Source of the DNA: Labilibacter sediminis
GTDB taxonomy: Bacteria > Bacteroidota > Bacteroidia > Bacteroidales > Marinilabiliaceae
Direction: 5' to 3'
Assembly: GCF_005877885.1 (NCBI RefSeq)
Contig: NZ_VCHY01000005.1
Coordinates: forward strand, 62,001 to 126,000
DNA: 64,000 bases
The notes beneath the pieces were generated by a model. The model saw only the letters and a program-made list of their open reading frames with translations. It did not search any database and had not been told where the DNA came from. The position numbers and the translations under genes are program-made. Positions 1 through 64,000 of the stretch are shown here, piece after piece. The stretch's first letter is position 1; the number at the start of each line of letters is the position of its first letter.

Positions 1-40
1 AGTGAACAGTAAGTAGTAAGCAGTGATCAATTATGAGTAA

Positions 41-77
41 TGATAACTGATAACTGATAACTGATAACTGATAACTG
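41..77. repeat. 7-bp tandem repeat (TGATAAC x5)
   Basis: Five perfect consecutive copies of TGATAAC followed by TG, immediately downstream of the minus-strand response-regulator gene. It is a simple microsatellite; no function is visible. Confidence 0.9.
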
Positions 78-85
78 CAACCTAT

Positions 86-778
86 TTAAAGCACCATTTT
101 ATAACCCAATCCATAAACAGTCAGAATTATTTGAGGATGATTTGAGTCTTCTTCCACCTTATGACGAAGCTTTAAAATAAAATTATCGATGGTACGCGAA
201 GTAATGTTGGCATCGTAGCCCCAAACGGATTCTAACAACTGATCTCTATCCAGGGTATGGTTCTTATTTTTCCACAGGTAGTGCAAAACGTCAATTTCTT
301 TTACCGACATTTTTACCTGCTCCCCATTTTGGTATGCCATATAATTTTTAAAATCAACCGACAATAAACCTATACTTACCAAATGATTATCTGTATTAGG
401 TTTTGATTCTATAACCGTTCTTCTTAAAACTGCTTTTATACGAGCAGATAGTTCGCGTAAGGAAAAAGGTTTGGTGATATAGTCATCTCCGCCACTCTCT
501 AAACCAATTACTTTATCCAGCTCTTCGCCTTTGGCCGTTAAAAATATAATGGGAGTTTGAATATTCTCCTTACGTGCCTTTTTACATACATCAAAACCTG
601 ACAATCCGGGAAGCATAACATCCAGCAACACCAGGTCACAATTATTTGCCAACAACTTTTTTAAACCTTCTTCACCGTCAGATGCTGTTTCAATATCATA
701 ACCTTCAAACTCGAGGTTATCTTTGAGGCCCATTAACATATCAGGTTCATCCTCTACTATTAGAATTCTTTTATGCAT
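86..778 (-). CDS. OmpR/PhoB-family response regulator
   Basis: DNA-binding response regulator of a two-component system. The receiver domain (about residues 3-115) carries the acidic pocket VEDE near residues 8-11, the phospho-acceptor Asp53 in LLDVMLPG and the conserved Lys in DYITKPF. The C-terminal winged helix (about 135-230) includes RTIDNFILKLRHK and ends in VYGLGYKMV, typical of OmpR-type regulators. I start at the ATG at 778 (MHKRILIVEDE); the frame is open upstream only through a TTG at 805, which would add nine non-conserved residues. The gene lies 107 bp downstream of a histidine kinase on the same strand, its likely partner. The signal and target genes cannot be read from the sequence. 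Confidence 0.93.
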   Translation of the reverse strand: MHKRILIVEDEPDMLMGLKDNLEFEGYDIETASDGEEGLKKLLANNCDLVLLDVMLPGLSGFDVCKKARKENIQTPIIFLTAKGEELDKVIGLESGGDDYITKPFSLRELSARIKAVLRRTVIESKPNTDNHLVSIGLLSVDFKNYMAYQNGEQVKMSVKEIDVLHYLWKNKNHTLDRDQLLESVWGYDANITSRTIDNFILKLRHKVEEDSNHPQIILTVYGLGYKMVL

Positions 779-885
779 GTTTTTAAATTTTACTTCCTTT
801 TGCAATATGCCTGCTCCATGCAGGCGGATAATTCAACGAAAATTGAATCACACATTTGCGCAGTGGCATCTTCTCACAACTCGTT

Positions 886-2463
886 TCATGATTTTGATTT
901 TTTTTGATGAATCGGGAAAGACAATATAAAACGACTCCCTTTACCCGGACTACTTTCTACATGAATCCTACCTCCATGAGCAGTAACCACATGTCGAACA
1001 ATATTTAAACCTAATCCAGATCCCTTTGCTTTATGGGCTAAATTACCTTCGGTTACTCTGTAAAACTTCTGAAATATTAACTTCTGTTCTTTCTCTGAAA
1101 TTCCAATTCCGTAATCCTTTACCTCCAAATCAACAAAACCTTCATTACGTGTTGCTTTAATCTCAATGCGTTTATTGGCATCGCTATATTTTATAGCATT
1201 ATCAATCAGGTTAATTAATGCTTCACTTATAGCCTCCTGATCTCCATCAATCCTTGGCAGACTTTCATTTGGTTGATACACAAACTCAAACCCATTTTGT
1301 TGGAGATGAAAGTGAAAATTATCCAGGATCTTTACAATAGTATAGTTTAACTCGAATGGGCTAAAATGGTATGACCTTTTACCATTGTCTATTTTGGAAA
1401 AATTAAGGATGTTATTGACAATCCCTGCCAAACGATTAGCCTCTCTGTAAATAATATCATAACTCTTTTGCTTCTTAACCTCCTCCTTAACTCTTCCCAT
1501 CTGAAGCGATTCGGCATACATACTAATAAGGGCCAGCGGTGTTCTTATTTCGTGAGATACATTAGAAACAAAATCTGACTTTATTTTAGCCAGCTCTATT
1601 TGTTTTTTGATATTTCTATACACCATAAAACCAGCTATCAGCAATAAAACATCCACACCAAAAATCATCCATAAATTATTTCTTGCGCGCATACTAATCA
1701 CCTCTTGTAAGGTATACCCAACAGGTTTTAGATGAATGGAATAATCAGGAAATTGCCAAAAGTATTCTACTACTTCATTATCAACCAACGTAGTATCAAC
1801 ACTGTTGCTGTAAACAATACGATCATCAAGTCTGTGCTTAACGCCAATTACAAACTCTTCTCCGGCAATGGCCTGAATACGAGGTGAAAGAATTTCATTT
1901 ACAAAATCTTCGGCATTGATGGTAATAGCCACTATAAACTTTTTATTATCGTCATTAATGACTGCAAATACAAAAACATTGGTTTGTTCTGTTTCTTTAA
2001 AATCTAAAAACAATACTTTCCTGTAATTACTCTTTAAATAAACAAAAAGCTTATCAATGTCATGCTTATTTTTCTCCAATAACACATCAAGCTCATGTAG
2101 TACCTTATCGGGAAGATGACCATATTCCTGTGAAGATAGTTTAACCTGTTTTGCATCTATTTGTCTTACCTGCAAACCAATGATCTGGGGATTATTTATT
2201 GTATAAGCTTTTAACAATGAATCGTTATCTGCTACATCAGATTCAATTATATTACCAGCCTTTGCTACCCACAGATTTACCACATCGTCAGCATACATAT
2301 TCACCGAAAACAAAACAGATTTAAGTTGCTTTTGATATATATCCCCAATGGTTTTTTCCTGCTGATTAAGGGAACTAAGTTCGATAACGGTAAATAAAGT
2401 TGTAGGAATAACAATGATAATAAATATCAGAAGACCGGTTTTGGGAAACAGCTTTTTTACCAT
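886..2463 (-). CDS. Membrane sensor histidine kinase
   Basis: Transmembrane sensor kinase, 525 residues. It has an N-terminal membrane segment (about 9-26), an extracytoplasmic sensor region (about 30-260) with no recognised domain, a second membrane segment (about 263-282), then a HisKA domain with the H-box NVSHEIRTPL (His304) and an HATPase_c domain with N-box INLIDNAIKYS, G1 VKDYGIGIS and G2 GSGLGLNIV. All motifs needed for autophosphorylation are intact. No HAMP domain is evident between the second membrane segment and HisKA. ATG at 2463. It precedes the OmpR-type regulator gene on the same strand and presumably phosphorylates it. The ligand is unknown. Confidence 0.93.
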   Translation of the reverse strand: MVKKLFPKTGLLIFIIIVIPTTLFTVIELSSLNQQEKTIGDIYQKQLKSVLFSVNMYADDVVNLWVAKAGNIIESDVADNDSLLKAYTINNPQIIGLQVRQIDAKQVKLSSQEYGHLPDKVLHELDVLLEKNKHDIDKLFVYLKSNYRKVLFLDFKETEQTNVFVFAVINDDNKKFIVAITINAEDFVNEILSPRIQAIAGEEFVIGVKHRLDDRIVYSNSVDTTLVDNEVVEYFWQFPDYSIHLKPVGYTLQEVISMRARNNLWMIFGVDVLLLIAGFMVYRNIKKQIELAKIKSDFVSNVSHEIRTPLALISMYAESLQMGRVKEEVKKQKSYDIIYREANRLAGIVNNILNFSKIDNGKRSYHFSPFELNYTIVKILDNFHFHLQQNGFEFVYQPNESLPRIDGDQEAISEALINLIDNAIKYSDANKRIEIKATRNEGFVDLEVKDYGIGISEKEQKLIFQKFYRVTEGNLAHKAKGSGLGLNIVRHVVTAHGGRIHVESSPGKGSRFILSFPIHQKKSKS

Positions 2464-2875
2464 TGCTATTATAAGTAAGTGTTAATTGAACTTGCAACTA
2501 TAAAAATAAGAATATTTGAATAACACATTATAATTGTTCTCTTACGGTTATTGCTTATCGATCGACAAACTATTTTTAAACGTTATATTCATCGCATTTA
2601 GGGTATAAAAAATATTTTTTGACTCATCTTCGTTGAAGATAACTTGTAAAAGTTCTTTTTGACGTCAGATTCATCGCTGATTCATAAAAAAAGAATTTAT
2701 ACGCCTTTTTTTCCTCGCATATTCAAATAAAAATTAAAAAGACAGACCATATGCAATAAAATTCACACTTAAAAATATTTTTTTGGTTCAAATAAGATAA
2801 AAATAAAGTACCCAAATAATAATGTAATCGTATTTTAATGAACCCTTACCTTAAAATCATTAGATTTTCTATGCT
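2464..2875. other. AT-rich intergenic region
   Basis: About 410 bases between the kinase start and the end of the HD-domain gene. I see no gene. One small perfect hairpin, ATCTTC-GTT-GAAGAT, lies at 2626-2640 and is flanked by two TTTTTGAC strings. The kinase promoter is probably here, but no clear TTTG/TAnnTTTG pair was found. Confidence 0.5.
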
Positions 2876-4105
2876 CTAGTAACTTTCCATCAATTTAATT
2901 ACAAATACCACAATAGATAAAATTAAACCGGTAACGAAAGAAAAGTAACCATATCTTAAAAAGGTATATTTTTTCTTCAACACCTTACCCAGAAAGTAAA
3001 GATCACGCATTAGACTTTTGTATAGATAATCCTTGTCTTTCATTAATTCGCCCATACCCCATTCAAAATCATCTTGCCTCATTTGATGGAAATTACCAAA
3101 GAAAATTAAGTTTCCTCTTTTATTATTTACATCATCTTTACTCACAACACCATGGGTAGTTCGTGGTATGGTTGATATTATTGAAATTATAATGGTTAAA
3201 ACACTAAAGGCTAAAAGAATTAGCGCTGGCATCAGCAAATATGGATTATTATCAAGTTTGGGAAACAATGCCGATAATACAATTGAAATAATAATGGCGT
3301 TAACGCTAATTAAGGTATTTGCTTTATCATCGGCAATTTTACTCAAAGTAGTATGATTTCTCAACGCCACCCGAAACATGGTTTCAACACCTTTGTCAGG
3401 CTTATCTTTTTTAGTAGCGCTTCCTTTCTTCTTTTTCGTTTTTTTAGGTTTATCTGATAAAACTTTAATTTGTGCTATCAACTCTTCTATATTATTAATA
3501 TCCATTTGAAGTAATAACTCTAATTTGAGTTTATTTTTTTCCTTTCCTTTATTCAACTCTTTTTTGGCATAGTATGTATAATAAGGGTATTCATTAAAAA
3601 ACACGATACACTCATCGATCCACTCTTTAGGTGTAACATCTCTGCGTACAGATAGTTCCTTATACAAATTGATAAAAGGCCCGGTTAAATATTTGTTATT
3701 TCCGATGTGTGAGAGGTCTGCATCTTTTATGATTTGCTCCAATACATCTGTTGGTGGATTGTCAAGTTTTGTTACTAAAACCAACCTTTTTACAAGTTCA
3801 ATATCTTCCTGATTTACATTTTTAGAAATTAAAAACGTTTCAGCATATTCAGCTCCTTTTATCTCATGATCCTTGTGCTCCTCATTGGCCGTTATATCAT
3901 GAAACAAGGTAGCAATTTGCAACAGCTCCATTTCCCGCTCTGAAATATTAGGAGTATTTTCCGCTATTAAAGTAGCCGATTGAAATACATTTTTAGTATG
4001 CTCCCAATTATGAAATAAAGTGGACTTTAGCATGCTTTGCTCTATCTCTGCCTGAGCAAGCTGCATACACTCCTGTACTAAATCGCTAGTTTTTATTTCT
4101 GCCAT
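2876..4105 (-). CDS. HD-domain phosphohydrolase fused to PycTM-like membrane domain
   Basis: Two-part protein. The N-terminal half is an HD-superfamily metal phosphohydrolase with visible ligands His36, His69-Asp70 (LFHDIT) and Asp128/Asp130 (KDADL), numbered from the ATG at 4105. A lysine-rich linker (KKTKKKKGSATKK, about 220-233) leads to a C-terminal membrane domain with two hydrophobic hairpin segments (about 262-310) and a final one (about 385-405). This half resembles the DUF5706 family, now called the Pycsar effector membrane domain (PycTM), which in known systems responds to cCMP/cUMP during phage defence. A GTG at 4108 is an alternative start. No pyrimidine cyclase lies beside it, so a defence role is inference; a nucleotide-hydrolysing membrane protein with a housekeeping role is possible. 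Confidence 0.8.
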   Translation of the reverse strand: MAEIKTSDLVQECMQLAQAEIEQSMLKSTLFHNWEHTKNVFQSATLIAENTPNISEREMELLQIATLFHDITANEEHKDHEIKGAEYAETFLISKNVNQEDIELVKRLVLVTKLDNPPTDVLEQIIKDADLSHIGNNKYLTGPFINLYKELSVRRDVTPKEWIDECIVFFNEYPYYTYYAKKELNKGKEKNKLKLELLLQMDINNIEELIAQIKVLSDKPKKTKKKKGSATKKDKPDKGVETMFRVALRNHTTLSKIADDKANTLISVNAIIISIVLSALFPKLDNNPYLLMPALILLAFSVLTIIISIISTIPRTTHGVVSKDDVNNKRGNLIFFGNFHQMRQDDFEWGMGELMKDKDYLYKSLMRDLYFLGKVLKKKYTFLRYGYFSFVTGLILSIVVFVIKLMESY

Positions 4106-4418
4106 CACAAAATGCTTATTTGGTTGAACTAAAGATTAAGACTAATTTTTAAACGTATTACTACACTGTTTTTTGTTTAAGTTCTTCTTTGTAATACATT
4201 ATACACAAATATAAACTTTTTGAACACCGGTATTGTTTAAATTGATCTGATTATTGCTATCAAGCCAAAACTAAAACATCCAAGAAAAGAATAACTATAG
4301 CAATGGCAAAAATCACCAACAACATTATTGATATTAAAACTAAAAATGGGTAACCAAATTACTGGCTACCCATTTTTTATAATTGTTTTTTTGGTTCGAC
4401 GATTAAATTTCTAAAGGA
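4106..4418. other. Intergenic region with bidirectional terminator
   Basis: About 310 bases between the HD-PycTM gene and the beta-galactosidase. Apart from the hairpin at 4342-4378 nothing stands out; no ORF or clear promoter was seen. Confidence 0.5.
4342..4378 (-). terminator. Rho-independent terminator of the beta-galactosidase gene
   Basis: Inverted repeat with arms AAAAATGGGTA and TACCCATTTTT; on the minus strand GGGTAGCCA pairs with TGGTTACCC (one G-U pair) and is followed by a T run. It lies 41 bases after the beta-galactosidase stop codon. The symmetric A/T flanks let it work in both directions. Confidence 0.8.
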
Positions 4419-7601
<3,183 letters not shown>

Positions 7602-7688
7602 TTAAGTGGTAGCTTTTTGGTTTTCTATTAAAAACACTCGAAACACAATGGCAATATAACTTGCGTGATCGAACACTTTTTTTTTTTG

Positions 7689-7719
7689 CAAATGTATAAA
7701 ATTTAGTTTTAAGCAACAA
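7689..7719 (-). promoter_or_regulatory. Candidate promoter of the beta-galactosidase gene
   Basis: On the minus strand a TTG at 7719-7717 is followed after 20 bases by TACATTTG (7696-7689), matching the Bacteroidota -33/-7 pattern TTTG-N19-20-TAnnTTTG. It leaves a leader of about 110 nt before the ATG at 7577. The -33 box is incomplete (ATTG). Confidence 0.45.
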
Positions 7720-7798
7720 TTTAACCTGAATTTGATTTAATGAGAACTGGATTTAAATAGATATTAACACTAACAACCCATAAAACACTATTAGTTTG

Positions 7799-8830
7799 CT
7801 ATCTAATAAAATTGTTAAGCTCACTATACTTTCGCACCCCTTTAATAAAAAACTGAACAACAATAGAGCCGGGATACATTTCGTGATGTTGGTTATGGTT
7901 GGTCTGCATTAAATTTTGCTTTCGCTTTTTATACATGGTAAAAAACATGATATAAAAACGAACATGAGCCCTAAATACCGACCAAAAATTATTAAACTCA
8001 GCTGAGAAAAGAAATTTTACTGCAGCTATCCCATCGATGATCATTCGCTGCAGAAGCTTAACAAACAGCTTGTTTTTGGCAATATTTTTAGTGAGAAGAA
8101 AAAGGTTATTCCTAAAATTTAAATATACTTTACGAGGGTTGTTATAATCTAAAGTGGCGCCTCCCAGGTGATACACTTCACTCTCTGCAATATACTTTAC
8201 ATCCCACCCTCTGTTTTTCATTCGCCAGCAAAGATCTATCTCCTCCATATGCGCAAAAAAATCTTCATCTAGACCACCACTTTCAAAAAATAATTTTGTG
8301 CGAACGACCATGGCTGCACCACTTGCCCAAAAAATAGGACCAGACTGATTATATTGCCCCTTATCCTCTTCTATCTGATTAAAGATTCTACCCCTGCAAA
8401 AGGGAAAGCCATATTTATCTATAAAACCTCCCGCTGCACCTGCATACTCAAAACATTCGGGATGGCGATAACTCTTTATCTTAGGCACACAAATGGCTGT
8501 ATTGGCATTTTCATCCATTTCCTTCAGCAAAGGAGGAAGCCAGTTATTACCAGGTGCAATATCTGAATTTAGTAGTATAATATATTCGGCCTCAACTTGC
8601 TTTAATGCCCTGTTGTAACCACCTGTAAAACCATAATTCTTATCCAAGCGGATAATCTTTACCGTTGGAAACTCCGTTTCCAATATTTGAATGGAATGAT
8701 CTGTTGAGGCATTATCTGCTACAATAACATCAACACCGGGAACTTTTGAGTTTTCTATTACTGTTGGCAAAAACTCTCTTAGAAGCTTTTCTCCATTCCA
8801 ATTTAAAATAACAACGGCAAGTTTGGTCAT
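7799..8830 (-). CDS. Glycosyltransferase family 2 (rhamnosyltransferase-like)
   Basis: Inverting GT-A fold glycosyltransferase, 343 residues from the ATG at 8830. It shows the N-terminal VVILNWNG strand, nucleotide-sugar binding ADNASTD (about 38-44), the DxD-like metal motif LNSDI (about 87-91) and EEIDLCWR near residue 200, typical of WbbL-type rhamnosyltransferases. A TTG two codons upstream is a weaker start. It is the last gene of a minus-strand operon behind the LpxL-like acyltransferase (13-bp gap), which suggests a role in surface glycan or lipopolysaccharide assembly. Sugar donor and acceptor cannot be assigned. Confidence 0.9.
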   Translation of the reverse strand: MTKLAVVILNWNGEKLLREFLPTVIENSKVPGVDVIVADNASTDHSIQILETEFPTVKIIRLDKNYGFTGGYNRALKQVEAEYIILLNSDIAPGNNWLPPLLKEMDENANTAICVPKIKSYRHPECFEYAGAAGGFIDKYGFPFCRGRIFNQIEEDKGQYNQSGPIFWASGAAMVVRTKLFFESGGLDEDFFAHMEEIDLCWRMKNRGWDVKYIAESEVYHLGGATLDYNNPRKVYLNFRNNLFLLTKNIAKNKLFVKLLQRMIIDGIAAVKFLFSAEFNNFWSVFRAHVRFYIMFFTMYKKRKQNLMQTNHNQHHEMYPGSIVVQFFIKGVRKYSELNNFIR

Positions 8831-8843
8831 CTTCAATCTTTAA

Positions 8844-9719
8844 TTATTTGTTTATTTTTTTATGCTTCCATCTGTTATGCGACCAAAGCCAAAATTCTGG
8901 TTTCTCCCGGATAATATCCTCTAAACACCGGGTATACATATCTGTAATTTCAGTCTCTGTATAACCCTGTGGATTTTCTACTAAAGGTTCTATAGTTATT
9001 TTATAATATCCTCGTTTAATTTTATCCATTCGCATAAATACCATTGGACTATTGGTTTTAATGGACATCTTAGCCGCTCCCGTAAGCGAGGGCGTTAATT
9101 GATTAAAGAAGTTATTATAATATTGTATTCTTTTTTTTACAGGTGATTGATCTGAAATCATACCAATTGCAAAACGTTTATTTTCCATTTTTAGTTTATG
9201 CATACTTCGGTATGATGCCTTCATGGTAAAATTAAGCGTCCCCCATGTAGACCTCAGCTTTAGCATAAACCTGTCGTAAGGTTTATTCTTTAAAGGATGA
9301 TAAACACCACAACCCTGTGCCTTAATAAATAAATTTAATGAAGGAGTCCACTCCCAGTTATTGTAATGAGCCGTAGCCACAATAACATCTTTACCTTCGT
9401 CGTAATACCTGTCCAGCAATTCGGTATTCTCCATTTGTATGCGTTTTCGAATTTGCTTTTCTCGCAAGCTCGACATCTTAAAAGTTTCAATAAACATGTC
9501 GCACAAATGACGAAAAAACTTTCTGGATATCGCTTTAATTTCCTGATCCGATTTTTCGGGAAATGCCAAATGTAGATTCTGAAAAACAATTTTTTTACGG
9601 TAACCGGATAAAATCATCAGGTAATAACCAACATCTGATAATCTGTATAAAAACCAGAATGGTAAACGTCCCAATAATTTGATAAAAAATATACCTATGT
9701 GTGAAACTATATTATTCAA
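8844..9719 (-). CDS. LpxL/HtrB-family lysophospholipid acyltransferase
   Basis: Late lipid A acyltransferase-like protein, 291 residues, membrane-anchored at its N-terminus (GIFFIKLLGRLPFWFLYRL). The catalytic HX4E motif is His118 to Glu123 in TAHYNNWEW, and the conserved SDQSP string of the family is present. The only workable start is a TTG at 9719 that overlaps the preceding inositol-phosphatase gene by 8 bp; an in-frame stop lies just upstream. The overlap suggests translational coupling. The expected role is to add a secondary acyl chain to lipid A at the inner membrane. Its neighbour, a glycosyltransferase, fits an envelope role. Confidence 0.9.
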   Translation of the reverse strand: MNNIVSHIGIFFIKLLGRLPFWFLYRLSDVGYYLMILSGYRKKIVFQNLHLAFPEKSDQEIKAISRKFFRHLCDMFIETFKMSSLREKQIRKRIQMENTELLDRYYDEGKDVIVATAHYNNWEWTPSLNLFIKAQGCGVYHPLKNKPYDRFMLKLRSTWGTLNFTMKASYRSMHKLKMENKRFAIGMISDQSPVKKRIQYYNNFFNQLTPSLTGAAKMSIKTNSPMVFMRMDKIKRGYYKITIEPLVENPQGYTETEITDMYTRCLEDIIREKPEFWLWSHNRWKHKKINK

Positions 9720-10509
9720 TATCTTTCTTCATTAACTGATTTACAACTTCTTTAAACTCATTAAAGATAGCCGAGTTACTCGAAATAATTTCCTGCCCGA
9801 AAATATAATCCTCTCCTCCTGAAAAATCGCAATTATCACCTCCTGCCTGTTGCACCAAAAAAGCTCCTGCTGCCACATCATATGGCTTTAGTCCATATTC
9901 ATAAAAACCCTCAAACCTGCCGCAAGCCACATATGCCAAATCTGTTGCTGCTGAACCCAACCTTCTCAAACCATGAGAATTTTTCATAAAATAATCCAAT
10001 GAGTTCATAAATCCCTTCATCTTGGCAAAATCAGAATACGGAAAGCCTGTAGCAATTAAACTGTCGGCCACTTTACTCGCCTTAGACACAGAAATTTCCT
10101 TTCCATTTAAATAAGCCGGGGCGCCCTTCCAGGTATAAAAACACTCGTCTAAACCAACTTCATACACAACACCTAAAACAATATCATTTTTATCCTGCAA
10201 AGCAATACTAATGGCAAAAGGAAATAAACCATGAATAAAATTTGTGGTGCCATCAATGGGATCAATAATCCAATTATACTTTTCTCCCACCTTATCCGAA
10301 GTTCCTTCTTCTGCAATAAAACCAGCCTCCGGCAGCAACTCCGACAATCCTGCAACCAACCTCTCCTCCGAGGCTTTATCTACCTGGGTTACAAAGTCAT
10401 TTTTACCTTTAGACACCACTTGCTTATTCTTTAAAGATTCTTCTTTAATAAATAATCCGGTGTTTTTGGTGAGCTGAGTAACTTTTTGACACAATTGCGC
10501 TAATTCCAT
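9712..10509 (-). CDS. Inositol monophosphatase family protein (SuhB/CysQ-like)
   Basis: Metal-dependent sugar/nucleotide phosphatase, 265 residues. The metal-binding motif DPIDGTTNF sits at about 83-91, preceded by the conserved Glu67-Glu68 in IAEEGT, and the second Asp motif is KPYDVAAGA at about 215-223. These define the Li-sensitive phosphatase family (inositol monophosphatase, SuhB, CysQ); the substrate cannot be decided from sequence. ATG at 10509, 34 bases after the mtaB stop, so it is cotranscribed with mtaB and overlaps the acyltransferase start. Confidence 0.92.
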   Translation of the reverse strand: MELAQLCQKVTQLTKNTGLFIKEESLKNKQVVSKGKNDFVTQVDKASEERLVAGLSELLPEAGFIAEEGTSDKVGEKYNWIIDPIDGTTNFIHGLFPFAISIALQDKNDIVLGVVYEVGLDECFYTWKGAPAYLNGKEISVSKASKVADSLIATGFPYSDFAKMKGFMNSLDYFMKNSHGLRRLGSAATDLAYVACGRFEGFYEYGLKPYDVAAGAFLVQQAGGDNCDFSGGEDYIFGQEIISSNSAIFNEFKEVVNQLMKKDIE

Positions 10510-10543
10510 AAGCTAAGAGATTAATAGTTGCAAATCTAAAAAA

Positions 10544-11863
10544 TCAATCAATTAATTCACTATTAAAAACCATTTCTTCGGCAATAAATGAACATAACTT
10601 CACCTCTTTTATTTGATTTTTAAGAGATTCGTTATATGGAATTTTTACTTTTAAGTAATTTTCTGTGAAACCATTCATCATGCCTCCATTCTCACTTCCT
10701 TCAAAAAGAACTTTAGCTGTATGACCTTCAAATTGTTTATAAAAGTAATGGGTCTTTTTATCAGATAACTGATGTAATATCTGGCTTCTTAACTTACGCT
10801 CCTCAACAGGCACCACATGATCAATAGTTAAAGCTTTGGTGTTTGGACGCTCTGAATAAGTAAATACATGCAATTGAGAAATTTCCAGTTCGTTAATAAA
10901 CTTCAATGCATCATCAAAATGTGCTTTTGTTTCACCTCGAACACCAACTATCATATCCACTCCAATAAAAGCATGAGGTAAAAGTGTTTTTATCTTTTCT
11001 ACTCTTTGTGCAAATAGCTCACGATTATACTTACGCTTCATTAAAGCCAACACCTTATTGGATCCCGACTGCAATGGAATATGAAAATGAGGCATAAACT
11101 TTTCGGCTTTAGCAACAAATTCAATTATTTCATCAGTTAACAGGTTAGGCTCAATACTAGAAATACGGAAACGCTCTATTTCTTCTATTTCATCAAGCCC
11201 CTGTATTAAGGTCAAGAATTTCTCATTGGTACTTTTCCCAAAATCACCAATATTTACGCCTGTTAAAATAATTTCCTTTGCCCCTTCTCTGGCCGCTTTA
11301 CGTGCTAATTCAACCGTTGTTTTAACATCTGCATTTCTACTTTTACCACGAGCCAGCGGAATGGTACAATAAGAACAGTAATAATCGCACCCATCCTGAA
11401 CCTTTAAGAAGGTACGGGTTCTGTCGCCCATAGAATATGATGGAAAAAATTCTTTATTGGTGGTAATCTTTCCTGCATGAATTTCACCAGAGGCCTTCTT
11501 CTGAAGATCGCCAAAATAATCGGCCATCTTAAATTTCTCATTGGATCCCAATACTAAATCAACACCAGGAATTTCCGAAATGTCCTTTGGTTTTAACTGG
11601 GCAAAACATCCTGTAACCACCACAAAAGCATTTGCATTTTGCTTAATGGCCTTTTTTATGGCCTGACGACATTTCTTGTCAGCTATCTCAGTTACCGAAC
11701 ATGTATTAATCACATACACATCAGCAAACTCATCGTACTTCACTTTGGTAAAACCTTCCTCCATTAAAGCACGTGCAATGGTTGAAGTTTCACTAAAATT
11801 CAACTTGCACCCTAAGGTATGGAAGGCAACTTTCTTCTCCAAAAACAACGACTTATCAATCAT
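10544..11863 (-). CDS. mtaB: tRNA (N6-threonylcarbamoyladenosine(37)-C2)-methylthiotransferase MtaB
   Basis: Radical-SAM methylthiotransferase that converts t6A37 to ms2t6A37 in tRNAs reading ANN codons. The N-terminal UPF0004 domain carries Cys19 (LGCKLN), Cys55 (NTCSVT) and Cys86 (TGCFAQ), which hold the auxiliary Fe-S cluster. The radical-SAM cluster is Cys159/163/166 in CDYYCSYC. A TRAM-like C-terminal domain follows. The HTLGCKLNFSE start and overall length of 439 residues fit MtaB rather than MiaB or RimO. It is the first gene of the minus-strand operon that continues into the phosphatase, acyltransferase and GT2 genes. Confidence 0.95.
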   Translation of the reverse strand: MIDKSLFLEKKVAFHTLGCKLNFSETSTIARALMEEGFTKVKYDEFADVYVINTCSVTEIADKKCRQAIKKAIKQNANAFVVVTGCFAQLKPKDISEIPGVDLVLGSNEKFKMADYFGDLQKKASGEIHAGKITTNKEFFPSYSMGDRTRTFLKVQDGCDYYCSYCTIPLARGKSRNADVKTTVELARKAAREGAKEIILTGVNIGDFGKSTNEKFLTLIQGLDEIEEIERFRISSIEPNLLTDEIIEFVAKAEKFMPHFHIPLQSGSNKVLALMKRKYNRELFAQRVEKIKTLLPHAFIGVDMIVGVRGETKAHFDDALKFINELEISQLHVFTYSERPNTKALTIDHVVPVEERKLRSQILHQLSDKKTHYFYKQFEGHTAKVLFEGSENGGMMNGFTENYLKVKIPYNESLKNQIKEVKLCSFIAEEMVFNSELID

Positions 11864-12046
11864 CTCAATTTACTTTTTATAGTACACATCCGGGTAATGA
11901 GCACACTTTAAGACTTTTAGATATTTTATTCTAAAAAAGCGCACAAAGATAACTAAATCTAATTAAACCAATCACTTAAAGCAATTAAAAAAATAAAACG
12001 CTCCATAACTTACAAACTGTAAGAATCAACTTCTAATTCATTGCAC

Positions 12047-12079
12047 AAAAAAACCGAAACATTGCTGCTCCGGCTTTTC
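12047..12079 (-). terminator. Probable terminator of phoH
   Basis: On the minus strand CCGGA pairs with TTTCGG, extended by AAAA/TTTT with one bulge, and a run of seven T follows. It starts about 28 bases after the PhoH stop codon. Confidence 0.55.
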
Positions 12080-12107
12080 ATACATACTATCTTATTATTC
12101 AACAAAC

Positions 12108-13430
12108 CTATAACAAATCACTCGCCAATTCAGCCAGGTAACTACGCTCTCCTTTAACCAGGTTTACATGTGCAAATACATCCTGCCCCTTCATTTTTTC
12201 AGTTAAATATGCCAGTCCGTTAGACGTTTTATCCAAATAAGGAGAATCGATCTGCTCTATATCTCCGGTAAAAATAATCTTTGTTCCATCTCCAGCACGT
12301 GTAATAATTGTTTTTACTTCGTGAGGTGTTAAATTCTGGGCCTCATCAACAATAAAATACACATCAGATAAACTACGTCCCCGAATATAAGCCAAGGGTG
12401 TAATGATCAACTGATTATCTCTTTGCATTTCCTCTATCAATATATTCTCCCTGCTCTTTAAGCCATGACTATTTTTTATAACGCTCAAGTTATCAAATAA
12501 AGGTTGCATGTAAGGACCTATTTTATCATTCACATCACCAGGAAGAAAACCCAGATCGCGATTTGATAAAGGAACAATTGGCCTGGCCAAAAGAATTTGC
12601 TTAAAGCTTTTATACTGCTGCAGTGCTGCTGCTAAAGCCAGCAAGGTTTTCCCGGTCCCGGCCTTACCCGTTAATGATACCAGCTTAATATCCTGATTAG
12701 TTAAAGCATTGAGCGAAAAAGTTTGCTCTGCATTTCGGGGTTCAATACCAAACGAGCTATGCTTTTCCACTCTTTTTACCAAATCAGTAAACGGATCATA
12801 AGTAGCCAACACACTTTTACTGGCATTGCGCAATACAAAATACTGATTAGCCGGCAAATCCACTAAAGGAAAATCTTTTGCAGATATCCCTTCGGAACTA
12901 TATAAAAAATCAATTGAGCTTTCGTCAAAGTCCTCATATATCTGCACGCCTTTATCTAATACACCAATATCTTTTACCTTATCTGTTTCATAATCCTCAC
13001 TATTTAATCCTAAGGATTTTGCTTTCATTCTAAGGTTTACATCCTTACTTACCAGAGTAACCACCCGATCGCTAAATTGGTCTTTCACATATAAGGATAT
13101 AGCTAAAATTCTATGATCGGCAGATTTTTCGAAAAACGAATCCTGCATGGCTTGCGTAAAAGGCTTTCCTGTTGCTACAAACAGCTTACCGCTTTTTTGG
13201 CCTAAGGCGACTCCTTCTTTAAAAAGTTTTTCGCCTGAAATTTTATTAAGGTCACGAACAAATTCCCGGGCCTGATAATTAATCTGGTCATTTCCCTTTT
13301 TAAATTTGTCAAGTTCTTCAAGAACAACTATCGGAATAATTACATCGTTATTTTCAAAGTTGTATATACATTTGTGATCATGTAAAATAACGTTTGTGTC
13401 GAGGATGAAAACTTTTCGTTTTTTAGGCAT
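12108..13430 (-). CDS. PhoH family protein with N-terminal PIN domain (PhoH2-like)
   Basis: Predicted RNA-processing ATPase, 440 residues. The N-terminal PIN nuclease domain (about 5-145) shows the acidic residues Asp11 (LDTNVILHD), Glu38-Glu39 and a later Asp in KSADHRI. The C-terminal PhoH ATPase has Walker A GKAGTGKT (255-262) and Walker B FIVDEAQN (about 364-371). PIN-PhoH fusions are thought to be RNA helicase/ribonucleases and are sometimes tied to toxin-antitoxin systems; this one has no antitoxin-like partner. ATG at 13430. It diverges from folC across a 99-bp gap. Confidence 0.93.
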   Translation of the reverse strand: MPKKRKVFILDTNVILHDHKCIYNFENNDVIIPIVVLEELDKFKKGNDQINYQAREFVRDLNKISGEKLFKEGVALGQKSGKLFVATGKPFTQAMQDSFFEKSADHRILAISLYVKDQFSDRVVTLVSKDVNLRMKAKSLGLNSEDYETDKVKDIGVLDKGVQIYEDFDESSIDFLYSSEGISAKDFPLVDLPANQYFVLRNASKSVLATYDPFTDLVKRVEKHSSFGIEPRNAEQTFSLNALTNQDIKLVSLTGKAGTGKTLLALAAALQQYKSFKQILLARPIVPLSNRDLGFLPGDVNDKIGPYMQPLFDNLSVIKNSHGLKSRENILIEEMQRDNQLIITPLAYIRGRSLSDVYFIVDEAQNLTPHEVKTIITRAGDGTKIIFTGDIEQIDSPYLDKTSNGLAYLTEKMKGQDVFAHVNLVKGERSYLAELASDLL

Positions 13431-13529
13431 AAACAGAAGTTTTTAGTTGGACATTTTTAAATATATCTAATTTTAAACGAAAAATGCTTTTAGAGATTAA
13501 GATTATCAGAAAAAATAAATTGAACGAAG

Positions 13530-14819
13530 ATGGATTATATTGAAGTATTGGATTTTTTATTTGCCCAGTTACCTATGTATCAACGCTCAGGCAAAGTTGC
13601 TTACAAAGCTAACCTTGATAATACACATAAATTAGATGCATACTTTAATCATCCACATCAACAATACAAAACCATTCATGTTGCCGGAACAAATGGCAAA
13701 GGTTCTGTTTCGCACTGTTTAACATCAGTTTTGATGCAAGCAGGATATAAAGTAGGTTTATACACCTCTCCTCATTTAAAAGATTTTAGAGAGCGCATAA
13801 AAATAAATGGACAATGCATCCCGGAGCAGGATGTGATTGACTTTGTTACAGATCATCAGGAACTCATAAAAGACATTAAACCTTCGTTTTTTGAAATGAC
13901 GGTGGCTTTAGCCTTTAATTATTTTGCAGAACAAAAAATAGATATAGCTATAGTAGAAGTTGGACTTGGTGGCAGACTTGATTCCACCAATATTATATCT
14001 CCTCTTTGCTCTGTTATTACAAACATAGGATTAGATCATACAGCTCTACTTGGTGATAGTAAAGAAAAAATTGCCCCTGAAAAGGCAGGAATCATTAAAT
14101 CCAATACACCTGTTGTTATTGGTGAAACAGATACAATCACTAAACCAATATTCGATAGGTTGGCAAAACAAAACAATGCCTCCATTTATTACGCTGATAG
14201 GTGTTACCATATTCCTGTAGCCATGACGAGCGTAGAGGCTAAACAAATATTACAGATATACGAAGAAGATACAATTAAATACCCGGATTTAGAATTAGAC
14301 CTACTGGGCAGCTACCAACAAAAAAATATTAAAACCGTAATAAAAGCTCTGGATGTTTTAACAGCCTGCGGACTTAACATCTCAAAAGATTCCATTTATT
14401 CGGGTTTAAAAGATGTAGTAAAAAACACAGGACTCTTGGGAAGATGGCAAATTTTAGGCGCTAACCCTGCTGTTATTTGCGACAGCGGACATAATACTGA
14501 AGGTGTGAAAGAACTCATGGAGCAAATTAAACAAACACCGCACAAAAATCTTCACATGGTTTGGGGTATGGTAAATGATAAAGACATTACTTCTGTTTTG
14601 AATTTACTTCCTAAAAATGCAACCTACTACTTTGCAAAGCCAAATATTCCTCGCGGACTCGAAGCCGAACAATTAAAAAAATCAGCCTTCGAATGCGGAT
14701 TAATTGGAGAATCTTATAACTCGATAAAGAATGCATTATTTTTTGCAAAAAAAAATGCATCTTCTAACGATTTGATATTCATAGGCGGAAGTACTTTTGT
14801 TGTTGCAGAAGTGGTCTAA
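13530..14819 (+). CDS. folC: Bifunctional folylpolyglutamate synthase/dihydrofolate synthase
   Basis: Mur-ligase-family enzyme that adds glutamate to dihydropteroate and folates. The P-loop is AGTNGKGSVSH (about 52-62); the metal/ATP segment VEVGLGGRLDSTN and ITNIGLDHTALLG are present, and the C-terminal domain has CDSGHNTEG. Length 429 matches FolC. ATG at 13530. It is a single gene divergent from phoH and is followed by the promoter of the tRNA-Val cluster. Confidence 0.95.
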   Translation: MDYIEVLDFLFAQLPMYQRSGKVAYKANLDNTHKLDAYFNHPHQQYKTIHVAGTNGKGSVSHCLTSVLMQAGYKVGLYTSPHLKDFRERIKINGQCIPEQDVIDFVTDHQELIKDIKPSFFEMTVALAFNYFAEQKIDIAIVEVGLGGRLDSTNIISPLCSVITNIGLDHTALLGDSKEKIAPEKAGIIKSNTPVVIGETDTITKPIFDRLAKQNNASIYYADRCYHIPVAMTSVEAKQILQIYEEDTIKYPDLELDLLGSYQQKNIKTVIKALDVLTACGLNISKDSIYSGLKDVVKNTGLLGRWQILGANPAVICDSGHNTEGVKELMEQIKQTPHKNLHMVWGMVNDKDITSVLNLLPKNATYYFAKPNIPRGLEAEQLKKSAFECGLIGESYNSIKNALFFAKKNASSNDLIFIGGSTFVVAEVV

Positions 14820-14832
14820 AATGAAAAAAAAG

Positions 14833-14864
14833 TTTTGCAGATATAAAAAAGACTCCTATATTTG
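14833..14864 (+). promoter_or_regulatory. Promoter of the tRNA-Val cluster
   Basis: TTTG at 14834-14837, 19-base spacer, then TATATTTG at 14857-14864: a full match to the Bacteroidota consensus TTTG-N19-TAnnTTTG. The first tRNA begins 63 bases downstream. Confidence 0.85.
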
Positions 14865-14927
14865 CATCGCTTTTAAAAACAGGGGCTACAGGATTACAAA
14901 GGTAATACTGGTCAATGTTGAAAAAAA

Positions 14928-15002
14928 GGGCGATTAGCTCAGTTGGTTCAGAGCACTTGGTTTACACCCAAGGGGTCGGGGGTTCGACTCCCTCATCGCC
15001 CA
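14928..15002 (+). tRNA. tRNA-Val (anticodon TAC), copy 1
   Basis: Acceptor stem GGGCGAT/ATCGCCC, anticodon stem CTTGG/CCAAG around loop TTTACAC, T arm with GGTTCGACTCC. The 3' CCA is not encoded. First of three identical copies in a 109-bp direct repeat. Confidence 0.97.
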
Positions 15003-15036
15003 CAACTTTTCTTTCAAAAGCACAAAATAAATTCCA

Positions 15037-15111
15037 GGGCGATTAGCTCAGTTGGTTCAGAGCACTTGGTTTACACCCAAGGGGTCGGGGGTTCGACTCC
15101 CTCATCGCCCA
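15037..15111 (+). tRNA. tRNA-Val (anticodon TAC), copy 2
   Basis: Identical to copy 1, exactly 109 bases downstream; the 34-base spacer is identical to the next one. CCA not encoded. Confidence 0.97.
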
Positions 15112-15145
15112 CAACTTTTCTTTCAAAAGCACAAAATAAATTCCA

Positions 15146-15220
15146 GGGCGATTAGCTCAGTTGGTTCAGAGCACTTGGTTTACACCCAAGGGGTCGGGGG
15201 TTCGACTCCCTCATCGCCCA
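15146..15220 (+). tRNA. tRNA-Val (anticodon TAC), copy 3
   Basis: Identical to copies 1 and 2 and followed directly by an intrinsic terminator, so the three are one transcript. CCA not encoded. Confidence 0.97.
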
Positions 15221-15222
15221 CA

Positions 15223-15258
15223 AAGACTTGCAATTCTTTTTTGCAGGTCTTTTTTTAT
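15223..15258 (+). terminator. Terminator of the tRNA-Val cluster
   Basis: Stem AAGACTTGCAA / TTGCAGGTCTT (11 bp, one G-U pair), 7-base loop, then a run of T. Confidence 0.9.
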
Positions 15259-15454
15259 TTAATATCCTCCATCCCTCTTTCAACAATACTAACAAAACTT
15301 AAGGCATAGGCTTGCTCTACAACTGGTGTAATTAAAACTGTAGGAAGTTCCTAAAATTGTCTATTTAGCCATAGTTACATATCAACTATATTAAGTCTTG
15401 ACTTTTTCGCAAAATCAGCTTACTTTTTATTTCTTTTAATCTAAAGCTGGTAAA

Positions 15455-16405
15455 ATGAAACAATTCATCTTCATTGCATATATCGCCGTATTTGGTTTAA
15501 TTTCCGAGCCTATATTTTGCCAAAATATTCTCGAACGAATGACTAAGAAAGCAACAAAAAAAGCTGAGAAAGAACTCGAGAAGAAAATTGAGAATGAAAC
15601 TGATGAACAAATAGAAAAAGCATTTGAAGAGCAAGACCAAGAGTCCGAAACAGAATCATCTGACATAGGCACCATCGATTTATCAAAAATGATGGAAAAG
15701 ATGGGTGCATCATCTACTCCTGTTAAACTTGAAGATAATTATTCCTTTACCGTTTCCATTACAATTGAAATAAAAGCCTTTGATGCTAGTGATCAATTAA
15801 CCAGCAATGGAGAAATAATTACCTATCTGAACCCCAACACCGAATCCTATGCATATCAATTTACCTCAGAAGAAATAGACGAGAAACAGCAAGATACGAA
15901 AGGAGTTATTATAATGGACATGGAAAATGAAGCCTGTATTATTCTTTCCGATGATGAGCCTAAAAAAACAGGCATTGCTTATGGCATGGCTAACATGACG
16001 GACAATGAAGCATGGGAAAACAACGACGAGACAGAAAGCATGCCAGACAATATATTGGAAGACACTAACATTAAAAAGACAGGCAGAACGAAAAGTATCT
16101 TAGGATATAAGTGCATTGAATATCTTCACAAAGATGATAATTCTAAAACTTCTTTTTGGATAACAAAAGATTTCAAATGGGATAGTAAAAGTTTAACAAA
16201 CAGCGTTTTTAAGTCTTCAATGTTATTTCAGGGTTTACCCGGGGGATTTTTAATGGAAAGCTACTCCGAAGAGTTTGACACAGGTGAGAAATCAACCTAT
16301 CTGGTGAAGAATATTGATAAAAGCACTAATGTAGAATTCAGACTTGCATCATATAATATTACTAATATGGGTACAATGAGTATACCTACTAACCAAGAAG
16401 AATAA
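15455..16405 (+). CDS. Secreted DUF4412-like protein
   Basis: Exported protein of 316 residues with a signal peptide ending near IFCQ (about residue 22). A charged Lys/Glu-rich helix follows (about 28-65, KKATKKAEKELEKK). The body contains the string GYKCIEYLHKDD and a late WITKDFKWD segment, both characteristic of DUF4412 proteins of Bacteroidota, whose function is unknown. It stands alone between the tRNA-Val terminator and rex. The family call is by motif memory and is moderate; the secreted nature is clear. Confidence 0.8.
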   Translation: MKQFIFIAYIAVFGLISEPIFCQNILERMTKKATKKAEKELEKKIENETDEQIEKAFEEQDQESETESSDIGTIDLSKMMEKMGASSTPVKLEDNYSFTVSITIEIKAFDASDQLTSNGEIITYLNPNTESYAYQFTSEEIDEKQQDTKGVIIMDMENEACIILSDDEPKKTGIAYGMANMTDNEAWENNDETESMPDNILEDTNIKKTGRTKSILGYKCIEYLHKDDNSKTSFWITKDFKWDSKSLTNSVFKSSMLFQGLPGGFLMESYSEEFDTGEKSTYLVKNIDKSTNVEFRLASYNITNMGTMSIPTNQEE

Positions 16406-16650
16406 AACTAAATATTTTGTACCTACAAATTCATTCGATGCACTAAACTTAGAAAACTACATTCATCCTCATCCTGTAATATGAACTTGCAAAACACTTA
16501 ATCTTTAAGCCATACAACCATAACCCTAAGTTTAAAAATCTTATTATTTATCTACAACAACTAAAGTTACTTTTCTGTTGCCCACTAGTTAAGCATCTAC
16601 ACAATAACGCCATATTTATATTTTCTTTCTAAAGTAAGACTTCCATCCAT

Positions 16651-16749
16651 TTTAACCCGCATTATCGTATTAGACCTTCGTCATGAACATTGAAAGCAGG
16701 ACCTGCCAGCCGGCAGGCTGGGATTTTCTAATGCATAAAGCGGATTTAA
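16651..16749. repeat. MITE-like repeat, internally deleted copy
   Basis: Begins TTTAACCCGCATTAT and ends with the complementary GCATAAAGCGGATTTAA, so the terminal inverted repeat is kept. The middle is replaced by a perfect hairpin around CCTGCCAGCCGGCAGG. TTCGTCATGAACATTGAAA matches the subterminal part of the full-size copies near 44.2 and 59.5 kb. Length 99 bp versus about 175 bp for complete copies. Confidence 0.75.
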
Positions 16750-16831
16750 TTAATCAGCGAATACATCTTATATAGAAAGCTTTTAAATTCAACAAAGAAC
16801 AATACAATTGCAAAAGAATTAATACAGAACA

Positions 16832-16862
16832 TTTTCTTTAAAGGAAAACTTATCTACATTTG
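16832..16862 (+). promoter_or_regulatory. Candidate rex promoter
   Basis: TACATTTG at 16855-16862 is a perfect -7 box; 19 bases upstream is TTTT (16832-16835), one base off TTTG. It leaves a leader of about 85 nt before the rex ATG. Confidence 0.5.
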
Positions 16863-16952
16863 CTTTAAGATTTACACAGGCATTTTTATGCACAACACAT
16901 AAGCCTGCAAAGCAATAAAAAAGACAACTTAAATACGATACAGTAGCACTCG

Positions 16953-17606
16953 ATGACAACAGATAGCAAAAAGAAAGAAGGATTAGTTCCGGAACCTTCA
17001 TTAAGAAGAATGCCTTGTTATTTGGCCTACCTTAAATTAGCAAAAAGGCAAAACAAGCAATATGTATCTTCAACCCACATAGCTCGAGACATGGGCGTTG
17101 ATCCCACTCAGGTTACCAAGGACCTATCATACACAAGCATCGTAGGTAAAACCCGCGTTGGCTACGAGGTAAATGTTCTCATTGACGTATTAGAAGACTT
17201 TTTAGGATTTTGCTCCTTAGACGAAGCCTACCTTTTTGGTGCCGGTAGCTTAGGAAATGCACTATTACACGATCACGGATTAGATCAGTACGGACTAAAA
17301 ATCACCGCTGCTTTTGAAGTGGATCCTAAGTTAATAGGCAGAGAAATAGAAGGCGTACCTATCCTGCATATTGACGAATTTAAAAAAATGAAGCAAGGCG
17401 TAAAAGTAGGCATACTTACTGTTCCTGCCGAGTTTGCCCAAGAAGTAGCTCAAACAATGGTTGAAGGTGGTATTAAAGGCATCTGGAACTTTACGCCAAT
17501 TCGAATTCGTTTAAACGACGATGTCGTAATTCAGGACACATCACTTTATGCCCACCTGGCTGTGATGTTTAATCGCATGAAAAACTTAAATTTAAACGAG
17601 GTATAA
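16953..17606 (+). CDS. rex: Redox-sensing transcriptional repressor Rex
   Basis: NADH/NAD+ sensor that represses fermentation and respiration genes when NADH is low. It has an N-terminal winged helix (about 18-90; RRMPCYLAYLKLA, HIARDMGVDPTQVTKDL) and a Rossmann domain with GAGSLGNALL (about 97-106), plus the C-terminal swapped helix. 217 residues, normal for Rex. ATG at 16953. It is a single gene with no partner in the window. I found no copy of the classical Rex operator (TTGTGAA-N4-TTCACAA) in front of it, so autoregulation is not supported. Confidence 0.95.
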   Translation: MTTDSKKKEGLVPEPSLRRMPCYLAYLKLAKRQNKQYVSSTHIARDMGVDPTQVTKDLSYTSIVGKTRVGYEVNVLIDVLEDFLGFCSLDEAYLFGAGSLGNALLHDHGLDQYGLKITAAFEVDPKLIGREIEGVPILHIDEFKKMKQGVKVGILTVPAEFAQEVAQTMVEGGIKGIWNFTPIRIRLNDDVVIQDTSLYAHLAVMFNRMKNLNLNEV

Positions 17607-17655
17607 ACAGCCAACATTACTGCTTTTAATTATATCAGATAAGAGAACTTTTAAA

Positions 17656-19017
17656 CTAAAAGGTAAGCGTAAATTTTGTCTCTTTCTCAGGTTCGGAAAA
17701 CGCGTTTATGGTACCTCCGTGCAAGCGTAATATTTGTCGCGACAAACTTAAACCAATACCTGACCCCTGGGGCTTTGTAGTAAAAAACGGAATGAAAATT
17801 CGCTCCAATACATTAGGCAAAATACCCGGTCCATTATCTATAACCTGAATAACAATACGCCCTCTCTTATTCATATAGGCCATAAGTTTTATCTCAGCAT
17901 TGTCTCTCCCAGGCATGGCATGAATTGCATTCTTAATCAAATTAATAATCACCTGCTCTATCAAGTGCTCATCTGCTGACAACTCCAACGATTCGGGCTC
18001 TATATTAACAGCACATTTAATGCCTTTAGTTTTCAATTCCTCTTCAAATAAAGCTTTAATATTACCTAACAAATGACTCACCCTAAAAATAGAAAAGTTA
18101 GGATTCGGAATCTTTGTTAGATTTCTATAGGTATTTACAAAATGCAGAAGACCATCGGTACGTTTATGTATTGTTTTTAACGCTCCTTCAACTTCCTCCA
18201 GGGTCTCAATTTCATCGGAGCGAACACCTTGTTCTTTTAGGTTTTCTGCCAAATCCTTAATGATCATTGTTACTGTTGAGGATAAAGAAGAAATTGGCGT
18301 AATAGAATTCATGATTTCATGGGTTAATACACGAATTAATTTTTGCCACGACTCCATCTCCTTTTCTTCCAGCTCTTGTTGAATATTTTTAATCGATACC
18401 AGCGTTATGGTTCTATTATGGATTTTAAACTCCGTGGCATAAATGATCAGCTGCAAGAGATTATCCTTCTCCTGCACCTTAATTAAAGTGTTTTCTCCAT
18501 GCTTAATATTAAATAAATTATCAACCAAGTTTGAGCTAAAACCATTTAATGATTGAATATTATTTAAATTTCTAATTTGAAATAGCTTTTTGGTAGCATT
18601 ATTGATCAGCTCCACCTTACCATCCTTTTGATAAGCAATAAGTGCAATCCCTATGTGCTGTATCACCGTTTGGAGATAGTAAAAATTCTCCTCCTTCTCT
18701 GCCCTCACCTCCTGAAAATCCTTGATCACCTCATTAAAAGAATTCTTTAATTTCTCAAAGGAAGATCCCGTACTCTCCACCTGAAATGTACGCGTAAAAT
18801 CAGAATATCGAATCGACTCCAGAAAATTATTCAGGATTCTATTGGTTCGATCGATATAATGAATGAATGCAAAAATTTGAATACCGACTACTCCTCCCAA
18901 TAAAAACAAGGTCATTGTTAAATCGGTATTATATATCAGATAAAACAACAGCCCTATCGAAGCAATCAACAAAGCTGTGCGAATTAAAAAATTTATTCTG
19001 AAATTCTTATAAACCAT
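17656..19017 (-). CDS. NtrB/NtrY-like sensor histidine kinase
   Basis: Membrane kinase, 453 residues. Two N-terminal membrane segments (about 11-28 and 33-52) with almost no periplasmic loop, then a HAMP-like region, a PAS-like domain (about 110-210), the H-box LTHEIMNSITP (His233), and an HATPase domain with VINLIKNAIHAM, DNGPGI and GSGIGLSLS. The near absence of a periplasmic domain suggests an intracellular or membrane signal. The ATG at 19017 overlaps the end of the sigma-54 regulator gene by 11 bp, so the two are cotranscribed and translationally coupled. The divergent ABC/FtsX genes are the probable output or partner, a common arrangement in Bacteroidota. Confidence 0.92.
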   Translation of the reverse strand: MVYKNFRINFLIRTALLIASIGLLFYLIYNTDLTMTLFLLGGVVGIQIFAFIHYIDRTNRILNNFLESIRYSDFTRTFQVESTGSSFEKLKNSFNEVIKDFQEVRAEKEENFYYLQTVIQHIGIALIAYQKDGKVELINNATKKLFQIRNLNNIQSLNGFSSNLVDNLFNIKHGENTLIKVQEKDNLLQLIIYATEFKIHNRTITLVSIKNIQQELEEKEMESWQKLIRVLTHEIMNSITPISSLSSTVTMIIKDLAENLKEQGVRSDEIETLEEVEGALKTIHKRTDGLLHFVNTYRNLTKIPNPNFSIFRVSHLLGNIKALFEEELKTKGIKCAVNIEPESLELSADEHLIEQVIINLIKNAIHAMPGRDNAEIKLMAYMNKRGRIVIQVIDNGPGILPNVLERIFIPFFTTKPQGSGIGLSLSRQILRLHGGTINAFSEPEKETKFTLTF

Positions 19018-20380
19018 ATTTTTCCATTCTTCGATAGAGCGAAGTTCTTGTTAAACCAAGCTCATTGGCTGCTTTGGAAATATTACCTCTATTCATTCTT
19101 AAAACCTTATCTATAATTGATTTCTCTACCTCTTCGAGATTGTAGGTCTCAAGTTCAAAACCATCCGATGAAGCCTTAGGTTGCGACAGTTGCAAATCTT
19201 CTTCATTCAATGTACTGGTATCACTTAAAATAACCGCACGTTCCAAAACATGCTGAAATTCCCGCACATTTCCAGGCCACGGATAATGCAACAGTTTGTT
19301 GATTGCATTTCTGCTTAACTTGGCCTGCTTTTTATATTTTTTTGAAAAGATATTTAGGAAATGCTCGGCCAAAACCGGTATATCTTCAGGCCTTTCTCTC
19401 AATGGTGGTAGTTCAATTTCTACTGTATTTAAGCGATACAATAAATCCATCCTGAATTCATCCTGACCTGCCATATCTTTTAAAGACATATTGGTGGCAC
19501 TAATCAACCGAATATCTATAGGCTTTGGTTTATTTGCACCAACCCTGATCACCTCTCTTCTTTCCAGTACAGTCAGCAACTTAGCCTGAAACGGTAGCGA
19601 TAAGTTCCCTATTTCATCCAAAAATATGGTGCCTTTATTGGCCAATTCAAACCTACCGGGTCTGTCTGTTTTTGCATCAGTAAAAGCCCCTTTTACGTGA
19701 CCAAAAAGTTCACTTTCAAATAACGTTTCACTTAAAGCCCCCAAATCAACGCTAATAAATCCTTCATCGTTTCTTGGCGAGTTTCGATGCAAAGCCCTTG
19801 CTACCAATTCTTTTCCTGTACCATTCTCTCCTAAAATCAATACATTAGCATCTGTTTGGGCTACTTTTTTAATGGTATTAAATACTCTTTGCATTCCTGG
19901 CGAAACACCAATAAAATCAGCAAATGGCTGATCTAAAATGGTATTCATCTCATGCTGCTTCTCTTTAAGATCCTGCACTTCGTTACGCGATTGCCTTAAT
20001 TTTACCGCAGAAGATATGGTAGCCAGAATCTTTTCATTTTGCCATGGCTTTAAAATAAAATCTGTTGCTCCGGCCTTTATGGCTTTTACAGATTTTTCCA
20101 CATCGCCATAGGCTGTAATAAAAAGCACTACAGCCAAAGGATCAATCTCAAGTATTTTTGACAGCCAGAAAAAACCTTCCTGTCCACTGATGGCATCTTT
20201 GGTAAAATTCATATCCAAAAGAATAACATCAAAAGTTTCCTTTGTTAAGATAGATTGAATATTTGAGGGATCACTTTCCGTGCGAACTACTTCAAAATGG
20301 GACTTTAACAACAACTTTAAAGCAAACAATATGTCTTCATTGTCGTCAATAGCTAATATTTTGCCAATTTTCTTTTGCAT
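19007..20380 (-). CDS. Sigma-54-dependent response regulator (NtrC family)
   Basis: Three-domain regulator, 457 residues: receiver with Asp56 (ILLDMNF), AAA+ domain with Walker A GENGTGKE (184-191), a sigma-54 contact loop reading GAFTDA (231-236), Walker B TIFLDEIG, and a C-terminal Fis-type helix-turn-helix (ISKAANELGLTRTSLYRRM). The canonical loop is GAFTGA; the Gly-to-Asp variant occurs in other NtrC-family members as well, so I do not read it as loss of function. ATG at 20380. It overlaps the histidine kinase gene and diverges from the ABC transporter genes at 20766. Confidence 0.95.
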   Translation of the reverse strand: MQKKIGKILAIDDNEDILFALKLLLKSHFEVVRTESDPSNIQSILTKETFDVILLDMNFTKDAISGQEGFFWLSKILEIDPLAVVLFITAYGDVEKSVKAIKAGATDFILKPWQNEKILATISSAVKLRQSRNEVQDLKEKQHEMNTILDQPFADFIGVSPGMQRVFNTIKKVAQTDANVLILGENGTGKELVARALHRNSPRNDEGFISVDLGALSETLFESELFGHVKGAFTDAKTDRPGRFELANKGTIFLDEIGNLSLPFQAKLLTVLERREVIRVGANKPKPIDIRLISATNMSLKDMAGQDEFRMDLLYRLNTVEIELPPLRERPEDIPVLAEHFLNIFSKKYKKQAKLSRNAINKLLHYPWPGNVREFQHVLERAVILSDTSTLNEEDLQLSQPKASSDGFELETYNLEEVEKSIIDKVLRMNRGNISKAANELGLTRTSLYRRMEKYGL

Positions 20381-20658
20381 TGAATCAGATTTAAGTATTG
20401 GATTTTTAAATATATGGAAAAACGTCTAACAAAAAGACGATAAATGTTCAATTCCGTACATTTTTAAACACTCCTGAAGTTATCAAAAAGAATGCCGAAG
20501 CTCTAATCTTCTTGATTATAAGTCATTAACACCACTGGCACAAAAAATGATGCATTATTTTAAAACAATATGATTAGCGGGGGCGATCTTTTTTTTGAAC
20601 AACAACAATCAACACCCATTATATCAAGGGTTATAGAAACTTAAATACATATACAGTT

Positions 20659-20674
20659 ACTCACCAGTGTGAGT
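20659..20674. promoter_or_regulatory. Candidate operator, inverted repeat
   Basis: ACTCAC-CAGT-GTGAGT, perfect 6-bp arms, ending two bases before the -33 box of the ABC/FtsX promoter. The position suits a repressor or activator site. The binding protein is unknown. Confidence 0.5.
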
Positions 20675-20676
20675 TA

Positions 20677-20707
20677 TTTGGATATATTAAAGTAATATTT
20701 ACATTTG
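20677..20707 (+). promoter_or_regulatory. Promoter of the ABC/FtsX operon
   Basis: TTTG (20677-20680), 19-base spacer, TACATTTG (20700-20707): full Bacteroidota consensus. The ABC ATPase ATG is 59 bases downstream. Confidence 0.8.
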
Positions 20708-20765
20708 CACCGTGCACGATTTCGGACAGATCATGTAACAAAACCGTACACTAATGAACTGAACT

Positions 20766-21443
20766 ATGTTGCAAACTATTGAAATAGTAAAAGAATATAG
20801 AAACAAGGAAATAAACTCTGTTGCCTTAAGCAACATCAACCTGAATGTTGATAAGGGAGAGTACCTTACTGTACTAGGTCCTTCCGGCAGTGGGAAGACT
20901 TCTTTGGTAAATATTTTAGGCTTGCTGGATCCTCCTAGTTCAGGGACTTTAATTATCAATGATCAGGAAATAAATTCTTTAAACGACAAAGAAAAATTAT
21001 CTATTCGCAAAAAAGAAATTGGATTTATATTTAAAGATGCAAAACTCATTGAGGAACTAACCATAGCTGAGAATATTGAACTTCCTTTGGTATATCAAAA
21101 AATCAAAAGAAAAGACAGAAACGAAAGAGTTAGTTCTTTACTTGGGCAAATGAATCTACTTCACCGTAAAAATCATTACGTATCAAGTTTAAGTAGTCTT
21201 CAAAAGCAAAAAGTAGCTATTGCCAGAGCTTTAAGCTACAACCCTTCTATTATTATAGCTGATGAGCCTACAGGACTGCTTAACTCAGCTGATGGAGACG
21301 AAATTTTAGATATACTTAGCAACATCAATGACAACGGAACCAGCCTATTGGTGTTCACGCATTCAGACAGGGTTGCTGAAAGAGGTCAACGTATAGTACA
21401 GCTATTCGATGGACATCTGATTATGGACAGCGCACTTAAATAA
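20766..21443 (+). CDS. ABC transporter ATP-binding protein, MacB/LolD-type, with degenerate motifs
   Basis: ATPase of an FtsX-type ABC system, 225 residues. Walker A GPSGSGKT (38-45), Walker B IIIADEPTG with catalytic Glu167, and the H-loop His199 (FTHSD) are intact. Two signature elements are altered: the Q-loop glutamine of GFVFQ is Lys90 (GFIFKDAKL), and the LSGGQ signature reads LSSLQKQK (142-149). The D-loop also departs from SLD (LLNSAD). The gene lies 6 bases before the permease gene, so they work together. Intact Walker motifs argue for nucleotide binding; the changes may slow hydrolysis or alter coupling to the permease. Confidence 0.9.
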   Translation: MLQTIEIVKEYRNKEINSVALSNINLNVDKGEYLTVLGPSGSGKTSLVNILGLLDPPSSGTLIINDQEINSLNDKEKLSIRKKEIGFIFKDAKLIEELTIAENIELPLVYQKIKRKDRNERVSSLLGQMNLLHRKNHYVSSLSSLQKQKVAIARALSYNPSIIIADEPTGLLNSADGDEILDILSNINDNGTSLLVFTHSDRVAERGQRIVQLFDGHLIMDSALK

Positions 21444-21449
21444 TTCACC

Positions 21450-23903
21450 ATGCGAATATTTAATTACATAAAAGTAGCTATTCGTTCATTATTTAGGTAT
21501 CGGTCTGATGCTGCAATTAATGTAATTGGCTTATCTATTGGCATTACCATTAGCATTATCGTTTTAATGTATGTAAGATATGAGCTCAATTACGACAAAA
21601 GTTTTAACCATAGCGAACAAACTTATCGGGTTATTACCAATGGCATAGTTGGTAACAAAACATTTAACAGCGCCTTGGCTCCCATGCCACTGTCTGACTA
21701 TCTTAAACAAAACTACCCTGAAGTAAATGTGTCTGCAAAAATTTTGCGCGGAGCTAATAAACTTATATCATACAAAGAGAAAAAGTACAATGAAGATAAT
21801 TTCTTCTATGCCGACTCTTCTTTCTTTGAAATATTTAATACTCCGTTTATTTTAGGCGATCCCCAACATGCATTAAATGGAGATGACCACGTGGTTATCA
21901 CCAAACGTATTGCTCAAAAATACTTTGGCTTCGAGAATCCTCTTGGCAAAAAAATAAAATTAGATAACGGACTAATTCTTGAGGTGACGGGCATTTGCGA
22001 ACCACTTCCCAGGAACTCACACTTTCACTTTGACTTTGTTGCATCGCAAAAAGCTACCGAACAACTTTTTAAGAGCAAAAGCAAAAAACACCTTGAAGAA
22101 TACAAAAACAATTGGTTAAGAATAGATTGGTATACCTATGTCATACTAAATAAAAACTCAGATCCTGCAAGCTTTGCAGAAAAAATTAAGGCAGACCTTA
22201 AAGATGAAATAGACCAACAAATTCGTGCCATCACAACAGATAGTATCGACGCTGCTGATGGTATTAAAGGGATATCTCTACAACTTCAACCCTTAGAAGA
22301 TATACACCTACACTCCAGAATAGATGATGAATTGGAACCAAACTCAAAAAAAATATACGTCACCTTATTTTTATTCATCGCCATTTTTGTCCTCACCATC
22401 ACATCTGTTAATTTTATTAATTTAACCACAGCAAAAGCATCGTACAGATTACACGAGATTAGCATCAGAAAACTGGCTGGCGTTACCAGACAAGAGCTTA
22501 TCCGGCAGTTTATTATTGAAGCTATCACCTACAGTTTCATTGCCTTATTCATTGGTTTGGTATCTGTAGAATTATTACTCCCAAGCTTTAATAAACTATT
22601 TGGTTTGCATTTAAAATTTAACAATCTGGATTCAAGATTTGACCTTATATATATTATAATACTCACCTTCTTTATTGGCATTATTTCAGGAATTTACCCG
22701 GCTATTGCTTTTTCACGCTTTAAGGAAGTCAATATCTTTAGAAAAGATTATCGACTTGGTAAAAAAGGATTTATGATACGCGGCATGCTCAGTGCTGTAC
22801 AAATTACCGTAGCCACATTTTTGGTTATTCTGGCGATAGGTATGTATTGGCAGTTATCGTATCTGAAAAATAAAAACCTTGGTTTTAACAGCGACAACAT
22901 TTTGGTTGTTGAAAGAGGCTACTCATTAGGACGTCAGTTTCAGGAATTCAAAGCTAAAATTAAGTCATTCCCTCATATTGAAGAGGTTTCGGCCTGCTCT
23001 GTTTTACCTGGCGATAAAGCCACACAAACATCTTTTAATTACTCTGGTAAAAATGGAGATCAAATGATACTTCTTCCGGTTAACTTTGTTGAAAGAGATT
23101 TTTTTAAAACACTTGGCATTAAATTTTATGCCGGTGAACTTTGGAATCAGACTGATAAAAAAATGGCTTCCGATGTGGTTATTAACGAAGCTGCACAAAG
23201 TTATTTAAAGATGAGTAAGCCACTGGGACAAAAAATAAGCTTTCCACAATCTAATAAAGAAAAGCACTGGGGATTTTCAATACGTGGTGTTGTTAAAGAT
23301 TTTTATTTTGAACCTTTACAGTTTCCTTTGCGTCCGTTGGTGTTAATGGACCTGCCAAAAGGAAGCTTTTACGATCATTTATTGATTAAAGTATCTGACG
23401 ACATCGACGCCGAACTAATCACAGAGGAGGTAAGTAATATTTGGAAAGATTACACCAACAACGAACCCTTTGAATACAAGCTATTAAACGATAAGCTCAA
23501 AAACAATCTTAGCGAAGAAACAAAAGTTTTAAAGATTGTTCTTGTCTTTATGGTTTTATCACTATTTGTAGCCTGGATCGGACTTAGAGCATTAGCTGCC
23601 TATACCGAAGAGCAAAAACACAATGATTTAGAAATTAGGAAACTTAGCGGTGCAACACCAAAACAAATATTCACGGAACTTTTCTCTTACCTAAGCCATT
23701 TTATTCTTATAGGTATTATAGTGGCTATTCCTGTTTCGTACATGGTTATTCAAATATGGTTAAATGGATTTGCAAACCACGACAGATTACCTGTTACCAT
23801 AATGATTGCCATTGGTTCTATAATTTGGGGACTTTCCTTTCTTATGGTTTTACTACATTCCCTAAAAAGTATCAAAAGCACCCCTGAAACAAATCACTTA
23901 TAA
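21450..23903 (+). CDS. FtsX/MacB-like ABC transporter permease
   Basis: Large permease of 817 residues with the duplicated layout of Bacteroidota MacB_PCD/FtsX proteins: a membrane segment near 20-42, a periplasmic domain (about 45-290), three segments (about 297-425), another membrane segment near 447-470, a second periplasmic domain (about 475-680) and a final three-segment FtsX core (about 690-805). The paired repeats EISIRKLAGVTRQEL and LEIRKLSGATPKQIF mark the two FtsX halves. Such systems act as mechanotransmission machines or export small peptides or lipids rather than importing solutes. It is cotranscribed with the degenerate ATPase and lies opposite a two-component system that probably controls it. 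Confidence 0.92.
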   Translation: MRIFNYIKVAIRSLFRYRSDAAINVIGLSIGITISIIVLMYVRYELNYDKSFNHSEQTYRVITNGIVGNKTFNSALAPMPLSDYLKQNYPEVNVSAKILRGANKLISYKEKKYNEDNFFYADSSFFEIFNTPFILGDPQHALNGDDHVVITKRIAQKYFGFENPLGKKIKLDNGLILEVTGICEPLPRNSHFHFDFVASQKATEQLFKSKSKKHLEEYKNNWLRIDWYTYVILNKNSDPASFAEKIKADLKDEIDQQIRAITTDSIDAADGIKGISLQLQPLEDIHLHSRIDDELEPNSKKIYVTLFLFIAIFVLTITSVNFINLTTAKASYRLHEISIRKLAGVTRQELIRQFIIEAITYSFIALFIGLVSVELLLPSFNKLFGLHLKFNNLDSRFDLIYIIILTFFIGIISGIYPAIAFSRFKEVNIFRKDYRLGKKGFMIRGMLSAVQITVATFLVILAIGMYWQLSYLKNKNLGFNSDNILVVERGYSLGRQFQEFKAKIKSFPHIEEVSACSVLPGDKATQTSFNYSGKNGDQMILLPVNFVERDFFKTLGIKFYAGELWNQTDKKMASDVVINEAAQSYLKMSKPLGQKISFPQSNKEKHWGFSIRGVVKDFYFEPLQFPLRPLVLMDLPKGSFYDHLLIKVSDDIDAELITEEVSNIWKDYTNNEPFEYKLLNDKLKNNLSEETKVLKIVLVFMVLSLFVAWIGLRALAAYTEEQKHNDLEIRKLSGATPKQIFTELFSYLSHFILIGIIVAIPVSYMVIQIWLNGFANHDRLPVTIMIAIGSIIWGLSFLMVLLHSLKSIKSTPETNHL

Positions 23904-24046
23904 ACAAGCCGCTAACCACTTAATTACCAAACTATAAACTAGGGGACTCATATATCCTGAATTTATTCCTGTACACTTCTGTTCAGACATTTAATTCAAA
24001 ATAGAGATGGATGCCGCTTAGCAGTGGTATTTCTAAAAAAAAACAA

Positions 24047-24054
24047 TATATTTG
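24047..24054 (+). promoter_or_regulatory. Probable -7 box of secDF
   Basis: TATATTTG, a perfect TAnnTTTG match 60 bases before the secDF start; no TTTG at the expected -33 distance was found, so support is partial. Confidence 0.4.
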
Positions 24055-24114
24055 CGCAATTCATGACTTTTGAATTAAATTTAAATTGACAACATAAATA
24101 AATATTAAGTAAAG

Positions 24115-27111
24115 ATGCAAAACAAAGGAGCAATCAGACTTTTTGCCATCCTTTTAGCGTTAGTGAGTTTATATCAATTGATGTTTACTTATCAAACAAA
24201 AGAGGAAGAAAATAAGGCAAAAGAAATAGCATTAGGAGATCCACAAGCAGAAATTAATTATTTGGACTCAGTTGCTAATGAGCCTGTGTATAATTTTCTT
24301 GGATTAAAAAATTACACTTACAAAGAGTGTAAAGAGAAGGAGATTAATTTTGGTTTGGACCTTAAAGGTGGTATGAACTTAATCCTGGAAGTTAAAGTAG
24401 CAGATATCTTAAAAGCACTTTCTAACTACAATTCAGATCCAACTTTTAACGAAGCTTTACAAATCGCAGAACAACAAGAGAAAAGCTCTTCTGAAGACTT
24501 TATCTCTCTATTTTACGATGCGTTTACTGAATTAGATAAAGAAGCTCGTTTAGCTGTCATCTTTAACACTGTAGAACTTCAGGGAAAAATTGGATACAAT
24601 ACTTCAAACGAAGAGGTGTTAAAAGTTATTAGAGAAGAGTCTCAGAGTGCTATTGAGAACGCCTTTAATATTTTACGTACTCGTATCGACCGCTTCGGAG
24701 TAACACAGCCAAATATTCAACAACTTGAGAAAGCAGGTAGAGTATTGGTTGAGCTTCCTGGTATTAAAGATCCTCAAAGGGTAAGAAAATTACTTCAGGG
24801 AACAGCAAGTCTTGAATTCTGGGAAACGTATGAGATTCAGGAATTGGTTCCTAACTTAATTCAGGCAAACCAAAAGGTGGTTGAGATTGAAACAGCAAAA
24901 CAAGATTTAGCTAAAACTACAACTGAAGAAACTGAAGAAGTAGAAGTAATTGAAGAGCCTGCTGAAACTGATGTAACAGAAGATCTTTTAAGCGCATTAG
25001 ATTCAGACAGCACAGCTGTAGATTCATTAGCTACTCAGTCTACTCTTTCATTATTCAGCGTTTTAACACCTTCTCAACGTCAACAAGGACCTTTAGTAGG
25101 ATATGCTTTAGCAAAAGATACTTCTAAAGTAAATGCTTACCTGCAAATGGATCAGGTACGTGCTTTATTTCCAAAGAACGTAAGATTTTTATGGGGTGTT
25201 AAGCCTCTTCCACAACGTGAGCTTCAGGATGGAAGCATGAGCAAGGATGAAATTTATGAACTTATTGCCATTAAAGTTTCCAGTCATGATGGTCGTCCTC
25301 CATTAGAAGGAGATGTAATTACCAGCGCACGTGCTGAGACTAGTCAGGATGGAAGCTATGAAGTAAGCATGGGTATGAACCCGGAAGGTTCAAATATCTG
25401 GGCTCGTTTAACACAAGCAAATATTGGAAAAAGTGTTGCCATTGTTTTAGATGGTTACGTATATAGTTACCCAACAGTAAATGTTGCCATTAAAGGAGGA
25501 AGAAGTTCTATTACAGGTAACTTTACTCCGGAAGAGGCAAAAGACCTTGCAAACATCCTTAAGTCAGGTAAGCTTCCTGCTCCAGCACGTATTGTTGAGG
25601 ATACAGTAGTAGGTCCTTCTCTTGGTGAAGAAGCGGTTAACTCCGGTTTGTCTTCATTCATCTGGGCTTTCCTTGTAGTATTGGCTTACATGATTTTCTT
25701 CTATGGTTTTAGAGCCGGATTTGTTTCTGACCTTGCCTTGATTGCAAACATGTTCTTTATTCTTGGAGTATTGGCATCTTTTGGTGCGGTATTAACATTA
25801 CCGGGTATTGCGGGTATCGTATTAACCATTGGTATGTCGGTTGATGCTAACGTACTTATCTACGAGCGTATTCGTGAAGAATTAGCTGCAGGTAAAGGTG
25901 TTCGTTTAGCTATTTCCGATGGATACAAAAACGCATTCTCTGCAATTATTGATGCTAACGTAACTACATTCCTTACTGGTATTATTTTATTCGTATTTGG
26001 TACTGGTCCGATTAAAGGTTTCGCAACAACATTAATGATTGGTATTGCTACTTCTTTCTTCTCAGCGATTTTTATTACTCGCTTAATTTTTGAAAGAATG
26101 CTGGATAAGAAAACTGACGTTAAGTTTGGTACTAAATTAACTGAAGGATTCCTGAAGAGTACTAAAGTTAAATTCCTTGAGAAAAAGAAAGTATTCTTTG
26201 TTGTTTCAGGTATTGTGCTTATTGCAAGTGTGGCTTCGTTAGCTACGCACGGATTAAAACTAGGAATTGACTTTTCCGGAGGTCGTACTTATGTAATTCG
26301 TTTCGAAGAAAAAGTATCTGCTTCCGATATTCAAAAAACGTTATCTGACGAATTTGAAGGAGCACATGTTGAAGTAAAAACTTTTGGTGGAGATAATCAG
26401 GTTAGAATTGCGACTAACTACATGATTGATGAAAACACAACTGAAATTGACAACTCGATTGAAGAAAAACTGCATGCTGGATTAAAAGAGTATATTGGTG
26501 CTGACGTTACTTTTGACAACTTCATCAATAACTATAGAATGAGTTCTCAAAAAGTAGGACCAACCATTGCTACAGACATTAAAACAAAAGCATATTACGC
26601 TATTATCTTCTCGCTAATCGTAATCTTCCTTTACATCTTAATCCGTTTCCGTAACTGGGAGTATGGTTTAGGTGCATTGGTTGCTTTAGTACATGATGTT
26701 ATATTAGTACTTGGTGCATTCTCAATGTTATACAGTATTGTACCATTTAGCTTAGAAATTGACCAGGCTTTTATTGCAGCTATACTGACTGTAATTGGAT
26801 ACTCGATAAATGATACCGTGGTTGTATTTGACCGTATCAGGGAATATTTAGGATTACATCCCAAAAGAGAAAGAGTTGGTGTTGTGGATTCAGCATTAAA
26901 CTCAACAATCAGTCGTACCGTAAATACATCGTTAACTACGTTTGTAGTACTATTGGTTATCTTCTTATTTGGAGGTGAGGTAATTCAAGGATTTGTATTT
27001 GCCTTAATGTTAGGTGTTGTAGTGGGTACTTACTCTTCGTTATTTATCGCTACTCCTGTTGCTTTCTCTGTAATTGAATCCAGAGAAAAGAAAAAAGGAG
27101 CTAAAAAATAA
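24115..27111 (+). CDS. secDF: Protein translocase subunit SecDF (fused SecD-SecF)
   Basis: Proton-driven accessory of the Sec translocon that pulls preproteins across the inner membrane. One 998-residue chain holds both halves: the SecD half with N-terminal membrane segment (7-25), periplasmic P1 domain (INFGLDLKGGMNL) and five further segments (about 505-670), then the SecF half beginning near 690 with LGIDFSGGRTYVIRF and its six segments. The fusion is normal in Bacteroidota. An acidic insertion (about 265-300, Glu/Thr-rich) sits inside the P1 region. ATG at 24115. It is monocistronic, closed by a strong terminator at 27134. Confidence 0.96.
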   Translation: MQNKGAIRLFAILLALVSLYQLMFTYQTKEEENKAKEIALGDPQAEINYLDSVANEPVYNFLGLKNYTYKECKEKEINFGLDLKGGMNLILEVKVADILKALSNYNSDPTFNEALQIAEQQEKSSSEDFISLFYDAFTELDKEARLAVIFNTVELQGKIGYNTSNEEVLKVIREESQSAIENAFNILRTRIDRFGVTQPNIQQLEKAGRVLVELPGIKDPQRVRKLLQGTASLEFWETYEIQELVPNLIQANQKVVEIETAKQDLAKTTTEETEEVEVIEEPAETDVTEDLLSALDSDSTAVDSLATQSTLSLFSVLTPSQRQQGPLVGYALAKDTSKVNAYLQMDQVRALFPKNVRFLWGVKPLPQRELQDGSMSKDEIYELIAIKVSSHDGRPPLEGDVITSARAETSQDGSYEVSMGMNPEGSNIWARLTQANIGKSVAIVLDGYVYSYPTVNVAIKGGRSSITGNFTPEEAKDLANILKSGKLPAPARIVEDTVVGPSLGEEAVNSGLSSFIWAFLVVLAYMIFFYGFRAGFVSDLALIANMFFILGVLASFGAVLTLPGIAGIVLTIGMSVDANVLIYERIREELAAGKGVRLAISDGYKNAFSAIIDANVTTFLTGIILFVFGTGPIKGFATTLMIGIATSFFSAIFITRLIFERMLDKKTDVKFGTKLTEGFLKSTKVKFLEKKKVFFVVSGIVLIASVASLATHGLKLGIDFSGGRTYVIRFEEKVSASDIQKTLSDEFEGAHVEVKTFGGDNQVRIATNYMIDENTTEIDNSIEEKLHAGLKEYIGADVTFDNFINNYRMSSQKVGPTIATDIKTKAYYAIIFSLIVIFLYILIRFRNWEYGLGALVALVHDVILVLGAFSMLYSIVPFSLEIDQAFIAAILTVIGYSINDTVVVFDRIREYLGLHPKRERVGVVDSALNSTISRTVNTSLTTFVVLLVIFLFGGEVIQGFVFALMLGVVVGTYSSLFIATPVAFSVIESREKKKGAKK

Positions 27112-27133
27112 GTTAATCATATAATGATATATT

Positions 27134-27175
27134 ACACCCTTTAAACCTTTGTGTTTAAAGGGTGTTTTGTTTTTG
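27134..27175 (+). terminator. Terminator of secDF
   Basis: Perfect 13-bp stem ACACCCTTTAAAC / GTTTAAAGGGTGT with a 6-base loop, followed by TTTGTTTTTG. It lies 23 bases after the secDF stop. Confidence 0.93.
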
Positions 27176-27206
27176 TTATCTTTGGTGCATAAATAACAAT
27201 TGTATT

Positions 27207-27593
27207 ATGACGTTTTTGTTTTTTTCATTCTCCGGAGGAGAAATTTTTCTTGTGGTATTGGCAGTGCTCGTACTTTTTGGAGCAAAAAAAATACCTGAAT
27301 TGGCCCGCACTTTAGGTAAAGGGATGAATGAATTTAGAAAGGCTACCGATGAACTTAAACGTGAGTTTAAGGATGGAACTGATGATTTAGCCAGAGATTT
27401 TAAAGAAAGTCAGGAAGATATTGAAGCCCATGTTAAGGAAATTGGTGAAACCATTACCGATACCGACAGCTACGAGCCCTATGAAGAATTGGACGAAGAA
27501 CAAGACAATGAGTTAACAAACAATATTGACGAGAATTCACAAGCCAGACCTTCAAAAAAAGTGAACGGACAAAAAGAATCTGACACCGAATAA
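27207..27593 (+). CDS. tatA: Twin-arginine translocase subunit TatA/TatE
   Basis: Pore-forming component of the Tat pathway, which exports folded proteins. From the ATG at 27207 the protein has 128 residues: a single membrane helix (about 8-25, EIFLVVLAVLVLFG), the conserved FGAKKIPELAR hinge, an amphipathic helix with GKGMNEFRKATDELKRE, and a long acidic tail. The frame is open for 15 more codons upstream but would include the secDF terminator. A TATCTTTG -7 box lies at 27177-27184. It is first in a seven-gene operon. No tatC is in the window. Confidence 0.92.
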   Translation: MTFLFFSFSGGEIFLVVLAVLVLFGAKKIPELARTLGKGMNEFRKATDELKREFKDGTDDLARDFKESQEDIEAHVKEIGETITDTDSYEPYEELDEEQDNELTNNIDENSQARPSKKVNGQKESDTE

Positions 27594-27607
27594 GAAAAAT
27601 ATACTTC

Positions 27608-28543
27608 ATGGGTTTTATAATGTTGATAGCAGGTTTTACCCTGCTTTTTTTTAGTGGAGACTGGCTTGTTAAATCCAGTATTCAAATTGCCCGATACTTT
27701 CGTATTTCAACTTTGGTTGTTGGAATCACTGTAGTAGCCTTTGGCACATCCGCTCCTGAATTAATTGTAAGCTTAAAAGCTGTTTTTGACGGGGTACCGG
27801 ATATTTCGGTTGGAAATGTAGTGGGTTCTAATATTGCCAATATTGCATTGGTACTGGGTACAGTATCCATCATACTGCCCATAAAAGTTAAAAAGAAATC
27901 TATTTTTTTCGACTGGGCTGTAATGATGATAGCCTCATTGTTATTTTACTTTTTTGCCCAAAACAACAAGTTACAATTTTTCGAAGGTGTTATATTCCTG
28001 GTTTTCATCTCTCTTTACCTTATTTTCTCCGTATATAGTTCACGCAGGCAGATGGGAAAGTCAGGTGAGCTCATTGAAAAACCAAGCATGAAAATAATAT
28101 GGGCTGTTGCCCTCCTTGTATTGGCTGCTACCGGTCTTTATTTTGGATCGAAACTTTTAGTTGAGGGTGCTGTTATTATTGCCAAGGGGTTTAATGTAAG
28201 CGAAAGAGTTATCGGTATCTCCGTTGTTGCCTTTGGAACAAGTGTACCTGAACTTGCCACATCAGTTATGGCTGCTGTCAAAAAAGAAACTGATATATCT
28301 ATAGGAAACATCATTGGCTCTAATATATTTAACTTATTAGCTATCCTTGGAGTAACCTCTGTGCTAAAAACCATTAATATCTCCCAAGTTTTAATTTCTG
28401 TTGATATTTGGTGGATGATGGGAATTTCGGCCTTACTTATGCTTGCTTTATTACCATTAAAAAAAGGACATATATCCAGGTGGAAAGGTGTCTTATTTGT
28501 AGCCATTTATGCATACTATATGATATTGTTATTTACCCATTAA
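27608..28543 (+). CDS. Calcium/sodium antiporter (CaCA family, YrbG-like)
   Basis: Inner-membrane cation exchanger, 311 residues with about ten hydrophobic segments in two inverted repeats. The alpha-repeat signatures are both present: GTSAPELIVSL with GNVVGSNIANI, and GTSVPELATSV with GNIIGSNIFNL. These carry the ion-coordinating acidic residues. It follows tatA by 14 bases. The ion (Ca2+ or Na+) is assigned by family only. Confidence 0.93.
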   Translation: MGFIMLIAGFTLLFFSGDWLVKSSIQIARYFRISTLVVGITVVAFGTSAPELIVSLKAVFDGVPDISVGNVVGSNIANIALVLGTVSIILPIKVKKKSIFFDWAVMMIASLLFYFFAQNNKLQFFEGVIFLVFISLYLIFSVYSSRRQMGKSGELIEKPSMKIIWAVALLVLAATGLYFGSKLLVEGAVIIAKGFNVSERVIGISVVAFGTSVPELATSVMAAVKKETDISIGNIIGSNIFNLLAILGVTSVLKTINISQVLISVDIWWMMGISALLMLALLPLKKGHISRWKGVLFVAIYAYYMILLFTH

Positions 28544-28552
28544 TCAGATCAA

Positions 28553-29203
28553 ATGATTTCAGCTAAAGGAATAAAAAAACAATTTGGTGATTTACAGGTA
28601 TTAAAAGGGATTGATCTCGAAATTAAGGAGGGAGAAATCGTATCCATTGTGGGGCCCAGCGGCGCAGGTAAAACTACCTTACTCCAGATACTAGGTACAC
28701 TTGATGATCCTAACGATGGTGAAGTTGAAATCAACAATACATCTATTCAAAACTTGAGCACAAAAGAACTGGCCAAATTCAGAAACGAAAACATCGGTTT
28801 TGTCTTTCAGTTCCATCAATTACTTCCTGAGTTTAATGCTCTTGAAAACATAACTCTGCCCGCACTAATTGCCGGTAAAAACAAAGCAAAAAGCGAAAAG
28901 AGAGCCAAAGAAATATTAGATTTTCTGAACTTAAAAGACAGGGAGCTCCATAAGCCTGCAGAACTCAGTGGTGGTGAAAAACAACGCATTGCCATTGCCC
29001 GTGCACTCATCAATGATCCTGCTGTAGTTTTTGCCGATGAGCCTACCGGAAGTCTGGATTCTCAAAACCAGGAAGAATTACACAAACTTTTTTTTAAACT
29101 TAGAGATGAGTTTAAGCAGACCTTTGTAATAGTTACACATGATTTGCACCTGGCACATTTGAGCGACAGAGAGATTAAGATGAAAGATGGATTTGTTCTT
29201 TAA
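28553..29203 (+). CDS. ABC transporter ATP-binding protein, LolD/MacB-type
   Basis: 216-residue ATPase with every motif intact: Walker [10 protein letters not shown]-loop [11 protein letters not shown], signature LSGGEKQR, Walker [16 protein letters not shown]-loop VTHD. Sequence and length match LolD, which drives lipoprotein release from the inner membrane with LolCE. No LolC/E-like permease gene is next to it; it sits between the cation antiporter (9-bp gap) and a TIGR02757 gene (17-bp gap), so the partner is encoded elsewhere. It makes a useful contrast with the degenerate homologue at 20766. Confidence 0.92.
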
Positions 29204-29220
29204 TAAGGAGAGGTAAGCTG

Positions 29221-29985
29221 ATGGTAGATACTGAAGAGATTAAATCTTTTTTAGATGAAAAGGTGTTGGCTTATAATGCACCAAACTTTATTGCGTCCGA
29301 CCCCATTTCTTTACCTAAACAATTTACCCGGAAAGAAGATATCGAAATAGCAGGTTTTATTGCTGCTACCATATCTTGGGGACAACGTACAGCTATTATT
29401 AAAAGTGGAAATAAAATTTTATCGTGGTTAAATCATCAGCCATATGAATTTATTTTAAATGGTGATATCGATGAAATACCCGATGGAGCCGTTTACAGAA
29501 CCTTCAACGGAACAGACCTTAAATATTTTATTCTTGCTCTTAGGAATATTTACCATAATTATGGCGGTTTAGAAACGGTTTTTACCGAAGGATATCAACC
29601 TAACAAGTGTATTAAAGAAGCGATCATTCACTTTAGAGATGTATTTACTTCATTTCAGGATGCCGGCAGAACCGGAAAACATCTGGCTAACGTTGGCAAA
29701 GGATCTTCGGCGAAGCGCATAAATATGTACTTAAGATGGATGGTGAGACAGGATAAGATGGGGGTTGATTTTGGTATATGGAGAGATATAAACTGTTCTG
29801 ACCTGATGTTACCTCTGGACGTACACACGAGCAATGTAGGACGAAAACTAGGCTTAATAAAACGCAAGCAAAACGACTGGAAAGCAGTTGAAGAGATTAG
29901 TTTAAAACTAAAAGAGTTTTGTCCGGAAGATCCCATTAAATATGATTATGCCCTATTTGGCTTAGGTGTATTTGAAAAATTTTAG
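29221..29985 (+). CDS. TIGR02757 (DUF2400) family protein
   Basis: 254-residue cytosolic protein of the conserved TIGR02757/DUF2400 family, unknown function. Recognisable strings are SDPISLPKQF, IAGFIAATISWGQR, GKGSSAKRINMYLRWMVR and LPLDVHTSNVGRKLGL. The Lys/Arg-rich central part recalls helix-hairpin-helix DNA-repair glycosylases, but I would not assign an activity. It is embedded in the tatA-comB operon, 2 bases before the tRNA methyltransferase gene. Confidence 0.88.
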   Translation: MVDTEEIKSFLDEKVLAYNAPNFIASDPISLPKQFTRKEDIEIAGFIAATISWGQRTAIIKSGNKILSWLNHQPYEFILNGDIDEIPDGAVYRTFNGTDLKYFILALRNIYHNYGGLETVFTEGYQPNKCIKEAIIHFRDVFTSFQDAGRTGKHLANVGKGSSAKRINMYLRWMVRQDKMGVDFGIWRDINCSDLMLPLDVHTSNVGRKLGLIKRKQNDWKAVEEISLKLKEFCPEDPIKYDYALFGLGVFEKF

Positions 29986-29987
29986 AA

Positions 29988-30704
29988 ATGGCAAACACGT
30001 ATTTTTCATTCAAAGAATTTATCGTTCATCAGGATAAAACTGCCATGAAAGTAGGTACTGATGGAGTATTACTCGGAGCCTGGGCAAATTGTGACAAAGC
30101 AAAAAAAATATTAGATATTGGAAGTGGTACGGGCCTAATTTCCTTAATGCTGGCACAAAGAACAGAAAATGCTGCAATTGATGCCATCGAAATTGATGAC
30201 AGTGCATTTGGGCAGATGCAGCAAAACTTTGAATTATCCCCATGGAAAAACAGATTAACAAGTATCCATATGGATTTTAAACACTACAGCACTACATCCG
30301 GGAATAAATATGAATTAATTGTTAGTAATCCTCCTTTTTTTATTAACTCCTTAAAAAATGAGTGTAATAAAAAAAGCCTGGCCCGCCATACCGATAGCCT
30401 AAGCTTTGCTGAACTCATTTCGGGCATTGATATGTTGTTAGCTGAAAACGGGATTTTTTGTGTAATACTGCCTGCTACTGAAAAAAGCAGTTTTATTGAA
30501 TTAGCCAAAACATCTGGTCTGAATCTGACAAGATGTTTATATATAAAACCAACACCTTCTAAACCTGCAAAAAGAATTTTAATGGAATTCTCGTTGTCAA
30601 AATCAGTTTGTATCGAAGAAGAAATCATCATTGAAGATTCGGGCAGGCATGGTTATTCTAACGAATATAAAGAGTTAACCAAAGACTTCTATCTGGCATT
30701 TTAA
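29988..30704 (+). CDS. tRNA1(Val) (adenine(37)-N6)-methyltransferase-like (TrmN6/YfiC)
   Basis: SAM-dependent N6-adenine methyltransferase, 238 residues. It has the SAM site LDIGSGTGLISLML (about 43-56), an acidic ribose-binding strand IDAIEIDD, and the catalytic NPPFF motif (about 106-110), plus the family start FSFKEFIVHQDKTAMKVGTD. The family methylates A37 of tRNA1(Val), whose anticodon is TAC in Bacteria; three such tRNA-Val genes lie 15 kb away in this window. ATG at 29988, two bases after the previous stop. Confidence 0.9.
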   Translation: MANTYFSFKEFIVHQDKTAMKVGTDGVLLGAWANCDKAKKILDIGSGTGLISLMLAQRTENAAIDAIEIDDSAFGQMQQNFELSPWKNRLTSIHMDFKHYSTTSGNKYELIVSNPPFFINSLKNECNKKSLARHTDSLSFAELISGIDMLLAENGIFCVILPATEKSSFIELAKTSGLNLTRCLYIKPTPSKPAKRILMEFSLSKSVCIEEEIIIEDSGRHGYSNEYKELTKDFYLAF

Positions 30705-30723
30705 AAGTTATACAACACTCAGT

Positions 30724-32103
30724 ATGCATCGTTATTTTAAAAAATCATATTATCAGCAATTTAAGCCTCATTACCTGACCAACCTTAAGTTGGCACTTCC
30801 GGTAGTATTGTCGCAAGCTGGTCAAATGACGGTTAACCTGGCAGATACGCTGATGGTTGGAAGATTAGGAGCAACAGAACTGGCGGCAGTATCTTTTGCC
30901 AATAGTATTTTTATTATTGGTTTTGTGCTTAGCATTGGATTAAGCATTGGTGTTACGCCTATGGTTGGCAAGGCTCATGGAGCAGGCAATAGTGAAGAAG
31001 GTGGATACTGGCTAAAGCAAGGTATGTTTGGCGTTGTTCTTTTTGCCATCATTCAAGCGGCCATCATGTTTTCTGTTGCTTTGTTTATGTACGATATGGG
31101 TCAGGAACCAGAAGTGGTAAAAGTAGCCATTCCTTTTTACCTTATTTTAGTTGCCTCAACCATACCGGTTAGTGTTTTCATGGTATTTAAACAATTTGCA
31201 GAAGGCATTACCAACACCCGTATTGCCATGATCATTACATTGACGGCCAACATTATCAACATCATTTTAAACTACATATTTATATTTGGTAAGCTTGGCG
31301 TTGCTCCAATGGGAGTTCAGGGGGCCGGATGGGCCACATTAATTGCCCGCATTATTATGCCAACGGCCATTATTATTGTATTTATTAAACTACCTTATTT
31401 TAAAAAATACAAACAGGTTTACCTGTCCGCAAAAATACAATGGAGCAAAGCCTGGGAAATCATTAAGGTAGGTTTCCCCATTGGCGGACAAATGGTTATT
31501 GAAGTATTTGCCTTTAGCATGGGTGCCATCATGATGGGCTGGATTAGCAAGGAAGCCATGGCAGCACATCAAATTGTTATTGCCATAGCCAGCTTAACCT
31601 ATATGATGTCCAACGGACTAGGAGCAGCTGCAACCATTAAGGTCAGTAATTACCGTGGTGCCGTTGATTGGCATAACTTAAAACTTTCGGCGTATGCCAT
31701 AGTGCATAAGGTCATTATTTTTATGTCTGTTACCTGTGTTTTATTTATCACCCTTCGCCATTTTTTACCTGGTTTGTTTACTAAGGATTCATATGTGTTA
31801 CTCATCACAACACATCTAATGATTGTAGCTGGAATATTTCAGGTATTTGACGGACTGCAAGTGGTATGGTTAGGTATTTTAAGAGGAATAGAAGATGTAA
31901 AAATACCTTCTGTCATCACTTTTATTACATGGATAGTTTTGGCTTTGCCAATTTGTTATATTTGTGCCTTCATTTTAAAAATGGGTGCTGTAGGAATTTG
32001 GATTGGATACTTATCAGGATTAATGATATCAAGTGCAGCTTTACAGTATCGTTTTAATAGAATTTACCATCAATTAGCTAAAATTGAGATTATAAAAAAA
32101 TAG
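30724..32103 (+). CDS. MATE family efflux transporter
   Basis: Multidrug/toxin extrusion protein, 459 residues with twelve hydrophobic segments in two homologous halves. The N-terminal half opens LALPVVLSQAGQMTVNLADT, the classic MATE start, and a matching GFPIGGQMVIEVFAF opens the second half. Substrates cannot be read. It follows the methyltransferase by 19 bases and precedes comB by 4, within the tatA-comB operon. Confidence 0.93.
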   Translation: MHRYFKKSYYQQFKPHYLTNLKLALPVVLSQAGQMTVNLADTLMVGRLGATELAAVSFANSIFIIGFVLSIGLSIGVTPMVGKAHGAGNSEEGGYWLKQGMFGVVLFAIIQAAIMFSVALFMYDMGQEPEVVKVAIPFYLILVASTIPVSVFMVFKQFAEGITNTRIAMIITLTANIINIILNYIFIFGKLGVAPMGVQGAGWATLIARIIMPTAIIIVFIKLPYFKKYKQVYLSAKIQWSKAWEIIKVGFPIGGQMVIEVFAFSMGAIMMGWISKEAMAAHQIVIAIASLTYMMSNGLGAAATIKVSNYRGAVDWHNLKLSAYAIVHKVIIFMSVTCVLFITLRHFLPGLFTKDSYVLLITTHLMIVAGIFQVFDGLQVVWLGILRGIEDVKIPSVITFITWIVLALPICYICAFILKMGAVGIWIGYLSGLMISSAALQYRFNRIYHQLAKIEIIKK

Positions 32104-32107
32104 TAGA

Positions 32108-32821
32108 ATGAATATAGATGTAATTTTATCGGCCAGAGAAATATTTCCGGATAAAGTTAAAGATAAAACTGTTGTAGTAATTGACGTACTTCGCGCCACT
32201 TCAGTAATGACAACTGCTTTAGCCAATGGAGCAAAACAAATATTGCCTGTTTTAACACCTGAAGAGGCCTTTGATCTTCAAAAAGAAATGGGAAAAGAAA
32301 ATGTTGTATTGGGCGGAGAGCGTAAAGCGGTTCCCATTCCGGGTTTCGATTTTGGTAACTCTCCTTTTTCGTATTCTCCGGAAATCATAAAAGATAAAAC
32401 GTTAATTATTACCACCACAAATGGTACACGTGCCATACTAAACTCTTTAGGTGCTAAAAAGTTATTGGTTGGTGCATTCCTAAACGACAGGGCCATTGTA
32501 GAAGCCATTAAAAATGATGAAGATGTTGTTTTTGTGGCATCGGGATCGCACGATCATTTTACGATGGAAGATTCGTTGTGTGCAGGAAAAATGGCGCATG
32601 ACCTGCAAGTGTTAGTAGGTGCCCAATTAAGCGATGTGGCTATTGCCATGGCTTATTTATATGAGCAAAATAAAAATGATATTCATGCCATTGGATCTAA
32701 AGGAAAACACTATAAACGACTAACAGGATTGGGAGAGATAAGAGATCTTGAGTATTGCTATCAATCTGATATTTTAGATATTGTTCCTGTTTATAAAGAC
32801 GGAAAACTGGTTTGTTTGTAA
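32108..32821 (+). CDS. comB: 2-phosphosulfolactate phosphatase family protein (ComB-like)
   Basis: 237-residue Mg-dependent phosphatase family. In archaea and some bacteria ComB removes phosphate from 2-phosphosulfolactate on the way to coenzyme M or sulfolactate; in Bacteroidota the true substrate is not established. Motifs: VVVIDVLRATSVMTTAL, LGGERKAVPIPGFDFGNSP, TTTNGTRA and VASGSHDHFTMEDSLCAG. Last gene of the operon, followed by a strong terminator. The symbol reflects family membership, not a proven reaction; no other coenzyme-M genes are nearby. Confidence 0.88.
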   Translation: MNIDVILSAREIFPDKVKDKTVVVIDVLRATSVMTTALANGAKQILPVLTPEEAFDLQKEMGKENVVLGGERKAVPIPGFDFGNSPFSYSPEIIKDKTLIITTTNGTRAILNSLGAKKLLVGAFLNDRAIVEAIKNDEDVVFVASGSHDHFTMEDSLCAGKMAHDLQVLVGAQLSDVAIAMAYLYEQNKNDIHAIGSKGKHYKRLTGLGEIRDLEYCYQSDILDIVPVYKDGKLVCL

Positions 32822-32840
32822 TCTTTTAACAGATACGTGC

Positions 32841-32870
32841 AAAAGGGTTCTAAAACAGAACCCTTTTTTT
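32841..32870 (+). terminator. Terminator of the tatA-comB operon
   Basis: Perfect 10-bp stem AAAGGGTTCT / AGAACCCTTT with loop AAAAC, then seven T. Confidence 0.93.
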
Positions 32871-32897
32871 TATGCTTTATACAAAAAAGCAACACTT

Positions 32898-33086
32898 TTA
32901 GCAAGAGTTATTTTTGTCATTCAAAAATCTGTTGGTGATAATATAACTACAAAGTCCTGCCAAAATCAATATCCCGGCAATTACAAAATGAATATTTTCA
33001 ATCCTGTTTTGAACGGTATAAAAAGCCAGTAGTGCAACACCTGCAAATATCATTAGAAAGCCAATATTTTTTAAAAAGCATATCAT
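32898..33086 (-). CDS. Small two-helix membrane protein, unknown
   Basis: 62-residue frame with two hydrophobic segments (about 8-24 and 34-52) separated by a short polar turn (QNRIENI) and a polar C-terminus. ATG at 33086. The amino-acid pattern is that of a genuine small membrane protein rather than a shadow frame. It sits on the minus strand between the comB terminator and a MITE-like repeat, with no partner. I do not recognise a family. Confidence 0.6.
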   Translation of the reverse strand: MICFLKNIGFLMIFAGVALLAFYTVQNRIENIHFVIAGILILAGLCSYIITNRFLNDKNNSC

Positions 33087-33110
33087 TTCTCAAACAATAA
33101 TCTTTACATT

Positions 33111-33281
33111 AAACCCGCAATATGCGTTAGAAAACCTATTACGTAATGAAACTACTGCCAATCAAACCGTAAACTAACTTGTTTCAACTCACCATAGCGG
33201 TGCTATGAGTCGTCTCAACAAGTCCTTGATTGTTTGCACTTTCATTCCTCATTACGATGTTCTAACACATAATCCGGGTTA
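33111..33281. repeat. MITE-like inverted-repeat element, copy A
   Basis: Starts AAACCCGCAATATGCGTTAG and ends in the near-complement CTAACACATAATCCGGGTT. It carries the central palindrome CATAGC-GGT-GCTATG. About 171 bp, no ORF. Shares ends, centre and length with the copies at 59481 and 59791. Confidence 0.85.
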
Positions 33282-33302
33282 AAATTTTAGTCTTTATCAA
33301 CA

Positions 33303-34652
33303 TCACCAGTCTTTTGGCCATTGATCCTCTCCCAATTCTTTTTCATTCATTGTAAACTTCATCTTTTTTGTAAGCTGATTTAAAATAGGTTCGTAAATCT
33401 CCTTACATAACGGCCTGATGACTCCTTTATGCGCTACCGTGTTGTTTAAAAGTAGTTCAACTGCCAATGCCGGCGGAAGGGAAACCGTATCTGCGATAGC
33501 AGTATTTTCACTGTTCATTCCCATCATTACCATACTGCCGTTTTTTATTTTTCTGGATTTATCTGGTAATTCATATAACAACTGATGGTTTAAAACCACC
33601 ATATCCTTATCTGACGGCAACATTTTCATTTTACTTACCATTCGGTCGGTAAGCACTGACAATGGTGTTTTTAAATGAGCACTAAATCGCACATTCGAGA
33701 AAAGCCCCAACCATTCCATGGCCAATATGCTATTTGAATGTGTGGCTACATTCATTTTATCAGCCAATACATCACGCACATTTTCCTTCGGTTTCAGTTT
33801 CATTAGGTAAGCAGCTAACTCACCATAAGTAGAAACATTATTCGGAAATTCCTCTTCTCCCAAATATCCGGCATCAATAAGTGTAGCTAATGTTTCGCAC
33901 CACCCTTTATACCTAAAGGTCCCCCTAAAAAATGTTTTTACTTCAGGTATTTGATAAAGCTCTATATATTTTATAGAATCTCTGTTTGCATAGGCTTCCA
34001 GACTTCCAACACCTTCCACATTCAGCTCAAAGGTATTGCGAAATAAGTTCGCAGCTCCCTGCCTTATAACCTCTCCATTTTTTAAATAGGAAGCTTCTGA
34101 CATACTGGCCCTCATTACGCCCATTGGGCTCCATGAAAATTTATACCTAAAAGGATTATCCAATGATTCGGGCGAAGGCAATGCCCCACAAACAGAAATA
34201 AACTTTACAACTCTGCCCCCCTGTGCCTTAATAGCATCTAACATTTGAGCCGCCCACATATGATCAATACCCGGATCTAAACCCATTTCATTTAAAATGG
34301 TAATATTACTTTTACAAGCCTCTGAATGTAACTCTGCCATCCCAGGCTGCTCGTATGAAGTTGTAATCAGACTACGTTTTGCTTTAATACAAGCTTTACA
34401 TACATCAATATGAAGAAAAAAAGGAAGCAGGCTAACCACTACTTTATGGGCACTCACCAAAGCATTTAATTTTTCCTGATCTCCAGCATGCCACTCCACA
34501 GCTCTACCTAAAGGGTGATTTTGAATAACATACTCACTTTGATAAAGAAATTCAGAGGCCACAGTAACCCTATACCCGCTATTAAGCAAATACTTTACAA
34601 TGGGACCGGCCACTTTCCCTGCACCTAATATCAATACTTTTTCATCCACCAT
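33303..34652 (-). CDS. Saccharopine dehydrogenase-family protein
   Basis: 449-residue NAD(P)-dependent oxidoreductase starting at the ATG at 34652 (MVDEKVLILGAG). The Rossmann fingerprint is ILGAGKVAGP (about 7-16), and the EMGLDPGIDHMWA and YEQPGM strings are typical of saccharopine reductase/dehydrogenases of the LYS9/AASS type, so a role in lysine degradation via saccharopine is likely. An in-frame TTG at 34670 would add six residues. No lysine-ketoglutarate reductase gene is adjacent. It diverges from mutS. Confidence 0.88.
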   Translation of the reverse strand: MVDEKVLILGAGKVAGPIVKYLLNSGYRVTVASEFLYQSEYVIQNHPLGRAVEWHAGDQEKLNALVSAHKVVVSLLPFFLHIDVCKACIKAKRSLITTSYEQPGMAELHSEACKSNITILNEMGLDPGIDHMWAAQMLDAIKAQGGRVVKFISVCGALPSPESLDNPFRYKFSWSPMGVMRASMSEASYLKNGEVIRQGAANLFRNTFELNVEGVGSLEAYANRDSIKYIELYQIPEVKTFFRGTFRYKGWCETLATLIDAGYLGEEEFPNNVSTYGELAAYLMKLKPKENVRDVLADKMNVATHSNSILAMEWLGLFSNVRFSAHLKTPLSVLTDRMVSKMKMLPSDKDMVVLNHQLLYELPDKSRKIKNGSMVMMGMNSENTAIADTVSLPPALAVELLLNNTVAHKGVIRPLCKEIYEPILNQLTKKMKFTMNEKELGEDQWPKDW

Positions 34653-34798
34653 ACTATCCTTAAGATACAATGCATAAATCGTAAAATCAAGTTGAATAAG
34701 ACTCCTGCAAAAGCCGATTAATAAAGATTAATAATTTTATATTTGCATGAATATCTATTTCCCAGAAAAACAATGATCACATTCAATCGGGAATTAAT

Positions 34799-37441
34799 TT
34801 GAAAAACAACAGTACATTGGCTAAAAAAGAAGGAAAAAAGGCGGTTCAAACTCCATTAATGAAACAATATTATTCCATTAAGGAGAAACATCCTGATGCG
34901 ATATTACTATTTAGAGTAGGTGACTTTTATGAAACCTTTTCGGAAGATGCCATCAAAACATCAGAAATATTAGGAATTACGCTAACAAGAAGAGCAAATG
35001 GAGCAGCATCCTATGTTGAATTGGCCGGATTTCCTCATCACGCCTTAGATACTTATTTACCTAAATTAGTCAGGGCCGGACAAAGAGTTGCCGTGTGCGA
35101 TCAACTGGAAGATCCCAAGATGACCAAAACAATTGTTAAGCGTGGAGTTACCGAACTGGTTACGCCAGGGGTAACTTTAAGCGACAATGTTCTGGAGCAT
35201 CGTGAAAACAACTTTTTAGCTTCTGTACACATTGAAAAAAATGTGGCCGGTGTAGCTTTTCTGGATATTTCTACGGGTGAGTTTTTAACAGCTGAAGGTC
35301 GTTATGAATACATCGATAAATTACTTAACGGCTTTAAACCCAAAGAAGTTCTGTTTGAAAAAAGTAAACGTAGTCAGTTTATAGAGAACTTTGGTGATAA
35401 ATTTTACACCTACGGACTAGAAGACTGGGTATTCACCGAAGAATCATCTCACGACAGATTACTTAAACACTTTGAAACTAAATCGTTAAAAGGATATGGT
35501 GTTCATAATTTAAAGTACGGAATTGCTGCAGCCGGGGCAATTATGCATTATCTGGACATCACCCAACACAATAAAGTACAGCACATTACCGGCCTGTCGC
35601 GTATTGAAGAGGATAAATATGTATGGCTGGATAAATTTACCATTCGTAATCTCGAGTTATTCGGCACTGTGAATGAAGGAGGTAACTCACTGGCTTCGGT
35701 CATTGACCGTACCATATCTCCAATGGGAAGCCGTATGCTTAAGAGATGGATTGCCCTGCCTTTAAAGGAAGTTAAACTGATAGAAGACCGACTTACTGCT
35801 GTTGAATACTTTTTTAAAGATCCTGAATTTAAATCAGAATTGGAAGAGTATTTACGTCCGGTGGGTGATCTGGAGCGTCTGGTATCCAAAGTGGCGGTAG
35901 GAAGAATATCTCCCAGAGAAGTGATTCAGGTTAAACATGCTTTAACGGCCATAGAACCTATAAAAAATGGTTGTGAGCAATCCACAAACACCACATTAAA
36001 CAGCATTGGTGAACAACTAAATCCCTGTATCTCCATTCGCAAGCGAATTGAAAAAGAAATTGCTACTGATCCTCCTGCTCAGATCAATAAGGGTAATGTG
36101 ATGGCTGAAGGTGTGAATGAAGAGTTAGACGAATTAAGAAAGATCTCATATTCAGGAAAAGATTACCTTAACAACCTTGTTCAGCGTGAAATTGAGCGTA
36201 CTGGCATTCCATCGTTAAAAATAAACTTTAATAATGTATTTGGTTATTATATAGAGGTTAGAAATACGCACAAGGATAAAGTTCCACAAGAGTGGATTCG
36301 TAAACAAACCCTGGTAAATGCAGAGCGATACATCACAGAAGAGCTAAAAGAATATGAGGCTAAAATTTTAGGTGCTGAAGAAAAAATACTTGCCCTGGAA
36401 ACCCAACTCTACAATAATCTTGTCATGAGCCTGGCAGAGTACCTGGCAGCTATTCAGCTAAATGCTAACCTTTTGGCCAAATTAGATTGCCTGCTTTCCT
36501 TTGCCACCATTGCCGGTCAAAACAAATATGTACGACCTGTCATTGAGGATAGTGATGTCATCGATATCAAATCAGGACGTCATCCGGTCATTGAAAAACA
36601 ATTACCTGTTGGAGAAGAGTACGTACCCAATGATGTGTACCTGGATAGCGAAAAACAACAGGTAATCATTATTACCGGACCCAATATGGCGGGTAAATCG
36701 GCTTTATTACGCCAAACAGCCCTCATTGTGCTCATGGGACAAATTGGATGTTTTGTTCCTGCAGAATCGGCTAAAATTGGTATTGTTGATAAAATATTTA
36801 CACGCGTCGGCGCCTCAGATAACATATCTGCAGGTGAATCTACATTTATGGTAGAGATGAACGAAGCAGCCAGCATACTAAATAATATCTCGCCACGTAG
36901 TTTAATTCTGTTTGATGAACTGGGACGTGGAACCAGCACTTACGATGGAATCTCCATAGCCTGGAGTATTGTGGAATATATCCACGAAAACAAAAGAGCC
37001 AAAGCCAAAACTTTATTTGCCACACATTATCACGAGCTAAATGAAATGGAACGCTCTTTTGATCGATGCAAAAACTTTAATGTTTCGGTAAAAGAAGTAA
37101 ATAATAAGGTCATATTTTTACGCAAGTTAGTACGCGGAGGCAGTGAGCATAGTTTCGGGATACATGTGGCACGTATGGCAGGTATGCCCAAAAGTGTGGT
37201 TGGCAGAGCCAATGAAATATTGGAAGAATTGGAAGGCGCTAACAGAAAAGGTAGTTTAAGTAAACCTGTAAACGATTTGGGACAACATAGAGAAGGGTAT
37301 CAAATGAGTTTTTTTCAACTCGACGATCCGGTTTTAAAACAAATCAGAGACGAAATTGCCAATACTGATATCAACAACCTAACCCCTGTTGAGGCTTTAA
37401 ATAAGTTAAACGAAATAAAAAAGTTTACTGGCATCAATTAG
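34799..37441 (+). CDS. mutS: DNA mismatch repair protein MutS
   Basis: Mismatch sensor of 880 residues. The mismatch-binding domain has the Phe-x-Glu motif in [10 protein letters not shown] (Phe48), followed by connector, lever and clamp domains; the ATPase has Walker [14 protein letters not shown] (about 626), Walker [17 protein letters not shown] and the [10 protein letters not shown] segment. The start is not ATG: candidates are TTG at 34799 or TTG at 34817, the latter giving MAKKEGKK, which resembles homologues. A TATATTTG -7 box lies at 34738-34745. Single gene, no mutL nearby. Confidence 0.95.
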
Positions 37442-37510
37442 GCTTATTTACTGAGATTCAATCACAAATAAAAACAACAAAAAAAAACTTCATCCAAAAC
37501 CAAAATAAAG

Positions 37511-37541
37511 TTTGTAAATAAATAAATATGCTCTATATTTG
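37511..37541 (+). promoter_or_regulatory. Promoter of the tRNA-Gly/tRNA-Leu cluster
   Basis: TTTG (37511-37514), 19-base spacer, TATATTTG (37534-37541), identical in layout to the tRNA-Val promoter. The first tRNA starts 70 bases downstream. Confidence 0.85.
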
Positions 37542-37610
37542 CATCCGCAATCACAAAACAGGTGTTACTTATAAAGATAAGCAAACATGTGAAGTGCAAA
37601 ATATTGAAAG

Positions 37611-37686
<76 letters not shown>

Positions 37687-37691
37687 AGGAT

Positions 37692-37778
37692 GCTCGAGTG
37701 GTGGAATTGGTAGACACGCAAGACTTAAAATCTTGTGTCCATTAGGACGTGCGGGTTCAAGTCCCGCCTCGAGTACCA
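37692..37778 (+). tRNA. tRNA-Leu (anticodon TAA), unit 1
   Basis: Acceptor GCTCGAG/CTCGAGT, anticodon loop CTTAAAA, long variable arm, encoded CCA; five bases after tRNA-Gly. Confidence 0.97.
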
Positions 37779-37780
37779 GT

Positions 37781-37815
37781 AAAGGTTTCTTCTTTTTTAG
37801 AAGAAACCTTTTTAT
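37781..37815 (+). terminator. Terminator after Gly-Leu unit 1
   Basis: 13-bp stem AAAGGTTTCTTCT / AGAAGAAACCTTT and a T run, located inside the tandem array and so copied with it. Confidence 0.85.
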
Positions 37816-37890
37816 TTGACATCAATATGATAACAGATATAGATTCTACTTTTAAAGAAAAGTAAATATGAATCACAAAATTTTGAAAAT

Positions 37891-37966
<76 letters not shown>

Positions 37967-37971
37967 AGGAT

Positions 37972-38058
37972 GCTCGAGTGGTGGAATTGGTAGACACGCA
38001 AGACTTAAAATCTTGTGTCCATTAGGACGTGCGGGTTCAAGTCCCGCCTCGAGTACCA
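37972..38058 (+). tRNA. tRNA-Leu (anticodon TAA), unit 2
   Basis: Identical to unit 1 tRNA-Leu, CCA encoded. Confidence 0.97.
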
Positions 38059-38060
38059 GT

Positions 38061-38095
38061 AAAGGTTTCTTCTTTTTTAGAAGAAACCTTTTTAT
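38061..38095 (+). terminator. Terminator after Gly-Leu unit 2
   Basis: Exact copy of the unit 1 hairpin and T run. Confidence 0.85.
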
Positions 38096-38170
38096 TTGAC
38101 ATCAATATGATAACAGATATAGATTCTACTTTTAAAGAAAAGTAAATATGAATCACAAAATTTTGAAAAT

Positions 38171-38246
<76 letters not shown>

Positions 38247-38251
38247 AGGAT

Positions 38252-38335
38252 GCTCGAGTGGTGGAATTGGTAGACACGCAAGACTTAAAATCTTGTGTCC
38301 ATTAGGACGTGCGGGTTCAAGTCCCGCCTCGAGTA
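38252..38335 (+). tRNA. tRNA-Leu (anticodon TAA), unit 3, no encoded CCA
   Basis: Same body as units 1 and 2, but after the discriminator A the sequence reads CTATA instead of CCAGT, so CCA must be added enzymatically. The repeat unit ends at this point. Confidence 0.96.
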
Positions 38336-38340
38336 CTATA

Positions 38341-38378
38341 AAAAAGGTTTCTTCTAAATTTTAGGAGAAACCTTTTTT
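38341..38378. terminator. Terminator between tRNA cluster and PL8 lyase
   Basis: Long stem AAAGGTTTCTTCTAAA / TTTAGGAGAAACCTTT (one G-U pair) flanked by A and T runs, so it can act for the tRNA cluster (plus) and for the converging PL8 gene (minus, stop at 38400). Confidence 0.85.
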
Positions 38379-38399
38379 AGTTTATATACTAATGCATGT

Positions 38400-41300
38400 T
38401 TATAGCTTTACAAACATAGACACCTTAGAATCTGCACCTGCAAAATCCGTATGTACAAAATATAATCCAGGCTGAAGATCAGTGACATTAATAGTATAAC
38501 CAGGTTCCTGAATTTCTAATTTTAAGATCCCCAACTGATTAAATATCTGTATATACTCAATTGGCATATTCTTTTTAAAGTACAACATGTCTTTTACCGG
38601 ATTCGGGTAACAAACTATATCATTGCCCTCCTCTATTTTAAGATCATCACTTGCGCTTACATCATCCTTAATCAACTCTATTTCTACAGCTAATCCGTGA
38701 ATACATGTAAACTCAAGAATTGTTTGATTATTGGTTGAAGAAACCAACCTGCAACTGCCTGATGGATTCGCTAAAGCATAGCTCCCATTTAGTGTTAGTT
38801 GAATTTTACGCTCCTGAACTACAGCTGTGCTCACTAAGCTTGTTGGCACTTCCATATTTAATGCCGGATCGGCCATTGACAGGTTTAAACCTCCGGTATC
38901 CTTATCTTTAACCATCACCAGGCAAGGGTAAGAAGTAGCTTTTATGTGCGATTGTGAAATATTACTGTTGGCTTCAAATAATACATAGCCTGTAGTTTTT
39001 GTATCACGATCTTTTAATACATGCGCTACCTCATCTTTTCGGATGACCTGGTATGGCGCATTCTCAGTAGTCATTTCTGTTTTAAACTGACTCAAGGCAC
39101 TGGCATTGGTTTGCACCAGAATGGCATATTCATACTCTTCATTCACCGGAGCAGTTCCATGATTAAGCCATGCTGTTGCAAAATTTCCGGAATTAACACT
39201 CTTATTCTTATTATCTCTGGATTCCTGCAAAGTTTTTTGAATATTCACATGTCCGGAAGGAAGGTAGTAACCCTGCCCCTTGGTATCCAACATGGTAATG
39301 GGTTCGTTAACAAATATATCGTCAGTATACGGAAATTGACTAACTGAAGCTTCATTCACCTGTATGCTCTCACTTGTACTCACCAGCTTTGCCTGAAACA
39401 AAGTAGTTTCTGTATTGTATTGACTATTGCTATTATTGATATTACTTCCCAGGCATATAATACGATTATCAAAAGCAAACACTGATTTACATGCCACAAA
39501 ATCATCGGTATAGTTTGTATGATTATTTTCATCCAGTATCATACCAAAAATGCCATTATCCCCCAATGAACAAGATCCTGCAAATTCAGCATTAGCTGAA
39601 CGTTCGTTAATATTTGATTTACTGTAATTCAGCAAGTCGTATGGCAGATGAATAGTCGTTGCTCCGGGAAAGCGATTCCAATCCCATCCTTCTAAAACAT
39701 ATCCGCTTTTTTCTGCACTAACAGGGCTTCCTGATGCCAATATCTGCACTGTACCATAACTCTGGTATCGACCATAACGATTGTTTGATGTATATATTTC
39801 GGTACCGGTAACTATAGTATTAAAACCCTTTGTGGCCACCAGCCAGTTATCGCGACGATGCAAATTTAAAGCTCCGTAATTGATACTTTTATTACCTGTT
39901 GGGGCAGCTCCTTTGGCTATCCCTAAACCAACAAACTCATTGTACAATTCCTTTTTGTACTTGGTTAAACGCAAGTATTGACCCGCAGCATCTTCATCTA
40001 TGGGATCTGTTGCCTTTGCCAGATAAGCAAATGCATTTATAGCACCAGTTCCCATATTCTGATTCATTGGTTTTCGTCCGCAAACACTATTCACCATGGA
40101 ATGCTGATTAGAATACCAGGCATGCACATCCAGTGCTTTTCTGAAATTTGCTCGTGACTCTTCTGAAAAATTATAAAGGGTATTACCCAGATAACACAAT
40201 AATTCACTTAATCCACCATACCCGCCATTAAGGTATCCGGCATATATCATTCCATGATGAAAACCTGCTCCATCCGGCTTAAAACCTCCCATTAAACCAA
40301 CACTGGGTTTCATCATCGCATCATTCCACCTGACAAAAGATTGCATATCCCTAACTAACTCTGGTGAATCTTCACGTAACATAACTGTCATCAGGCGCCC
40401 CGGAATAATGGTATTCCAGGCATCTACGATACCCTGAAAATTTTCATCAACCGGCAACTGGCGTATTTCCGGAACGCCGGTCCAATATTGAATCATTTCA
40501 AAAGCCTCATCAAACTTACCTGCAGCTTTTAGGACATCCTGCATTAACCAAATCGCTTTGGGGAATCCTCTAAATTCATATCCATAATGATGATTGGCTC
40601 CCATACCACTGCCCACATTTAGTCCCTGATCATATAACCAGTCGAGCATATCAATAAACATCTGATCAAATCCGCTTTCCTGCTTATGGTACCATGCTTT
40701 TGCTATATCATAAATCAAATCATCGAGTTCATTAAATCGCTTATCGCCATTGGATGAAACATACTCATCAGCGGGCACAAAAGCAGCTCCGGTAATCTGA
40801 TCTCCAGCTCTGCTAATAAACAGATCGGCATATTCGCTACGAATTGCACTAATACGTGATGTTGTCGGCGCACTGCCATCAATATTATCCGTTATTCGCT
40901 TTCTGATTTCAGCAAAAGCTGCAATTTCATCGGAACTAACCGAAGCTGGTAACGAGATATCATAAACATAGGTGCTATGCCAATGCCAAAGAGCTGCCCA
41001 ATGGTTTGCATTCATTTCCGGATTAATATAGTCTAACTGGGCATCAGGCGTTACCCTGTCACTAACTCTGGAAGACGGAAACTTCATTCTATCGAAAAAA
41101 AGCTTACCGCCAGATGTTGAATTGGGCGCTTTTATAGTCATAGAAACAAGATTCTTGTCTTGTTTTATTCCCAGCATATCCTCGTCAAAACGAATCCAAC
41201 AGGCACGCCAGCCTGTAAAATCGATGTGATAATTAAAGTAATATTGCACCTGCCCTGCTCCGTTCTTAAACTCGAAACGGAGATTTTCATTTTTAGGGTC

Positions 41301-41567
41301 TTCATTATACACCCAAAGTATCATTCCCCCTTTATATTCCTTACAGGCATTGGCCAATCCACTCGGGTTGCTGATGGTGATGATATCGGTAGGTTCCCAT
41401 TCCCACATAACGGATTGGGCTCCCATCTTATAATGTGCAGAAGAAATGCTAAGTCTGTCATTGGTTGATGACCAGTTTGTTGGCACCTGCGTTTCAAGCC
41501 CTAAATAATTTTGTGCAAAAGCACTGTAAATTACAAGGTTTAATATGATTATAAATATTTTTCGCAT
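38400..41567 (-). CDS. Polysaccharide lyase family 8 (chondroitin AC/hyaluronate lyase-like) with T9SS sorting domain
   Basis: Secreted lyase, 1055 residues, expected to cleave uronic-acid polymers (chondroitin, dermatan, hyaluronan) by beta-elimination. Order: signal peptide ending AFAQ (about 19), N-terminal jelly roll (about 25-185), alpha/alpha toroid (about 190-560) with HHYGYEFRGFPKAIW, GFHHGMIYAGYLNGGYGG and CGRKPMNQNMG, which contain the expected Asn/His/Tyr/Arg catalytic set, then Lyase_8 beta-sandwich (about 575-850) and C-terminal domain. Residues about 975-1055 are a type-A T9SS sorting domain (CYPNPVKDMLYF, LQPGLYFVHT), so the enzyme goes to the cell surface or medium. Only about 30 bases separate it from a terminator upstream. 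Confidence 0.93.
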   Translation of the reverse strand: MRKIFIIILNLVIYSAFAQNYLGLETQVPTNWSSTNDRLSISSAHYKMGAQSVMWEWEPTDIITISNPSGLANACKEYKGGMILWVYNEDPKNENLRFEFKNGAGQVQYYFNYHIDFTGWRACWIRFDEDMLGIKQDKNLVSMTIKAPNSTSGGKLFFDRMKFPSSRVSDRVTPDAQLDYINPEMNANHWAALWHWHSTYVYDISLPASVSSDEIAAFAEIRKRITDNIDGSAPTTSRISAIRSEYADLFISRAGDQITGAAFVPADEYVSSNGDKRFNELDDLIYDIAKAWYHKQESGFDQMFIDMLDWLYDQGLNVGSGMGANHHYGYEFRGFPKAIWLMQDVLKAAGKFDEAFEMIQYWTGVPEIRQLPVDENFQGIVDAWNTIIPGRLMTVMLREDSPELVRDMQSFVRWNDAMMKPSVGLMGGFKPDGAGFHHGMIYAGYLNGGYGGLSELLCYLGNTLYNFSEESRANFRKALDVHAWYSNQHSMVNSVCGRKPMNQNMGTGAINAFAYLAKATDPIDEDAAGQYLRLTKYKKELYNEFVGLGIAKGAAPTGNKSINYGALNLHRRDNWLVATKGFNTIVTGTEIYTSNNRYGRYQSYGTVQILASGSPVSAEKSGYVLEGWDWNRFPGATTIHLPYDLLNYSKSNINERSANAEFAGSCSLGDNGIFGMILDENNHTNYTDDFVACKSVFAFDNRIICLGSNINNSNSQYNTETTLFQAKLVSTSESIQVNEASVSQFPYTDDIFVNEPITMLDTKGQGYYLPSGHVNIQKTLQESRDNKNKSVNSGNFATAWLNHGTAPVNEEYEYAILVQTNASALSQFKTEMTTENAPYQVIRKDEVAHVLKDRDTKTTGYVLFEANSNISQSHIKATSYPCLVMVKDKDTGGLNLSMADPALNMEVPTSLVSTAVVQERKIQLTLNGSYALANPSGSCRLVSSTNNQTILEFTCIHGLAVEIELIKDDVSASDDLKIEEGNDIVCYPNPVKDMLYFKKNMPIEYIQIFNQLGILKLEIQEPGYTINVTDLQPGLYFVHTDFAGADSKVSMFVKL

Positions 41568-41597
41568 CTGGTAAACATTTGGGTAAATCCCGTATTA

Positions 41598-41645
41598 AAA
41601 AAAGCGATTCCCACCTGTATCGTACCAGTAAAGAATCGCTTTTGC
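41598..41645 (-). terminator. Terminator between the T9SS protein gene and the PL8 gene
   Basis: Perfect 11-bp stem, AAAAGCGATTC (41600-41610) with GAATCGCTTTT (41633-41643), followed on the minus strand by a T run. It lies 25 bases after the 41668 stop and about 30 bases before the PL8 ATG, leaving little room for a separate promoter. Confidence 0.85.
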
Positions 41646-41667
41646 TTATATTGAATTGTGATGAATT

Positions 41668-43176
41668 TTATTTTTTAATCAGTTTTACTGACTGAACTGC
41701 TCCGGAAGATAATTTCATCGCTAATAAGTAAATACCTGCAGGATATGCTGATACATTTATTGAACCTCCTACATTGTAATCAATATTTAATTGCTGACCG
41801 TTGATATTATAGATTTTCACATCCTTAACATCTGAAGAAAAATTTACAACATCAGTAGCCGGATTTGGATAAAATAAAACAGGGTTTAATTTTTCAACCG
41901 GTGCAATAGCTGTTGGCAATGGTTCAACACCGGCTTGCACATCACTTATTTTCCAGGTTCCTGCTCTTAAGTCAGCGTTAACTCCATTTACATCGGCATA
42001 GGTATCGGTACAGGTATAAACTAAGGCAAAAGTTACATTCGGATTTGCAGCATCTATGGCTATTTCACCTACACTATACTTCCACTTTGAATCATAGTTC
42101 AAAGACTCATCCAGGAAGAATAAAGAAGTAATATCGGTCCATGTTGCTGAAGAAACCGCACCGATCTTATCTCCATCATTACGTACGTAATCTGTTGACA
42201 TTTTAATTGTTAAATCGGAGTCTCCACCTTTTTTGTACTGACTCATATTCCAAAACGAAAAGTATCCCTTAGCATAACCTGTAAAATCCACCGGACTAAA
42301 CACTGTCCATGCCTCTACAGGAGAAACATTTTTAACACCGTCTGCATCATAAACCGCACTTACCTGTATTGATTTGTAATCTTCTCCTACCGGCTCTACA
42401 AGATCAGTACGTAAAGCATCTTTTCTTACCCACTCCTGAGCATTGGTACTGGTAACATGAATAAATTCAAATTTGCTCCAATCATCAAACTGACTAGTCA
42501 TTAAGTTAGTTAAAGCTTTAGCAGTTGCAGTAAAACGAACCTCACATACTTTCCACATTCCCGGTCTGTCAAGAGAAGCATCTACATCACCATCAGCATC
42601 AATGGTATATTTAAAAGCCAATACAACTGCACTTTCACCTTTATAATCATTTAAATCTAAAGTTGATTTTGTCCAGTTTCCATCATAATCAACATGATCA
42701 TCAATCTGATCCAATTGATTGGTTACATCAGTCCAGGTAGTCGTAGTTACATCACCTGTAAAAGCAGTTGTTATCACTACCGAAAAATCGGCAAAGTTTA
42801 CCTTTCCGTATTGAGCCTTGGTAAAGAAAGTTACTTTTAAATCGTCAATAGAACTGTAGGTACTTAAGTCGACTGCATTAATAACAGCATAAGATTCGGT
42901 GATATAATAATTAGATCCGTCGTATCCTTTGGCTGAAATTACAGTTTGATCACCTGTACGCGTATAACCTAATTCAGACACATCCGGCAAACCTGATAAT
43001 GAACGTTTCCAAAACTCTGAGGCAACAGCCGGATTAACAGTTACATTGTGCACGGTAAAACCACGAGCTTCTGTTGCATATCGTAAATCAGGATAATATA
43101 TTTCTGTTTCCTGTGCCTGAACTTGTGTAAAAATTGATGCTAAAGCAACACATCCAATTAGTAGAAGTTTTTTCAT
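41668..43176 (-). CDS. T9SS-secreted protein with two lectin-like repeats
   Basis: Exported protein, 502 residues: signal peptide ending VQAQ (about 22), two similar beta-rich modules (about 30-220 and 225-415), and a type-A T9SS sorting domain (about 428-502; FYPNPATDVVNF, AYPAGIYLLAMKL). Each module ends in a pattern like W-[TN]-D-[IV]-T, a Y-D-x-W-K/T segment, a run like VVLAFKYT or VTFALVYT, and GxWKxxxVR/Q. This resembles DUF5017/choice-of-anchor J domains, and the C-terminus of the lipoprotein at 50865 has the same pattern. No catalytic motif is seen; I infer a surface carbohydrate-binding or adhesin role in the same locus. Confidence 0.85.
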   Translation of the reverse strand: MKKLLLIGCVALASIFTQVQAQETEIYYPDLRYATEARGFTVHNVTVNPAVASEFWKRSLSGLPDVSELGYTRTGDQTVISAKGYDGSNYYITESYAVINAVDLSTYSSIDDLKVTFFTKAQYGKVNFADFSVVITTAFTGDVTTTTWTDVTNQLDQIDDHVDYDGNWTKSTLDLNDYKGESAVVLAFKYTIDADGDVDASLDRPGMWKVCEVRFTATAKALTNLMTSQFDDWSKFEFIHVTSTNAQEWVRKDALRTDLVEPVGEDYKSIQVSAVYDADGVKNVSPVEAWTVFSPVDFTGYAKGYFSFWNMSQYKKGGDSDLTIKMSTDYVRNDGDKIGAVSSATWTDITSLFFLDESLNYDSKWKYSVGEIAIDAANPNVTFALVYTCTDTYADVNGVNADLRAGTWKISDVQAGVEPLPTAIAPVEKLNPVLFYPNPATDVVNFSSDVKDVKIYNINGQQLNIDYNVGGSINVSAYPAGIYLLAMKLSSGAVQSVKLIKK

Positions 43177-43247
43177 AACAAATTGATTTTAAAAAGATTA
43201 TTTTGACACTAAAGTAGAGGATTGACTACTGAAAAATGGGCATAAAC

Positions 43248-43273
43248 GTACAAATGAATGTACCTAATTGTAC
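43248..43273. promoter_or_regulatory. Candidate regulator site upstream of the T9SS protein gene
   Basis: GTACA-N6-TGTAC inverted repeat (43248-43263) followed by a further TGTAC at 43269-43273, ten bases from the previous one. It sits about 75-95 bases before the gene at 43176; a TACTTTAG box, one base off the -7 consensus, is nearer the start on the minus strand (43216-43209). Confidence 0.4.
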
Positions 43274-43429
43274 ACTCACAACACTTTAAACAAACTGATT
43301 TAAAATCATTTACAAAACATGCAGAATATTAGCATATCAAAAACTGCTTAATTTTTACTACCTGGATGTAATACCAATACTATTAATAGTGTCCAAATTA
43401 TTTTTTCACTCGAGCCGCGAAGGCTCTTA

Positions 43430-43475
43430 CTTTTTGCTACAGTCAAAAAAGTAAGCAAAAAGACCGTCGACTACA
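43430..43475. repeat. Hairpin repeat family 2, copy 1
   Basis: CTTACTTTTTG, short loop, AAAAAAGTAAG, then CAAAAAGACC. Same plan as 45229-45275 and 45459-45503. Confidence 0.6.
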
Positions 43476-43728
43476 CCCATTTCACTCAAAAAACTAGGTT
43501 TCATGACTGAAATTGTTTAAACTCACACTTTTTCGTTCCTCGAAGTGCTCAAACAGAAAACAATTTTTAATCGTCATCTCAATCCTGTTTTTTGGCTCTC
43601 TGGCTGAGGTCGAGACTAAACAAGCCGACCTGCATATTTCATTAAAACCTTTAGGACGCTATTGATACTGCATTCTCTTATCGCAATAATTCAAGACTGC
43701 GCCCGTAGGGTAATTGCATTTAAGATTC

Positions 43729-43743
43729 AACCACGTTGTGGTT
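43729..43743. repeat. Small palindrome AACCAC-GTT-GTGGTT
   Basis: Perfect 6-bp hairpin; the same arms recur at 43825-43842 inside the neighbouring structured element. Confidence 0.6.
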
Positions 43744-43780
43744 GTGAAAATATGGATTATCGTATACCCTGCACTTTGTA

Positions 43781-43859
43781 CAGGGCTATTCATATTTTAA
43801 TCCTTTCAGGATTACAATTAGCCCAAACCACGAATGTGGTTTAATTTCGAATAGCCCTG
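43781..43859. repeat. 79-bp nested-hairpin element (REP-like)
   Basis: Bounded by an exact 11-bp inverted repeat, CAGGGCTATTC and GAATAGCCCTG, that encloses two hairpins: AATCC-TTTCA-GGATT (43799-43813) and AAACCAC-GAAT-GTGGTTT (43825-43842). A further hairpin, CCCTG...CAGGG, ends at 43785. The multi-branched fold recalls REP/RAYT-type elements, but no transposase is present. Confidence 0.65.
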
Positions 43860-44149
43860 GATGAATTGAAAATCAATGAAGCCAATTCCGGGGATATTTT
43901 AGCATCATAAAATAGAATCCCTAAAGGATTCAATCTTTAACCCGGATTCCTAAGACTTTTTGAAAAGTAAAACCGAGTAGCTAACTATTTCAAGTATTTT
44001 AGTTCTATCTCGATAAAAATGTGTGTTGGCCGGTTCAATTGGCCCGGGCCGGTAATAGCGCGACGCAGTTGAATGCGGGTGAATAAGGGATGTGTGACGG
44101 CAATAGATTCAACAAGGAGGTGGGCTGAAGGATGAATTGAACTTGATTT

Positions 44150-44191
44150 TTTTGTTTCTTATTGATCAAGCAAAAAGAAAGCCTGTTTGGC
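44150..44191. repeat. Hairpin repeat family 2, degenerate copy
   Basis: CTTGATTTTTTTG ... ATCAAGCAAAAAGAAAGCC follows the family plan (hairpin then CAAAAAGAAAGCC), with weaker arms. Confidence 0.4.
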
Positions 44192-44210
44192 AAAACAATA
44201 TTAGTTAGAT

Positions 44211-44423
44211 GGAATGATGCATTAGGTCTTCGTTATGAACATTGAAAATACAACCTGCCTGTCCGGTAGGCAGTTAAAACAAACACTTACTGAAATGAGG
44301 GATAGCACCGCTACGGTGAGTTGAAGTAAGTGAGTAAAACGATTTGTTTTAAAGAAGTTTCAATGTGTAATACCTGCAAGCCGGCAGGCTGGGATTAGCT
44401 AATGAATGTATTGCGGGTTTAAA
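44211..44423. repeat. MITE-like inverted-repeat element, copy B
   Basis: Left end ATGATGCATTAGGTCTTCGT, right end GCTAATGAATGTATTGCGGG. The central part is nearly the same as copy C (59481-59655), including ATAGCACCGCTA and GTGAGTTGAAG. It carries two extra hairpin insertions, CCTGCCTGTCCGGTAGGCAG and a GCCGGC-centred one, making it longer (213 bp). Confidence 0.8.
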
Positions 44424-44644
44424 TGCGATTGCCCTGACCTTGCCCGCTTTGCTACTAAAATACCTTTTTCAACTCTTGTTGGCATTAATTCTTTATGGCT
44501 GTAATTATGCAACTTATCTGCCTTACAGCCGCAGGAAGGAATACCAATATTACCATGAACTGAGCTTCATAATAAAATTGGTATAAATTTAATATCTCAG
44601 GAGGAGATACATCTATAGTGAAGGCATGTATCAAAAACAAACAA

Positions 44645-44665
44645 CTCCAAAGGAGTTGCATACTA
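44645..44665. repeat. Small hairpin CAACTCC-AAA-GGAGTTG
   Basis: Perfect 7-bp arms; a related hairpin, ATCTC-AGGAG-GAGAT, lies about 50 bases before. Part of the same repeat-rich island; no function visible. Confidence 0.6.
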
Positions 44666-44760
44666 TATTTTAGTTGGACATCAATGTTAAAGATTATGCC
44701 CGTGGCTGCCTTACATACTCCGCATCTTACTTTTAACTAATCTCTTCATTATATCATTTA

Positions 44761-45029
44761 AGTACATCCTCAATATACCAGAGTACATCATTAAACTAAG
44801 TAAGTACATCGTTATATTAGTTAACCACATCGTTTAATTAGTCAAGTACATCTTTAATTTCATTGAGTACATCATTTAATTCTATTAGTACATCTGATGT
44901 ACTTTATTATTTTATTGAAGTACATAATCAAACAAATGATATACTTGAGTAAAATAGTAATGTAGTTAGTTAAATATACAATGTATTCATTGAGGTTACT
45001 GATGTAGTTATACTTTATAACGATGTGTT
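44761..45029. repeat. Mirror array of fourteen 8-bp half-sites at 21-bp period
   Basis: Seven AGTACATC-type sites start at 44761, 44782, 44803, 44824, 44845, 44866 and 44887; seven GATGTACT-type sites start at 44896, 44917, 44938, 44959, 44980, 45001 and 45022. All steps are exactly 21 bp, and the two arms meet in the palindrome AGTACATC-T-GATGTACT centred on 44895. Six of the seven left sites are perfect, the other matches 6/8; right sites match 6-8 of 8. The 13-bp spacers are AT-rich and not conserved, and opposite spacers do not pair well, so this is not one long hairpin. Confidence 0.9.
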
Positions 45030-45062
45030 TGGGTAATTAGATGATTAATCCCTGAAAAAAGA

Positions 45063-45093
45063 AAACCCGGAAGCTTAAAAAACTTCCGGGGTT
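45063..45093. terminator. Terminator-like hairpin CCCGGAAG/CTTCCGGG
   Basis: Perfect 8-bp stem (45066-45073 with 45083-45090) flanked by A and T. Near copy of the SusD terminator at 45858, but with no gene in front of it. Confidence 0.6.
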
Positions 45094-45228
45094 ATATTAT
45101 AAATCAATAGTGACCGACTAAAATACACTTCCTTAAAATTTACCTTCCTTTGTCTTCAAGCCAGACCACTGTCATTAAGTTAAGAAATTCACAGAGTGAA
45201 TTTCTTAATATTGGGACTTTGTCCCAAA

Positions 45229-45275
45229 CCCTAGTTCCTTTTTGTCATTGCCACAAAAAGGAACCAAAAAAGTCT
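45229..45275. repeat. Hairpin repeat family 2, copy 2
   Basis: GTTCCTTTTTGT, short loop, ACAAAAAGGAAC, then CAAAAAAGTC; preceded by GGGACTTTGTCCCAAACCC, which recurs near 45778 as GGAACTTCGTCCCAAACCC. Confidence 0.65.
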
Positions 45276-45458
45276 AGAGCAATAGAATCCTTCCACCCAC
45301 ACCGGTCATCAATTCCGGCCAACACACATCCTCCTCAAGTGCGCTCTTGATGACCTCTCGCCACGCCTGACTCGGTCTATTGCTCTGGCCAACCCCGCTT
45401 TGATTTACAGCTCCAGAAAGCTTTCCATACCTTAACTTAATGACATTGTCAAGCCATA

Positions 45459-45503
45459 CAGACTTTTACTTTCTTCAGCTGAAGAAAGTAAACAAAGAAA
45501 GCC
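45459..45503. repeat. Hairpin repeat family 2, copy 3, with perfect 28-bp palindrome
   Basis: 45465-45492 is a perfect palindrome with half TTTACTTTCTTCAG, followed by CAAAGAAAGCC as in the other copies. Confidence 0.75.
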
Positions 45504-45855
45504 GCCGCTGACATGAAAAAGCTAAAAATTAGTGCTCTTCGCTAAAAGAAAAGAACTCACTGCGTTCAAACAGCTTTTCTTTCTTAACGCTTCGTTTACT
45601 GATTTTCTTAACGCTTTTACATGAAGGCGGTTTAGTTACCCAAACATGATGCATATTTATTTAAACATCAATTCATTAATCTTTTACAACACGCCTTATT
45701 AAATTAGTCGCTCAGTAATGATTATAAATCAATAGGTTGCCAATTACCTTACACTGGATAACACTAACTTATTGGAACTTCGTCCCAAACCCGACTTCCT
45801 TTTTTATTCAAAACAAAAGTAATTTTTAAAGAGGCCAACCTGGCAATGCGCTCAA

Positions 45856-45892
45856 AAAAACCCGGAAGCTCTCAGAACTTCCGGGTTTAAAA
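45856..45892 (-). terminator. Terminator of the SusC-SusD transcript
   Basis: Perfect 11-bp stem AAACCCGGAAG (45858-45868) / CTTCCGGGTTT (45878-45888), T run on the minus strand, 23 bases after the SusD stop. Confidence 0.9.
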
Positions 45893-45910
45893 TTATAGCT
45901 GTATAAAAGA

Positions 45911-47584
45911 TTACCAATTGTCTTTTTGATCAAGTAAATTATTGATACTTACTTCCTGCAATGGATAAGGCAGGCTATTGTGTTTGGTTTCATCATAATT
46001 ATGACCGGCGCGAAGATAACTGGCATCCTGCTCTTTTTTAGGATCAAAAGATGGATCACCCTGAATAGTGGCATTTAAAAACTCAAGACGGTCGCCTAAG
46101 ATTCCCCATCGGATTAAATCCTGCTTACGTAATCCTTCGAAGCACAATTCGCGCATACGTTCATCCTGTACCTCTTTTAAAAATGCCTCTCTTGAAAGAA
46201 CTGCATCTGGTGAGGCAACTTCAATATTTTCAAGACCTGCTCTGTTACGCACCTGGTTTAAATAAGCCTTACCTTCTGTGGTAGGCATTCCGCTGATTTC
46301 GTTTGATGCCTCAGCATACATTAATAGTACATCTGCATATCTTAATACCGGGAAGTTAATACCTGTATAGTTTTTATTTGGAGAAGCTACCGGTTCCAGC
46401 ACAATGTACGACTCAATGTTTCCATTTTCTGGTTTTGCACCAGGATCTAAATCATCCCAGTTAGCTGGCTCCCAACGACGGTACTTGGTAGGACAGTATT
46501 GCGGGCTCATGGTTGAAGTCACCTCAATATTATTCCCCTTTGAGTTACGATATCCTCTAAGGTTCCAGTCTAAACGAACATCCTCAGTCACATAATTGTT
46601 TTTTACAACCGGAGAAGCATTTAACATGGCATATCCAAACGGATAACCTTCACCTCCATACGTCCAGGACACACCATTTAAATTTCCAATTTTACCATCA
46701 ACCTGTAAACCTAAATCTCTAAGGTTAGTAAAAGAAATTTCAAACAACGATTCTTCCAAATAATGAGTATTCTGGATATAAGTTAAAAACAAGTTACGGT
46801 ACCCCTGGTTATCGGCATCTACGCGTAATGTATGCCATCCATCCATAATAATAGAATCGCAATGATTCCTGGCCAACTCATATTTATCGGTATCCAAAAG
46901 TGGGTAACCTGCCATTTTCATATACACGCGGGCCAATAAACCATGTGCTGCCATTTTGTTGGCATGCCCCGGAACATAATCTGCATCCTTAGAATGCGGC
47001 AAGTGTTGGTAGGCAAAAGTAAAGTCTTCAATGATTTGGTTGTACACCACAGCCTCAGAAGACGCTGCCACATGGTTTGACGATTGATCCTTTGAGTAAG
47101 TTAAACGCAACGGCACCTCACCCCACCAGGCAACCAAATGAGAATATGATAAGGCACGTAAAAATTTAGCCTCTGCAACAAACTTGTTATATACATCTTC
47201 TTCAAAAGCAGTCTTATCTAACTTATCGATAAACATATTTGATGCATTGATACAGGCATACAATTGTGTCCAAAGTTTTTCGATGTATAAATCAGCCGCT
47301 GTATGACGATACAAGCCTACAGTCCAGTTCTCATTATAACGACGGTTATAGTAACCCTCATCAGTACCTGAATCAAAAACAATTGGAAAATCAGAACCAT
47401 AAACACTTGTCTTGGCGATGAAGGAATAGATTCCAGAGATACCTAACTGAGCCTCTGTTTCGTTAGAATAAAAATCGTCAACCATCCAATTCGATTCCGG
47501 CGATTTATCCAGAATATCGGAACAGGCAAATCCTACTGTTACCAGCAGAGCCATTAAAATCCTATTTATATATTTAATACGCAT
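45911..47584 (-). CDS. SusD/RagB family nutrient-binding outer-membrane lipoprotein
   Basis: Glycan-binding lid of a SusCD import complex, 557 residues. Lipoprotein signal with FACSD lipobox (Cys21), then the tetratricopeptide-rich SusD fold. Typical strings are ETEAQLGISGIYSF near the start, EAKFLRALSYSHLVAWWGEVPL, FPVLRYADVLLMYAEASNE and the C-terminal EVQDERMRELCFEGLRKQDLIRWG. ATG at 47584. It lies 24 bases after the SusC stop and ends in a terminator. Among SusD-like proteins the sequence alone does not fix the ligand; the PL8 and sulfatase neighbours point to a sulfated glycosaminoglycan. Confidence 0.95.
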   Translation of the reverse strand: MRIKYINRILMALLVTVGFACSDILDKSPESNWMVDDFYSNETEAQLGISGIYSFIAKTSVYGSDFPIVFDSGTDEGYYNRRYNENWTVGLYRHTAADLYIEKLWTQLYACINASNMFIDKLDKTAFEEDVYNKFVAEAKFLRALSYSHLVAWWGEVPLRLTYSKDQSSNHVAASSEAVVYNQIIEDFTFAYQHLPHSKDADYVPGHANKMAAHGLLARVYMKMAGYPLLDTDKYELARNHCDSIIMDGWHTLRVDADNQGYRNLFLTYIQNTHYLEESLFEISFTNLRDLGLQVDGKIGNLNGVSWTYGGEGYPFGYAMLNASPVVKNNYVTEDVRLDWNLRGYRNSKGNNIEVTSTMSPQYCPTKYRRWEPANWDDLDPGAKPENGNIESYIVLEPVASPNKNYTGINFPVLRYADVLLMYAEASNEISGMPTTEGKAYLNQVRNRAGLENIEVASPDAVLSREAFLKEVQDERMRELCFEGLRKQDLIRWGILGDRLEFLNATIQGDPSFDPKKEQDASYLRAGHNYDETKHNSLPYPLQEVSINNLLDQKDNW

Positions 47585-47608
47585 ACTTTCTTTTTTTTAA
47601 ACCATTAA

Positions 47609-50600
47609 TTAAAATACTACTTCAATACCTCCTGAAACGATTGAACTTTGCGGGTATGCCGAATAATCCAGATTTGGTGTTAATGCACCATATTTACCCA
47701 CTGAAACATCCGGATCGAATCCTGAATAAGATGTCCAGGTTAACAAGTTTTGACCGGAAACATACACTCTACATTTCTTAAGTCCAATACGCGACATGAT
47801 ATCCTGTGGTAAGGTATAACCTAAAGAAACCGTTTTCAACTTAAGGTAAGTTCCATCCTCCACATATCTGTCATCAACCTGGTTTCCTTTTGGTGGTTTA
47901 CCATATACTGTTTGGTAACGAATGGTGTTCACATCCGTATTGGTATTGGTTGGAGTCCAAAGGTTTGCCATTCCTGCCAGTCCGTTGTTGGTTTTAGCTT
48001 GAGGCTGCTCAAACTCAATGCGGTTGGCATTCAAAATATCGTGACCTACCGACCATTGAAGGAAGATTTGGCAATCAATATTTTTCCATTGAAAATCATT
48101 GGTTAAACCACCAAAGTGATCAGGATGCGGATTACCAATAATTACACGGTCTTGTTCGTTAATGGTTCCATCACCGTTTTGATCTTTAAACATGATACTT
48201 CCCGGAGCAACAGGCATGGCTCCATTATCGCCAACACCTTCTTTTAAAGTATAGGTTTGTGTTTGGTTGTTGTAATCAAAATCTTCGAACTGATACAAGC
48301 GTTCAAACTCTAATCCGTAAATCATACCCACCGGCTGACCTACCTGAGTAATGTATTGATACTCGTTATAGCTACTCGCCCAATTTGGATTTGTATAAAT
48401 AGCATCTTGTCCGCTGTTTAGTTTAATGGTTTTGTTTTTATTGAATGAGATATTAAACGAAGTCGACCATTTAAAATTACTGTTCTTCACATTAATGGTA
48501 TTCACACTAAGCTCTAAACCCTGGTTTTCAACCTCACCCACATTTTGTTGTACCCTGTTAAAACCGGTACTAAGCGCCATTTCTGCCTGAAGCAATAAGT
48601 CTTTTGTATTCTTTTTGTAATAGTCGGCAATCACCTGAATGCGCTGATTCATAAACCCTAAATCTAACCCAAGGTTAACCTGACCTGTTGTTTCCCAACG
48701 TAAATCGGGTACACCCATGTTGCTTTGGTAAGCTCCCGGTATATACTCTTCGTTAAAAGTATACCCGCTTGAGGCACTCACATTTAATAAGTTATAAGCG
48801 TCAAAATCACCAATACGGTTATTACCTGTCAATCCCCATCCCCCTCTAACTTTAAGGTTTGAGAATACGCCTAAATCCTTTATAAATCTTTCTTCACCAA
48901 TACGCCATCCGGCAGAGAATGAAGGGAAATACCCCCATCTGTTTTCCTTGGCAAATTTTGAAGATCCATCGGTACGGAAGTTAGCCTGAAACAAATATTT
49001 TTGCTTATAGCCATAGGTTAATCGTCCGAAATAAGATAGCAAGCTATTAGAAGAACTATAGGTATCCGGAATTGATGGCGATGTACCGATGCTTAGCTTA
49101 TCAATACCAAAAGCATCTGTAGGTAGTTGCGAATTTTTCATTTTACCATATACATACTTTCTATCGGTAATTTCGATACCGGCCAATGCGCCAACCTTAT
49201 GCGATTTACTAAAGGTTTTGCTATAATTTAAAGTATTAGAGGTAGACATGGTTTGGTAGCGTCGATTGGTTACCGAACCATTGATTCCATCGTTACCTCT
49301 TGTTCCTTCCCTGGTATCCTTACCAAAAAATAAGGTCTCTCTTCTGTTATCAATCTGGTAATTACCTTTTACACGCAAGCTTAATTCTTTGGTAATTTTA
49401 TAATTCAAATACAAGTCACTACGCACTACATCCTGACGGCGATTTCTATCGGTATTCATTAAGGTTTTAACAGGATTAAATCTTCTATCGTTAGGGTCTG
49501 TTAAGTCCAAACCTCCTTCTCTACCATCACTTACAACTGGCTCAATAGGGCGAAATGTTATGGCATCTTTAATAATACTAGTGTAGCTATTTCCCGCAAT
49601 ATTAATTCCCTTACGGTTGTTGTAGGCGTACTGAACATTCCCACCTACCGTAACATTTTTATTGACCTTATGGCTGAATTTTACACGGTTAATCAATTTG
49701 GTAAAACCGGTATTAATTAAAGTACCCTCCTGATCTAAATACTCACCAGAATAATACAGTGTAGTGGTTTTGTTACCTGTACTTAAGGCTACATTATAGT
49801 TTTGAATGGTTGCTATATAAGAATCAGAATCAGAATCAAAAAGATTAGAAACAGTAGGACGATCACTGAATATTTCATCTTGCCAGCTTGTACCTTCTTC
49901 ACCGCGATATAACTCAGGATCTACCCAGTGCTTATAAAAGTGTTTCACATTCTCCGATGGGTTATATCCATCCTTGGCATAAGCCACTTCTTTTTGATAA
50001 TTTACGTACTCATAAGGCGACATTACCTCTAACCTTGTTGGAATCCACTGCACACCAGAAGAGGCATTAAACGTAATATCTGTTTTACCGTCTGAACGTC
50101 CACTTTTGGTGGTAATAATAATTACCCCGTTGGCTCCTCGCGATCCGTAAATAGCTGTTGCCGATGCATCTTTTAAGATATCAAATCCTTCTATATCATT
50201 GGAACTAATACTTGCCGGATCAAAATCTTCCAATGGGATTCCATCCACTACATATAATGGAGAGTTATCACCTGTAATGGAGTTACCCCCACGGATGACA
50301 ATATTTAATCCTTCACCAGGTGTACCATCAGCCGAAGAAACCTGAACCCCTGCCACACGACCGGCTAATGCCTGGTCGTAGTTTGAGGTTGGAGACTTTG
50401 TTAAATCGCTGGGTGTTACCTTGGCTACGGCACCTGTAAGGTCGCGCTTTTTAGTTGTTCCATAACCAATGGCCACGACCTCATCAATACCTATCGTTTC
50501 CGATTGCATGGTAACTAAAATTTTAGATTTACCATCGACACTTACCTCCTGTGTTTTAAAGCTGATGAAAGTAAATACAAGAACTGATTTTGGTTGAATG

Positions 50601-50782
50601 TTATCCAAAATAAATTCACCATTCATATTACTAATGGTTCCTATGGATGTATTTTTTACCATGATATTTACCCCGGGTAAGGGTAGGCCGGTGTCGTCTA
50701 AAACAACACCTGTTACACGCTTTTGTGCCATCACTGACATAGAAACGCATAGTATAAATAATATTGATAGTATATTCTTCAT
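47609..50782 (-). CDS. SusC/RagA family TonB-dependent receptor
   Basis: Outer-membrane importer, 1057 residues from the ATG at 50782 (a TTG at 50815 gives an unlikely extension). Order: signal peptide ending VMAQ (about 20), carboxypeptidase-regulatory-like domain (VTGVVLDDTGLPLPGVNI), a TonB-box-like region ending DEVVAIGYGTTKKRD, plug (LAGRVAGVQVSSADG, YVVDGIPL, ILKDASATAIYGSRGANGVI), and a 22-strand barrel ending SGGIEVVF. It transports oligosaccharides captured by the adjacent SusD. The gene order lipoprotein-SusC-SusD differs from the usual SusC-SusD-lipoprotein. Confidence 0.96.
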   Translation of the reverse strand: MKNILSILFILCVSMSVMAQKRVTGVVLDDTGLPLPGVNIMVKNTSIGTISNMNGEFILDNIQPKSVLVFTFISFKTQEVSVDGKSKILVTMQSETIGIDEVVAIGYGTTKKRDLTGAVAKVTPSDLTKSPTSNYDQALAGRVAGVQVSSADGTPGEGLNIVIRGGNSITGDNSPLYVVDGIPLEDFDPASISSNDIEGFDILKDASATAIYGSRGANGVIIITTKSGRSDGKTDITFNASSGVQWIPTRLEVMSPYEYVNYQKEVAYAKDGYNPSENVKHFYKHWVDPELYRGEEGTSWQDEIFSDRPTVSNLFDSDSDSYIATIQNYNVALSTGNKTTTLYYSGEYLDQEGTLINTGFTKLINRVKFSHKVNKNVTVGGNVQYAYNNRKGINIAGNSYTSIIKDAITFRPIEPVVSDGREGGLDLTDPNDRRFNPVKTLMNTDRNRRQDVVRSDLYLNYKITKELSLRVKGNYQIDNRRETLFFGKDTREGTRGNDGINGSVTNRRYQTMSTSNTLNYSKTFSKSHKVGALAGIEITDRKYVYGKMKNSQLPTDAFGIDKLSIGTSPSIPDTYSSSNSLLSYFGRLTYGYKQKYLFQANFRTDGSSKFAKENRWGYFPSFSAGWRIGEERFIKDLGVFSNLKVRGGWGLTGNNRIGDFDAYNLLNVSASSGYTFNEEYIPGAYQSNMGVPDLRWETTGQVNLGLDLGFMNQRIQVIADYYKKNTKDLLLQAEMALSTGFNRVQQNVGEVENQGLELSVNTINVKNSNFKWSTSFNISFNKNKTIKLNSGQDAIYTNPNWASSYNEYQYITQVGQPVGMIYGLEFERLYQFEDFDYNNQTQTYTLKEGVGDNGAMPVAPGSIMFKDQNGDGTINEQDRVIIGNPHPDHFGGLTNDFQWKNIDCQIFLQWSVGHDILNANRIEFEQPQAKTNNGLAGMANLWTPTNTNTDVNTIRYQTVYGKPPKGNQVDDRYVEDGTYLKLKTVSLGYTLPQDIMSRIGLKKCRVYVSGQNLLTWTSYSGFDPDVSVGKYGALTPNLDYSAYPQSSIVSGGIEVVF

Positions 50783-50864
50783 TTTATCTTTTTTTTGTTG
50801 TAAACACTCAGGCAAACTCTACTTACCTATGTTTTGAGTCATACAATTTTCGATTAATAATTGC

Positions 50865-52367
50865 CTATTCCTGCGCTTTTTCTTTAGCCTGGAAATGAAC
50901 ATCCGAAATATAATAACGACCTCCTCTTCCTGTTGCTCCGGAAATGGCTTCGTCGAAATAAGAAGCAAATTTAAAGGCCAGTGTTAAGTTCTTCTCTTGT
51001 TTATAATTTTCAAGATCAAGCACACACTTCACCCATTTAGCATCGGCATTTTTTCCGGTATCTTTGAGTCCGTCAGGATTGTCTCCTTGCTGATCACCAG
51101 GATAAGGAGTTCCTGTAAACACATTACCTGAATTATTAATCTCACATTTTAAAATATCATTTACTTGTGTCCATGTAGCGTTTTCAACATTATTGGTATA
51201 ATCTGTCGATACATATACTTCAAGGTTGGTTGGGGTGCGACCATCGGTCATATACTCTACATACTGATTCTTACTCCAGAAAGTAGCAGACAGATCGTAA
51301 CCCTGACTATAGTTATAAAGATTTTGAGAATTAATAACCACCCATGAAGTATGCGGTAAAGACTGACCACCCACTACAATATTGGTCATGATAGATTTTG
51401 CTCCTGAAGCTTCACTTGGTCTGTCATCAGCAGCTAAATTACATGGTGATCCGGCAATCCAAATTTTGTTATCGGCTACACCACCTGCTTCCATCACAAA
51501 CTTACGGTAACCATACATGGTATTTTCTGCTTGTAAAGTTGGATAAAACAGATTAATTGTTTTTAATGGAATTTCAACCGGCGACTCTGAAACGATAAGG
51601 GCTAAAAACCCTTCTCCTTCGAAGGTAGTGACCTCTTCACTAATATTGCTAATTACATTCACCTGTGGATAATAAGTTCCTTCTTCAGGCGTTGCTCCTG
51701 CTTTAACCTTAATTACACCAGTAGTTGGGTCGATGGTAAAAATATCATCGTGACTACCCAATTCAAATCGAATATCTTTATTACCACTAGGAATAAATGG
51801 CTCACTCGTTTGTTTGCTTCCATCTAACAATAAATTCTGCGTAAGCGGAATATAGTTTAAGGCTTCAACCAAAGCAGGTCCTACATTTAAATGAAATCCT
51901 TTAGAAAATGTAGCCTCTTGTCTTATAGTTGGCTCATCAGGAGAAGTAATCACCTTAATATCAAAGTAGTAATCGCCATGTCCAAAAGCATTACCATCAG
52001 CAATAGTTATGGCCCCTGCTTCCTTATAGTTTATTACACCTATCTTTTCTCCTGTTTCATCATCTATTTTTAAACTATCCACTACAGGATTAGCTATAGA
52101 AACATCCTTTAAATAAGTTTCATCCAAAATATTTCCCTGTGCATCCTCTATTTGAACTATTTCAAAGTAAGGTACTAGTCTTCCCGTATTAACGGCAGGC
52201 GGAAAAGTAATAATACGTTGACCCTCCTGGGCCCCAATAATGTCCATATACTCTAAATCAGTAGGTGGTTGATAAACCATCTCTGAATCTTCCATGAATG
52301 TGTCTTCCTGGCATGCTATAAATAAGCTTAGCATGAATACCATTGACAGAAATGCGATTTTTTTCAT
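50865..52367 (-). CDS. Putative surface glycan-binding lipoprotein
   Basis: 500-residue lipoprotein (FIACQED lipobox, Cys19). The N-terminal half contains Ig/cadherin-like beta modules (about 35-260; FTIDPTTGVIKVKAGATPEEG). The C-terminal half (about 270-495) is a beta-sandwich ending in the pattern ATWTQVNDILKC, DAKWVKCVLDLENYK, LTLAFKFASY and YYISDVHF, the same pattern as both modules of the T9SS protein at 41668. Its place directly before SusC/SusD and its lipid anchor suggest the SusE/F-like glycan-binding role. No enzymatic motif is seen. ATG at 52367; a TACTTTTG -7 box lies on the minus strand at 52456-52449. Confidence 0.85.
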   Translation of the reverse strand: MKKIAFLSMVFMLSLFIACQEDTFMEDSEMVYQPPTDLEYMDIIGAQEGQRIITFPPAVNTGRLVPYFEIVQIEDAQGNILDETYLKDVSIANPVVDSLKIDDETGEKIGVINYKEAGAITIADGNAFGHGDYYFDIKVITSPDEPTIRQEATFSKGFHLNVGPALVEALNYIPLTQNLLLDGSKQTSEPFIPSGNKDIRFELGSHDDIFTIDPTTGVIKVKAGATPEEGTYYPQVNVISNISEEVTTFEGEGFLALIVSESPVEIPLKTINLFYPTLQAENTMYGYRKFVMEAGGVADNKIWIAGSPCNLAADDRPSEASGAKSIMTNIVVGGQSLPHTSWVVINSQNLYNYSQGYDLSATFWSKNQYVEYMTDGRTPTNLEVYVSTDYTNNVENATWTQVNDILKCEINNSGNVFTGTPYPGDQQGDNPDGLKDTGKNADAKWVKCVLDLENYKQEKNLTLAFKFASYFDEAISGATGRGGRYYISDVHFQAKEKAQE

Positions 52368-52813
52368 TACACTTAGATTTCTTATAATTAGATTGACTAC
52401 TTTTTATTAGCCGACATTGTTAACTTGTTTTAACAAAAATCAACGTAACAAAAGTAGACTCACTAACCTACATTCGTGTGTTCGATTGTCCGCAATAGAG
52501 CTAAAAAAATACAGTGAACGATCCGAAACACAACTCCCTAACATCTACACACCAACCACTTACACAATCAAACCCTAAATTTTGGTTCAACAATCTTATT
52601 TTAAATGAATCATATATTCAAAAAAATTACATCCGGATTATCATCAAGAATTCAATTAACAATCATACACATTTTTTAACTCAAAACACTACATCCGTCA
52701 CTACAATTAAGTATGCATTTCCAATTACTCATATATCAATTGTAACCTAAAGCCTAACCAATTGTTTCTACCAACAGTTAACTCAGGCACATATAATATC
52801 TATAATTCTATCC

Positions 52814-52833
52814 TTTAACCCGCAATATGCATG
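52814..52833. repeat. Solo terminal inverted repeat of the MITE-like family
   Basis: TTTAACCCGCAATATGCATG matches the family end but no partner end or central part follows; a second solo end (TTTAACCCGGATT) lies at 43936-43948. Confidence 0.6.
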
Positions 52834-52871
52834 AAATCAGCAAAGTTTTTTTTAATACTTTAAGGACTGCA

Positions 52872-52887
52872 TGTACAATAGTGCACA
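52872..52887. promoter_or_regulatory. Candidate regulator site upstream of sulfatase 1
   Basis: TGTACA-ATAG-TGCACA, imperfect palindrome. Its minus strand contains CTATTGTAC, which recurs exactly at 57621-57629 in front of sulfatase 2. Confidence 0.4.
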
Positions 52888-53141
52888 TCATGTGGATCAT
52901 TTTGGGGTTATCTTTTCTTTGGCGAAAGTATTTTTGTTGTCAACAACACTGGTAAAATATATATAAAGTTAAGCTATGCTATTTCAATTTGAAAGCAAAA
53001 TAACAATAGATCAGGACAAACAAAATAACCTTTGTCATACTAATGTTATTCATTAGTTAAAACGAAGTGAAACACCATACATAGATTTTGCTTTGTTGAT
53101 GTAAAAACTAAATAATTTATTATTTCTCAATATATTACAAT

Positions 53142-54728
53142 ATGAACTTACTAAGACTCTTTATTCTGTGCGCTATTCTGTTTGTGAGCAATACCTATGC
53201 TCAACGCAAAACAGATGCAAAAAGGCCTAATGTACTTTTTATTGCAGTGGATGATTTAAACGACTGGACCGGATTATTACATGGCAACAAACAGGTGATA
53301 TCTCCAAATTTGGATAAGTTAGCCTCTGATGGTGTTTTATTTACCAATGCCCATACACCTATGGCAGTTTGTATTGCCTCAAGAAATGCCCTGCTCAGCG
53401 GATTACATCCTACAACCACAGGATGGTATTCGGTTAACAAAGATATGAAGGCCATGAGAAAATCATATCCTCAGGTGATGGCCGGAAAAAAAATGCTGCC
53501 TCATTATTTCAGCGACAACGGCTATAATACTTATTGCGCGGGTAAAATATTTCATACCGGAAGCAGCGATTACGATTTTATCACAGATTCGCTTTGGGAT
53601 GAAATCTTACCTACATACAGTCGCTTTGTAACTGAAGAGGATTGGGTTACAGCTGATGGCTACAAAGGTCCCGATTACTTCCCCTTCCCTAAAAACAGAA
53701 GCCAGCTATCCGTACATTACGGAGACAAAATTAAAGGCGGACATTCATTATGTGGTGGTCCTTTGGATAAAGAAGACATACCGGGAGGCAAAATGTACGA
53801 TGAACTTATTGCTAAGTATGCCATTGAAAAACTTGAAGAGAAACATGAAGATCCATTCTTTTTATCCATAGGTTTCATCAGGCCTCATGTACCCTATACT
53901 GCACCTCGTAAGTATTTTGACTTATATGATAAAAACCAGATAAAACTACCTCATGTACCTAATGATGAGATGGCCGACATTCCTCTTATAGGGAAAGCCA
54001 TTGCCTATAATTACGGTGTACCCGAAATGGGTGATTACCATGCAGTGATGGGATTAGGAGAAGATTACTGGAGACATCTGGTGTACTCTTATCTCGCTTG
54101 CGTTTCGTTTGTTGATGACCAAATTGGCAGGGTATTAACTACTTTGGAAAACAGTGAATATGCCGATAATACTATTATTGTATTGTGGTCAGATCACGGG
54201 CAAAGTCTTGGTGAGAAAAGAGATTTCAGAAAGATGAGTTTATGGGAAGAATCGACCAGAGTACCTTTGTGTATTGTAGCTCCGGGTAAAACTAAAGGTA
54301 AAGCATGTGCTAAACCTGTTAGTTTAATGGATATTTACCCTACATTAATTGACTTATGTAATCTGCCTGAGCAAAAGCATTTAGATGGCAATAGCATTAC
54401 TCCTTTAATTTGTAATCCGAAACAAGAATGGCCAATGCCGGTTATCACTAACTGGAGATATAAAAACTACTCCGTAAGAACTGAAAACTACCGATACATA
54501 CAGTACAGAGATGGTAGCGAAGAGTTTTACGACCATACCAAAGATAAAGGTGAGCATTATAACCTCATTGAGGAGCCGCAATACCAAAACATTATTCAAT
54601 ATCTGCGTAAGCATATTCCAAGCGATGTGGCCTTACCGGTTGGTGCTAAAGATTGGGATGGTGATGAAATAGAATCAACCATTAAAACCTGGATGCAAAA
54701 CGACAGCATACCTCAGTGGCTTAACTAG
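53142..54728 (+). CDS. Sulfatase 1 (S1 family, iduronate-2-sulfatase-like), CIASR active site
   Basis: Secreted type-I sulfatase, 528 residues, signal peptide ending NTYAQ (about 21). Metal-binding Asp37-Asp38 lies in FIAVDDLNDW, the formylglycine site is Cys77 in CIASRNALLSG (CxASR form instead of CxPSR), and the C-terminal metal residues are in WSDHGQSLGEK. Overall it looks like the iduronate-2-sulfatase group, which suggests removal of a 2-O-sulfate from uronic acid; the exact position is inference. Maturation needs a formylglycine-generating or anaerobic sulfatase-maturing enzyme encoded elsewhere. First gene of a four-gene plus-strand operon with gaps of 43, 17 and 47 bases. Confidence 0.93.
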   Translation: MNLLRLFILCAILFVSNTYAQRKTDAKRPNVLFIAVDDLNDWTGLLHGNKQVISPNLDKLASDGVLFTNAHTPMAVCIASRNALLSGLHPTTTGWYSVNKDMKAMRKSYPQVMAGKKMLPHYFSDNGYNTYCAGKIFHTGSSDYDFITDSLWDEILPTYSRFVTEEDWVTADGYKGPDYFPFPKNRSQLSVHYGDKIKGGHSLCGGPLDKEDIPGGKMYDELIAKYAIEKLEEKHEDPFFLSIGFIRPHVPYTAPRKYFDLYDKNQIKLPHVPNDEMADIPLIGKAIAYNYGVPEMGDYHAVMGLGEDYWRHLVYSYLACVSFVDDQIGRVLTTLENSEYADNTIIVLWSDHGQSLGEKRDFRKMSLWEESTRVPLCIVAPGKTKGKACAKPVSLMDIYPTLIDLCNLPEQKHLDGNSITPLICNPKQEWPMPVITNWRYKNYSVRTENYRYIQYRDGSEEFYDHTKDKGEHYNLIEEPQYQNIIQYLRKHIPSDVALPVGAKDWDGDEIESTIKTWMQNDSIPQWLN

Positions 54729-54771
54729 TTTCCATGAAAATTCTCACAACACACTTAAAAAAATAAAAACC

Positions 54772-55503
54772 ATGCATAGTATATTAAAAATCGGATTAGT
54801 CGCCATATGCTTTCTTTTCATTTCCTGTAAACAGCAGAGCAAAGATATAGTAATAGATGGCCAAACAATTAACTGTAAACTCATTACTTCAGATGACTTT
54901 GAAACAGATCTTTCAAACTGGACTGTTGAACAACGCCCTGGCGGAAATGTAAGCATCAACAACAGTATACTGGATATTGATGATGCTTCGGGATGCACGG
55001 TTTGGTATAATCTAAAACTCAAGGGACCACTTATGATTGAGTATGATGTTATTGTTGTTGATGAAGGAGGGGTAAATGACAGGGTTTCTGATTTAAATTG
55101 TTTTTGGATGGCTACCGACATACATGCTCCAAATGATTTTTTTAAACGTTCTGCCCTAAGAGCAGGGAAATTCCAAAACTATCATGATATGCAATTATAT
55201 TATGTAGGCCTTGGAGGACATGACAATACCAAGACACGCTTCCGCAGATATACCGGAGGAGGCGAACGTCCATGTTTACCTGAACACGATTTAAACGACA
55301 AAAAATATCTGATTACAGGGAATCACATCAATAAGATACGCCTGATAGCATACAAAAACAGAATACAATATTACCGGAATGATCAACTTATTTTTGATGT
55401 TACCGATAACAATCCTTATACCGAAGGTTACTTTGGTATTCGCACCTACAAAAATCATATGACAGTAGATAACTTTAAGGTATATCAGTTATCCAACCAA
55501 TAA
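54772..55503 (+). CDS. Lectin-like lipoprotein (DUF6250-like)
   Basis: 243-residue lipoprotein (FISCKQ lipobox, Cys19). The rest is a single beta-sandwich-type domain opening DDFETDLSNWTVEQRPGG and closing with NPYTEGYFGIRTYKNHMTVDNFKVYQL, the usual ending of concanavalin-like 3-keto-disaccharide hydrolase/LamG-type folds. The middle YTGGGERPCLPEHDL is a conserved loop I associate with DUF6250. It could bind or cut the glycan processed by the flanking sulfatases. No experimentally known enzyme is recognised. Confidence 0.8.
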   Translation: MHSILKIGLVAICFLFISCKQQSKDIVIDGQTINCKLITSDDFETDLSNWTVEQRPGGNVSINNSILDIDDASGCTVWYNLKLKGPLMIEYDVIVVDEGGVNDRVSDLNCFWMATDIHAPNDFFKRSALRAGKFQNYHDMQLYYVGLGGHDNTKTRFRRYTGGGERPCLPEHDLNDKKYLITGNHINKIRLIAYKNRIQYYRNDQLIFDVTDNNPYTEGYFGIRTYKNHMTVDNFKVYQLSNQ

Positions 55504-55520
55504 AAACAAACAATTATCTT

Positions 55521-56186
55521 ATGAGAAAACTATCATTCATCCTCATCATAGCTTCCTCCTTATTTGTCACAATTAACGCTCAAAACAAAGATGCTGTTAA
55601 ACAGCTGGAAAATTGGACTTTTTATGGTCAGGGCACTAAACTGCTCGAAGGACACGGACAATATCTTTTAAAGGAAGATCCCAAAGCAAGCAAAGGCGTT
55701 GGGCTTATTAGTCCTCAAAGCTACTCAACAGATGTTGTGATGCGATACCAAGTGATGGCCTTAACTCCAGCAACAGTTTTGGTTGCCATCTTATCTGCAT
55801 CCGAAAAGGGAGAAAGCTCCAACTTAAACTTACCTGAAAATTATGACGGAAGCATTAATTTTTGGTCTGGAGGTTGCGACAATTACTTCTTTGCCTTTCA
55901 TAATGCAGCCCATAACTACCCGCCATTTCTAAGGCGCTTTGACGACAACATAGGGAAAACCATGTTGGATGTGGCTAAGAAAAACCATATGCATGTTGGT
56001 AAATATTACAGCATTGAAGTAGGCAGAAAAAACAACCGTTTATGGATGAAAATTGATGGTAAAACAGTTTTAAAATATAAAGATCCTAATCCATATAGTG
56101 GTGGTCACCTGGGATTACGCATCAGAGGTACTGGCGGTGAGTATGCAGCTTGCCTGATAAAAGATTTAGAGATTATCTCTCATTAA
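55521..56186 (+). CDS. Secreted lectin-like protein, unknown (DUF1961-like)
   Basis: 221-residue exported protein, signal peptide ending TINAQ (about 21). Single beta-rich domain with ENWTFYGQG at the front, a His/Asn/Tyr-rich centre (GGCDNYFFAFHNAAHNYPP) and an ending like the preceding protein (DPNPYSGGHLGLRIRGTGGE). The shared ending and the 17-base gap suggest a diverged duplicate or functional partner. The family assignment is tentative. The conserved aromatic/His cluster would suit carbohydrate binding or catalysis. Confidence 0.75.
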   Translation: MRKLSFILIIASSLFVTINAQNKDAVKQLENWTFYGQGTKLLEGHGQYLLKEDPKASKGVGLISPQSYSTDVVMRYQVMALTPATVLVAILSASEKGESSNLNLPENYDGSINFWSGGCDNYFFAFHNAAHNYPPFLRRFDDNIGKTMLDVAKKNHMHVGKYYSIEVGRKNNRLWMKIDGKTVLKYKDPNPYSGGHLGLRIRGTGGEYAACLIKDLEIISH

Positions 56187-56233
56187 TATTGCTAACGCAT
56201 TGCACCAGAACAAAAGCCCTTAAAAAATATAGT

Positions 56234-56905
56234 ATGACAAAGTTAATTTTAATCATCTCATTATGGCTACTTTCAATTTCCTCCTTTAGCCAAACACTTT
56301 TCGACATCTTTTTAAAATTGCCTGAACATGTCGCTATTGAAACAATTAGCAAACGAAAGCAAATGATTGCCAGGTACATTGAAGGTGAACAATACGTTGA
56401 TACCAAAAAAAGAATCTATTTATATTTAGACGTTGTAGATCACCGAAATGGATATATGTCATATGCAGGAGCTTATGAAGGAACTTGGTCAATGTGCTAT
56501 TGGAATTTAGAAAACGACACCAAGCTTGTTGCTGTTCTTTGTGTAGGGTGTGGGCCTCTTTGTGTTGTCGAAAGCTTTGATTTTTTCACATACGATGGCA
56601 CAGAACTTAAGCCTTACAGACAACCCGTAATTGAAAACATTAAAATAGAACACTTTTTTTCATTGTCCAATGAAGAATTTATAATGATGAACCAAAAATA
56701 TGATTTGCCTTTAGGTCTTGTTTTTGAACTTCCTAGGTATGATAAAAATATAGTCGCCAATATTTATACCGAGTGTAATCATGAAGGATCTGACTATACT
56801 AATTTCCTAAAGCCAAAGCAACTGGGTAATACAATAATTTTACAATTCCAGCAAGACGGATCTTTCAAAAAAACAGATCCATATTGGGATAAAAAAAGAA
56901 GGTAA
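56234..56905 (+). CDS. Secreted protein of unknown function
   Basis: 223 residues from the ATG at 56234; the frame is open upstream but those codons overlap the previous gene. Signal peptide ending SSFSQ (about 20). No family recognised. Visible features are a Cys cluster VLCVGCGPLCVV (near 100-111) in the middle, a Trp/Tyr-rich stretch (GAYEGTWSMCYWN), and a basic C-terminus. It is the last gene of the sulfatase 1 operon, 47 bases after the lectin-like gene. Confidence 0.75.
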   Translation: MTKLILIISLWLLSISSFSQTLFDIFLKLPEHVAIETISKRKQMIARYIEGEQYVDTKKRIYLYLDVVDHRNGYMSYAGAYEGTWSMCYWNLENDTKLVAVLCVGCGPLCVVESFDFFTYDGTELKPYRQPVIENIKIEHFFSLSNEEFIMMNQKYDLPLGLVFELPRYDKNIVANIYTECNHEGSDYTNFLKPKQLGNTIILQFQQDGSFKKTDPYWDKKRR

Positions 56906-57245
56906 TACAATATTAATTTTCCTAAAGAAAGTCTGCCATTTACAGTTCCGCTAAAGTGCCTCTTGAGATCCTGTATTGTATCGCAAAAGGCTGAAAGCCT
57001 GAAACTATCTCCAATCATACTTTTCGTTATAATCCAGCCCATATTCTTTAAAGAACAGGTGCCCTAGATTTTTCAATATATATAAATTTATACTAGCTCC
57101 GGGTTTTAACCCGGAGAATTGAAATGTTGGTTAATTGGGTTTTAACCCAAACATATTTTTAGGTTAAAACCGATTTGCATTTGAATCAATTACTCCCATC
57201 ACGTTAGCAGTCTTTAACCTCTATTTGGTTAAAGGCCGCTAATGT
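56906..57245. other. Intergenic region with stacked hairpins
   Basis: 340 bases with six hairpins: AGGC-TGAAA-GCCT (56988-57000), CTCCGGGTT-TT-AACCCGGAG (57097-57116), TTGGGTT-TT-AACCCAA (57135-57150), GGTT-AA-AACC (57162-57171), and a nested one at 57204-57242 with inner stem CTTTAACC/GGTTAAAG and outer TTAGC/GCTAA. The last directly follows the minus-strand ORF at 57246 and may stop its transcript. Confidence 0.65.
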
Positions 57246-57566
57246 TTAAGCCAAAATAAACTTTCTTACATTCTTCGTTTTTACACTTTCCTTCTCGCTA
57301 CACTTCCGAAAAGATACTCGCTCAAAGTGAATTACAGTGCTAATATATTTTCCAGTGATCAAATTTAGCACTACCAAATAGCTATCCTTGTTCAGATGAT
57401 CAACAATTGTTACACCCTCTAAATCATCTTCCTTAAAAACCAAAGTCCCATCTGTTTCAAACACTGTGATATGTTCAATTAAATGACATTTCTGCACTAT
57501 TAAACATCTCTTTTTTGTTCTTAAAAAAGAAAGCCCATCGTCTGTTACCTGTTGATATGCATTCAT
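57246..57566 (-). CDS. Small protein resembling an isolated T9SS sorting-domain module
   Basis: 106 residues, ATG at 57566, no signal peptide. The middle (about 32-85) has the rhythm of a type-A T9SS C-terminal domain: ITVFETDGTLVFKE, a variable link, VDHLNKDSYLVVL and GKYISTVI, ahead of a basic tail. Normal carriers have a long passenger in front; here there is none. It could be a remnant of a secreted protein, a stand-alone module, or unrelated. It lies alone on the minus strand between the two plus-strand sulfatase units. Confidence 0.55.
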   Translation of the reverse strand: MNAYQQVTDDGLSFLRTKKRCLIVQKCHLIEHITVFETDGTLVFKEDDLEGVTIVDHLNKDSYLVVLNLITGKYISTVIHFERVSFRKCSEKESVKTKNVRKFILA

Positions 57567-57620
57567 TTAATTGAAATAGATATACTCAAAGATAGCAAGT
57601 AACAAACCTACTCTACTTCC

Positions 57621-57714
57621 CTATTGTACGAGATAATGCCATTATCTTCCATACCTAAATAAATAATCGCCAATATATACCTCGTCCAATATTATACACA
57701 TCTCGAACAATATT
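57621..57714. promoter_or_regulatory. Candidate regulator-binding region upstream of sulfatase 2
   Basis: Three related sites: TATTGTACGAGAT (57622-57634), its inverse-type match ATCTCGAACAATA (57700-57712), and the direct pair CTCGTCCAATATT (57681-57693) and CTCGAACAATATT (57702-57714), which start exactly 21 bases apart. The ATG of the sulfatase is at 57777. Such paired sites suit a hybrid two-component or AraC-type regulator; none is encoded in the window. Confidence 0.45.
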
Positions 57715-57776
57715 GCTCATTGTTATTGGGTGCATTTTGCTTCTTTGTTTTTATCTAATAACTAAAAATCATACGG

Positions 57777-59318
57777 ATGAAAAGAAGTAAAAAAAGCATT
57801 CTGCTTTTACTGGGAGTACTCACAGGGTTCCTCGCATTCAGCTGCAGTAACACCAATAAACAGAAAAAAACAACTAAGCCCAATGTAGTATTTATTATAA
57901 CTGACGACCAGGGCTACGGAGATTTTAGTGCCTATGGAGGTGCAAAAGATGCACAAACTCCTTATCTGGATGAGTTGGCTTCTGAAGGCGTAAGATTTAC
58001 CCAGGCCTATGTATCTATGTCTGTGTGTAGTCCTTCGCGAATGGCCATGCTAACAGGTCGCCAGCAACAGCGTTGGGGCGTTTATAATTTTGGTGCCCGT
58101 TTCCCGGAAAGTGAAATCACCCTTGCCGAACAATTTCAGGCCAATGGTTATCATACTGCCATGGTTGGGAAATCACATTACGGACCAGTAAGCGGCCCGG
58201 GCGAACCCGAATTCCCAACCTCACATGGTTTCGACTATTTTTTTGGTAAAGAAGGTGGAACGATGGATTACCTAAGACATAAAGCCGGCGACAGGAAAGG
58301 CTTTAGCAAAAAAATGGCCAATCATTTAGGTGTTGGTCCGTTCTGGGAAAATGACCAGCAGGTAGATATGGAAGGATACTCCACCGATATCATCCGCGAT
58401 AAAACCATTCAATACATTGATGAGCATCAGGATAAACCATTCTTTTTATTGGTTTCCTTTAATGCTGTGCACCTATTTACACATCAAATACCAGAGGCCG
58501 ATCTTAAGTTAATGGGTATTGATAAAGTACCGGATTGGGATCCTGTAACCGGTGACTGGGACGAATACCTGGAGTGGTATGTAAATACAGTTCGCCCAAA
58601 TACGCCTGAAGGACGCCAGAGATATTTATATCATTTAAATAAACTTGATGAAGCCATAGGCGCCATACATAACAAAATTAAACAAGTTGGTATTGATGAA
58701 AATACTATTGTGATGTTTATTTCTGATAACGGAGGTTCACCGCGAACTTATGCCGAAAATACGCCTTTAAAAGGAAACAAATATATACTTGAAGAAGGAG
58801 GAATACGGGTTCCATTTGTTATGTCATGGCCTAATCACCTTCCCAAAGGTTTAGTTTACGACAAAACGGTTAGTGGTATGGATATCTTTCCAACCATTCA
58901 TGCAGCCCTTGACTTTGAGCTACCGGAAAAACATATGGATGGTATTAATCTATTACCGTATATCACAGGAACTAATGATGAAAACCCTCACGAATGGTTA
59001 TTCTGGACAGGTTTTCATTTAAAAGGAAAACCTCTTGTTTACGACGATCCTAATGGTGCACTGGCGCGTCATGATAAAACATATAATGGCGATAATACAG
59101 GATGGGCTGTCCGCTACAAAAACTGGAAGCTAAGATACTACGGTCGCACCGATGCCTATGGTTTATTTGATTTAGATAAAGACATCAGTGAGAAGAATGA
59201 CGTTTCGGCCAAACATCCGGAGCTGGTAAAGAAAATGACCAAACGTTTTTTTGAGTGGCACGATGAAATTAAAAAAGACCATGTAAACTACGATATACCT
59301 GAAGCCAGTGAATTTTAG
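57777..59318 (+). CDS. Sulfatase 2 (S1 family lipoprotein), CSPSR active site
   Basis: Type-I sulfatase, 513 residues, with a lipoprotein signal (FSCSN, Cys23). Metal ligands Asp43-Asp44 lie in ITDDQGYGD, the formylglycine site is Cys84 in CSPSRMAMLTG, and FISDNGGS carries the later metal residues. The sequence resembles N-acetylgalactosamine-4/6-sulfatase and arylsulfatase groups, in line with a chondroitin/dermatan substrate; the exact specificity is inference. It stands alone behind its own regulatory region. Confidence 0.93.
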   Translation: MKRSKKSILLLLGVLTGFLAFSCSNTNKQKKTTKPNVVFIITDDQGYGDFSAYGGAKDAQTPYLDELASEGVRFTQAYVSMSVCSPSRMAMLTGRQQQRWGVYNFGARFPESEITLAEQFQANGYHTAMVGKSHYGPVSGPGEPEFPTSHGFDYFFGKEGGTMDYLRHKAGDRKGFSKKMANHLGVGPFWENDQQVDMEGYSTDIIRDKTIQYIDEHQDKPFFLLVSFNAVHLFTHQIPEADLKLMGIDKVPDWDPVTGDWDEYLEWYVNTVRPNTPEGRQRYLYHLNKLDEAIGAIHNKIKQVGIDENTIVMFISDNGGSPRTYAENTPLKGNKYILEEGGIRVPFVMSWPNHLPKGLVYDKTVSGMDIFPTIHAALDFELPEKHMDGINLLPYITGTNDENPHEWLFWTGFHLKGKPLVYDDPNGALARHDKTYNGDNTGWAVRYKNWKLRYYGRTDAYGLFDLDKDISEKNDVSAKHPELVKKMTKRFFEWHDEIKKDHVNYDIPEASEF

Positions 59319-59480
59319 AAACACTGCAAATCACCGATCAGGTATAAAAGCAGGCTTTAAATGTTGTTTATATTTTCGGGCATAATTTGAGTCATGCCCT
59401 GCTTATTTATTGATGTACCCTATATTCACACTTATTGAACAATACGTGCTGAATTGAAAATAGACGCAGTCAAAGCACTG

Positions 59481-59655
59481 TTTAACCCGGATTATGCATT
59501 AGATTTTCGTTATGAACATTGAAAATGCAATAAAACAAACACTTACTGAAACGAGGCATAGCACCGCTATGGTGAGTTGAAGCAAGTGAGTAAAACGATT
59601 TGTTTTAAAGTAGTTTCAATGTGCAATAGATTAGCTAATGCATATTCCGGGTTTA
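59481..59655. repeat. MITE-like inverted-repeat element, copy C
   Basis: Starts TTTAACCCGGATTATGCATT, ends AATGCATATTCCGGGTTTA. Arms stay complementary for about 45 bases (TTCGTTATGAACATTGAAAA versus AGTTTCAATGTGCAATAG). The centre has CATAGC-ACC-GCTATG inside AAAACAAACAC ... TTTGTTTT, so the whole element folds into one long stem. Confidence 0.88.
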
Positions 59656-59790
59656 ACCCAGCCCCAGGCATCGCCCTACTCTTTATACACATTATAGATT
59701 AATTGTATTTATAAGGTCAATTAAGCAAGTCTTTAAAATAAAATAAGATAATAAGGTTGGTATTTATGTCCGATTTAACAGCTACTAAGG

Positions 59791-59966
59791 TTTAACCCGC
59801 TTTATGCATTAGAAAATCTATTACATATTGAAATCACTTCAAAACAAGACACTTTGTTGCTTCACTTCAACTCGCCAGAACGATGCTATGCCTCATTTCA
59901 GTAAAGCCTTGTTTTATCGTGCTTTCAATGTTCATAACGAAGTTCTAATGCATAATGCGGGTTTAA
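59791..59966. repeat. MITE-like inverted-repeat element, copy D (opposite orientation)
   Basis: Starts TTTAACCCGCTTTATGCATT and ends AATGCATAATGCGGGTTTAA. Its right half (TTTCAATGTTCATAACGAAG) is the complement of the left half of copy C, so it lies inverted relative to C, 135 bases away. 176 bp, no ORF. Confidence 0.88.
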
Positions 59967-60129
59967 CGATTACGGAACATAGTAAATAGGATTTAATATT
60001 GAGTAGATAAAATAAGGTAAACGTGTATGCAGTAAATTAGCTTGAAATAACAGAAAAACCTTATTATTTTTTGCTTTTTAACCTTAATAGTCAGGTGTTT
60101 ATTCGTTTAATTCAACCTTATTAGCTTAT

Positions 60130-60297
60130 TTAACAATAAAGCGCATAAAGGGTAGGGCATCGCCTAGGGTTAGGCGGAATAAGAATCAGCGTCATGACGG
60201 GACAGATCATTTTTATCTATATGGTGAATATATAGCGTTAGCTGCATTTATAAAAGAATATGGTGCTAAATATGATGATAAGTATTTGTGGATCTAA
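60130..60297 (+). pseudogene. Possible gene remnant (C-terminal fragment)
   Basis: A short open frame ends at a TAA at 60295-60297. Its last 35 codons read like real protein (DGTDHFYLYGEYIALAAF, then KEYGAKYDDKYLWI), while the basic stretch before it (GRASPRVRRNKNQ) does not, and no start codon is evident. It could be the decayed end of a gene. Parent family not recognised. Confidence 0.35.
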
Positions 60298-60381
60298 ACT
60301 TGAACTGTCCCTAAAATACACCTGATTTGCATTATTGAAAACCCCCAGGTGTCACTGCGTTTTACCCGGGGCCAGGTTAAG

Positions 60382-60398
60382 TTAGGCTTTCAGCCTAA
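60382..60398. repeat. Hairpin TTAGGC-TTTCA-GCCTAA
   Basis: Perfect 6-bp stem with loop TTTCA, as in AATCC-TTTCA-GGATT (43799) and AGGC-TGAAA-GCCT (56988). Confidence 0.6.
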
Positions 60399-60557
60399 GA
60401 TTTTTCTACAGTAAAATATCCTATATATACAGCCTGAGTGCAATATATCCGGCTTTATTTGACATTTCTTTATCACAGCAAACATACCATATTTTTTCAG
60501 TTCCAAGTTTTTAACGTGATACCAAATCACTCGCTTCACAGTAATCATTAAACGTAA

Positions 60558-60596
60558 AAAAGGCTGGAATCTTCCGTCGAAGATATCCAGCCTTTT
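60558..60596 (-). terminator. Terminator-like hairpin, duplicate
   Basis: Stem AAAAGGCTGG / CCAGCCTTTT with inner ATCTTC / GAAGAT. Together with the following 26 bases it repeats the hairpin at 60909. Confidence 0.7.
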
Positions 60597-60908
60597 CAAC
60601 TTAGTACTACAAGTGTCAGAAAATTCACCTATGCTTCTATTGTCAGAGAATCACAGGCTATTTAATGTGACTTAACGATTAAAACTTCCCACAATTTTAA
60701 CCATCATAATAGCACATTAAAAATCTTTATTATAAAGTTATAATTTAAATATTTTATTTTCCCCAAGCGAACAAACAAATATACTAAACCTATCCAATTT
60801 AAGCCATTAAATTAAGAAAATTTAACACTATTACGCCATCTTAAAACTCCTTTAAACACAAGGGATTAACCGACACACCCCAACTCTTTTACACAAAAAA
60901 AATGCAAA

Positions 60909-60947
60909 AAAAGGCCACAAACTTCCATTGAAGATTTCCGGCCTTTT
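60909..60947 (-). terminator. Terminator-like hairpin downstream of PL8 lyase 2
   Basis: Stem AAAAGGCC / GGCCTTTT with inner CTTC / GAAG; on the minus strand it is followed by a T run. It is about 155 bases after the PL8 stop. Confidence 0.75.
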
Positions 60948-61103
60948 CAACTTAGTACTACAAGTGTCAGAAATTGCTACCTACATCCTCTTTTGTTATC
61001 GGACGACAGGTTGTTTGACCCTAACCATTACCGTAATAACATTCTGCCATTTTCCGGTAGTATCGGTAAGTCCATAAATATCTTAATTAAAACATTCCCA
61101 TTC

Positions 61104-64000
61104 TTATTTCACAATTCTTAACTCAACACTTTCCGTCAGTCCATCCTTACAGATAAAAGTAATTATCGTATTATCTTCTTCAGTAATTTTTAACTGAACA
61201 GAAGAATCCGGAGCTTCCCACTTACCTTTTAACTCAATTTTTAGTGTTGTTTCCTGACTTTCGTGCGAACGCCATGGACGCGAGTAAATACTTCTCTCAA
61301 CCCTTTTACCATCCTTATATATTTCATCGGCCGGACCTGAGTATAAAGCCAGGTCAGGATTAACAACATGTAGGTTTAACTTATTTTCGTTTTGTTTAGA
61401 TATGGCCATGCAAGGCATATTTGTGCTTTTTATGATACCCAAATCATTTTCTTCAGCCGTCTCAAAAAATACATATGCAATTTCGCCGGTTTCATCACTT
61501 GATACAATATGTTTTTGTGATGATTGACTCAATACTTTATAAGATGGATTCGCTGCCAATTCCTTCACCATACTTTTATTGGTACATGGAACAAGACAAT
61601 AATGATAGCTTGCATCTTTTGGTGCCTTTCCATGCTGAATAATCGCTGCTGTAAAATTTCCTTCCGTTGGTTTTTCACTACTCTCATCGCGCGAATGTTG
61701 TAAACCTTGTTTAAAATAAACCTTTCCGTCAGGAATTAGATAACCATTGTTTTTATTATCCATCATCCAATACATATTGGCCTCTATCTGCTTTTCGTCC
61801 TCTGTTACCGCCAGTCCGTTAAGGCTTACCGCAGGATCCTCTTTACCCATATGGTTCTGAAACAAAATAGTTTCTGTTGGACGATCCTGATTGGTATTTT
61901 CAATGCCTGATCCCAGGCAAACCACAATATTATCGAAAAAGAAATATGATTTTCGACCTCTTAGACTACCCTGGTATTTATCGTGCTCATGCAGAATAAA
62001 AGCATAAATGCCATTTGTACTATCAGCATTTACTCCCCCTGCAAAAGCTTCATCCGAAAACAACATTTCTTCGTAACCCGAAAACTGATCAACATTACGA
62101 ATATCGGCACGTAAATCATCAATAGGTAAATTAATAACTGTTGTACCCGGAAAACGATTCCAATCCCAACCTTTTTGCACAAAACCACTGGACTTATGAT
62201 TTACAGGACTACCCTTACCCATAACCTGCAGTTGTCCGTGTGCTAAATAACGACCATAAAGATTAGCCCCGAGGTATTGCTCCGATGCCCATAAGTAGCG
62301 TGAATGACCACGTACCGAAGCTGCCCATTCATTACGTCGATGAACCGAAGATGATGCATAAGGCATAGTGATATGTCCGGCAGGCGTTTCTTCTGCTTTA
62401 ATTCCCTGTGCAATAAACTCTTTAGCTGCTGCTTCTTTGGTATTGTTTTGAACCAAACGAAGATAAGCGCTTGCTAACTCCTTATCAACATTGGAACTTC
62501 CATCAGGTGTACCAGCTTTGGCCAGAATGGCATAGTGATCAGTTTTTAAGGCTCCTACACCTTCCGGATGACGACCTGACATAGATAACGGCCATTGGGT
62601 AAGGTTACAATAAAAACGCATGGTAAGTAAGGCTTTTTTCAATGTAGCATGACCTTGTTTGCTCACCTGAAACGGTGTTCCGCTCATAAAATAAACCATG
62701 CGCACTGCTCCATTCATACCTCCGGTGGCATAAGCCGGGTAATGATTGGCATGATGATACGATGATCCGTCAATTTTAAAAGAATCGTCCAATCCCGGTG
62801 CCGGCATTAAGCCATTGTCAACCCAGCGCGAAAAACTATTTAAATACTGCACTTTTAATGGAGAATCCTCCATGATAAGAACACTTCCCAAACGTCCCAT
62901 CACCATGGTGTTGAAAGCATCCATATCTATTCCATATTTTTCGGGCTTATGAAAAGTTTCTCCTATGGCAGAATACCATTGCATGCCGGCAACTGCCTCT
63001 TCCAATTTATTTTCCTCGGCCAGCACATCACGCATTAAAAACAATGCTTTATAATAACCTCTCCAATTATATCCATAATGATGAATGGTACCCCATCCGC
63101 TTCCTTCAGCTACACCCTGATCAACCATATGATCGTACATATCCATATACATTTGGCGTAATTCAGCTTTAAGGTCTGTAGATTCACAATTTACATATGC
63201 ATTGGCTATGGATGCCAATACATTGAAGTATGTTTTTAAATCTGTTTTATTTTGACGATAAAGTTTGGCAATACTGCGACCGGCAACCGGAATATACAAC
63301 TCTGCATTACGTCCAAACCAAATGGGCTTACCACTTATTTGATCCTGATGACGTACAATTTGGTAACGATCAACTTGTTTCTTTAAACTTTCAACACTCT
63401 TTTTTGTAATACGCTGTTTTTTAAGAATGTCTTCTGTATATCGTTGCTCAATTAATCTAAAAGCTGCCTTTGTCTCCTCTGATAAAGTTTGAGGGGCATC
63501 CAAATCCGGTTTCATTAAGCTTGCCTTTTGCTGAACCAACCAGTTATTTGTTGTTTTGGCATTTACATTGGGCACCTGAAAATCGGGTGTATGGTGTCGA
63601 CTATCAATGGGCTGGCACAGAAACATATGATCGAAAAACAATTGTCCTTTGCTTATCCCCTCAGGAGTTTCTATACGAAGTCTGTTCATGGAGCTAACAG
63701 GTGTCCCCTCCATATCACGCTCATAAGAAACCCATGCTGCTCGCCATCCTTTATAATTTAGTCCGAAAGTAAACTGACAATTATCTACCTCATCGGTTCC
63801 AAATATAAAAGTAACGTGATCATTTATTGGTGTTTCGTTATATACCCAAACTGCAAAAGATGGAATAGATTTATCCTCTCCTTCTGCATCAAATGGTACA
63901 AAACCAATATCTTGCTTTAGGGTAATACTACCATCTTTTTTCCACGACCAGTTTAATGATTTTTGACCGTGCTTATAATGCATAGCACTTAAGGAAAGTG
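61104..64000 (-). CDS. Polysaccharide lyase family 8, 5' end outside the window
   Basis: Second PL8 lyase; 959 residues are visible from the first Met at 63983, but the frame stays open to the window edge and the extra codons (LSLSA) align with RLSISSAHYK of the other PL8, so the signal peptide and about 45 residues lie beyond 64000. Toroid motifs IHHYGYNWRGYYKALF, IDGSSYHHANHYPAY and SGRHPEGVGALK hold the likely Asn/His/Tyr/Arg catalytic set; the beta-sandwich has GWDWNRFPGTT as in the other lyase. There is no T9SS domain: it ends SVELRIVK, so it is probably periplasmic or lipid-anchored, unlike its paralogue. It is closer to chondroitin AC lyase-type sequences. Confidence 0.93.
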   Translation of the reverse strand, partial: LSLSAMHYKHGQKSLNWSWKKDGSITLKQDIGFVPFDAEGEDKSIPSFAVWVYNETPINDHVTFIFGTDEVDNCQFTFGLNYKGWRAAWVSYERDMEGTPVSSMNRLRIETPEGISKGQLFFDHMFLCQPIDSRHHTPDFQVPNVNAKTTNNWLVQQKASLMKPDLDAPQTLSEETKAAFRLIEQRYTEDILKKQRITKKSVESLKKQVDRYQIVRHQDQISGKPIWFGRNAELYIPVAGRSIAKLYRQNKTDLKTYFNVLASIANAYVNCESTDLKAELRQMYMDMYDHMVDQGVAEGSGWGTIHHYGYNWRGYYKALFLMRDVLAEENKLEEAVAGMQWYSAIGETFHKPEKYGIDMDAFNTMVMGRLGSVLIMEDSPLKVQYLNSFSRWVDNGLMPAPGLDDSFKIDGSSYHHANHYPAYATGGMNGAVRMVYFMSGTPFQVSKQGHATLKKALLTMRFYCNLTQWPLSMSGRHPEGVGALKTDHYAILAKAGTPDGSSNVDKELASAYLRLVQNNTKEAAAKEFIAQGIKAEETPAGHITMPYASSSVHRRNEWAASVRGHSRYLWASEQYLGANLYGRYLAHGQLQVMGKGSPVNHKSSGFVQKGWDWNRFPGTTVINLPIDDLRADIRNVDQFSGYEEMLFSDEAFAGGVNADSTNGIYAFILHEHDKYQGSLRGRKSYFFFDNIVVCLGSGIENTNQDRPTETILFQNHMGKEDPAVSLNGLAVTEDEKQIEANMYWMMDNKNNGYLIPDGKVYFKQGLQHSRDESSEKPTEGNFTAAIIQHGKAPKDASYHYCLVPCTNKSMVKELAANPSYKVLSQSSQKHIVSSDETGEIAYVFFETAEENDLGIIKSTNMPCMAISKQNENKLNLHVVNPDLALYSGPADEIYKDGKRVERSIYSRPWRSHESQETTLKIELKGKWEAPDSSVQLKITEEDNTIITFICKDGLTESVELRIVK

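Follow-up and report, generated by a model that had tools for sequence, protein, structure and literature searches.

In REPIN/RAYT systems, palindromic repeats are present in many dispersed copies and are tied to a Y1/HUH transposase gene. Plasmid iterons and partition centromeres are helically phased direct repeats that lie next to the gene for the protein that binds them. TIGR-Tas systems, in the part of the source available to us, consist of one protein and an array in which 8-12-nt locus-specific repeats alternate, with ~9-nt spacers and a 36-nt unit; the Tas protein has a Nop domain, and the array is transcribed and cut into tigRNAs (PMC12045711). TAACTGA heptamer repeats, which some Bacteroidetes also have, are found between genes with a period of 7, mainly as direct repeats and near start codons, according to the part of that report available to us (PMC4679880).

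The window, that is, the whole stretch of 64,000 nucleotides of Labilibacter sediminis that was analysed, contains a mirror array of short sites on a 21-bp lattice, which we call E1. A second copy, E2, adjoins the gene of a 249-aa protein that belongs to a family of ~235-aa proteins of unknown function. We suggest, with a probability of about 0.6, that E1 belongs to a two-part protein/array system as an orphan copy, where the protein would bind and act in trans. By layout, TIGR-Tas is the nearest known system, since it also has one protein beside short (8-12 bp) locus-specific repeats, often two of them alternating. However, the unit here is 21 or 41-43 bp rather than 36 (74 of 80 loci have a best flank period of 20-22 or 41-43 bp), some of the arrays have facing arms, some have near-identical spacers, and gene-less copies exist. 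In addition, no Nop-domain protein was recognised by Pfam in 11 members or among the fold-search matches listed. REPIN/RAYT is the nearest known system in its gene-less copies. There too, palindromic repeats are tied to one gene and have copies elsewhere in the genome, whereas here we find multi-site phased arrays in 2-3 copies per motif and no transposase domain (0 Pfam families at E<=0.01 in 11 members). Iterons and centromeres share the phased repeats beside a gene, but E1 and E2 are on chromosomal contigs and gene-less copies lie at distant loci. The TAACTGA repeats are likewise intergenic short tandem repeats, and the start of the window carries the TAACTGA heptamer. They differ in their period of 7 and in being mainly direct, and the part of the report available to us describes no comparable cognate gene (PMC4679880). 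The features of the window are as follows.

1..77, no strand: part of a heptamer array whose two arms face each other (CAGTnAn / TGATAAC) and which starts upstream, at about C321:61930
2540..2790, no strand: array of 41-bp period with no DUF6261 gene alongside; by reading, its motif resembles the array at C342 34810-35070, upstream of a DUF6261 gene
44748..44894, minus strand: left arm of E1, seven 21-bp units with half-site AGTACATC on the plus strand (GATGTACT when read outward)
44887..44903, no strand: central 17-bp palindrome of E1, AGTACATC-T-GATGTACT, axis at 44895
44896..45042, plus strand: right arm of E1, seven 21-bp units with decayed half-sites
45061..45095, no strand: terminator-like hairpin immediately past E1, seen by eye

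A sequence-only reading of this DNA had described E1 as seven AGTACATC sites facing seven GATGTACT sites at an exact 21-bp period, with the whole 269 bp symmetric and only the 8-bp half-sites kept. The lattice holds, with left sites at 44761+21i and right sites at 44896+21i, and the sequence bears out both the 17-bp central palindrome and its axis, a T at 44895. The claim of seven sites to the right of the axis was generous, since this arm is decayed: one of the seven is exact, two have 1 mismatch and four have 2. On the left, six of seven sites are exact and the remaining one has 2 mismatches. The symmetry is far above chance but approximate, the right sites being degenerate. E1 has a period-21 mirror score of 159.1, where 40 dinucleotide shuffles of the whole window reach at most 103.9. 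For the local 1 kb the score is 156.9, and its 300 shuffles reach at most 91.1. Over the 24 units of E1 and E2, the half-site columns are indeed the best kept (mean ~1.5 bits, with ~0.65 in the other 13 columns), but they are not alone, as columns 13-19 (about TAWTTWA) form a second, partly conserved block. The outward unit is GATGTRCTTAnnTAATTAAAY. E1 reads as noncoding; of the 24 frames of the E1 and E2 arms, 23 contain stop codons, and the open exception is one E2 right-arm frame.

Dispersed-looking intergenic repeats are present at window positions 43400-44740 and 45170-45840, inside the 2.7-kb gap around E1, and C342:252200 has an inverted copy of a stretch near 44010-44180. At 14927-15223 and 37597-38377, the window has tandem duplicated tRNA-bearing units with periods of 109 and 280 and 97-100% matches.

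E1 is not unique. A whole-genome search, as the sequence-only reading had proposed, found a second mirror array, E2, at C342:183.8 kb, the sole other place with two adjacent exact sites. E2 has five clear units per arm, the half-site of E1, different spacers and the central palindrome of E1 with one base altered. Between E1 and E2 units, the half-sites are 0.806 identical and the spacers 0.457, for a composition expectation of 0.347. With two mismatches allowed, the remaining matches in the genome are at the level of a reversed-pattern control, and E1 and E2 are the only arrays of this motif found by searches of the genome. Relatives, which that reading had also proposed to search, gave a different result: the motif is absent from the other species of the genus (8 of 8), and a four-site pattern with <=3 mismatches is found in one of 393 genomes, its own. 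An exact three-site pattern has 0 matches in genome contigs and 0 in viral contigs. A three-unit profile run over nine genus genomes gave no further strong place among the scored candidates, the best outside E1 and E2 reaching 20.6 bits. Plasmids (33 records) and phages (2) gave weak matches to E1, with E of 0.3-1 and <=14% of the query among the matches listed. A mirror scan beside meaB, the neighbour gene of E2, found no array in eight genus mates.

Several candidates were rejected. Two-site matches in other genomes at L016, L028, L030 and L011 were judged on reading to be coding or isolated and not homologous, and a lattice script found no array at the loci of the remaining two-site matches. 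The mirror-scan match L061 is a direct 21-bp repeat with a heptad-coding reading and was judged unrelated.

E2 lies between convergent genes, ~70 bp downstream of the gene of the 249-aa protein (L007:7063-7812, minus strand). The other genes flanking E1 and E2 look SusD-like, T9SS-type and TlpA-like; these names come from reading, and the domain search was on the 249-aa protein only. On reading of the flanking genes, no replication or partition gene was noticed beside E1 or E2.

Genes of the family to which the E2-side protein belongs are associated with arrays. In the L. sediminis genome a 21-bp array is present beside all five family loci, one of which is a gene fragment (C2) with a modest score of 3.99. 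In the other genomes of the genus, 12 places were found, and a period of 21 ranks top in eight of the ten family loci scanned; two of the ten are without a clear array. For a set of GTDB genomes, we scored the 450-bp flanks of the best 80 of 104 relatives (39-59% identity). The best periods were 21 in 31 loci, 41 in 18, 42 in 11, 43 in seven, 20 in five and 22 in two, and the best signal is downstream of the gene in 76 of the 80. A z above 4 was reached in 67 of 80 family loci, leaving 13 without a clear array, and in 7 of 78 far-flank controls, none of these seven at 21. These wider statistics use our own period score and a far-flank control that is unmatched for coding content, and the period preference serves as its own control. 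The binomial probability of 3e-50, which assumes 36 equiprobable periods, gives the scale only, some of the loci being near-duplicates.

The period is ~42 bp where two cores alternate and the lattice is otherwise of 21 bp, and the cores vary between loci. By a crude 8-mer count, 47 gene-side arrays could be classed, of which 30 are direct only, 12 have a few inverse copies and five are mirror arrays. A crude CnGGRA count over 77 loci found the core forward-dominant in 22 and reverse-dominant in 10. A hairpin with an 8-bp stem is found within 110 nt after the stop codon in 36 of 77 loci and in 4 of 77 letter shuffles, counted whatever its position relative to the array. The family is spread over Bacteroidota and genomes labelled Gamma-/Deltaproteobacteria, Aminicenantes, KSB1, Neomarinimicrobiota and Holophagae; many of these genomes are MAGs, which may be mislabelled or wrongly binned. 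Among 60 candidates in viral contigs, the family was confirmed in none. The E2-side protein is divergent, with 26-36% identity to genome-search matches and 32% in another comparison. The units of L219, L246, L252, L261 and L283 come from different phyla; by eye they have a loose pattern in common, close to CCGnAGGAAGGGTnTAAA, and may descend from one ancestral unit. An Rfam scan of 12 sources gave a single match, to DUF3800-V RNA (RF02964, 49.9 bits), at 4378-4474 of L246, an Aminicenantes MAG locus, ~170 bp past the array.

A period scan of noncoding DNA shows what else the genome contains. It covered periods 15 to 51 in 1.46 Mb, about one quarter of the genome (372 contigs), and is blind to genes. 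The scan peaks at P=21, with six arrays over threshold and a heptamer array, and at P=41, with four arrays; another P=21 array, E3, is narrowly under threshold, and no array is over threshold at 20, 22, 40 or 43. The remaining matches are two echoes of P=21 arrays at P=42, short-unit arrays at P=16 (three) and P=24 (one), tRNA repeats at P=26 and a long repeat at P=51. The P=21 and P=41 arrays split into several groups with distinct cores. In the same 1.46 Mb, tblastn found four genes, one from the E2-side family and three of DUF6261; all but one adjoin arrays over threshold, and the exception (P41AT) adjoins a weaker P=41 signal (3.98). The arrays at C219:156660 and C110:83361, E4 and F5 have neither a neighbouring gene of either family nor a located partner. 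In 400 kb of one genus mate there is one period-23 array, with weaker matches at 17 and 25. An intergenic palindrome scan returned mostly terminators and dispersed palindromic repeats. At L119, L310 and G000:C110:322623-322870, the three cores CCCCGGGG, TTTACGCAAT and TTTACACACA and their complements are mixed on one 21-bp lattice, and the last of these arrays is partly a 63-bp higher-order repeat.

The proteins beside F2a, F3a and P41AT match DUF6261 (PF19775) with 72-132 bits, the gathering cut-off being 27, and these arrays lie upstream of the genes. Among 25 DUF6261 loci of the genus, z exceeds 4 in 17, all at 41-42 bp and all upstream, and eight are without a clear array. In an earlier count of all 30 loci, with a baseline from those same loci, the best period was 41 or 42 in 21. 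The E2-side protein is unmatched by DUF6261, and a profile comparison finds no relation between the families (probability 3.6). The earlier idea that every site faces one side of the helix, for a putative cooperative binder, fits these results, with arrays adjoining two protein families at periods of ~2 or ~4 helical turns. At another place in the genome (L296), the heptamers seen at the start of the window flank a PF05635 (23S-IVP) gene on both sides, and two other PF05635 loci among ten listed (L293, L298) have strong 8-bp arrays upstream.

We read E1 as an orphan because Marinilabilia rubra and other motifs also have gene-less arrays that share the core of a gene-side array. At C110:256 kb and C332:104 kb, where the searches met no family gene, arrays have the core and, by reading, the end sequence of the gene-side array at C66. 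The C311 array shares its core and, again by reading, its end sequence with C110:322 kb, which is gene-less, and with C2, at which only a gene fragment matches. One DUF6261 motif has three arrays, with the gene beside one of them. Genome-wide, two arrays were counted for the E1 motif and three for each of two other motifs. M. rubra has one mirror array beside a family gene and a second elsewhere with the common core and different spacers, with no family gene within 1.5 kb of the latter; a third place is on C6. This pair is the E2/E1 situation in another genus. A core/spacer contrast between units of the two M. rubra arrays was set aside as biased, since the units had been chosen by their core and included off-phase matches.

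The M. rubra family member (L223) has an AlphaFold model with a pLDDT of 94.8 from a 70-sequence alignment. The model is all-helical, with one helix of 50 residues, and the matches listed for it (Foldseek, VIA) include neither a clear relative nor a recognised DNA-binding fold. The fold searches return helical proteins with a best Z of 8.2, which is in the range that the tool calls common for helical models; the four-helix S23-family protein 2rld is among them (Z 7.6, rmsd 2.8 over 92 residues). The family is acidic (median pI 5.1, net -8), and only the C-terminal ~26 residues are basic. The NCBIfam family PQLLE (NF052641) is matched by 50 of 70 members at E<=0.01 (best 1.3e-11), and the bit scores of five members, 15-29, are under the curated cut-off of 80. 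By these profile matches, PQLLE would be at most distant kin. In the 11 members scanned with Pfam, 0 families match at E<=0.01 and no catalytic domain was recognised. PADLOC matched none of six proteins, PHROGs gave two weak matches of unknown function, and a sequence search of solved structures gave nothing convincing.

From the association of gene and array, we infer that the protein binds the DNA and what purpose this serves. The E2-side protein would recognise its own core as DNA and would bind cooperatively along one helix face. Sites spaced by two turns lie on the same face, which makes cooperative filaments, or bridges from array to array, the obvious guess, and a mirror array would hold two filaments that meet at the dyad. 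We favour DNA over RNA since some arrays have facing arms, the core is found on either strand, and hairpins are common past the stop codon. E1 is probably bound in trans by the E2-side protein, the link being the shared motif, and the protein would act there. E1 was probably left after a gene copy was lost. More generally, an orphan probably results where a gene-plus-array copy has lost its gene and the bound sites remain under selection. Candidate roles of the complex are locus bridging, local chromosome structure, insulation and self-maintenance. Such a protein-plus-DNA-array system looks undescribed, and our searches of the open-licence literature gave no description of an array partner for the E2-side family/PQLLE or for DUF6261.

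Other explanations are less probable. The gene with its array could be a selfish mobile element, and the orphans its MITE-like copies, moved in trans much as RAYTs move REPINs. This would suit the spread over several phyla, with identities of 39-59% among the best 80 of 104 relatives, the 2-3 arrays per motif, the end sequence beyond the cores that C66/C110/C332 and C311/C2/C110 have in common by reading, and the gene fragment with an array at C2. We nevertheless regard it as unlikely, if the least unlikely of the alternatives: no catalytic domain was recognised in the family, copy numbers are low, and the spacers have strongly diverged while the cores are kept, unlike what is predicted for relics. 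Alternatively, the arrays could be templates of small RNAs used by the adjacent protein in the manner of TIGR-Tas, with guide-like spacers. The ground plan of one protein beside an array of alternating locus-specific repeats is alike in the part of that source available to us (PMC12045711), and the 42-bp arrays with two alternating cores resemble edge/loop units. However, the period is 21 or 41-43 and not 36, the supposed spacers are nearly identical in some arrays (L257, L259), and the cores can lie on one strand or the other, also in facing arms. Hairpins often follow shortly after the stop codon, and the single Rfam match in 12 sources (L246) falls past the array. We therefore consider guide RNAs rather improbable.

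The mirror arms could also fold into hairpins or cruciforms, as RNA or as DNA, and selection could act on these. The folding z-scores point this way, being -4.5 (E1) and -4.8 (E2) for RNA and -3.4 (E1) for DNA. Mirror partners, on the other hand, are not clearly more alike than non-partners, with identities of 0.612 against 0.605 permuted in E1 (45% of permutations reach the observed value) and 0.610 against 0.587 in E2 (30%), and thus the hairpin is not what is preserved. The classable gene-side arrays also speak against it, 30 of 47 being direct only, 12 having few inverse copies and five being mirror arrays, and we give it very little weight. The decayed heptad-coding tandem repeat that the sequence-only reading had offered as its alternative is scarcely credible. 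Twenty-one bp is seven codons, the [D/N]V[L/V] frame has its highest information at second and its lowest at third codon positions, and one of 24 arm frames (E2 right arm) is open. Yet by reading of the units, stops recur at the fifth codon of that frame in both elements, in three of the four arms, and the second copy keeps the half-site and axis but not the spacers. The facing arms and the palindromic cores of sister arrays also argue against coding, no intact homologue was met, and the sole 21-bp coding repeat met (L061) is direct and was judged unrelated.

Returning to the two-part system, we tentatively extend it to a large undescribed class of helical proteins, each of which would read a private 8-12-bp core every two or four turns and co-diversify with it. 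Gene-less arrays would let one such protein tie together a few chromosomal sites, and the two families, perhaps with 23S-IVP and its 7-8-bp arrays, would be independent versions. DUF6261 and the E2-side family, both of unknown function, gain a concrete and testable partner. A class of junk-like intergenic repeats, gene-less copies included, would be explained. If the proteins bind their arrays, the matched pairs of protein and core would record how one scaffold shifts its DNA specificity.
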